From positions 1-25,715 of IMG/VR virus record IMGVR_UViG_3300026519_000058: 25,715 bases of DNA; one strand, 5' to 3'. Below, piece after piece: positions 1 to 25,715 of this stretch (positions within the stretch are counted from its first letter, which is position 1; each line of letters opens with the position of its first letter). Below the pieces are notes generated by a model that ran no database searches, had not been told where the DNA came from, and saw nothing but the letters and a program-made list of their open reading frames with translations. Origin of the DNA: a virus. A program made the translations under genes and the position numbers.

Positions 1-35
1 AACTCCGCGTTATAGCTCTTTTTCTTTTTACTCAT
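1..35 (-). CDS. Start of an unidentified gene, cut by the window edge
   Basis: An ATG at 35 on the minus strand follows a good ribosome site (GAGGAG, 7 bases upstream) and reads MSKKKKSYNAE before running off the window. The basic start followed by YNAE is reminiscent of the N-terminus of IS3-type OrfA transposases, but eleven residues cannot settle that. It lies 25 bases after a 51-residue membrane protein gene on the same strand, so it may be the third gene of a host operon. The gene start is fairly secure; its identity is not. Confidence 0.4.
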   Translation of the reverse strand, partial: MSKKKKSYNAE

Positions 36-60
36 TATCAAACTCCTCTTTTCTCTTCTC

Positions 61-216
61 TTATTGTATCGTATATGAAAGATCGAGCGAAGAATTGTTG
101 TCTAGGGATTTGGGGGCATTATAGAGATAAAGTACAGGTGCAGCAATAATCAGCCCCACACACGCCCACCATGATAGCCCAGATCCTCTTAGTTGTCTGT
201 AGTAATTTGCAATCAT
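61..216 (-). CDS. Small single-pass membrane protein, 51 aa
   Basis: This reading frame begins at an ATG preceded by a strong ribosome site (TAGGAGG, 7 bases upstream) only 11 bases after the stop of the preceding gene. It encodes 51 residues: a short basic, aromatic N-terminus, a hydrophobic segment at about residues 15-33 (WWACVGLIIAAPVLYLY) and a polar tail. That architecture fits a one-TM inner-membrane protein. I do not recognise a family. The tight spacing and strong ribosome site make it likely to be real and cotranscribed with its neighbours in the host flank. Confidence 0.55.
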   Translation of the reverse strand: MIANYYRQLRGSGLSWWACVGLIIAAPVLYLYNAPKSLDNNSSLDLSYTIQ

Positions 217-227
217 AGTAATTCCTC

Positions 228-898
228 CTATTTCATTGGCTGGCTAAGCCCAAATACACCAAACTTTCTGGCTGCTGCCATTGCTGTACGGCATTTGAAA
301 CTTTGCGTAAGTGCATTGGCTTCATTCCATTTCATTTTTTTCTGAAATACTGCTACTTTTGCCGAGCACTCGTTAAATACTTTTTTAAGAGCCTCTTTGT
401 CTCCAGAGAGTCTTTTGATAGTATCTTGTTCGTCTTTGGCAGTCGCTCCCATTGCAAGATCGCAATTCGCACTTTGGTAGCCCTGCTCCTTACAGGTTTT
501 TTCTCTATAAGCTATAAGATCATCGCCCTGGTGTTTAGAGATAAGATCTGCCATTGCCTGATCTTTTCGTTTGAGCTTTAATTCCTGGTACACTTTACAT
601 TTGGCAGAGACTCTACCGATAGCCAAACCGCATGAGTCTTTGATCTTGTAAAATTCTGCGTAAGGCATTTTCTTCTGGAGTTCCAGTTGTTCTTTATAGT
701 CTATCTCATATTTAGCGTCTGCTTTGGCTTTCTCTTCGGCTCTTTTTTTCTGTTCTGCTGCATACTTTTCTTTTTGGATCTTCCTGCGATTTTCAATATA
801 GGATTTTTTAGCTGCTTTGCATTCAGGATCCTTATCGTACTTCTCCGCCAATGCCATATCGCCTTTCCCAAGAGCTACGGCTACCGCTTTTGTAAAGT
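228..898 (-). pseudogene. Host gene remnant: 3' part of a Lys/Cys-rich protein, probably split by the prophage
   Basis: The frame ends at 228. Its first ATG is at 857 (209 residues), but it stays open and protein-like upstream, reading FTKAVAVALGKGD before that ATG, until a TAA at 903-905 that lies in what I take to be phage DNA. No ribosome site precedes the ATG at 857. The protein is rich in lysine, glutamate and alanine, is predicted mostly helical or coiled coil, and has scattered cysteines (PECKAA, DSCG, CKVY, KTCK, NCDL, NECSAK, KCRTA). The family is unknown. The simplest reading is that the prophage inserted into this gene at 898/899 and its 5' part lies beyond the other prophage end. 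Alternatively it is an intact gene starting at 857, carried by host or phage. Confidence 0.5.
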
Positions 899-1046
899 TG
901 CGTTAAAAATGTCAAAAGATTAAAACGCGCGAAAAGCTTGATGTTTGCCTTAAAATGGGGGCTTGAGAGATTTTAGCGGACATTTTAAAAGAGTTGGGTT
1001 TTTTAACAATTTATTTAACAGTTTTTTACTGCGTTATAAACAGGTG
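899..1046. other. Prophage right end with transposase-site-like motifs
   Basis: This 148-base non-coding stretch lies between the probable host gene remnant and the last tail gene. It starts with TG, the conserved terminal dinucleotide of Mu-family ends. At 925-936 it contains ACGCGCGAAAAG, close to the CGCGAAA core of MuA-binding sites in Mu's right end. Several TTAAAA-containing motifs recur (around 903, 920, 950 and 986), as expected for multiple subunit-binding sites. The adjoining host pentamer AAAGT (894-898) is the candidate 5-bp target duplication. The end position is inferred from these features and from the interrupted host frame; the other end is not visible. Confidence 0.5.
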
Positions 1047-1949
1047 TTAAACCGCCTTTTCGATCGTAATTTCCGTAGTGTACTTTTCGCGTATAATATG
1101 TCGAACATTCGTTATAAGGTGTCTCCCATCAACTTTACCGAAACCGACGATATCGATTTTGCCGCCTGCGACGATGTTTGCACCTTCTGTAACTATTGTT
1201 ACGGATGTCGTCATAGCGGCTAATTTGTCAAGCTTTGCAATTCCGATATCTTTCGCTTCAGCTTGTGATTTTTGTATCTCTTCTATGGTATATACGGGCG
1301 AGCCTTTGCCGACAGTGATCTCTTCTGTTTTGTTTGTTTTGTAGTTGTGGTACTTAACAACAACAGAGCTATAGTAGTGTTTGTTTGTCCGCGCGATTTG
1401 ATACGATTCGACATCTCCAGTAAAGACTGTAAACATAGGCAGCTCTTCTGATCTCTTCGACAAAAAAATCAGTGTGCCTTTTTTGACATTAAAAATGGCG
1501 TTATAGCGATCGGCGTATCTCTTTAGTAGTGCCATATCGCTTTCGTTTTTTTGGTCGACATGCTCTAAAAATTGCTCCATATCGCACTTTATCTTGAGCC
1601 CGTGACGCTTGGCAACCTTTGCTACGAGCTCTTTTAGATTGAGTTTTTGATACGAAATCGTACGCTTTTTTTTCATCGTGTCGCTAAACGAAGCGGAGGT
1701 AAACAGTAGCTGTTCGCCATCATTAGTGTATATGATCGACTGCAAAACAAATGATCCGCAATCCCATTTTTGATCATTCAGTCCTAAAAATACATCGACC
1801 TTTGTTTTTTTTTCGATATCGGCATTTGATTTTGAGCAGGAGACGATCAGCGCGTCGCTTTCGTCATCGATGCTATCTATGACCGTGACGGATGATATCC
1901 CATCCATTACGATGTCGCCGCGGATATCGTAAATCGGTACCTTTACCAT
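1047..1949 (-). CDS. D: Tail protein D (P2 gpD / late control D family)
   Basis: This 300-residue protein resembles P2 gpD, which forms the hub at the base of the tail tube above the spike (the T4 gp27 counterpart). It begins with VKVPIYDIRGD followed by a beta-rich domain, has a central FLEHVDQKNESDMALLKRYADR stretch (residues about 127-148, the gpD-type motif for the second barrel domain), and ends with a beta-rich region. Family members are usually 300-380 residues, so the length is normal. Its ATG overlaps the end of the gpX-like gene by 7 bases. It is the last gene of the minus-strand tail operon, adjoining the phage end. Identification comes from sequence character and from the U-X-D gene order typical of P2-type tails. 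Confidence 0.85.
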   Translation of the reverse strand: MVKVPIYDIRGDIVMDGISSVTVIDSIDDESDALIVSCSKSNADIEKKTKVDVFLGLNDQKWDCGSFVLQSIIYTNDGEQLLFTSASFSDTMKKKRTISYQKLNLKELVAKVAKRHGLKIKCDMEQFLEHVDQKNESDMALLKRYADRYNAIFNVKKGTLIFLSKRSEELPMFTVFTGDVESYQIARTNKHYYSSVVVKYHNYKTNKTEEITVGKGSPVYTIEEIQKSQAEAKDIGIAKLDKLAAMTTSVTIVTEGANIVAGGKIDIVGFGKVDGRHLITNVRHIIREKYTTEITIEKAV

Positions 1950-2140
1950 AAATGAACTCCAACATCTTTTTTGGCATCGGTCTTTTTGTCAGGGATTTTA
2001 ATGACAGTACCTGCTTTGATGATAGGGGTATTGCCGAGACGATTGATGCGTATAATCTCTTGTGCATAAGAGATATCTCCGAAAACCTCATACGCGATTT
2101 GATCCGCACGCATATCGCGAGGAAGTTTATAGCGTCGCAA
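1943..2140 (-). CDS. X: Tail protein X (LysM-like)
   Basis: This 65-residue protein matches the P2 gpX pattern. It has the LysM-like core DQIAYEVFGDISYAQEIIRIN, then LGNTPIIKAGTVIKIPD, a compact domain thought to help tail completion. The start is TTG at 2140, preceded six bases upstream by a strong AGGAGG; no better ATG exists until residue 10. The TTG overlaps the end of gpU by 14 bases and the stop overlaps the start of gpD, as expected for a translationally coupled U-X-D cassette. Confidence 0.85.
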   Translation of the reverse strand: MRRYKLPRDMRADQIAYEVFGDISYAQEIIRINRLGNTPIIKAGTVIKIPDKKTDAKKDVGVHLW

Positions 2141-2531
2141 GGATACCTCCTATAATGCTACTTACACTCAATTCGCCTCCGACCCTTTTCATCTCGATCT
2201 GAAAATCGACATTGACCGCGCCGCTAAAGGGCAAAAAGTGTTTTTTATCTGTCGTAAAATTTGTCACAATAACCCATACGCTTCTGCCGGACGCCATCGT
2301 CAAGCGTACCGGTTTTTTAGCGCGGGCAATGCCGCGTATGATCTCCGGTTTTGAGTTACTATCTGCAATATAGACGCCTTGGATCGTGATCGTTTCGCTC
2401 GAACCGTTTGTGTCGTGATAGATCGGATTGTCGTCTATCGGTTTATACTCCCCAAAATGCGGCGCGATCTGCTCTTTCAACCCTGCTACATCGGGTGCGT
2501 CGAAGATAAAAAAACCTAAACTAACGATCAT
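2127..2531 (-). CDS. U: Tail protein U (P2 gpU family)
   Basis: This is a 134-residue tail protein of the P2 gpU type, thought to act at the tail end during tube completion. It begins MIVSLGFFIFD, contains GSSETITIQGVYIAD at about residues 43-57 and GRSVWVIVTNF at about residues 83-93, and ends in a hydrophobic Gly/Ile-rich segment. The frame is open further upstream, but ATG 2531 is preferred: it has GAGGAG 6 bases upstream and overlaps the tape-measure stop by 11 bases. Gene order, between tape measure and X, supports the call. Confidence 0.85.
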   Translation of the reverse strand: MIVSLGFFIFDAPDVAGLKEQIAPHFGEYKPIDDNPIYHDTNGSSETITIQGVYIADSNSKPEIIRGIARAKKPVRLTMASGRSVWVIVTNFTTDKKHFLPFSGAVNVDFQIEMKRVGGELSVSSIIGGILATL

Positions 2532-5070
2532 AAAAACTCCTCTGCTCGGACTGATAACGCGCATCGTCAAGCGCACGACGTACGGCCGCTTCTACATCGA
2601 TATCTTTGCTTACTTGATGCACGTTAACCGCAACGTGATAGATGTGTTGCTGCGGAGTTGATTTAAGCGATGCGAGGGCTTCCTTAAGCGTAGTCGCTTG
2701 ATAGTGCAGTGCCTCTTTAATACTTATTTCCCTATTTTGACGCGTCGTTTTTGGCGAAACGACCGCCTGCTTTACGACAGGATCGACGATAGGACGGCGT
2801 ATTTTCGGGATAGGCATATCGATATTTTTTGTAAGTTGTAGCGCAAGTGTTCGCTTCTTTTCCGGCGATATCGGCAATGCCCATATCCGTTTGATTTTAC
2901 TCGCGTAACGCATCGCCTTTTCTTGGTCGCTTTTTTGGACGACGGTTTGTTCGGGCTTAGGATTCGGCTTATAGGTGCCGTCCCGTTTTGCTTCGGTGAT
3001 CGCGAGTTGTTTTTTGGCAGACAATATCAGTTTTCGTAGTTGCTTTTGCCCTGCATTCGTATAGTCACTATACATAAAAAGACTGTAGGCTTTAGCAAGC
3101 ACCCCGTTGTCACCGCGCGCGTCATGAAGTCTTGTTTCAAGCCGCTTTATCTTCTTTTTTATCGCGTCTATATTCCGCGGCTCTGCGGCAATATATCGCT
3201 TATCCATAATAGCTTGATGCGTCGCTTCTGCAATTTTGCTTAGACCTCCAAGCACCGCTGCGACCCCTGCGATCGTAACGGTCAGGGTCAGCGGTGAGGC
3301 AAAGAGTTTGCGCAATATGCCGGTTTTCTTATTGAGCGTGCCGATACCGGTTGCCGCGCGTGACGCTTTTGTCGATAGACACCCAAATGCACCGCAACTT
3401 TTATTTGATGCGCCGGAGAGCACACCGATCGCCTTTGATGCGATGCGTATTGGTGAGAGCGCACTTTTTGCGACCCACAAAAATCCGCGCAAGGCTATCA
3501 TACTGCCGCCGATGACAGTAGCAAATGCGGAAAAACCGACGACACCGTAGCTGATCGCTTTGGTTAGCTGTGGATGCTCTTTTGCAAGTGTGCCGACTTT
3601 GTCGGCAAAGTCGTTTAGCCCGGTTGTGATCTCCTTGAGAGCCGGCGCTACATTTTCACCTAAGATCGCCAGCAGGTTTTCAAATGTCCCACTCAGGGCT
3701 TCCCACGACGCGTTGAGTGTGGAGGTTGCCTTCGCGACGCGTTTGTCGATATCGGCTTGCTTTTCCATCTGTTTTAGGTAGCTTTTATACCCCTTCACGC
3801 CTTGAGAGATCAGCACTTGAATCATCTTCATCGACTCGCCGCTGCCGAAGATGGATGCAAGAAGCTGCGTCTTTTGGACATCGTTGAGCGCTTTGGTTTT
3901 CGCCTCCAAGATCGCGATCATCCGTTCAAGACCGACAAACTTCCCATTCGCGTCGACAAATTTCAGATCGATACCGGCTTTTTTAAGCTTTTTCGCCGCC
4001 TTGGTGGTGTGGAATGTGACGGCGCGCTGCATCGCGGAGCCGAGGTTGGTGCCGACCGTCTCCCCGGTAAATCCCGCTTTGATCAGCATCCCGATAAACG
4101 GTACCATCTTTTTTGCCGCATCGTAACCGTCGACACCCATCCCCTTCATCGTCGCACCAACCTTTGAGAAGGCATACTGCATCTCTTGGAGCTTCACGCC
4201 GGTAAACGCGGTGCGCTGTATCAGATCGATAAAGCGCAGTATGTCCCCGTCTGCGATCCCCATCGCCTCTTTGAACTTCGCCGCCGCCTCTCCGGCTTCT
4301 TGGTAGCTTACGCCTTTGGATTTGAGCACGACGGCCAAGTAGGCGGCCGATTTGAGCACGCCGCCGGTGATCGACTTGTCGGAAACACCAAGCGCACGCA
4401 TCGATGCGGCCAGCTCATAAAAGTCCTTTGTAGTACCGGGGAGTTTGTTTCCAAGTTCCACGGCTTGACGATCGATTTGTGCAAATGACTTAGGAATGTT
4501 TCCGCCTCTATCCATCATCGTCATCTGCAATGTAGTACGCGCCTCCTCCAAATCCGCAAACGCGCTTACGGGTGCGCTTGAAGCGCGACGGGTAACGACA
4601 CCAAGGCCAGTCAGCGCGGTGCCGCCGTAGGTTAAACCCTTGGATATCTTATCGAGCCTCGCGATAGCGCGCTGGCGGCGTTCGATCTTGCCAAGCGTGC
4701 GCTCGAGATTTGCCGCTTCTGTTGTAGCGCGTTGAAGATCCCTATCGAGTCGCAAACGCCGCTTTGACAGCACGCGCTCTTGCCTATCGATGATAGAGAG
4801 TTTTTGGCGGAACCTTTCGGCGGAGATGCGGCCTTGATCAAAATCTTCTTTGAGCCTAAACCTGCGTGATTTGACCGCGCGAAGTTTTTGGTCAAGGTCG
4901 GATATCTGTTTTTTAAATTTTGAAGATGCGGCGGTGCTTTTGATGAGATTGGCGTTGAGCTTTTTGGTGTGTGCGGCTAAGCCATCAAGGTTTTTATCGG
5001 TTTTTTTAAGCACGGGAGAGAGCATATCTTTGGCACTTAAGATGACACCGAGGGTAAAGAGTTTGCTCAT
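2521..5070 (-). CDS. Tail tape measure protein
   Basis: This 849-residue protein sets tail length and occupies the tube lumen before DNA ejection. Residues 1-145 are highly charged and alpha-helical (coiled coil; QKLRAVKSRRFRLKEDF region). They are followed by the TP901-type core at roughly 165-480, with YGGTALTGLGVV, APVSAFADLEEARTTL, NKLPGTTKDFYELAASM and SKVGATMKGMGVDGYDAAKK. Hydrophobic segments at about 520-560 and 625-640 are typical of tape-measure proteins. The C-terminus is helical and charged. Position downstream of the E/E' chaperone and upstream of U fits. The ATG at 5070 is preceded by GGAGA. At 849 residues it would suit a medium-length contractile tail. Confidence 0.93.
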   Translation of the reverse strand: MSKLFTLGVILSAKDMLSPVLKKTDKNLDGLAAHTKKLNANLIKSTAASSKFKKQISDLDQKLRAVKSRRFRLKEDFDQGRISAERFRQKLSIIDRQERVLSKRRLRLDRDLQRATTEAANLERTLGKIERRQRAIARLDKISKGLTYGGTALTGLGVVTRRASSAPVSAFADLEEARTTLQMTMMDRGGNIPKSFAQIDRQAVELGNKLPGTTKDFYELAASMRALGVSDKSITGGVLKSAAYLAVVLKSKGVSYQEAGEAAAKFKEAMGIADGDILRFIDLIQRTAFTGVKLQEMQYAFSKVGATMKGMGVDGYDAAKKMVPFIGMLIKAGFTGETVGTNLGSAMQRAVTFHTTKAAKKLKKAGIDLKFVDANGKFVGLERMIAILEAKTKALNDVQKTQLLASIFGSGESMKMIQVLISQGVKGYKSYLKQMEKQADIDKRVAKATSTLNASWEALSGTFENLLAILGENVAPALKEITTGLNDFADKVGTLAKEHPQLTKAISYGVVGFSAFATVIGGSMIALRGFLWVAKSALSPIRIASKAIGVLSGASNKSCGAFGCLSTKASRAATGIGTLNKKTGILRKLFASPLTLTVTIAGVAAVLGGLSKIAEATHQAIMDKRYIAAEPRNIDAIKKKIKRLETRLHDARGDNGVLAKAYSLFMYSDYTNAGQKQLRKLILSAKKQLAITEAKRDGTYKPNPKPEQTVVQKSDQEKAMRYASKIKRIWALPISPEKKRTLALQLTKNIDMPIPKIRRPIVDPVVKQAVVSPKTTRQNREISIKEALHYQATTLKEALASLKSTPQQHIYHVAVNVHQVSKDIDVEAAVRRALDDARYQSEQRSFYDR

Positions 5071-5090
5071 TTTCTCTCCTATGCTATAAT
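5063..5090 (+). promoter_or_regulatory. Extended -10 promoter for the antisense moron
   Basis: The sequence contains TGCTATAAT (5082-5090), a perfect extended -10 element, with a weak -35-like TTGCTC at 5063-5068 (16-base spacer). Transcription would start about 7 bases after the -10, at or next to the ATG at 5097, giving a leaderless or nearly leaderless mRNA. No ribosome site lies between. The promoter sits over the start of the tape-measure gene and points the opposite way. Confidence 0.5.
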
Positions 5091-5096
5091 AGATAC

Positions 5097-5282
5097 ATGA
5101 ATACCGTCAAAAACCTGCTGCGCTTAGCGCTGATTTACGCCGTAACTTTTGTTTTAATGATCGCCGTTCCCTTTGCCGTTGTCGCGCTTACAGGAAGCGA
5201 CGACCTTGGGATTGTCGCGATGATCGCCGTCGTCACAGCAGGTATCTACCTCTTTTTCAGGACAGCTTTTCTCGCTCGATGA
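5097..5282 (+). CDS. Small two-TM membrane protein (antisense moron)
   Basis: This 61-residue protein has two clear hydrophobic segments (about residues 9-31 and 39-56) separated by a short TGSDDLG turn, and a basic N-terminus. It is a two-pass inner-membrane hairpin. It is encoded opposite to the tail operon, in a 186-base gap between the frameshifted chaperone product and the tape measure that has no convincing minus-strand gene. An extended -10 promoter directly precedes the ATG. Small membrane proteins expressed independently from prophages often alter superinfection or the cell surface, so a lysogenic-conversion or exclusion role is possible, but nothing in the sequence proves it. No family recognised. 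Confidence 0.5.
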   Translation: MNTVKNLLRLALIYAVTFVLMIAVPFAVVALTGSDDLGIVAMIAVVTAGIYLFFRTAFLAR

Positions 5283-5645
5283 TCTCAAGCGCCGTGTCGA
5301 CGAATCTTTCGATGACGCTAACGCGCATCCGCAAGATGTCGCCGTATCCAAAATGCAAGACCCGCCCAAGCAGCGCCGCGCTGTCAACAAGGTCTATCCT
5401 AAAAAATCCATCAGCACCCCCGAAATGGCCAGGTAGTCATCCGCCGGGAGCGCCCTTACATCCTCTTCGTTTAGCGCCACGCTGGTACACAGTGACGCCG
5501 CAAGCGTCGTGATGCTTTTACCGATACTATCGCTTCCTATGATCGCTTCGATGTCCGCACCGATGGGCTCTCGAAACTCAAGCTCGCTCACCTCTTTGCC
5601 GTCGATCTTTACCGGTGTCGGCAGTGTGACATTTATCTTCTCCAT
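5257..5645 (-). CDS. Tail assembly chaperone E-E' fusion, made by -1 frameshift
   Basis: Reading the E frame to the heptamer TTTTTTA (5406-5400) and then slipping back one base gives a continuation of about 47 residues before a TGA at 5257. The total product is 129 residues. The extension reads like real protein (LVDSAALLGRVLHFGYGDI, then a helix ending LEIIEREKLS) and resembles P2-type E' tails with their aromatic-Gly followed by DI motif. Chaperone pairs made this way, as in P2 E/E' and lambda G/GT, bind the tape measure during tail assembly. The location between tube and tape measure is exactly where such a pair occurs. The evidence is the in-frame slippery site and the protein-like second frame; frameshifting itself is inferred. 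Confidence 0.75.
5394..5645 (-). CDS. E: Tail assembly chaperone E (unshifted product)
   Basis: This is an 83-residue product beginning MEKINVTLPTPVKIDGKEV and containing ELEFREPIGADIEAI, the hallmark of the P2 gpE / Mu gp41 tail chaperone family. It ends DYLAISGVLMDFLG at a TAG just past the slippery heptamer. The unshifted protein is expected to be more abundant than the E-E' fusion and to coat the tape measure together with it. It follows the tube gene by 14 bases. Confidence 0.85.
   Translation of the reverse strand: MEKINVTLPTPVKIDGKEVSELEFREPIGADIEAIIGSDSIGKSITTLAASLCTSVALNEEDVRALPADDYLAISGVLMDFLG
5400..5406 (-). promoter_or_regulatory. Programmed -1 ribosomal frameshift site T TTT TTA
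   Basis: On the minus strand the 0-frame codons are GAT TTT TTA GGA TAG, so the heptamer T TTT TTA is positioned exactly as the X XXY YYZ slippery consensus requires. It lies one codon before the E stop. Slipping opens the E' frame. Confidence 0.75.
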
Positions 5646-5659
5646 AGCGCATCCTTACT

Positions 5660-6163
5660 TTACATAATCTGCTTACGCAGCGTGTCCATATGGTCTTTGC
5701 CGTCGATCTTACAGATATAGCGATCGACGTCGATGTCGTAAACTTGCGTACCGTCGATCTCCAGACGGTAAGCGGTAACGGCAACATTAAAGACCATGCC
5801 GGTCTCTTTGCCGGCCTCTTTGGTACCCTCCTGCTCCTGGCTCTCGACCTGTCCCGTCGCCTCGAAGAGCACCTGCTTATGCTTGTTGCCTTCGACGACG
5901 GATGCCTTGACGACGAACGACGCCGTATCACCAAGACGCTTTCCGACGGCGGCGTAGAGGACGGGGTTGATGTCGTAGACCGTAAATTTCGCCTCCATGG
6001 GCTTGAGCAGTCCGGTATCGACCTTTCGGCTCATGTTGCCGTCTTCGGCCATCTCAAACTCGACTTTCGGCGGCTCGATATCGCCGACTTTGCCGATATT
6101 GCCGACCCCTTCGACAAAGAGGTTTTGTCCTCTTAGGATGTTTCGTAAATTGGTTCGTGCCAT
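5660..6163 (-). CDS. FII: Major tail tube protein (P2 FII family)
   Basis: This 167-residue protein starts ARTNLRNILRGQNLFVEGVG and continues GKVGDIEPPKVEF, the usual opening of FII-type tube proteins. The central part has the typical PMEAKFTVYDINPVLYAAVG region. It polymerises inside the sheath to form the DNA channel. It lies 10 bases downstream of the sheath gene and just before the E chaperone, as in P2. Length and start are normal; the ATG has GGAGAGA upstream. Confidence 0.92.
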   Translation of the reverse strand: MARTNLRNILRGQNLFVEGVGNIGKVGDIEPPKVEFEMAEDGNMSRKVDTGLLKPMEAKFTVYDINPVLYAAVGKRLGDTASFVVKASVVEGNKHKQVLFEATGQVESQEQEGTKEAGKETGMVFNVAVTAYRLEIDGTQVYDIDVDRYICKIDGKDHMDTLRKQIM

Positions 6164-6173
6164 CTATCTCTCC

Positions 6174-7304
6174 TTACTGGTTGTTGACCCACTCGATGAA
6201 TGCGTCGTTATGTTCATCCGTGAAGGTTAGGATGAAGTTGAGCTCTCTGATTGACGGTATATTGGCGGTCTTGAGCACGAAGGTAAATTTGCCCGCGGTG
6301 ACATCGCTGCGGTTGGCGTCAAGCTCGATCTCGTAGCCAAGCGCGATCCCGGCACCGGTGAGCCTCTTGAAGAACTCCGAGCAGGTTTTCTTGACCCAGA
6401 TAAGCTGATCCGCGCTTCGGTCTCGCGCCCACTTGTTCGCCACGATAATCGCATCGAGCCAGCGGTAAAAAGTTCGCACCCGTTCCAAAGACTGCCAAAT
6501 CGGGTCGATATCGGTAGTCTCAAAACCGTAGCTTCTCCAACCCACATCCCGCACGATTGCCCCCACGCCTTTTTGGCGCAATCGTCTAGCTTCGCAGTCT
6601 TGACCCTCGAAATACTCGATCGGCACCTCCGAGCCGCTCACACCTTTGACGATGCGGTTGGAGTGAGATCGCGCGTAGCCGAATTCGTCCGCGCCGTTGT
6701 CCCCGCCGGCGTCCCAGTAGGCTATCAGCCCGGCGATAGCGGCGGAGGCGGGGTAGAGTTTGCCCTCCATCTTGGTCTGACCGCGATAAAGCAGCAGGTA
6801 GCGTGTGCCGAAGTTTTGCGCGAATGCCGTCGCTTCGGCCTCATTGGCGGCATTGACATCCACAACGCCCGTGGCGCGCAGCTTCGCCGCCACGGAGTCC
6901 ATCTTCGCGGCGATATCGACATCGTAGCTGTGGCGCGGCACGATGATGATATCGGGACGGTCAAGCACCCTCTCGTCGTAGGGCGCGGACTTGAGCAGGT
7001 CTAGCGCGTCGAGGATCTTCGTCTTTTGCGCGACCGGGTCGTTGTCGACCGGAGCGTAGGCGACGATGATCTTGGTGTTGACATTTTGCAGCGCGATGGC
7101 CGCGGCGGTCTGATAAGGCAGGTCGTTGTTTGTCTGCCCTTGTGATACGAGATACTCTTTCCACGCCGCGGCGTTGTTGTAGTAGGTCAGCTCCGCCTGC
7201 GTCCCGTAAGGCACGACGATGCCAATAGGCGTAGAGCTATCTACCGGCACCGGCCGAGCCGCTTCTACGGCGATGGAGCCGTTGATTCCAAAGTTGAGAT
7301 TCAT
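6174..7304 (-). CDS. FI: Tail sheath protein (P2 FI family)
   Basis: This 376-residue contractile sheath subunit contains the family signatures TPIGIVVPYGTQ near the N-terminus, PDIIIVPRHSYD at about residues 122-133, and a C-terminal WRSYGFETTDIDPIWQSLERVRTF-like handshake region (about 257-280; shorter pieces are diagnostic). The C-terminus has GIALGYEIELDANR and a final beta strand, which interlocks neighbouring subunits. The ATG overlaps the stop of the preceding 55-residue gene (TAATG). It forms a standard sheath-tube-chaperone-tape measure block with the next genes. Confidence 0.93.
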   Translation of the reverse strand: MNLNFGINGSIAVEAARPVPVDSSTPIGIVVPYGTQAELTYYNNAAAWKEYLVSQGQTNNDLPYQTAAAIALQNVNTKIIVAYAPVDNDPVAQKTKILDALDLLKSAPYDERVLDRPDIIIVPRHSYDVDIAAKMDSVAAKLRATGVVDVNAANEAEATAFAQNFGTRYLLLYRGQTKMEGKLYPASAAIAGLIAYWDAGGDNGADEFGYARSHSNRIVKGVSGSEVPIEYFEGQDCEARRLRQKGVGAIVRDVGWRSYGFETTDIDPIWQSLERVRTFYRWLDAIIVANKWARDRSADQLIWVKKTCSEFFKRLTGAGIALGYEIELDANRSDVTAGKFTFVLKTANIPSIRELNFILTFTDEHNDAFIEWVNNQ

Positions 7305-7471
7305 TATTTACTCCTTGTTTTGGGTTTGGACTTCTCGGCGCCCGCTTTCGCCTCGGCGGCGACGCCGTGAGCGATTAGTGTTTCGGCGATCCGATCTTCC
7401 ACATCGTAGCTCTTGCCTTTTTCATAGCGCGATCCGTTTCGGATCAGGTCTCGGATGAAGGTGATTTTCAT
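7304..7471 (-). CDS. Small phage protein preceding the sheath, 55 aa
   Basis: This short frame starts at ATG 7471, overlapping the stop of the upstream gene (ATGA), and ends with a TAA that overlaps the sheath ATG (TAATG). It reads MKITFIRDLIRNGSRYEKGK, then SYDVEDRIAETLIAHGVA and a lysine-rich tail. It has the look of small phage proteins that sit just ahead of the sheath gene, where Mu places gp38, but it is not obviously the same family. Coupled overlaps at both ends make it a confident gene despite its size. Confidence 0.75.
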   Translation of the reverse strand: MKITFIRDLIRNGSRYEKGKSYDVEDRIAETLIAHGVAAEAKAGAEKSKPKTRSK

Positions 7472-7926
7472 TTCACACCCTCCAACATCCCGATCAGTTC
7501 ATCGCGCGTTTTTGCCACGACAGCTTGCTCTATGAGTGTCGAGTATGTAGCAATGTTATCTATCACTGCGTCAAGCGATGCATTGAGCAGTGCGCTATCT
7601 GCGTAGCCGTTGTCAGCAAGTGCAGTGAGTTTATCAAGGGCAGCCTTCTCGTTCGCGGTGAGCGATGTTGTATCAGCTGTCGGCGCGATGAGCTTCGCCA
7701 GTAATGTGATCGCCTTAGAGTTCGCGGCGTTGAGTTTCATCGCGTCGCCGGTTGCGCGGCGAACGGCATCGCCGATGAGCCAGCTTAGCGTGCCGATCGT
7801 GACCGCTCGCAACGCTTCGATATCTTGCGGGATGATCGGATTATCGATCTCGTTGCCGTTATCATCGACTATTTTGACACAGACACCTTCATGGATAGCA
7901 TCTTTGACTTTCAATTTCTTAATCAT
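7468..7926 (-). CDS. Hypothetical tail-module protein, 152 aa
   Basis: This protein begins MIKKLKVKDAIHEGVCVKIV with a beta-rich N-terminus of about 40 residues, followed by an all-helical Ala/Leu-rich remainder (ALRAVTIGTLSWLIGDAVR, then LTALADNGYADSALLNASL). It has no signal peptide or membrane segment. It sits between the tail-fibre gene and the small pre-sheath gene and is translationally coupled to the latter. A fibre-associated chaperone or minor virion protein is plausible from position only. I do not recognise a family. Confidence 0.6.
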   Translation of the reverse strand: MIKKLKVKDAIHEGVCVKIVDDNGNEIDNPIIPQDIEALRAVTIGTLSWLIGDAVRRATGDAMKLNAANSKAITLLAKLIAPTADTTSLTANEKAALDKLTALADNGYADSALLNASLDAVIDNIATYSTLIEQAVVAKTRDELIGMLEGVK

Positions 7927-7936
7927 TTTTTATCCT

Positions 7937-8845
7937 TTAGAAAATAATGTTTGATGTGATGTTGCGCGGTACGCCGTTAACGTCCTTCACGATACCGGAT
8001 ACATTGGCAGCTACATCAGCGCCTGTTGGTGTCGCACCGTTGATCGTTGTCGAAGCCATGTAGAAGCCGAACAGTGATGCCGACACCAACGAAAAAGCAC
8101 ACAACTGTGCGTTCGTTCCGAATGTTATGTCCGCATTGTCGATCTGTATAGAACTCGCCTTGACGTAAAAAGGGTACACATTGCTTCCAACAGACATCAC
8201 AGACCGAACTAACTGCCCAGCAACACTAGTAGCTTGAAGGTTGTTATCTATTCCAACATAGCTATTAGCAGAACAGAGAATGCACCATCTCATCGTTGTG
8301 TCATATGCATTTTCATAGGATGTGTTTAGTCGAATTATGAGCGACCCAGACTCATACAAAGTGATCGGCGCGGTTGCAGAGGTAACCAAGAACCGTATCG
8401 TCGCATTAGGGGTGCTGGTGTGGGCCATAAGTATGATGATCTTGCCTGTGATGACGATCGGTGTGTCTGAACTACAGGTAATATCGCCGATAGCGTATAT
8501 TACGGCACGGCCGCCAACAGGCACGCTGTCAACCGCTTTTTTGAGCGTTTTGAAGGGGTCGGCGGCAGTGCCCGAACCTGTATCGTTACCATTTACTCCA
8601 TCGACATACAAATAGCGATTAAACTGTCCGATCGCTGCGCCGACATCGTCCCACATCTGATTTTTGATCTTTGCCCTATTTGGTATCGTTACCGTACCAA
8701 GTGTACCGTTCTCGTCATACTGCGGCAATACCACGTCCGTCGGCGTCGGCGAGTAGAACATCTCGTACGCTTTGCGGTTTTGCTCCGATATGTTGGCAAG
8801 CAGTCTGTCCTGCTTTTGCGCGATCTCCTCGAAGTTGAAAGCCAT
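7937..8845 (-). CDS. Tail fibre / receptor-binding protein with beta-helix
   Basis: This is a 302-residue protein. Residues 1-85 are helical and polar (FEEIAQKQDRLLANISEQNR), probably an attachment segment. From residue 86, VDGVNGNDTGSGTAADPFKT followed by LKKAVDSVP is the typical start of a right-handed parallel beta-helix of the pectin-lyase-like fold. After that come repeating short hydrophobic and Ser/Thr/Asn-rich strands to the C-terminus. Such proteins bind or modify host surface polysaccharide. It follows a collar/fibre N-domain protein, so the adhesive structure appears to be split across two genes. Its base composition is a little more AT-rich than the adjoining baseplate genes, consistent with exchange of host-range modules. 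Confidence 0.75.
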   Translation of the reverse strand: MAFNFEEIAQKQDRLLANISEQNRKAYEMFYSPTPTDVVLPQYDENGTLGTVTIPNRAKIKNQMWDDVGAAIGQFNRYLYVDGVNGNDTGSGTAADPFKTLKKAVDSVPVGGRAVIYAIGDITCSSDTPIVITGKIIILMAHTSTPNATIRFLVTSATAPITLYESGSLIIRLNTSYENAYDTTMRWCILCSANSYVGIDNNLQATSVAGQLVRSVMSVGSNVYPFYVKASSIQIDNADITFGTNAQLCAFSLVSASLFGFYMASTTINGATPTGADVAANVSGIVKDVNGVPRNITSNIIF

Positions 8846-8856
8846 TTTTACTCCTT

Positions 8857-9528
8857 TTAGTTAAGTTTAAGCCCCACGGCGAGGCTGGTTTGCAGCAGCT
8901 GGTACCCAAGGGTCGCTTGCATATCCATCTGCGCTGCTGTTAGCGCATCCAGCGCACCTTTCGCCTCGTCTGCATCCCGTTCAAGCGCGGCGATGCGTTC
9001 GGTCGCGTCTCGCTTGAAGGCGTAGTGGTCGGCACGGCAAAGAGAGAGCATCGTCAGCTCGTCCGCCATCTGCATATCTCTAAGACCCGCCGCCGCAGAG
9101 GTGTCAAGCACACTAAGGGATTGCTCGATCTCGTCGGTGGGGACATACTCGAAGTTCATCACCTCTGAGATAGCCGAATACCTGATCTGCACCTTGACCA
9201 CCTGACGCAGTCCTGGCGGCATGGCAAAGGGCGGCTTGGCGACAGCAAAGAGCGTGCCGTCATCCAGATAGAGCCCCACAAGGCGCGTATACGCCGCCGC
9301 CTCGTCAGGCTCGACGACGCAGCTAAATTCGATGGTGTCGTCGCTGATTGGCAAATACGCGTCGATGGTGTCGCGCTTCCAGGTGCTGATACTCTCCAGC
9401 ATCGGGTCGACCGTTAGATTATCCGAGCTAAACCCGAATCGATCGGGTTTGATGCTCCTCCCCGTGCTTTGCGCCTCTTGGATTTTCCTAATCCCTGCCG
9501 CCGTCACAACGGCGCTGCCTACGCTCAT
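8857..9528 (-). CDS. H: Tail fibre N-terminal / collar protein
   Basis: This 223-residue protein begins VGSAVVTAAGIRKIQEAQST, contains KPDRFGFSSDNLTVDP, and has the YTRLVGLYLDDGTLFAVAKPP strand (residues about 81-101; shorter pieces are diagnostic) found in the N-terminal virion-attachment domain of P2-type tail fibres (the DUF3751 / phage_tail_fib domain). The C-terminal 90 residues are helical and coiled-coil-like (RDATERIAALERDADEAKG). A full P2 H fibre is several hundred residues longer; here the distal part is apparently encoded by the next gene. The ATG overlaps the gpI stop. Confidence 0.8.
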   Translation of the reverse strand: MSVGSAVVTAAGIRKIQEAQSTGRSIKPDRFGFSSDNLTVDPMLESISTWKRDTIDAYLPISDDTIEFSCVVEPDEAAAYTRLVGLYLDDGTLFAVAKPPFAMPPGLRQVVKVQIRYSAISEVMNFEYVPTDEIEQSLSVLDTSAAAGLRDMQMADELTMLSLCRADHYAFKRDATERIAALERDADEAKGALDALTAAQMDMQATLGYQLLQTSLAVGLKLN

Positions 9529-10163
9529 GTGTCACCTCCTATATTGGTATGGACTTCGCCGATCACGCCGGCGCCGCCGAAAAGCATCGCGTGCGCATCG
9601 ATCGTGTAGCCCTCTATATGTTCGCACTCCGCATACACTTCGCCGACCGCACCGCATGCGATATCGACCGTGGTGTCGCACAGATAAGCAAGATCAACCC
9701 CGTCGGAGACATCTCGCAAAGAGGCCATCTCCTCTGCCATCCGCTCCGTTTTGGCGAGCAACTCTGGCGTGATCTCAATGTCTTTTGTGGCGATCTCGAC
9801 GCGATAATGATACGGCTCCCCGTCGTAGGCGTGCCACGGCTTGGGACGCGCGTCAAGACCGAGGGCGGCAAAGGCGGTTTTCATCGCCCACGCCGTCCCT
9901 TTTTTGCGGTGGATCGCCATGGTGTCGGCGATGAGCGCGCGCCGTTGCGCTTCGTTTTTGGCCAGATCGGCGAAATAGGTTTGCCGATCCTGAGCCATCG
10001 CATCGAGATAGCGCGCATCTACCGATTTTGCGTCCGTCATGTCCACTAGTTTTTCGGCGCTCTCCTCCAGCTCGCACAGCCCGTCGGCACCGACTCGCCA
10101 GAGCGCGTCGACGGTTTCGCCGTAGAGATCGGGCAGGAGTCGTGGGCAGTCTCTAATAGACAT
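9525..10163 (-). CDS. I: Baseplate/tail protein I (P2 gpI family)
   Basis: This 212-residue protein begins MSIRDCPRLLPDLYGETVDA and contains LDAMAQDRQTYFADLAKNEA, AIHRKKGTAWAMKTAFAALG and RPKPWHAYDGEPYHYRVEI, all characteristic of P2 gpI, which links the baseplate wedge to the fibres. ATG 10163 is preferred over an upstream in-frame start because GGGAGAG precedes it and it gives an 11-base overlap with gpJ. Gene order W-J-I-H is classical P2. Confidence 0.9.
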   Translation of the reverse strand: MSIRDCPRLLPDLYGETVDALWRVGADGLCELEESAEKLVDMTDAKSVDARYLDAMAQDRQTYFADLAKNEAQRRALIADTMAIHRKKGTAWAMKTAFAALGLDARPKPWHAYDGEPYHYRVEIATKDIEITPELLAKTERMAEEMASLRDVSDGVDLAYLCDTTVDIACGAVGEVYAECEHIEGYTIDAHAMLFGGAGVIGEVHTNIGGDT

Positions 10164-11241
10164 CGCCGCTCTCCCGTGTTGTGATATTGACCGCTCCGAG
10201 GATGGCGATCGCGTCATCCGCCACCGTCACACTGGCGGACGGGGCTTCCAGAGCCACATCATCGACCCCTACGGATGCCAACGCCGCGATGATGCGGGAG
10301 ATCGTGACATCCCGACCGATTTGCGGCTTGGCAAAGAGCGCCTCGACAGCCTCCCGTGCCGCCGCCGTCAGCTTCGCCGCGTCGGAGCCCTTGGGGACGA
10401 CCAGCGCCGCCGTGACGTCTACTGTTTTGACCGTCGCCGGCTGGATCGTCAGATGGTCTGTCAGCGGCCGAACATCATCGGCGTTAAGCGTGTTTTCGAC
10501 CCGCTCCTGCATCACGCCGTCAATCGTATCACTCCAATAGACGACCTTGACCTCTCCGGGCGCGGTGCGGTAGACCGATACATCGAGGATACGCGCATCA
10601 GCCGCATACGCATGTCCGATATAGGCGTTACGGCTCCCTGCGGTAGAGGTGCGAGAGAGTGACAACGCGATACGATCGCGAAACGCTTCGTCGCTTTCAT
10701 CTTCCTTGCCGTTGGCAAAATCGCCGTTTTGCGAAACGGAGAGGTAGGGGATTTGTGTCATCGGGATCTCGCATCGAACTTTGGAACTTGCCACAAAAGC
10801 GTCCAGCTCCACCGTTGCCGTCACGCTCGTTTCGCCGGCTTCGATCACCGCCTCTTCGGTCGTGAGCGCCCGATAGATACCGCCGTCTTCGAGCAGCTCG
10901 TAGCCCTCTGGGATCGTCACATCGTAGGGGAGCGCACGGGAGAGCGCAAAGGTCGCCGTGGTCGTCGGCTTTGAGCCTTCGAGCCGCTCCAGCCCGTAGA
11001 GCGTCATCGCCAGATGGTCGAGCTTCGCGCCTTCTGCGGTCATAACGAAGCTGCCGCGCACCTGCTCGTTGATGTACTCTCTCAGCAGCATCTCACGGTA
11101 GCTGAAATCTTGCAGCACCAGCATGATGTCGTCGCCCTGCGCCGGCGTGTAATCAGGCAGCAGCGCTTTGACGCGCGCAATGTTGGCCGCAAGGATGTCG
11201 TCATAGCTTAGCGGCTCAATCAAGTCAGCTAACTGTATCAT
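10153..11241 (-). CDS. J: Baseplate assembly protein J
   Basis: This is a 362-residue baseplate wedge protein of the P2 gpJ / Mu gp47 family. The N-terminus (IQLADLIEPLSYDDIL, then YTPAQGDDIMLVLQDFSYRE) and the central SDEAFRDRIALSLSRTSTAG followed by SRNAYIGHAYAAD are family signatures. The C-terminal part has the VTAALVVPKGSDAA beta-strand region. The start chosen is ATG 11241: it overlaps the gpW stop (ATGA) and has GGAGG upstream; an upstream in-frame ATG lies inside gpW. Confidence 0.92.
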   Translation of the reverse strand: MIQLADLIEPLSYDDILAANIARVKALLPDYTPAQGDDIMLVLQDFSYREMLLREYINEQVRGSFVMTAEGAKLDHLAMTLYGLERLEGSKPTTTATFALSRALPYDVTIPEGYELLEDGGIYRALTTEEAVIEAGETSVTATVELDAFVASSKVRCEIPMTQIPYLSVSQNGDFANGKEDESDEAFRDRIALSLSRTSTAGSRNAYIGHAYAADARILDVSVYRTAPGEVKVVYWSDTIDGVMQERVENTLNADDVRPLTDHLTIQPATVKTVDVTAALVVPKGSDAAKLTAAAREAVEALFAKPQIGRDVTISRIIAALASVGVDDVALEAPSASVTVADDAIAILGAVNITTRESGDVY

Positions 11242-11540
11242 GCCGCCGTGACCTCCACTTTGAGCTGCCACTTGCCGTCGTCAGCCATATCGATCAGCAC
11301 GCGCGTCGGCTTGACGCGCTTGACGGCATACTCGATCGCATCGTAGGTTTCGTTGATGATCCCTATGCGCGTAGTATCATCCAGCGACCGGTCTCGGTAG
11401 CGATAGAGGTTTGAGCCATACTCTGGATTCATCGGGATTGACCCTTTGCGCGTAACAAGACAGCGACGAATCTCTTCGGCTACGGTGATGTGATACCCCG
11501 GTGTAAGCCCTTTTGACGAGACTAAGACATCGATATTCAT
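11238..11540 (-). CDS. W: Baseplate wedge protein W (T4 gp25-like)
   Basis: This is a 100-residue protein with EEIRRCLVTRKGSIPMNPEY and GSNLYRYRDRSLDD, the gp25-like lysozyme-fold wedge signature (the conserved EIRRCL, GS.P..P.YG and L..). It nucleates sheath polymerisation at the baseplate. It is coupled to gpV upstream and gpJ downstream by 4-base overlaps. Confidence 0.92.
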   Translation of the reverse strand: MNIDVLVSSKGLTPGYHITVAEEIRRCLVTRKGSIPMNPEYGSNLYRYRDRSLDDTTRIGIINETYDAIEYAVKRVKPTRVLIDMADDGKWQLKVEVTAA

Positions 11541-11932
11541 ACTCTTGCCGCTCCGTCTGTGGTGGTGAAGTTGGTCAGATCGCCGCGGCTGTCCGTCACC
11601 GTGCCGGTGGTCGTGATGTTGCCATCAACAGTTAGATCGCCCGTGATCTTGATGTTTCCGGTGATGTCCCCGTCGCACTTGAGTACGATAGTCGCGCCGT
11701 CGATGACGATATCGATCCCACCGATATGCAGACTCACTGGCGTACCGTCGGTGCGGCTTAGCGATCCAAGCACCACGCCGGTGCCGTCGGCTGCATACTC
11801 GATAAACGCGACTTGCTGACCGATGGACGGCGTGGCTTGCACGCACGGCAGCCAACCGGTTACGCGCCCGTTGACATCGAGCTTGACCAAGCCGTTATCT
11901 CTGTCGATAGCGCAGACCGTGCCGTACATCAC
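11537..11932 (-). CDS. V: Baseplate spike protein V
   Basis: This is a 131-residue protein with an N-terminal OB-fold-like domain (YGTVCAIDRDNGLVKLDV, then VTGWLPCVQATPSIGQQVAF) and a repetitive beta-helical stem (IVLKCDGDITGNIKITGDL, TVDGNITTTGTVTD). This matches P2 gpV / Mu gp45, the membrane-piercing spike. The usual apex His-x-His iron motif is not visible at the C-terminus (TNFTTTDGAARV), so the tip may differ or need another protein. The gene overlaps the Rz1-like gene by 4 bases and starts the tail block proper. Confidence 0.9.
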   Translation of the reverse strand: MMYGTVCAIDRDNGLVKLDVNGRVTGWLPCVQATPSIGQQVAFIEYAADGTGVVLGSLSRTDGTPVSLHIGGIDIVIDGATIVLKCDGDITGNIKITGDLTVDGNITTTGTVTDSRGDLTNFTTTDGAARV

Positions 11933-12210
11933 TTCTCCTTTCTTGCAAAACGCGCGTTAAAGTCACGGTTTTGACGGTTTAAAAGGTCGTTACACACGCG
12001 CAATCTCCGCACCGTGTCTTTCAGTTTTGCGTACTCTTTGCGTGCGTAGCAGATGCGCTCGCCATCGCCGTAAGCGCGTAGGCGAACACGCTTAACACGG
12101 CACTCGCGAAGCGTCGGCAGTTTCGGCGAGACATAAACTTTTTGCGGCTGGGTGCAGCCGTTAAAAAGTATCGACGAAAGTAGCATTACGCTCAGCAGTG
12201 TCGCTCTCAC
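11929..12210 (-). CDS. Rz1: o-spanin, Rz1-like outer-membrane lipoprotein
   Basis: The best start is GTG 12210, with a perfect AGGAGG 6 bases upstream, giving 93 residues beginning MRATLLSVMLLSSILFNGC. This is a basic start, a hydrophobic core and a lipobox-like FNGC at Cys19, so a short lipoprotein signal. The mature part is basic and helical (KLPTLRECRVKRVRLRAYGD; YAKLKDTVRRLRVCNDLLNR). The 5' part overlaps the end of the i-spanin gene in another frame, the classical Rz/Rz1 layout. An in-frame ATG further upstream (12264) has no comparable ribosome site. o-spanins join i-spanins to fuse inner and outer membranes at lysis. Confidence 0.75.
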   Translation of the reverse strand: MRATLLSVMLLSSILFNGCTQPQKVYVSPKLPTLRECRVKRVRLRAYGDGERICYARKEYAKLKDTVRRLRVCNDLLNRQNRDFNARFARKEK

Positions 12211-12421
12211 GGTGCGCCTCCTCTTTATAGGTTGCAGCGAAGATATCTCCCCATTTGGCCTCAAACGACTTTGCGGCGTTGTCGCTGCGGCAGACGCTTA
12301 GCTCGGCTTGCAGCGACGCGATCGCCTCTTGAGTGCTTTGCAGTCGTTGGTACTGCACATAGCCGTAAAGGCTCAATGCCGCCATTGCCGCCGCGCATAC
12401 AGCCGTTTTGATTTGCCACAT
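12161..12421 (-). CDS. Rz: i-spanin, Rz-like inner-membrane protein
   Basis: This 86-residue protein has an N-terminal membrane anchor (IKTAVCAAAMAALSLYGYV, residues 4-22) followed by a helical periplasmic domain (QRLQSTQEAIASLQAELSVC). It ends with a charged segment. It sits after the amidase in the lysis cassette and overlaps the o-spanin gene. AGAGGAGAG precedes the ATG. Short length and topology fit Rz-type i-spanins; sequence-level identity is low, as is usual in this family. Confidence 0.7.
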   Translation of the reverse strand: MWQIKTAVCAAAMAALSLYGYVQYQRLQSTQEAIASLQAELSVCRSDNAAKSFEAKWGDIFAATYKEEAHRESDTAERNATFVDTF

Positions 12422-12423
12422 CG

Positions 12424-12675
12424 TTACTCTCCTCTGGCTCTAAGACAGTGTTTTGCTTGGAGTTTTCGCAAAAACCAACACAACCACTTCTCCACACGAT
12501 ACGCCTTCCCAGCTTCTATGCGCCGTCCGATGTGGGAGCTCACTGTTTCGTCTTGAGAACCGTTCCAGAAAACTACATTGATCATTTGGTCAAGCACCAA
12601 CAAAAAACGCACCAAGCGCGATCGCTTCTTGACATCGTACTCAAATTTCCACACGAGATCTCGCTTACGCGGCAT
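12424..12675 (-). CDS. Small protein of phage lysis cassettes, 83 aa
   Basis: This 83-residue protein contains VLDQMINVVFWNGSQDETVS and SSHIGRRIEAGKA. The pattern (LDxxxN, G, DETxSSxxGR) is one I associate with a small uncharacterised protein often found beside phage endolysins and spanins. It is basic, with a Trp/Cys-rich C-terminus (YRVEKWLCWFLRKLQAKHC). It has no signal peptide. Its ATG, preceded by AAGGAGG, overlaps the amidase end by 11 bases. Function unknown. Confidence 0.65.
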   Translation of the reverse strand: MPRKRDLVWKFEYDVKKRSRLVRFLLVLDQMINVVFWNGSQDETVSSHIGRRIEAGKAYRVEKWLCWFLRKLQAKHCLRARGE

Positions 12676-13225
12676 GCCGCCCTCCTTTCAATCGATCGAA
12701 AAACGCGCCGTAGGCGCGCAGCATGTCGGCGTAGCCGTCGGTACCTTTGACGAACTTGTGCTGATGCGCGGCAAAAAAGGGCTCGACCAAGATACAGACG
12801 CTTTTGCCGCGACACAAAAACCCGCCGCCGCGCTGCTTGCGCGTGCGGCGCTTGATGTTGCGGTCTCTGTTTTTCAAGCACCGATCGAACTCGCTATCGA
12901 GCATCTCGGCAATGACCCTGCCGCGATGACTGCAATACAAAATCTCGTGCCCATTGATATCGTCGCGCCCTGCGGCGTTGAAGTGCAGTGAGATTGAGAT
13001 ATCCGCACCCCACGCGTCGATGCGCTCGTGTAGCCGATTCATCCGCTCGCCGTAGCCGCCGGGCATCTCGTCGCGGAAAAACACACACGCGTCGATGCCG
13101 TTTTGTTGCGCGACCTCGACCAGATCGACGGCTAAGATGCCGTTATATCTCCACTCGCTAAGCCCCACGCTGCCGTATGCGCCCTGCTTGCCCTTACGAT
13201 GACCGACAACCAACGCTATTTTCAT
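12665..13225 (-). CDS. Endolysin: N-acetylmuramoyl-L-alanine amidase
   Basis: This 186-residue Amidase_3-type enzyme would cut the amide bond between N-acetylmuramic acid and L-alanine in peptidoglycan. Zinc-ligand and catalytic positions visible are His9 (ALVVGHRKGKQGA), Glu24 (GLSEWRYN), His81 (ISISLHFNAAG) and Glu148 (CILVEPFF). The length is just the catalytic domain, with no cell-wall-binding module and no signal peptide, so release depends on the holin encoded immediately upstream with a 4-base overlap. Confidence 0.9.
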   Translation of the reverse strand: MKIALVVGHRKGKQGAYGSVGLSEWRYNGILAVDLVEVAQQNGIDACVFFRDEMPGGYGERMNRLHERIDAWGADISISLHFNAAGRDDINGHEILYCSHRGRVIAEMLDSEFDRCLKNRDRNIKRRTRKQRGGGFLCRGKSVCILVEPFFAAHQHKFVKGTDGYADMLRAYGAFFDRLKGGRHAA

Positions 13226-13551
13226 TTTTCGTCTCCTCCCGGGATTTTTTTGGCAACGATGCGCTCAAGCATAGTAAGCCCTCTCGTACCCATGTGCGAT
13301 GTCATCCCGACCAAAAAGGCTGTCAGCAGACTACTGATCTGCGCATACTCGCAAAGATAGAAGGTCATCACGCCGATAAAGCCGGAGATGAAAATATCTC
13401 CTATGAGCTCACTGAGGCTAAATCGCATGATATCTCCGTTTTTGATCTTGCGGATATGGTTTGTCACGCCGCCCCACACGGCAAGCGCAATGACCCATAG
13501 GTAGGTGATAATCGGGTAGGTGCTTGGGTCTTTATGGTCCATGCGATGCAT
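13222..13551 (-). CDS. Holin (LydA-type, holin superfamily III)
   Basis: This is a 109-residue membrane protein with hydrophobic segments at about residues 15-30 (YLWVIALAVWGGV), 48-66 (IGDIFISGFIGVMTFYLCEY) and 72-88, and the GMTSHMGTRGLTMLE motif near the C-terminus. The pattern WGG, FSLSELIGDIF, FIGV, then GHMG-like is that of LydA/superfamily III phage holins. It would permeabilise the inner membrane for the coupled amidase. It is the first gene of the minus-strand lysis-tail operon. Either Met1 or Met4 could start it; Met1 is closer to the GAGGAG site. Confidence 0.85.
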   Translation of the reverse strand: MHRMDHKDPSTYPIITYLWVIALAVWGGVTNHIRKIKNGDIMRFSLSELIGDIFISGFIGVMTFYLCEYAQISSLLTAFLVGMTSHMGTRGLTMLERIVAKKIPGGDEK

Positions 13552-13584
13552 CGGCTCCTCTCTTTTAGTTCAAACGATGGTGCC

Positions 13585-13631
13585 AGTGTAGCGCAGAAAA
13601 ACAGGGTGCTTTCCCATATATATGTATATGG
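13585..13631. promoter_or_regulatory. Divergent late control region with dyad
   Basis: The 139 bases between the lysis-tail operon (minus) and the head operon (plus) contain an interrupted palindrome, CCATATA-TATG-TATATGG, at 13614-13631. On the minus strand a -10-like TACACT (13590-13585) lies so that the dyad is centred about 45 bases upstream of the likely start. This is where a late activator of the Mor/C type would bind. No strong -35 is visible. The activator gene itself was not identified in this window. Regulation is inferred. Confidence 0.4.
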
Positions 13632-13690
13632 AATGCACGACGGGAAAAATCGGATAGACTGCGGCTATCACAACAGTAAAGGAGCGAGGA

Positions 13691-14437
13691 TTGGAAGAAA
13701 CAATCACATCGGTCTATGCAGTCGCCATCGAGGCGAACGCACAAGAGCAGCCAAAGATCAAGATCTCCCCGGCAGGAGAGTTCAAGGGGTTTGACGGACG
13801 GGTCTTTACCCTAAACGAGTCTACGATCGTCAGAACCAAAGAGGCGGGAGTGGATCTGCCGATCAATGTCGAGCACGGATATACCACAGAGTACAGCGGT
13901 GCGGCGGTCGGGTGGATCGAAGCGGGTTCGCTGGAGCTTAGAGATGACGGCGTATACGCAAAAGTCACACTCAACACAAAAGGCAAATCGCTAGTCGGCG
14001 AGCAGGTATACCGCTACCTGTCGCCAGAGTTTGTCGTGAACCAAAAACGAGAGGTGATCTCTATAGAGGGGGTGGCGCTCACCAACAAGCCAAACCTCAA
14101 ACTGGAGATCAACAAAACAGACAACACCAAGGAGCAACCCATGGAAGAGAAGGAGTATCAAGCGCGCATCGACGCGCTTACGGAGGAGAGCAACGCCAAA
14201 GACGAAACGATCGCGGATCTGACGGCAAAACTCAAGGAGCAGGCGTTCAATGCCGCACTTGCGGCAGGGAAAGTGACGCCGGCGCAAGAAGAGTTTGCGA
14301 TGAGCTTGGAGCTTAATCAGCTTGAGTCCTGGCTGGCGACGCAGCCGGTCGCACCGCACACCAGACAGATCGACACAGAAGAGAACACGCGTGACGCAGA
14401 GGATCTCAACGATTTCGCGGCACAAATCAACTGGTAA
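13691..14437 (+). CDS. Head maturation protease with fused scaffold (Mu gpI)
   Basis: This is a 248-residue protein starting at TTG 13691 (AAGGAG upstream). The N-terminal two thirds is the protease: LPINVEHGYTTEYSGAAVGW (His62 region) and QVYRYLSPEFVV (Ser111 in the family-typical YLSPEF motif) supply the probable catalytic His and Ser of the herpes-protease-like fold. The C-terminal third is a highly charged coiled coil (KEYQARIDALTEESNAKDET), the scaffold that templates the capsid. An internal ribosome site allows the scaffold to be made alone. First gene of the head operon. Confidence 0.9.
   Translation: MEETITSVYAVAIEANAQEQPKIKISPAGEFKGFDGRVFTLNESTIVRTKEAGVDLPINVEHGYTTEYSGAAVGWIEAGSLELRDDGVYAKVTLNTKGKSLVGEQVYRYLSPEFVVNQKREVISIEGVALTNKPNLKLEINKTDNTKEQPMEEKEYQARIDALTEESNAKDETIADLTAKLKEQAFNAALAAGKVTPAQEEFAMSLELNQLESWLATQPVAPHTRQIDTEENTRDAEDLNDFAAQINW
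14141..14437 (+). CDS. Scaffold protein from internal in-frame start (Mu Z-like)
   Basis: Within the protease gene, ATG 14141 is in frame (codon 151) and preceded six bases upstream by AAGGAG, as good a ribosome site as any in the operon. The product would be 98 residues, beginning MEEKEYQARIDALTEE, and consists of the coiled-coil scaffold alone. Mu makes its Z scaffold in the same way from the 3' part of gene I. Separate production is inferred from the internal signal. Confidence 0.65.
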   Translation: MEEKEYQARIDALTEESNAKDETIADLTAKLKEQAFNAALAAGKVTPAQEEFAMSLELNQLESWLATQPVAPHTRQIDTEENTRDAEDLNDFAAQINW

Positions 14438-14449
14438 GGAGAAGCACAG

Positions 14450-15328
14450 ATGATCATCAACCAAGAAAACCTGCAAAAAGTCAACAAACTCTTTAAAAAG
14501 GAGTTTACCCAAACGCTCAACGACACACCGACCACACACGCCAAGGTCGCTACCCAGATCAAAGCCGGCACGCCGACGGTGGACTACGGATGGCTCGGGC
14601 AGTTCCCAAGCATGCGCAAATGGGTGGGAGATCGCGTGATCAAAGACCTCAAAGCCTACAAGTACACCATCACCAAAGATCGGTTCGAGTCAACCATTGA
14701 GGTCGATCGCGACTACATCTTGTACGACAATCTCGGCGTCATGAAGCCTGCGGTACAAGAACTCGCTCGTGCGTCAAAAAGCCACTACGACGAGACGGTT
14801 TGGGGGCTTCTGGAAGCCAACACGGCGTGCTACGACACCAAGAAGTTCTTCTCTACCGCGCACAGCATGGGCGGGACGACCTACGCCAACATAGGGACTG
14901 CGGCGCTTACGCAAGCGTCGTTTCTCGCCGCACGCAAAGCGATGATGGAGATCAAAGGCGAAGAGGGTAGACCGCTTGGCATCAAACCCAACCTACTCGT
15001 CGTACCGCCCGCCCTTGAAGCGACGGCGCTGGAGATCGCCAACGCCGAGACGATTGGCGGCAGTACCAACCTCACCAAAGGGATGGTCGAAGTGCTTGTC
15101 GTGCCGCACCTAACAAGCCAAACCGGCTGGTACCTGATGGACACCACGCGCGTGATCAAGCCGATCATCTTACAGATCAACCGTCCCATCACTCTTGAAG
15201 CGATGGACAGCGCCAAGGACGAAGCGGTCTTTATGCGCGCGGCATACCGCTACGGCGTGGATGCGGAACACAATGCCGGCTACGGGCTGTGGCAGCTGGC
15301 ATACTTTAGCGACGGCACGGTTGTGTAA
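14450..15328 (+). CDS. T: Major capsid protein (Mu gpT family)
   Basis: This 292-residue protein has the Mu gpT-type signatures VDYGWLGQFPSMRKWVGDRV, YTITKDRFESTIEVDRD and KPNLLVVPPALEATALEI near the middle, and ends with RYGVDAEHNAGYGLWQLAY. It forms the HK97-fold icosahedral shell. It follows the protease/scaffold gene by 12 bases with AAGGAGA upstream. Length matches the family (about 300). Confidence 0.95.
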   Translation: MIINQENLQKVNKLFKKEFTQTLNDTPTTHAKVATQIKAGTPTVDYGWLGQFPSMRKWVGDRVIKDLKAYKYTITKDRFESTIEVDRDYILYDNLGVMKPAVQELARASKSHYDETVWGLLEANTACYDTKKFFSTAHSMGGTTYANIGTAALTQASFLAARKAMMEIKGEEGRPLGIKPNLLVVPPALEATALEIANAETIGGSTNLTKGMVEVLVVPHLTSQTGWYLMDTTRVIKPIILQINRPITLEAMDSAKDEAVFMRAAYRYGVDAEHNAGYGLWQLAYFSDGTVV

Positions 15329-15351
15329 CGCGCCGCCGCTAGGGAGTCGTG

Positions 15352-15669
15352 ATGGTAGAGCTACTGCAAGAGCGACTGCTTCAGATCCTATCCAACCCCG
15401 ACGAGGTCGAGGTGGGACTGGTTGAGACCATCTCCGCCGAGGCGCTTGAGATCGTCGGGGATCGGGATCTGGCGCAACCGCTCATCCTCGATATCGCCGT
15501 TTACCGTTACCTTCTCGTCAAAGGAGACCTGCGCACCGATGCGTACGAACGCGCCTACAAAGACGCGCTCAAAAAGCTTCAAGAGGCACCCAGATCGACA
15601 AGCGATACCGAGACTGAGGCATCGGACTACGGCATCGCCGTAGGTAGCAGGAGCGCGGCATGGATCTAG
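15352..15669 (+). CDS. Mu gp36-like head protein (DUF1320)
   Basis: This 105-residue protein begins VELLQERLLQILSNPDEVEV and contains IAVYRYLLVKGDLRTDAYER, which resembles the DUF1320/gp36 family, thought to be a head-tail connector adaptor. An in-frame GTG lies one codon upstream of the ATG at 15352; the ATG has better spacing from GGGAG. Overlaps the next gene by 10 bases. Confidence 0.8.
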   Translation: MVELLQERLLQILSNPDEVEVGLVETISAEALEIVGDRDLAQPLILDIAVYRYLLVKGDLRTDAYERAYKDALKKLQEAPRSTSDTETEASDYGIAVGSRSAAWI

Positions 15670-16001
15670 CCGCCGCTCTAGGCAAAGCCAAAGCGCTGGT
15701 ACCAAACGCCGTGATGCTAACCAAGCCGATCAACGCCGAGGGGGACTATCTCTTCTTCTCGCATATCAGCTTCGAGGGCACGCGACTGCGCTACCACTTT
15801 AGCTTGTATCTCGCGCGCAAGCGGCTGCGTACCGACTTGGCCAACTTGCAGCGTACCCTCTCCCCGCTCATCGAGGAGCGCGGCGAACTGCTGACAATGG
15901 AGAAGATGACACCAATAGCGCTCGAGGGACTCTTTGTAGTCTATCAGCTGGACTTCTCGATGCACGAAGACTACATCAAGGATGATGCATGGCTAACATG
16001 A
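15660..16001 (+). CDS. Head-tail completion protein (Mu gp37-like)
   Basis: This is a 113-residue protein with SHISFEGTRLRYHFSLYLA and a C-terminal EGLFVVYQLDFSMHEDY beta segment. Its position directly after the gp36-like gene and its size fit the Mu gp37/DUF1834-type neck or tail-terminator proteins, although the sequence match is only approximate. It overlaps both neighbours (10 and 13 bases), showing coupled translation. Confidence 0.6.
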   Translation: MDLAAALGKAKALVPNAVMLTKPINAEGDYLFFSHISFEGTRLRYHFSLYLARKRLRTDLANLQRTLSPLIEERGELLTMEKMTPIALEGLFVVYQLDFSMHEDYIKDDAWLT

Positions 16002-16462
16002 AGCAGCAGCAAGCGTTTAAACTCTATGCGCAAAATGTACCGCTGACGCAGATCGCTACGGCAGTAGGCGTATCGCGCCAGACGGTAGCCAACTGGCGCA
16101 AAAAGCTCGACTGGGACAAAGAGCTGCTCATGGATGCCACCGACGAGAGCGAACGCGCCGCGGCGGAGCAGCGCTTTATCGCGCAGCTCATTCGCAACTA
16201 CGAATCGGCGCTGGAGGAGATCGAACACTCAGAGCTTCCTAAAAAACTCGAACTCATCGAACGCTACGCCAAGAGCTACTACAAGCTCAAGACCACCGCC
16301 ACGGACGCGCAAACAGCGTGTGAAAAGCGTGTGCGCACGGTTGCGTATGAAACTATCACCCGCATCGCAGATATGGCGATACGCCACAGTGCCGCGGGCG
16401 TGGCGGAGTTTATCGCCGATCATGCCGACGAGATCGTCGCGCTGGTCAAGGAGAGAAAATGA
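15989..16462 (+). CDS. Terminase small subunit (Mu gp27-like)
   Basis: This 157-residue protein has an N-terminal helix-turn-helix at about residues 7-40 (LYAQNVPLTQIATAVGVSRQ followed by TVANWRKK) and a long helical remainder suited to oligomerisation. It recognises phage DNA and feeds the large terminase, whose gene overlaps its stop by 4 bases. In Mu-type phages packaging starts at one phage end and takes in flanking host DNA. Start at ATG 15989 overlapping the preceding gene. Confidence 0.85.
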   Translation: MANMKQQQAFKLYAQNVPLTQIATAVGVSRQTVANWRKKLDWDKELLMDATDESERAAAEQRFIAQLIRNYESALEEIEHSELPKKLELIERYAKSYYKLKTTATDAQTACEKRVRTVAYETITRIADMAIRHSAAGVAEFIADHADEIVALVKERK

Positions 16463-17931
16463 CTCCAGATATCGAAACGCTGCGCGACTACCTAAAAAGC
16501 CTGCCCGAACTTGCCGACAAAGGTAGAGAGGCGCGTGTGCGCAAGGCGCGGTCGAATCTGTGGTATATGGCAAAGACCTATTTTGCCCACCATATCGAGT
16601 TTGCCCAAAGCGAGCAGAGCCGTTTTCGCAAATTTGTCCACCGGCATCTGCCGCACAGGATGCAGAAGTACCGCATCGTAGCGCTTACCGCGTACCGCGG
16701 TGCGGCGAAGACCACGACGGTGAGCAACCTCTTTGTGCTCAACCAAGTCACAAAAAAAGAGCGCCGCTTCATCCCCATCATCTCCTCAACAGACACCCTG
16801 GCAAAGAGCATCTTCGAGGTGGTGCGCGTGGAGCTGGAAGAGAACGCGCGTTTTCGCAGAGACTTCAACATCGAGGTACTCAAGTCCAACGACAACGAGA
16901 TCATCCTCAAAAGCGACGGGCACCTGATGAAGCTGATGTGCGCGGGTGCGGGGGCGAAGATACGGGGGGTGCGTTTTTTGTCGTGGCGTCCCGACCTGAT
17001 CATCCTGGACGATATCGAAAACGACGAGAATGTCGAGTCCAAGACCCAGCGCGAAAAGCTCTGGCGATGGTACACCAAGGTCATCAAGAAGCTCCCATCA
17101 AGACGCGGAGAGCACAACATCATCATCGTAGGCACCATCCTGCATCACGACTCGCTGCTATCGCGCATCGCCAAAGACAAAAGCGTCTACTATCGCAACT
17201 TTCCGCTCGTCACGGATATGCGCACCTTTGCGCTGGACGATCCGAGCTTGGACAAAGAAGCGATCCGCGCCGAGTACGACGAGGACAAAGAGAGCTTTAT
17301 GCAAGAGTACCAAAACATCCCGATCTCGCGCGATGCGCTGCTCTTTTCGCAGTACGAAACATTCGAGACGATGCCGCGCTGCGATGCCTACTTCATCGGG
17401 GTCGATCCGGCGATGGGCAAAGCCAAAGGCGACTACTTCGCCATCGCGATTTTGGGCTACAAAGCGGAAGAGAAGCGACTCTATCTCACGGCACGAGGCT
17501 ACAAGAAAAACCCCACGCAGATGATCGGCACGCTGCTTAGCGTCTATGTGCGCTACTCCAAGATCGCACGCACGATGATGGCGATCGAGACGATCGCCTA
17601 TCAGGAGTTTTTCAAAGATGTCTTTCAGCGTAGCGCCAAAGAGGCGGGGCTGGTACCGTCGGTAATGAGCCTGAAAAACAGCATCGCCAAAGAGATACGC
17701 ATCAACGCGCTCGCGCCGCTGATTGCTGATGGCACCATCCTTATCGACGAGAAAGCTTCACTGCTAAGAGAGGAGCTTGACACCTACCCCAAGTCGCCCC
17801 ACGACGACCTGCTCGATGCGGCGGAGATGGCAAAGCGCCTCTATGAGAGAGGCGGCGGCATCGACTACAAGAGAGTCGCCCGGATGCAACAGGGGCTAAA
17901 ACGCTTCAAAACGCTATCAAAAGCCTTTTAG
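16459..17931 (+). CDS. Terminase large subunit (Mu gp28-like)
   Basis: This 490-residue packaging motor has an ATPase domain with a Walker A-type AYRGAAKTTT (about residues 78-87), Walker B DLIILDDIEND (179-189) and a coupling motif near IIIVGTILHH (221-230). The C-terminal RNase H-like nuclease has FIGVDPAMG (Asp316), Glu377 (AIETIAYQEF) and HDDLLDAAEM (Asp449/450, Asp453) as probable metal ligands. All key residues are present, so it should be active. Length is typical of Mu-like terminases. Confidence 0.95.
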   Translation: MTPDIETLRDYLKSLPELADKGREARVRKARSNLWYMAKTYFAHHIEFAQSEQSRFRKFVHRHLPHRMQKYRIVALTAYRGAAKTTTVSNLFVLNQVTKKERRFIPIISSTDTLAKSIFEVVRVELEENARFRRDFNIEVLKSNDNEIILKSDGHLMKLMCAGAGAKIRGVRFLSWRPDLIILDDIENDENVESKTQREKLWRWYTKVIKKLPSRRGEHNIIIVGTILHHDSLLSRIAKDKSVYYRNFPLVTDMRTFALDDPSLDKEAIRAEYDEDKESFMQEYQNIPISRDALLFSQYETFETMPRCDAYFIGVDPAMGKAKGDYFAIAILGYKAEEKRLYLTARGYKKNPTQMIGTLLSVYVRYSKIARTMMAIETIAYQEFFKDVFQRSAKEAGLVPSVMSLKNSIAKEIRINALAPLIADGTILIDEKASLLREELDTYPKSPHDDLLDAAEMAKRLYERGGGIDYKRVARMQQGLKRFKTLSKAF

Positions 17932-17973
17932 CATACTCGGGGTTAGGTCAAAAGTAGTTAAACGAAATTGAAA

Positions 17974-17996
17974 GCGTTTAAACGGGGTTTAAACGC
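17974..17996. repeat. Perfect 10-bp inverted repeat between terminase and portal genes
   Basis: The 88-base gap between the terminase and portal genes holds GCGTTTAAAC-GGG-GTTTAAACGC, a perfect inverted repeat containing two GTTTAAAC palindromes. A third half-like GTTAAACG lies just upstream (17957-17964). There is no T-run after it, so a terminator is unlikely. A protein-binding site, for a repressor, activator or the transposase, is more plausible. The same GTTAAACG core recurs in the hairpin at 25284-25321. Confidence 0.6.
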
Positions 17997-18019
17997 AGTT
18001 ACAAAAAGGAGTAAAGCGC

Positions 18020-19444
18020 ATGTTTAGACAGTGGTTTCGCAAACAACAAGATCCCCAAAAGGCACTGCCGCCCATCCGTTACGACAGCGAAGCGGCGTTT
18101 ATCACCATCGAGGCGGTCAAAAGTGCCCTCGAAGAGAACGATATCGCCAAGATCGTCAAACTCTTTTCGCTCTTTGAGGCGCGAGATCTCAAGATCGCCG
18201 AAGGGATCGAGAAGCGCCAAAACGCCCTAGCGACCATCAAGCCCGCCATCGAAGCGGGCGAAGCGGAGCGGCGGATCATCGACGCGATGTTCGATCGGGT
18301 CGATGTCTCCGATTATCTCTATGCGATATCCGACGCGGTCTATTACGGCTTTTCTATGGTCGAGCTGCACTACGAGATGCACGAGGGGATGCTGCTGCCC
18401 GTGCGCATTACCCATCACGAACCGACCTTGCTGCGGCGCGACCCAAAAAAAGGCTTCTATCTGCCCGGAAAAGAGGAGCGCCGCCACTACATCGATGCGC
18501 TCTCTCCTAGACTCTACCTCTACAACCACACCAAAAGCGACGCGCACCTCCACACCAAAGCGCTTGCCTATAAGCTGCTCTACTATGCGCTGCTCAAGCA
18601 TGTGACCATCGGCTTCAATGTCCAGTACTTCGACTCGCTCTCTGTGCCGCCGCTCATCGTCAAGTCTTCGCAGCTCTCCGACGAAGAGCACCTCCAAGCG
18701 CTCCAAAGCGCGCTCATGGCGCTCAAGTCCAACAGCTACGGGATCTTCCCCGATACGATCGATCTGGACTCGCTCAAGGTCGGATCGCAGGCCGATTTCC
18801 AAAAACTCATCGACTACTTCGACGCGCTCATCGCGCAGTACCTGGTCGGCGCCACATCCGTCGGAGACGGCAGCGCAGGCTCGATGGCGCTGGCAAAGAT
18901 CCAGCAAGAGCGCTTCAGCGAGAAGATCGCCTTTGACGCCGCGCGCGCGGCAAGAGGGCTCAAAGAGATCGTCACCCAAACCCTCGCGCTCAACCTCGCA
19001 CGCTTTAGCCCGCCCAAGATCACCCTGCCGGTACCCAACTTCACCGATGCGGAGCAGTTTGCCACCGTGGTCGAAAAGCTGGGAAACGGAGGGTACGATG
19101 TGGATACCGGCGATATCTCCGAACGCCTCGGCATCACCGTCACCAAACGCGCCGACATCTCCGCGCCGGCAACGCCGCAAAAAGAGGAGAACGCACGCCA
19201 AGAACACCTCGCGCGATCCAAGCCGCTGGATGCGGTGCAAGCGCGCATCGACACCGACGACATCAAGCAAGCCGAAGCGGCATTGGTGCGCCGCGTAGAG
19301 CGCGCGCTTAGCGAAGCAAACAGCTACGAAGAGGCGTACGCGATGCTGCATCAAGATCCAGGTACCGATATCGACGCGATGGAGGAACTGCTGCACCGCT
19401 ACATCGCCAACGCGCAGTTGATGGGAATGAGCGATGACATTTAG
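18020..19444 (+). CDS. Portal protein (Mu gp29 / DUF935)
   Basis: This is a 474-residue portal subunit that forms the dodecameric DNA gate. Signatures include ALEENDIAKIVKLFSLFEAR followed by DLKIAEGIEKRQNALATI near the N-terminus, YAISDAVYYGFSMVELHYE, and the YFDALIAQYLVGATSVGDGS stretch typical of DUF935. The C-terminal 100 residues are Ala/Glu-rich and helical. The ribosome site AAAAAGGAG precedes the ATG. It overlaps the F-like gene by 11 bases. Confidence 0.93.
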   Translation: MFRQWFRKQQDPQKALPPIRYDSEAAFITIEAVKSALEENDIAKIVKLFSLFEARDLKIAEGIEKRQNALATIKPAIEAGEAERRIIDAMFDRVDVSDYLYAISDAVYYGFSMVELHYEMHEGMLLPVRITHHEPTLLRRDPKKGFYLPGKEERRHYIDALSPRLYLYNHTKSDAHLHTKALAYKLLYYALLKHVTIGFNVQYFDSLSVPPLIVKSSQLSDEEHLQALQSALMALKSNSYGIFPDTIDLDSLKVGSQADFQKLIDYFDALIAQYLVGATSVGDGSAGSMALAKIQQERFSEKIAFDAARAARGLKEIVTQTLALNLARFSPPKITLPVPNFTDAEQFATVVEKLGNGGYDVDTGDISERLGITVTKRADISAPATPQKEENARQEHLARSKPLDAVQARIDTDDIKQAEAALVRRVERALSEANSYEEAYAMLHQDPGTDIDAMEELLHRYIANAQLMGMSDDI

Positions 19445-20672
19445 CTTTTCGCGCGATCCCAAAGAGGCGATTGCTTACCTCAAGGACAAAAAGCCCCAAC
19501 TGCATTTTGACTATGACGAGATCATGCACGAGGCGCACCACAAAGCCTTTACCGTCGCCAAGATCACGCGGCTTGATCTGCTTAGCGACATCCACGCATC
19601 GCTCATCCACGCGCAAAAAGAGGGTATCCCCTTAAACGAATGGAAAAAACGCCTAAAACCGACGCTCAAACAAAAAGGCTGGTGGGGCGATATCGAGGTG
19701 ACCAACCCGCGCACGGGGGAGGTGAAACAGATCTATGTCGGTTCGCGCCGGCTGCGCACGATCTTTTATACCAACGCCCGCGTCTCGTACAATGTCGGGC
19801 GCGCGCAGATGCAGTACGCGCTGCCTGAGGCGCAGTACCTGCGCTATGTGGCGATCCTCGATGGGCGCACCCGCCCGTCACACGCCAAAAACCACGGCGT
19901 CATCCGCCACCGTGACGATGCGTTTTGGGCGACGCACTACCCGCCAAACGGCTGGAACTGCCGCTGTCGCGTGCAAGCCTACAGCCTCAAGCAGATCAAA
20001 CGACAAGGCTGGGAGGGCAAACTCAACGCCCCGCTTTATGACATCGCGCACAGCGACTGGCGTTACGATGTGCGACACGATACGAAAAAAGCGCTGGAAG
20101 CCTACGCTAAAAAACGCATCGCCAAAGCGCCCAAAGAACTTGCTGCTGCCGCCGCGGCATCGATGAGCAAAACACCTTATGAAGTGCGCAAAAAGCAGCT
20201 CAACAAAATGATCGACGAAGTGATCGTCAACGAAGACCCAACCTATCCGATCAACGTCATCGAGATCGGAGTACTCACCGACGAAATCGTCAGCGCCATT
20301 AAGTCGGTGCTTGATAAAAAGGTGGAAACCTACGGGATCGTACTGGAGAAGTCCGCACTAATGCACGCATCGCCAAAACGCAAAGACGCATACAAAAACC
20401 CGAAAGGGTTAACCGTGGACAATATAAGAGAAATCGTCGATGTACTTGATAACCCGGCAGAGATATATATAGATACCGATCCAAAACACGGAGATCTCGT
20501 GTATGTTTTCCCTGACCAAACAAATACGGCGAAAAAAAACAAGATCATCATACATCCCAACAGGTCTGTTAAGAAATTTGGTAAGACGAATGCCGTCGTT
20601 ACGCTGGACAAAGGGAGCAAAAAAGAGATTGAAAAAAACATCGAGGCAGGAGTATATATACGCGTCAAGTAG
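19434..20672 (+). CDS. F: Mu F-like minor head protein fused to a toxin-like nuclease domain
   Basis: This is a 412-residue protein. Residues about 105-185 are the Mu F core: RTIFYTNARVSYNVGRAQM, ILDGRTRPSHAKNHGV and YPPNGWNCRCRV. From about residue 245 a separate domain begins, with LEKSALMHASPKRK (His311), NIREIVDVLDNPAEIY and LVYVFPDQTNTAKKNKIII. This pattern (helix, HA, helix ending NP, then beta strands) resembles the PBECR barnase/EndoU-like nuclease domains found at the C-terminus of F proteins in temperate phages (MuF polymorphic toxins). The domain may be delivered with the phage or act in the lysogen. The catalytic residues cannot be proved here. Its last codons are duplicated downstream at 21707. 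Base composition becomes more AT-rich towards the 3' end. Confidence 0.8.
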   Translation: MTFSFSRDPKEAIAYLKDKKPQLHFDYDEIMHEAHHKAFTVAKITRLDLLSDIHASLIHAQKEGIPLNEWKKRLKPTLKQKGWWGDIEVTNPRTGEVKQIYVGSRRLRTIFYTNARVSYNVGRAQMQYALPEAQYLRYVAILDGRTRPSHAKNHGVIRHRDDAFWATHYPPNGWNCRCRVQAYSLKQIKRQGWEGKLNAPLYDIAHSDWRYDVRHDTKKALEAYAKKRIAKAPKELAAAAAASMSKTPYEVRKKQLNKMIDEVIVNEDPTYPINVIEIGVLTDEIVSAIKSVLDKKVETYGIVLEKSALMHASPKRKDAYKNPKGLTVDNIREIVDVLDNPAEIYIDTDPKHGDLVYVFPDQTNTAKKNKIIIHPNRSVKKFGKTNAVVTLDKGSKKEIEKNIEAGVYIRVK

Positions 20673-20716
20673 CGGCGGGAGTCGAACCCGCAATATCCGC
20701 ACACACGCTGACAAAC
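20608..20716 (+). repeat. 109-bp direct repeat, copy 1 (end of F plus tRNA-like 3' half)
   Basis: This copy covers the last 21 codons of the F-like gene and 44 bases beyond it. It matches 21707-21815 with 3 differences in 109 bases, the differences all being in the coding part. The non-coding part carries GCGGGAGTCGAACCCGC, the reverse complement of a tRNA T-arm, but here the 5' half of the tRNA-like element is missing: the match stops at ACAAAC and continues into cargo DNA. Confidence 0.9.
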
Positions 20717-20815
20717 TAACCGGAAATATCATTATTTACGGACAGGAGATACGCGCCGACTGGTTGTTGCATATCACCATGCACTTTTTTGTTTTTTTTG
20801 AAAAAAATGAATAAA

Positions 20816-20873
20816 GTTAGAATATAACTAACTGATTTAATAATTATTTAAGGAAAGTTAGGCTATACTTAAC
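20816..20873 (+). promoter_or_regulatory. Cassette promoter with two operator-like sites
   Basis: Two 17-base sites, GTTAGAATATAACTAAC (20816-20832, perfect 5-bp arms) and GTTAGGCTATACTTAAC (20857-20873), begin 41 bases apart, close to four helical turns. The second overlaps the -10-like TATACT (20864-20869); the -35 is weak. A start near 20876 would give a short leader with AAGGAG ahead of ATG 20899. The layout suggests repression by a dimeric regulator, possibly the second cassette protein. Confidence 0.5.
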
Positions 20874-20898
20874 ATATATAAATAAAAAGGAGTACAAA

Positions 20899-21132
20899 AT
20901 GTATAACATCATTGATAGACTTGAGGCTAAAGGTTGGAGAGTAAGCACAGGTAGAGCAACTAATAACGATGGGTATATTATCGCAGAAAAAGACGGTAAG
21001 CGTATAACTATCGACTATATTAAGCCTGCCGACCAGTTCCGTGTAAAATCAAATAGTAAAGAGGTCTGGGTAAATGCAGACATGTACATACCTGAGGATC
21101 TTGATCCTGCGATTGAGGAGGTCATATCATGA
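20899..21132 (+). CDS. Cassette protein 1, 77 aa (unknown)
   Basis: This small acidic protein begins MYNIIDRLEAKGWRVSTGRA and continues with alternating strands (GYIIAEKDGKRITIDYIK; EVWVNADMYIPEDLD). The predicted fold is one helix then a small beta-sheet. It has no signal or membrane segment. AAGGAG lies 6 bases before the ATG, and the stop overlaps the next gene's start (ATGA), so the two are coupled. Surrounding DNA is clearly more AT-rich than the phage, suggesting recent acquisition. Immediately following a toxin-like domain, it is an immunity or antitoxin candidate by position only. Confidence 0.6.
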   Translation: MYNIIDRLEAKGWRVSTGRATNNDGYIIAEKDGKRITIDYIKPADQFRVKSNSKEVWVNADMYIPEDLDPAIEEVIS

Positions 21133-21575
21133 GAATGAATTGGGTAATCAATTATCATTTTTGTTTTGCAAAGCTAAATGATAATCATATGGAGGTAATT
21201 ATCCGTCAAACGGATGATCCTACCCCCCAAATCGTTAATAGAAAAAAAATCACTTTTGGATTTACAAAAATCGAAAGTGAAAAGAACTATCAGGCTTACA
21301 TTCGCCATATCTCTGATATACTTTTCGATAACATCATTAAAAATCCACAATTATTAGCAGAGTTGGGGTCTTCACTTGGTGATTCGTTTAATGAGTATAG
21401 TTGGATTGATTCTCGAAAAGCAGATATGTTTCAATGTCTTGGTAAATATCCAAAACAACAAGACTTAGCGGATTATCTCAACGTAAATAAGGCTACTGTT
21501 AGCGTATATCCGAAACAAAAAAAAGAGCTTATGCTCCATGGTCTTTGGCTTAAGAAGTTTTTGGGTGATCTTTGA
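21129..21575 (+). CDS. Cassette protein 2, 148 aa, possible HTH regulator
   Basis: The N-terminal 100 residues (WVINYHFCFAKLNDNHMEVI; KKITFGFTKIESEKNYQAYI) are of unknown fold. Residues about 107-140, YPKQQDLADYLNVNKATVSV followed by YPKQKKELMLHGLW, have the spacing of a helix-turn-helix (QQDLADYLNVNKATVSVY), so DNA binding is likely. It could bind the paired sites upstream of the cassette. It is AT-rich and coupled to the 77-residue gene. No family recognised; an antitoxin/immunity or regulatory role is inference. Confidence 0.6.
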   Translation: MRMNWVINYHFCFAKLNDNHMEVIIRQTDDPTPQIVNRKKITFGFTKIESEKNYQAYIRHISDILFDNIIKNPQLLAELGSSLGDSFNEYSWIDSRKADMFQCLGKYPKQQDLADYLNVNKATVSVYPKQKKELMLHGLWLKKFLGDL

Positions 21576-21601
21576 TCTTTGATCACTAAAATATTTTTTT
21601 T
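21565..21601 (+). terminator. Intrinsic terminator of the cassette
   Basis: GTGATC (21565-21570) pairs with GATCAC (21581-21586) across a 10-base loop. The stem is followed by TAAAATATTTTTTTT. The stem is short but the U-run is strong, and it lies at the end of the second cassette gene, which ends inside the loop. Confidence 0.45.
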
Positions 21602-21706
21602 GATGTTTTTGTGTTTGAAAAGAGCAGGATGCAACCTTTACTGTAAATAATATATGATTGCGACATTCTTTCTGTGTATTTTTGCCGTTTTTTATCTGTT
21701 TTTACA

Positions 21707-21772
21707 ACAAAGGGAGCAAAAAAGAGATTAAAAACAACATCGAGACAGGAGTATATATACGCGTCAAGTAGC
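21707..21772 (+). pseudogene. Orphan 3' end of an F/toxin gene
   Basis: The frame KGSKKEIKNNIETGVYIRVK-stop corresponds to the end of the F-like protein's toxin domain (KGSKKEIEKNIEAGVYIRVK) with three changes. It has no upstream homology and no start. Orphan C-terminal tips left behind the active gene are typical of polymorphic toxin loci. Confidence 0.7.
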
Positions 21773-21815
21773 GGCGGGAGTCGAACCCGCAATATCCGCA
21801 CACACGCTGACAAAC
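21707..21815 (+). repeat. 109-bp direct repeat, copy 2
   Basis: This is the downstream copy of 20608-20716 (106 of 109 bases identical). It contains a fragment of the last 21 codons of an F-like gene, ending in the same VYIRVK-stop, with no start or body: an orphan toxin tail. Beyond the repeat, the sequence continues into the complete tRNA-like element. Copy 2 is therefore probably the original junction of F to G, and copy 1 plus cassette the newcomer, or the reverse. Confidence 0.9.
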
Positions 21816-21861
21816 AGCGCACACGTCCCGCTACCACGTTGCGACCATCGCCACTTAACGC
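21761..21861 (-). ncRNA. tRNA-like structured RNA (degenerate or novel)
   Basis: Read on the minus strand, a perfect T-arm (GCGGG-TTCGACT-CCCGC, 21790-21774) directly abuts CGCTACTTGACGC (21773-21761). That 13-base strand pairs with GCGTTAAGTGGCG (21861-21849), with 11 Watson-Crick and 2 G:U pairs; the G:U pairs exist only in minus-strand RNA. A D-arm-like TCGC-AACGTGGTA-GCGG follows. A central hairpin GCGCT-GTTTGTC-AGCGT sits where an anticodon arm would be (TTG at the anticodon position). Acceptor to T-arm spans 89 bases, like a class II tRNA, but linker lengths are wrong and no CCA is encoded. So it may be a decayed tRNA or a tRNA-like regulatory RNA. Confidence 0.45.
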
Positions 21862-21868
21862 ATACGTC

Positions 21869-21897
21869 ATTATACCAAAAAAAGGACACCGATGCAA
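21869..21897 (-). promoter_or_regulatory. Extended -10 promoter for the tRNA-like RNA
   Basis: On the minus strand TTGCAT (21897-21892) lies 17 bases before TATAAT (21874-21869), which is preceded by TGG to make an extended -10. The expected start, 7 bases downstream, coincides with the first base of the 13-bp stem at 21861. The -35 overlaps the start codon of the G gene on the other strand. Confidence 0.5.
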
Positions 21898-22320
21898 ATC
21901 CTCATCGACGATCAAGAGCTCAAAGACGCACTAAAACGCCTCGCCGAGCACGCAAGCGACCTTACGCCCGTTATGCAAGAGATCGGGAACCTCTTGCAAA
22001 ACGAAACGGAGCTAAGTTTCGAGCGGCAGCGTTCGCCGGCAGGAAGACCGTGGACACCGGCGAAAAAAAAGCGGGGGCTCACCCTCATCGACAGCGGCAG
22101 ACTGAGCCACTCGTTCGGCTACGACGCTGCAAAAGATAGCGTCGCGATGGGTACCAATCTCGTCTACGCGCCCATTCACCACTTCGGCGGTCGCGCCGGT
22201 CGCGGTAAGCGTACGGTATTGCCGGCGCGGCCATTTATGCCGGTAGAGGACGGATCGCTTACCGATGCGACGAAGGAAGCAATATTGGAGATGATGGCGG
22301 ACTATCTGGCGGGGTCGTAG
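21892..22320 (+). CDS. G: Virion morphogenesis protein G (Mu gpG / P2 gpS family)
   Basis: This is a 142-residue protein with QEIGNLLQNETELSFERQRS, PAGRPWTPAKKKRGLTLIDS, GRLSHSFGYDAAKDSVAMGT and the C-terminal LPARPFMPVED. These are the signatures of the phage_tail_S/gpG family of head-tail completion proteins. It normally follows F directly; here 1.2 kb of cargo and tRNA-like DNA separate them. AAAGGA precedes the ATG. The 3' end overlaps the convergent GemA gene by 19 bases. Confidence 0.92.
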   Translation: MQILIDDQELKDALKRLAEHASDLTPVMQEIGNLLQNETELSFERQRSPAGRPWTPAKKKRGLTLIDSGRLSHSFGYDAAKDSVAMGTNLVYAPIHHFGGRAGRGKRTVLPARPFMPVEDGSLTDATKEAILEMMADYLAGS

Positions 22321-22745
22321 TCGGGGTTGTTGGCAAGTGTGGGACGCGGACGCGGCTTGAGCCCCTTGACCGCGGCGATCATCTTGGCCGCCTCTTGTGG
22401 AGTCAGGTCGTCAACCGCCTTTTTATACCCCAAGATGCGCTTGACATACCCCTCAAGCGCGCTTTCGCTCGGTACGCGGGCGCGCTCGCTCCACAGATGC
22501 CGCAAAAACCCGAGCTGCTGATGTGAGGCGGTGTGTGTCGGGGGCGTGTCGCGCTTCATCTCCATATACTCCACCAGATCGATCAGCACCCCAAGGGGCA
22601 ACTCCTTAGAGCTATCCACCCCCAAGTGCTTTTTGAGAAACGCGCGGTAGGCGATGGGGTCGTCCGCAAAGAGCGCCTTGTAGCGTTCGCTTGTATGCAG
22701 CCGGCGCAGCAGGCTGATCTGGTAGCCTCGTTGTTTAGCGGTCAT
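22302..22745 (-). CDS. gemA: GemA-like regulator (Mu gp16 family)
   Basis: This 147-residue protein begins MTAKQRGYQISLLRRLHTSE, has FLKKHLGVDSSKELPLGVLI (the family's LG.DSSK.L pattern), then QQLGFLRHLW and ALEGYVKRILGYKKAVDDLT. GemA/gp16-family proteins of Mu-like phages are early proteins; Mu GemA alters host gene expression and DNA supercoiling. ATG 22745 is chosen (AAGGAG 6 bases upstream; small overlap with the preceding gene) over a longer frame without a ribosome site. It is the last early gene and converges on the head operon. Confidence 0.85.
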   Translation of the reverse strand: MTAKQRGYQISLLRRLHTSERYKALFADDPIAYRAFLKKHLGVDSSKELPLGVLIDLVEYMEMKRDTPPTHTASHQQLGFLRHLWSERARVPSESALEGYVKRILGYKKAVDDLTPQEAAKMIAAVKGLKPRPRPTLANNPDYDPAR

Positions 22746-23001
22746 GGCGGCTCCTTGCATCCTCAAGCCATACGCGCAGCTCTTGCGCCTTGTCGGCGTC
22801 GACCAGCTCCAGCAGCTCGTTGAACCTCTCGCCATCAGAGCTTAGCAAACGGTAGACCACCCGCAGCAGCAGCGCGATGGCGACGTCGCTTTTGTCTTTG
22901 TCAAGCTGCTGCCAAAAGAGCGACTCGAAGGTCTCAAAATTTGGCGAAAAGTCGGTAAACTCTTTGAGCCGTGCGTAGGCTCTCTTCTCTATGGCGTTCA
23001 T
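22735..23001 (-). CDS. Hypothetical early protein, 88 aa
   Basis: This begins MNAIEKRAYARLKEFTDFSP and is wholly helical and charged (ESLFWQQLDKDKSDVAIALL, ELLELVDADKAQELRVWLED). ATG 23001 has GGAGGAG upstream; the longer open frame upstream has no ribosome site and unlikely composition. It overlaps GemA by 11 bases, so it belongs to the early operon. No family recognised. Confidence 0.65.
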   Translation of the reverse strand: MNAIEKRAYARLKEFTDFSPNFETFESLFWQQLDKDKSDVAIALLLRVVYRLLSSDGERFNELLELVDADKAQELRVWLEDARSRHDR

Positions 23002-23053
23002 AACTCCTCCGATGATAGACTCAACAGAGCGGATCGAGATCCGCTCGATGAGG

Positions 23054-23470
23054 CTACTTGACCACGCTGACCGCCGGGGCTTTTGGCTTGATAGCAAAGC
23101 ACGAAGCGACCGCATCGTCTTCCAGCGCCATCTCCTTTAGCTTGGGTTGTGGTCTGTACTCGACCTTGACACTCACAAGATCGGCGAAGCGATCGCCAAG
23201 CTTCTCTTCCAGCGCCTCTTTGTCGGCGATCTTGATATCCCATCCAAACGCCACCTTTACGCCGACATCCTCTTCGACCATATAGGTAAGCGTCTGCGTA
23301 TCGCTTCCGTCCAAGATCGCCTCAGCCGCATGCGCCAGCGTCTCTTTAAGCGTTTTTAGTTTAGCGTTGAGCGCGTCGATCTCCTCTTTGACCTCGACAA
23401 ACTCCAGTGCGGCGGCGTGTGCTTTCCTGTCTTGCACTTCGATACTCTCTTTACCGATTTTTATGACCAT
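23054..23470 (-). CDS. Hypothetical early protein with coiled coil, 138 aa
   Basis: This begins MVIKIGKESIEVQDRKAHAA, followed by a charged helix (about residues 18-54: FVEVKEEIDALNAKLKTLKE). A beta/alpha C-terminal domain follows (DVGVKVAFGWDIKIADKEAL, DLVSVKVEYRPQPKLKEM). Mu-like phages usually carry the DNA-end protector Gam in this region, but the sequence does not look like Gam. It overlaps the preceding 45-residue gene by 20 bases. Function unknown. Confidence 0.65.
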   Translation of the reverse strand: MVIKIGKESIEVQDRKAHAAALEFVEVKEEIDALNAKLKTLKETLAHAAEAILDGSDTQTLTYMVEEDVGVKVAFGWDIKIADKEALEEKLGDRFADLVSVKVEYRPQPKLKEMALEDDAVASCFAIKPKAPAVSVVK

Positions 23471-23588
23471 AGCGTACTCCTTTTAGCAGTGATTTAACCC
23501 GCGATGCGAGACCTCTTTCTTTTTTGTCGTTGTCATCGATCGCCCGCGCCGCGGCGACGGACATCGCGATCTTTTTGGCTATACCCAT
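23451..23588 (-). CDS. Small basic early protein, 45 aa
   Basis: The frame opens at ATG 23588 with AAGGAG upstream and reads MGIAKKIAMSVAAARAIDDN, then DKKERGLASRVKSLLKGVRY. The first 18 residues form an amphipathic or weakly hydrophobic helix, the rest is basic. It overlaps the next gene by 20 bases. Unknown; supported mainly by its ribosome site, length conservation with neighbouring small genes and position. Confidence 0.5.
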   Translation of the reverse strand: MGIAKKIAMSVAAARAIDDNDKKERGLASRVKSLLKGVRYGHKNR

Positions 23589-23644
23589 AAGACTCCTTTG
23601 TGTTAAGGTAGCGAAAAACGCTCCATGCAACCGCGCGCACGCGG

Positions 23645-23872
23645 TTATAGCAGCGTTTTGGCTTGATGTTGGCGAAATTCGCGGCTAAGCTGCGCGAACA
23701 GCGCCTGCACGCTGCGACACGCCGAACGATTGTCGAGCCGTTTGCCGCACTCCAGCTCGATGACAACCCCGCCCCTCTCCGTCAGTACCGCGCCGACGAT
23801 ACGCGATGTGCGTATGGCGTTGTCTTCAACAAAAAAGACCCTCTCGCCCATGCGTACCGTGTCGCAGCTCAC
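23645..23872 (-). CDS. Hypothetical early protein, 75 aa
   Basis: The likely start is GTG 23872, overlapping the HTH gene's stop (GTGTGA context) with GGGAGG upstream; ATG at residue 8 is an alternative. The first half is a small beta domain (GERVFFVEDNAIRTSRIVGA, GGVVIELECGKR) and the second a charged helix (VQALFAQLSREFRQHQAK). No family recognised. Confidence 0.6.
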   Translation of the reverse strand: MSCDTVRMGERVFFVEDNAIRTSRIVGAVLTERGGVVIELECGKRLDNRSACRSVQALFAQLSREFRQHQAKTLL

Positions 23873-24135
23873 ACCACACCTCCCGCTTCGATACAGCTGG
23901 CGCGAACCGATGTCGAGATCTTGCCGCGGCGCAAGAAATAGGGGTCGATGTGCCTCTTGCGCTGCATAAAGTTACGACCGATCTTGGCGCGCAGGGTAGA
24001 CACTTCCGCATAGTCAACGAGCATGGGGTATGCACCGCGCGTGTGGATACCGTGTTTTTTGATATACCAGCGAATCGTTGAGAAGGATACCCCAAGCCTC
24101 TCTGCCGCTTCGCGTACCGTCATCCATCTTCTCAT
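23869..24135 (-). CDS. Small HTH DNA-binding protein, 88 aa
   Basis: This begins MRRWMTVREAAERLGVSFST followed by IRWYIKKHGIHTRG, a MerR/excisionase-like winged helix-turn-helix at residues 5-35. The C-terminus is basic (RAKIGRNFMQRKRHIDPYFL). ATG 24135 overlaps the preceding stop (ATGA) and has GGGAGG upstream; the longer open frame is rejected. As a small early DNA-binding protein it could regulate phage transcription; the target is unknown. Confidence 0.7.
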   Translation of the reverse strand: MRRWMTVREAAERLGVSFSTIRWYIKKHGIHTRGAYPMLVDYAEVSTLRAKIGRNFMQRKRHIDPYFLRRGKISTSVRASCIEAGGVV

Positions 24136-24269
24136 CGTCCGCCTCCCATCAGCATCAAATGCAACGCATATTGACGCGCCGTCAGCGTGCGCACATCCGC
24201 GCCTTGACGCGCCATCGCGCGCATCCATCGCTTCATTTTGTGTGAGGGTTTCTCTTTTTTAGCGTTCAT
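24132..24269 (-). CDS. Small basic protein, 45 aa
   Basis: ATG 24269 with AAAGGA upstream opens a frame reading MNAKKEKPSHKMKRWMRAMA, then RQGADVRTLTARQYALHLML. It is strongly basic with a probable helix-turn-helix-like C-terminal half (DVRTLTARQYAL). It lies 11 bases after gene B and overlaps the HTH gene by 4 bases. Unknown function; context makes it a likely gene. Confidence 0.6.
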   Translation of the reverse strand: MNAKKEKPSHKMKRWMRAMARQGADVRTLTARQYALHLMLMGGGR

Positions 24270-24280
24270 CTGTTATCCTT

Positions 24281-25141
24281 TCAGTCCAAAAAGATCATCG
24301 ACGACGCGGCTTTGATATGCCCCGCCGCCAGAGGCTCGCCCTGCATACGCGCAAAGCGTTTGGCTTTGGCGAAGAGGTTGACCGCGCGGCGCAAGTGCCT
24401 TGTGTAGCGCCCGATCGTCTCGGCAAAATCCCCAAAGAGCAGGCGCATATCCTCGTCGCTAAGTTCGCCAAACTCCCAACGCCCCTGGATCCGACTGTAC
24501 AGCTGCAACAGTTCGCCGTTTTGTCCTTTGAGGTTTTTGAGCAGCCCGTAGGTACCCACCAAGATCACCGGCACGCGGCTAAAGTCGTAGATGCGTCGTA
24601 TCACCTCCAGCCCCTTGACGGTCAGGTGCTCCGCCTCGTCGATGACCAGCACGCTGTCGCGCCGGCTAAACTCTTTGGCGATAGCAAAGACCAGCTCGTC
24701 GCTGGCGCGGATCCCGCCGATGCCGATGGCGTTGGCGATGGTGCGCAGCAGACTGTCCACGCGGATACCGGGTACCACCTCCACAAAGACCGCCTCTGGG
24801 TGCTGCGCGACAAACGCGCGTGCCACCACGCTCTTGCCGCTGCCGGGGATCCCGTAAAGCACCGCCATCTCCTTGTTGACCACTGCCTCGTCAGCCACAA
24901 ACATCGCAGAGCGGTAGTTGCTAAGATCTACGATGCTCTCCGCAGGCGTCTCTGCCGATTTGGCGGCGTAGTTGGTCATAAACTGCCCAAGGCTCTTCTC
25001 CAGCTCCGTCGTGTCGCCCTTGTATTTGCCGTGCATCCACTGCGATATCTGCGACGAGCTGATACCCAAGCTTCGCGCCACATACGCCTGCTTGAGCCCC
25101 TCGCGCTCCAAAAATCGTCCGAACTCTTTGCGTAAATTCAT
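24281..25141 (-). CDS. B: Transposition ATPase B (MuB-like)
   Basis: This is a 286-residue AAA+ ATPase that would bind target DNA, stimulate the transposase and confer target immunity. An N-terminal helix-turn-helix (residues 17-42: KQAYVARSLGISSSQISQWM) precedes the ATPase domain with Walker A GIPGSGKS (97-104), Walker B VLVIDEAE (164-171) and sensor VILVGT (192-197). The C-terminus has YTRHLRRAVNLFAKAKRFAR. ATG 25141 has AAAGGAG; an in-frame ATG 25 codons upstream lacks one and lies in the loop of a large inverted repeat. MuB itself is 312 residues. Confidence 0.93.
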   Translation of the reverse strand: MNLRKEFGRFLEREGLKQAYVARSLGISSSQISQWMHGKYKGDTTELEKSLGQFMTNYAAKSAETPAESIVDLSNYRSAMFVADEAVVNKEMAVLYGIPGSGKSVVARAFVAQHPEAVFVEVVPGIRVDSLLRTIANAIGIGGIRASDELVFAIAKEFSRRDSVLVIDEAEHLTVKGLEVIRRIYDFSRVPVILVGTYGLLKNLKGQNGELLQLYSRIQGRWEFGELSDEDMRLLFGDFAETIGRYTRHLRRAVNLFAKAKRFARMQGEPLAAGHIKAASSMIFLD

Positions 25142-25156
25142 CTGTTCTCCTTTGAT

Positions 25157-25278
25157 GGCTTGGCAAGACCCACACCGAGGGGCGGGCGGAAGTTTGTCGG
25201 GAATGGGGTATGGCATACGATCAAAAAGGAAAACATGAGATCACCGCCCGCCCCCGGGTGTGGGTCTTGCCTCAAGCC
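25157..25278 (-). repeat. Long inverted repeat / RNA hairpin ahead of gene B
   Basis: Arms 25162-25189 and 25244-25271 are complementary over 28 bases except for two positions, and the pairing extends outward with GGCTTG (25157-25162) and CAAGCC (25273-25278) around a 2-base bulge. The 54-base loop has no gene. In minus-strand RNA one of the two exceptions is a G:U pair. The stem ends 15 bases before the gene B start. No T-run follows, so it is not a standard terminator. A MITE or REP-like element is the alternative. Confidence 0.8.
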
Positions 25279-25287
25279 GAAGCTTGA
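25272..25287 (-). other. Hairpin with UUCG tetraloop
   Basis: The minus-strand RNA reads UCAAGC-UUCG-GCUUGA, a 6-bp stem with the very stable C(UUCG)G loop. It shares bases with both flanking hairpins, so it cannot form fully alongside them. Confidence 0.6.
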
Positions 25288-25321
25288 ACGAAGGTTAAAC
25301 GCCCGTTTAACCCTCGTTCAA
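25284..25321 (-). repeat. 18-bp inverted repeat over the stop of the zinc-ribbon gene
   Basis: Arms 25284-25301 and 25304-25321 are complementary with a 2-base loop and one exception, which is a G:U pair only in minus-strand RNA. The arm read first contains the TAA stop of the zinc-ribbon gene (25309-25307). The centre carries the GTTAAACG/CGTTTAAC core also seen near 17957-17996. Confidence 0.75.
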
Positions 25322-25522
25322 ACCCCCTTGATCCTCATCGTCATACTCGCCGATATCTCGCATATACTCGACATACTCCAGATTGAGCCTGTCGGCATAG
25401 ACGGCCTCTTTGGTCTTGAAGGTGTGGCCGCATATCTGGCAACGGCGAAACCGTATCGTATAGAGCCCCTTGATCGTGCCGTATACCCGCGTTTTTTCGT
25501 GTGCGCATTTAGGACATGTCAT
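25307..25522 (-). CDS. Small zinc-ribbon protein, 71 aa
   Basis: This begins MTCPKCAHEKTRVYGTIKGL and continues RFRRCQICGHTFKTKE: two CxxC pairs (CPKC and CQIC) 25 residues apart form a zinc ribbon similar to that of NrdR or Ogr/Delta-type phage activators. The acidic C-terminus (EYMRDIGEYDDEDQ) could contact other proteins. It sits between the probable transposase gene (stop only 2 bases upstream of its ATG) and gene B, an unusual position since A and B are adjacent in Mu. A nucleic-acid-binding regulator is likely; the exact role is unknown. Confidence 0.75.
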   Translation of the reverse strand: MTCPKCAHEKTRVYGTIKGLYTIRFRRCQICGHTFKTKEAVYADRLNLEYVEYMRDIGEYDDEDQGGLNEG

Positions 25523-25524
25523 CG

Positions 25525-25715
25525 TTAGTACCCCGCCGCTTTCATCACTTGTGCCAGCATCTCCATCCCCTTTTCCTTCTTCGGGTTTGGTTTGGGCTCG
25601 ATCTTCGTCACCTTGGGCGAAGCAAGCGCGCTAAGCTGCTTGGCGTGTGTGATCACCAGATCGCCGGTGATCGCCGCCGCGCTCTTACCCTCCTTGACGA
25701 TCGCTTTGATGCGCT
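25525..25715 (-). CDS. A: C-terminal end of a probable transposase A (partial)
   Basis: Only the last 63 codons are visible: IKAIVKEGKSAAAITGDLVI, THAKQLSALASPKVTKIEP, a Lys/Pro linker, then MEMLAQVMKAAGY-stop. A helical region followed by a basic linker and terminal helix would suit the C-terminal domain of MuA, which contacts MuB, and the position upstream of B supports it. No catalytic residues are in the window, so the call is positional. Confidence 0.45.
   Translation of the reverse strand, partial: RIKAIVKEGKSAAAITGDLVITHAKQLSALASPKVTKIEPKPNPKKEKGMEMLAQVMKAAGY

What the first reader, a model, noticed from the sequence alone, without database searches (positions are those of the whole stretch)
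19434..21815. MuF-type toxin with a duplicated tip flanking an AT-rich cassette: a toxin/cargo exchange locus
Seen: the F-like head protein carries an extra C-terminal domain (about residues 245-412). Its last 21 codons plus 44 bases recur, 106 of 109 bases identical, 1.1 kb downstream as an orphan fragment. Between them is AT-rich DNA with two coupled genes. Known: F proteins of temperate phages can carry polymorphic toxin domains, and polymorphic toxin loci often leave orphan C-terminal tips and immunity genes behind. Inference: recombination between tips replaced or added a cassette here, and the small genes may be immunity, antitoxin or a separate defence module. The duplication also copies half of a tRNA-like RNA, so the repeat may be the recombination target itself.
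Basis: partly seen in the sequence, partly recalled or inferred. Interest (0 to 1): 0.85.

Follow-up and report, generated by a model that had tools for sequence, protein, structure and literature searches.

The report
Phage head RNase with tRNA-like RNA
A Mu-like phage head protein ends in a predicted RNA-cutting domain whose gene tail overlaps, on the other strand, a small tRNA-like RNA gene; in related phages the RNA changes together with the cutting domain and tends to be missing when that domain is absent or looks dead, so the RNA is probably its antidote.

Summary
Observation confirmed: 20608-20716 recurs at 21707-21815 (106/109) around a 33% GC insert with two ORFs. The F C-terminal domain gives a confident model; most of its best structural matches are RelE/colicin-D-type RNases. 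The "half tRNA" is the key: the right copy completes a minus-strand RNA gene (21763-21859) with a TATAAT box and a tRNA-like elbow, but no usable anticodon arm. Relatives carry such RNAs at the F stop without the insert; NCBI calls the E. coli one tRNA-OTHER. Other Mu-like phages have other folds there, and fold follows the RNase type more than the rest of F. Eleven F genes without the domain abut G with no gap; four more gapless F genes keep the domain but have lost active-site-region residues (Mu among them; one case is weak). A model of one fold (K), searched in 1347 genomes, gave 32 hits: 19 near PBECR3-type RNase genes (13 on MuF, 6 on other proteins), 13 without, 6 of these near CRISPR arrays. 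Best reading: modular RNase plus RNA antitoxin/immunity RNA; binding and inhibition are inferred. Exceptions exist (L027, L143, L040: domain, no visible RNA). The cassette looks like a one-off insertion; nothing supports it as immunity.

The parts
19434..20672 (+). F gene, Mu F-like head protein with C-terminal RNase-like domain
   Evidence: Phage_Mu_F E 1.5e-21 at residues 52-180; phrog_220 to residue 394
20139..20669 (+). C-terminal domain of F, predicted BECR-type RNase
   Evidence: AlphaFold2 pLDDT 90.2, pTM 0.84; best PDB rows mostly RelE/BrnT/colicin-D-type RNases, Z 3.8-5.2; BFVD MuF C-terminal domain and nuclease matches. No Pfam match of this stretch itself
20608..20716 (.). Left repeat copy: F tip plus 3' half of the RNA (RNA part 20664-20716)
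20717..21706 (.). AT-rich insert between the repeats
   Evidence: GC 0.333
20899..21132 (+). Cassette ORF 1, 77 aa, no relatives found
21129..21575 (+). Cassette ORF 2, 148 aa, C-terminal HTH-like segment
   Evidence: (below cut-off)
21707..21815 (.). Right repeat copy: orphan F tip of a slightly different allele plus RNA 3' half
21763..21859 (-). Complete tRNA-like RNA gene
   Evidence: same element in relatives
21869..21874 (-). TATAAT box of the RNA gene (putative -10)
   Evidence: read; enrichment at this place in relatives
21892..22320 (+). G gene (virion morphogenesis)
   Evidence: Phage_tail_S E 1.6e-27

Best explanation
The locus is a two-part module: an F head protein whose C-terminal domain is a BECR-fold RNase (probably carried in the virion and injected), and a cognate structured RNA gene with its own promoter on the opposite strand, overlapping the F stop codon. 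The RNA most likely binds the RNase and blocks it (RNA antitoxin or immunity RNA). In the window's class the RNA copies the elbow and acceptor of a tRNA, as expected of a decoy for a tRNA-directed RNase. It would protect the lysogen and the producing cell from F made inside it or injected by sibling phages. RNase domain and RNA are exchanged together between phages. In this window a foreign AT-rich piece entered at the distal loop of the RNA gene in an event that doubled the F tip and RNA 3' half; F keeps an intact tip and the RNA gene stays whole with its promoter. Shown by comparison: position, structure, promoter-like box, co-variation with RNase type, absence with RNase absence, co-transfer. 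Inferred: transcription, binding, inhibition, tRNA as target.
For: tRNA-like element at the same place in relatives without the insert; NCBI tRNA-OTHER antisense between F and G in the E. coli record opened and in all 8 rows listed. Domain model close to BECR RNases. F-G gap: 15 of 80 loci have 10 nt or less; 11 of these lack the domain and 4 have it with lost active-site-region residues. RNA likeness follows the domain more than the N-terminus. One genome has two MuF proteins, N-termini 210 of 244 identical, unlike domains, T-type and K-type RNA. K model: all four K loci not used to build it found, nothing off-site in 46 sources; covariation 0.771 vs 0.215 shuffled; 19 of 32 genome hits near PBECR3 genes, also outside MuF. 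Minus-strand TATAAT-like box 61 of 104 vs 37 on the plus strand.
Against: No RNA-protein or expression data. L027 and L143 keep the His-containing stretch of L028 but show no RNA after F; L040 likewise keeps its basic stretch and shows none. The automatic promoter-plus-helix scan is significant (p<=0.04) in 51 of 131 domain-bearing loci, and 25 score zero; some of these have an RNA by eye (L048, L140, L142), others not. 13 of 32 K hits have no PBECR3 in the held sequence. G-U/A-C strand test neutral. Window RNA folding z about -1. Foldseek alone finds no PDB match, and Z values are modest.
Confidence: 0.62

Rival explanations
1. The RNA is a cofactor, guide or cargo of the F domain (needed for its activity, or packaged and injected with F), not an inhibitor.
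For: Same association of RNA type with domain type and loss with dead domains would follow.
Against: RNAs without an RNase gene nearby exist with a TATAAT-like box (L194, L195; 13 of 32 K hits), easier to explain as immunity.
Confidence: 0.15
2. The RNA is a cis-antisense regulator or processing signal for the F-G transcript.
For: It is antisense and overlaps the F stop.
Against: The K RNA keeps its fold beside unrelated carrier genes and also stands without a PBECR3 gene; fold changes with the RNase type at like N-termini.
Confidence: 0.1
3. The repeat and tRNA-like half are an integration or recombination target, and the cassette is exchangeable cargo or immunity.
For: The break lies at the middle-hairpin loop and the 3' half is duplicated, as at tRNA attachment sites; the insert has foreign base composition.
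Against: No insert in the other 22 tRNA-like copies; no integrase ORF recognised in the insert (by eye); cassette ORFs have no consistent partner.
Confidence: 0.07
4. A decayed or acquired ordinary tRNA gene.
For: ARAGORN and NCBI call it a tRNA.
Against: No usable anticodon arm in the copies read, arms kept in very different sequences, other folds at the same place in other phages.
Confidence: 0.03

Closest known systems
MuF polymorphic toxins with MuF-C/PBECR domains (PMC5576092, PMC5512222; passages read)
   Same: MuF head protein with a C-terminal RNase-like domain in temperate phages; Iyer 2017 calls the Mu copy inactive and predicts orthologs to be RNases.
   Different: In the passages shown neither paper describes an RNA partner; immunity in polymorphic toxins is described as protein.
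Type III toxin-antitoxin systems (ToxIN, CptIN; passages in PMC12373285, and abstracts)
   Same: RNA antidote to an RNase, as proposed here.
   Different: There the RNA is a tandem-repeat array upstream of and co-transcribed with a ToxN-like toxin; here one antisense RNA at the 3' end, own promoter-like box, BECR-like toxin.
AbiF/RCd22 of C. difficile (PMC12373285, passages)
   Same: Prophage-borne toxic protein neutralised by an associated structured RNA.
   Different: HEPN-type protein and upstream repeated RNA motifs; unrelated fold and layout.
CreTA CRISPR-linked toxin-antitoxin (recalled; listing only)
   Same: RNA element in CRISPR loci.
   Different: CreA resembles a crRNA and works with Cascade (recalled); the K RNA is tied to a BECR-like RNase.
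Colicin D, RelE and CDI tRNases
   Same: Fold of the F domain.
   Different: Protein immunity or antitoxin; none rides on a phage head protein (recalled).

Membership tests
MuF polymorphic toxin | N-terminal MuF domain | tested here: met
   PF04233 E 1.5e-21
MuF polymorphic toxin | Variable C-terminal toxin domain, swapped between like N-termini | tested here: met
   Window vs L026: N-terminal score ratio 0.81, domain 0.04; L045 vs L192
MuF polymorphic toxin | Protein immunity gene next to the toxin | tested here: inconclusive
   Close relatives L002-L008 have only the RNA between F and G; cassette ORFs of the window untested
BECR/PBECR RNase | Fold | tested here: met
   Model pLDDT 90.2; RelE, BrnT, colicin D, HigB, CDI and Cami1 rows among the top nine, with TnsB and a Mediator subunit between; all Z under 8
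BECR/PBECR RNase | Match to a curated PBECR or MuF_C profile | tested here: inconclusive
   Window F: none. Relatives: L037, L033 PBECR2 above, L030, L038 PBECR3 below cut-off; L162 MuF_C above, Mu below
BECR/PBECR RNase | RNase activity | not testable with these tools
   -
Type III toxin-antitoxin | RNA that directly neutralises the toxin | not testable with these tools
   Inferred from association only
Type III toxin-antitoxin | Tandem-repeat RNA upstream, co-transcribed with the toxin | tested here: not met
   Single minus-strand RNA at the 3' end of F
tRNA | T-arm and D/T elbow | tested here: met
   T-arm 5/5 pairs in the window; D-loop read by eye. Rows were chosen by T-loop
tRNA | Cloverleaf with a decoding 7-nt anticodon loop and 7-bp acceptor | tested here: not met
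   By eye: 11-bp closing helix and a G-U-rich hairpin in the window; ARAGORN calls Ala-TGC on a shape I do not find convincing; ARAGORN finds none in L002-L013
Rfam families | Match to a curated family | tested here: not met
   0 in the window and in 7 loci at gathering, 0 in 7 further loci at E 0.05

The most novel reading that the evidence does not exclude
Phage-head BECR RNases and structured antisense RNAs form a new, polymorphic class of protein-RNA toxin-antitoxin module, with a different RNA fold for each RNase family (a tRNA-like elbow, or a longer D/T loop-loop kiss). It exists in three forms: on phage head proteins, on short chromosomal proteins, and as RNA alone. In CRISPR loci the RNA, mostly without the toxin (7 of 32 K hits lie 62-790 nt from an array, 6 of them without PBECR3), is kept as a guard against an RNase that phages inject, perhaps one aimed at CRISPR RNA function.
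Probability: 0.4. Interest if true: 0.95.

Novelty: new variant of a known kind. Interest (0 to 1): 0.87.

Why it matters
It would give MuF toxins a missing piece, an immunity determinant made of RNA rather than protein, and would explain why Mu (RNase called inactive) has no gap between F and G while many relatives do. It would add a new layout to RNA-antidote systems, offer a tRNA mimic with a testable target, and make a link between phage-injected RNases and CRISPR loci testable. It also offers an explanation for tRNA-OTHER annotations in E. coli Mu-like prophages.

Tried and rejected
Diversity-generating retroelement (gene tail plus near-identical copy): set aside; the three differences are not confined to adenines of one copy (G/A, A/C, G/A). 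I did not search for a reverse transcriptase.

Host tRNA used by an integrase: not the main reading, since the RNA lies inside the late operon of many Mu-like phages. An integrase-like event remains possible for the insert.

G-U versus A-C asymmetry as strand proof: no signal, 39 vs 38 overall, 23 vs 14 in strong helices, p 0.19. Closing helix against shuffles, p<=0.05: 24 of 117 domain-bearing loci, 1 of 19 others. Promoter plus helix, p<=0.04: 51 of 131 domain-bearing loci, 1 of 18 without (L094).

Foldseek against the PDB: nothing at E 0.001. Exact 30-nt search of the RNA in viral contigs: none. Cassette ORFs: none in viral contigs; ORF 2 none in phages or plasmids, partial in 3 of 298 Campylobacterota genomes; ORF 1 0 of 298.

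Toxin elsewhere in two genomes with RNA but no PBECR3 nearby (G051, G017): none with the PBECR3 profile, which did find G004 and G261. The single-sequence query missed G004, so it is not informative.

Tertiary pair D18-T55: by eye G18 goes with U55 in most tRNA-like copies and A18 with G55 in L003, L007, L015, L021, L098, L101; L002 and L004 are unclear. The automatic D-arm picks are wrong for some rows, the window among them. Suggestive only.

Literature: 9 searches; I saw listings and abstract starts and none showed this RNA. Passages read: PMC5512222, PMC5576092, PMC4378225, PMC12373285. Preprints and most subscription papers are not held, so this is not proof that it is unpublished.
Full report
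Observation. The repeat, the AT-rich insert with two overlapping ORFs, and the half tRNA are real. The right repeat runs on into the other half of the RNA, so the complete RNA gene is 21763-21859 on the minus strand, with TATAAT at 21869-21874. The left repeat holds only the F tip and the RNA 3' half. The break lies at the loop of the RNA's middle hairpin.

The F domain. F is a Mu F-like head protein. Its C-terminal 177 residues were modelled with pLDDT 90.2 and pTM 0.84 from 21 sequences. Among 991 PDB chains re-aligned, the top nine rows are RelE 5.2, TnsB 5.2, RelE 5.0, BrnT 4.8, a Mediator subunit 4.5, colicin D (name recalled; entry 1tfk) 4.2, HigB 4.2, a CDI toxin 4.0 and Cami1 3.8; every Z is below 8, so no single match is strong, but seven of the nine are RNase toxins or RNase-domain proteins of one fold. 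BFVD gives 10 matches at E 0.001 or better, among them a MuF C-terminal domain protein and proteins named nuclease. The window F itself has no PBECR or MuF_C match; relatives score PBECR2 (L037, L033, above cut-off), PBECR3 (L030, L038, below) and MuF_C (L162 above, Mu below). Iyer 2017 describes PBECR domains fused to MuF and calls the Mu copy inactive (passages). I take it as a BECR-type RNase; activity is untested.

The RNA in relatives. Seven relatives (L002-L008) have no insert but have a minus-strand tRNA-like element between F and G. More follow in Helicobacter and Campylobacter prophages, a Methylobacillus genome, and phages whose junction also occurs in E. coli. I tabulated 23 tRNA-like copies from 22 loci, the window included: T-arms with 2 to 5 of 5 pairs and a closing acceptor-like helix. 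The rows were chosen by T-loop, so the T-loop is not independent evidence. The middle hairpins I read do not look able to decode. NCBI annotates tRNA-OTHER on the opposite strand between F and G in the E. coli record opened and in all 8 rows listed; 173 of 5426 genomes match the query and 163 hold at least 80% of it.

Other folds in other phages. Distant Mu-like phages show different structured RNAs at the same place. The K class has a D-like arm whose loop CUCCC can pair with GGGAG in the T-like loop; by eye the two sides change together to CUCUC/GAGAG (L023), CUCGC/GCGAG (L079) and CUGCC/GGCAG (L217). On 11 K copies 97.5% of cells pair, 16 of 22 pairs change on both sides, and the covariation score is 0.771 against 0.215 in shuffles, 0 of 500 reaching it. 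The alignment was fitted to the structure, which favours it; slid versions give 0.16 at most.

RNA and RNase go together. One search used 152 distinct F loci (identical F, and loci with too little sequence after F, were dropped; near-identical ones were kept). G was found after F in 80. Fifteen have an F-G distance of 10 nt or less: 11 of these F lack the extra domain and 4 have it (Mu, L009, L083, L052). Of the 65 with 36 nt or more, 61 have the domain; the other 4 (L020, L053, L084, L122) have short or broken frames and G 430-1060 nt away. Against their closest relatives, Mu has lost an 8-residue stretch that holds the two His of the relative, and L009 and L083 the His-containing stretch and part of the late Thr/Ser motif; L052 is weak, because its closest relative L040 shows no RNA either. 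Six F proteins with C-termini that by eye are not BECR (L076, L159, L025 metallopeptidase-like, L150 ADP-ribosyltransferase-like, L067 JAB-like, L071 unclear; labels recalled) show no significant RNA signal, though L076, L159 and L025 have gaps, so a gap alone does not mean an RNA. Exceptions: L027 and L143 keep the His-containing stretch of L028 yet show no RNA after F, and L040 keeps its basic stretch.

In 97 non-redundant F proteins, RNA likeness rises with domain likeness at fixed N-terminus (partial rank correlation 0.108, 0 of 300 permutations) and less with the N-terminus at fixed domain (0.069, also 0 of 300). The mean excess alignment score is 21.0 for 131 pairs with like domains, 0.59 for 4233 with unlike domains and 0.94 for 593 with like N-termini and unlike domains. 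Window and L026 have like N-termini (0.81), unlike domains (0.04) and unlike RNAs (score 5.5). The genome of L045 also holds L192: N-termini 210 of 244 identical, unlike domains, a T-type and a K-type RNA.

Promoter and strand. In non-redundant domain-bearing loci a TATAAT-like box lies 55-150 nt past the F stop on the minus strand in 61 of 104 (37 on the plus strand, 31.4 in shuffles), TGnTAnnnT in 30 against 7; without the domain 2 of 16 (plus 3, shuffles 4.2). T-arms: 18 of 104 on the minus strand, 2 plus, 3.6 expected. The G-U test was neutral. The combined scan reaches p<=0.04 in 51 of 131 domain-bearing loci and 1 of 18 without; 25 of the 131 score zero, some with an RNA by eye.

A search by RNA alone. 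A K model from three copies found the other four K loci among 46 sources and nothing else up to E 1. In 298 genomes of the Campylobacterota sample (E 0.01), 385 of the class of L079, 369 of the class of L045 and 295 of the phylum of L030 (these three at E 0.001) it gave 32 hits in 29 genomes. Four of these genomes were search centres or seeds known to hold a K RNA (G004, G302, G303, G307). Nineteen hits lie near a PBECR3-profile ORF: 13 on MuF proteins (L185, L190, L192, L193, L201, L203, L206, L207, L216, L217, L223, L226, L231), one on a longer protein beside an SPP1-portal-like gene (L188; portal hit below cut-off), and five on other, mostly short proteins (L199, L200, L202, L221, L230; L230 about 320 nt away). 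L185, L190 and L193 are themselves in the profile. Thirteen have no PBECR3 in the sequence held: L186, L187, L204, L205, L218, L219, L220, L222, L224, L225, L227, L228, L229; L224 and L225 are cut by contig ends, L227 holds masked bases, and L229 looks doubtful. L200 lies by a rho-like gene and L202 by an hslU-like gene (by eye).

CRISPR. Arrays lie 62-790 nt from seven hits: L186, L187, L204, L205, L220, L222 and the PBECR3-bearing L221. The same detector fires in 1 of 178 F loci and at 1 of the 19 PBECR3 hits. A Cas1 gene lies near L187.

Interpretation. A small RNA that follows an RNase type, is absent where the RNase is absent or damaged, occurs with it on other proteins, and also occurs alone, behaves like an antidote. 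The tRNA elbow in the window's class suggests a decoy of the substrate. Direct binding is not shown, and the exceptions above are unexplained. The CRISPR neighbourhood was not expected; the guard reading is only the boldest one.

The cassette. ORF 2 has partial relatives in 3 of 298 Campylobacterota genomes, one beside a DnaB-like gene and two by C-terminal HTH segments in loci with integrase-like genes (labels by eye). ORF 1 has none. The insert looks like foreign mobile-element DNA that entered this one phage with a tip from a slightly different F allele. Its function is open; the RNA, not the cassette, is the conserved partner of F.

Noticed in passing
L194 3947-4039, L195 4753-4842, L214 3998-4092, L215 4395-4491, L220, L221, L222: K-type RNAs lie 62-790 nt from CRISPR arrays, six without and one (L221) with a PBECR3 gene.
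   Followed up: partly
L200 1591-2052, L199 878-1507, L202 1089-1535: Short PBECR3-type proteins (153, 209, 148 aa) without a MuF domain, each with a K RNA antisense at the 3' end, beside what look by eye like rho, a cystathionine lyase gene and hslU: possible chromosomal toxin-antitoxin pairs.
   Followed up: partly
L024 4188-4359 (minus): Two different tRNA-like RNAs in tandem after one F gene (Campylobacter gastrosuis).
   Followed up: no
L192 1473-1958 (minus): A second, truncated PBECR3 domain lies on the opposite strand downstream of F; inversion exchange or a contig-end artefact (3029-base contig).
   Followed up: no
L060, L063-L066, L068, L087 after F: Pseudoalteromonas Mu-like loci show several short CGTTTAAA-like repeats after F instead of a visible structured RNA.
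   Followed up: no
L219: A K RNA without PBECR3 lies among ORFs that look by eye like restriction, PIN toxin and Fic genes.
   Followed up: no
window 22302-25522 (minus): Minus-strand ORFs that read by eye like Mu-type early genes, among them a MuB-like ATPase at 24281-25216 (no family search made).
   Followed up: no

Follow-up and report, generated by a model that had tools for sequence, protein, structure and literature searches.

The window, by which we mean the whole stretch of 25,715 nucleotides that was analysed, is part of a contig of a Mu-like phage of Campylobacterota hosts, and when read on the minus strand it carries the end of the transposase gene A, a zinc-ribbon gene (ZR), a gap occupied by hairpins and the transposition ATPase gene B, in that order, with the following features:

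25525-25713, minus strand: C-terminal end of transposase A, which is cut off by the contig end
25307-25522, minus strand: ZR (71 aa), the cistron upstream of the hairpins and B
25279-25326, minus strand: hairpin 1, a 22-bp RNA stem with 5' arm 25326-25305, 3' arm 25300-25279 and a 4-nt loop
25272-25287, minus strand: UUCG-capped 6-bp stem UCAAGC-UUCG-GCUUGA, an alternative to the outer pairs of hairpins 1 and 2
25157-25278, minus strand: hairpin 2, with core arms 25271-25244 and 25189-25162, an extension pairing 25278-25274 with 25161-25157, and a 54-nt loop
25225-25235, minus strand: loop segment UGUUUUCCUUU, with 11-nt complementarity to the B ribosome site
25143-25153, minus strand: Shine-Dalgarno (SD) region of B, AAAGGAGAACA, the candidate pseudoknot partner of 25225-25235
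24281-25141, minus strand: gene B (286 aa), a transposition AAA+ ATPase with an N-terminal HTH, whose leader is the hairpin region

The assignment of B follows from matches to Pfam AAA_22 (7e-20) and to PHROG 296, DNA transposition protein (E 1.7e-67), while ZR matched Zn_ribbon_NrdR of Pfam weakly and PHROG 10675, a family of unknown function. Relatives were found through terminase and B searches, and their B proteins are 71% (the sister phages L004 and L169), 74% (L089, a prophage in a Sulfurovum MAG) and 61% (L172) identical to that of the window. The A end in the window matches the end of the L089 A open reading frame and shares its MKAAGY terminus with L004, and rve and/or Mu-transpos_C domains are present in the large open reading frames upstream of B in L004, L089 and L172. 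At the place equivalent to ZR, L004 carries a copy that is 62% identical. An in-frame ATG of B further upstream, at 25216, was rejected as the start codon, as it lacks an SD and the B genes of the relatives begin where the 25141 ATG lies.

Repeat coordinates and RNA folding confirmed the inverted repeats at the positions given in the initial annotation. The first, with arms at 25284-25301 and 25304-25321 (18 nt, 94%), grows to the 22 bp of hairpin 1 through G:U pairs when read as minus-strand RNA, and the ZR stop codon (TAA, 25309-25307) does fall within it. The other, with arms at 25162-25189 and 25244-25271 (28 nt, 93%), is lengthened past a 2-nt bulge by five pairs (25157-25161 with 25274-25278), resulting in a stem of approximately 32 bp in total that adjoins the B ribosome site, its core ending 8 nt from the B SD, in line with the earlier description of a stem of 28 bp or more just before that site. 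The UUCG-capped stem is likewise present at 25287-25272; its reported overlap with both neighbours holds for their outer pairs, as it competes with 4 nt of the 18-bp stem and with the hairpin 2 extension, while the cores of both large stems are unaffected. This small stem is absent from the minimum-energy fold, and forcing it costs approximately 10 kcal/mol (-93.6 with and -103.4 without). The minus-strand RNA of the gap has a minimum free energy of -104.3 kcal/mol as compared to an average of -67.9 for shuffled sequences (z -8.5; 0 of 200 shuffles as low), and this z value is the lowest among 92 gaps from 27 non-redundant related phages. In that sample, A-B gaps fold more strongly than the remaining codirectional gaps at these loci (median z -4.3 versus -1.9; Mann-Whitney p 0.0006).

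Counterparts of hairpin 1 and of the long-range hairpin 2 precede B in L004, L089 and L172, the tandem following A directly in L089 and L172 and following A-ZR in L004; in L172 a small open reading frame separates hairpin 2 from B. Hairpin 1 is homologous in L004 and L089 and analogous in L172. When the hairpin 2 arms of the four phages were aligned in a fixed register, set by hand on a shared GGGGGC/GCCCC core that had been picked because it pairs, 93% of cells were paired, a level reached by 0 of 500 shuffles, and changes on both sides were found in 15 of the 25 pairs; registers slid as controls gave 32-53% paired. For hairpin 1, in three phages, all cells (100%) were paired and 4 of 12 pairs had changed on both sides. 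Compensatory changes exceeded the controls in both hairpins, as is characteristic of a conserved structured RNA, and the covariation across related prophages that the initial annotation had proposed as a check was thereby obtained. The comparison shows a predicted two-hairpin fold in the B leader to be conserved as RNA. Hairpin 2 is not essential in all relatives, since it is missing in L171, L250 and L251, and no further homologous hairpin 2 before B was found in 175 Sulfurovaceae genomes, 399 Campylobacterales genomes or IMG/VR. A scan for the hairpin 2 pattern on both strands of 5.6 Mb of fetched loci returned only the A-B gaps of these phages, apart from an early-gene leader of L102. The latter (L102:2040-2160) belongs to a Helicobacter Mu-like prophage, in which a long hairpin with the GGGGGC core forms the leader of the first early gene, and its loop contains ACUCCU, complementary to the SD. 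The A-B hairpins of L190 and L192 are similar to each other except for an insertion of approximately 24 nt within the loop region.

The strand on which the pairing acts could be read from its imperfections. On the B-coding strand the non-Watson-Crick cells of hairpin 2 comprise nine G:U as against one A:C, and hairpin 1, folded in isolation, gains about 10-19 kcal/mol of stability on the sense strand in each of the four phages (sense/antisense -30.8/-20.2, -27.5/-17.7, -22.7/-10.2 and -23.1/-3.7 kcal/mol). This G:U excess and strand asymmetry indicate pairing in the sense-strand RNA rather than a DNA palindrome; across all A-B gaps the sense bias of folding is borderline (p about 0.05). The initial annotation had stated that nearly all mismatches are G:U, which in the window alone amounts to two of three and becomes convincing once the relatives are added, and its suggestion of selection on RNA pairing in the B-coding strand is supported by covariation together with the strand asymmetry. 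The comparison of the four phages shows that the element forms in B-coding-strand RNA and that selection on pairing has kept it.

The element is most likely, if somewhat short of probable, a cis-acting intercistronic leader of B on an early A-(ZR)-B messenger that acts through RNase III-type processing or translation control, a reading that draws on analogy with other phages. Host RNase III would cut the long double-stranded stem of the leader, and the cut would separate the A/ZR message from that of B and leave the latter with a defined, protected 5' end; in addition or instead, the leader would govern ribosome access to the B start that adjoins the stem. Located a few bases ahead of a ribosome site, a stem of 32 bp makes a natural RNase III substrate, and its cutting would uncouple B from A. 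Both hairpin 2 (approximately 32 bp) and hairpin 1 (22 bp) reach the roughly two helical turns or more of an RNase III site, and a long stem alone would be no proof of cutting. The lambda N leader, in which an RNase III-processed hairpin precedes N on the early message, resembles the present element in that an early phage gene has a long RNA hairpin shortly before its ribosome site; it differs in its nut site and N-like protein, which are not known here, and in that two tandem hairpins are present here for which cutting is only predicted. The early T7 sites (R1.1 and others) similarly place a double-stranded stem between the cistrons of early genes, but they are shorter and have internal loops. 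RNAs of lambda, T7 and T3 are RNase III targets (PMC5371410), the Campylobacter jejuni RNase III cleaves the T7 R1.1 site (PMC3839596), and RNase III is encoded in both host genomes tested (G001 and G199). We infer that the element sets B expression separately from that of A, at the post-transcriptional level.

This would mean that transposable phages of the Campylobacterota, by way of a conserved structured B leader, adjust their target-choice ATPase post-transcriptionally. To our knowledge the A:B balance of Mu-like phages has not been described as controlled at the RNA level, and a limited literature search returned no such case; Rfam returned no matches above the gathering score in the window, L169, L089 or L172. 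The element is real and, as an RNA control element, apparently undescribed, and it represents a candidate new RNA family that is testable by compensatory mutation.

Among the alternatives the most support was found for a translational operator in which the loop of hairpin 2 would pair with the B SD as a pseudoknot and sequester it, with B or another ligand relieving or enforcing the block. In the window UGUUUUCCUUU and the SD AAAGGAGAACA can form 11 bp (p 0.006-0.01, as compared to shuffled loops). L187 carries before its B gene a hairpin of unrelated sequence with 10 matching bp (p 0.001), and a precedent exists in T4 gene 32, where gp32 acts on a pseudoknot of its own leader (PMC535899, PMC3014915). 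Against this, the match is not significant in L089, L004, L172, L087 or L102, the loops were selected after the match had been seen, and the window SD is mostly unpaired in plain folding. Loop-SD pairing was rejected as a general feature, being significant in its own right in only two of seven hairpins, and such a pseudoknot appears possible for individual phages, although on balance improbable as the explanation of the element. As compared to the T4/RB69 gene 32 leader, the present one is likewise structured, precedes the gene of a DNA-handling phage protein and keeps its architecture while its sequence diverges; the gene 32 pseudoknot may predate an open reading frame that entered the gap (PMC535899), and ZR may similarly have entered the A-B gap after the element. 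The gene 32 leader differs in that its pseudoknot is small, lies farther from the SD and is accompanied by UUAAA repeats, and in that it is autoregulated, for which the present element is only a candidate. The hairpin before B in L187 is also found in L184; it is unrelated in sequence to hairpin 2, and its 32-nt loop contains UCUCCUUAUU, which matches the B SD AAUAAGGAGA as a perfect complement. It is unlikely that the element represents a new operator family controlling translation in phages, in which a long stem with an anti-SD loop would form a pseudoknot at the B start. If it did, tuning of the B:A ratio would fall to a ligand, whether B protein, RNase III or some other, and would bear on whether the phage integrates or transposes replicatively.

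A purely mechanical role, in which strong hairpins would block reinitiation from A/ZR into B with neither regulation nor a nuclease involved, would fit the many different hairpins that fill the A-B gap of other Campylobacterota phages; two specific hairpins are, however, conserved pair by pair, which points beyond a stem that simply blocks, and we consider such an insulator unlikely. Control of transcription, by an attenuator or a put-like RNA altering RNA polymerase between A and B, is slightly less likely still. The intercistronic position and the two adjacent hairpins speak for such a mechanism, but neither hairpin is followed by a U-tract, a terminator scan of the sense (minus) strand revealed no intrinsic terminator (GC stem with U-tract), and loops and sequences vary widely among the relatives.

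The initial annotation had proposed that ribosomes finishing ZR, or the ZR protein itself, refold the RNA and thereby set B expression. Its assignment of the pairing to the leader of B is borne out by covariation and strand asymmetry. For the switch itself, the ZR stop codon within hairpin 1 and the small alternative stem, which like a similar stem in L004 overlaps hairpin 1 on its 3' arm, are suggestive; nevertheless, the L089 and L172 gaps keep both hairpins without ZR, with A ending about 20 nt or more before hairpin 1, the stop codon lies within hairpin 1 only in the window among the four phages, and the middle stem is energetically disfavoured, as noted above. A ribosome placed on the ZR stop codon in the window would open hairpin 1. 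When the stop codon was occupied by a ribosome in long-context folding of the four phages, the B SD/start kept essentially the same degree of pairing (means without and with ribosome 0.34 and 0.24, 0.61 and 0.61, 0.64 and 0.63, and 0.69 and 0.68); a change in SD exposure in the window under a shorter-context model was not robust. With ZR missing from the gap in two of four phages and no effect on the B start in the energy model, the ribosome-at-stop switch was rejected, and a switch by ZR translation or ZR protein is very unlikely. Mu com-mom, in which a small zinc-binding protein acts with a hairpin at a translation start, is similar in combining a Mu-like phage, such a protein and a hairpin near a translation start; it differs in its target gene and in that the present element occurs without ZR (L089 and L172). 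The location of ZR varies: in a comparison that took in window 25307-25522, L004, L007, L090 and L172, it lies between A and B in the window and L004 and 2-3 kb downstream of B elsewhere. As judged from gene order, the element is independent of ZR, because ZR is missing from the gap in L089 and L172 and lies downstream of B in other relatives.

An element acting at the DNA level, be it a MITE/REP copy, a palindromic operator or a phased binding array, is scarcely credible in spite of the inverted repeats and an apparent 11-nt periodicity of A-B gaps, as dispersed copies are lacking, control gaps show equal periodicity and the G:U pairs are confined to one strand. The initial annotation had named dispersed copies as what would refute the RNA reading; none were found in 175 Sulfurovaceae genomes beyond short chance matches or in IMG/VR or INPHARED, and the L089 element is a single copy in its genome. 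The RNA reading was not refuted, and a MITE/REP was rejected on the absence of copies from these host-family genomes and both virus collections. The 11-nt autocorrelation peak of the A-B gap (z 6.7), with TTTAAA-like repeats, is about equal in control gaps, and a helically phased array was rejected as the same peak of about 11 nt occurs in other gaps of the same phages. Autocorrelation at 10-12 nt with TTTAAA-like repeats is general to intergenic gaps of Campylobacterota Mu-like phages. On the plus strand, window 25225-25243 and the L089 loop read as an SD plus ATG in antisense (AAAGGANAACATG), and an antisense gene with this SD-like start in the loop was rejected, as no reading frame is conserved. 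Elsewhere in the window, a 109-nt direct repeat occurs at 20608-20716 and 21707-21815, the copies being 97% identical and situated between or beside short open reading frames.
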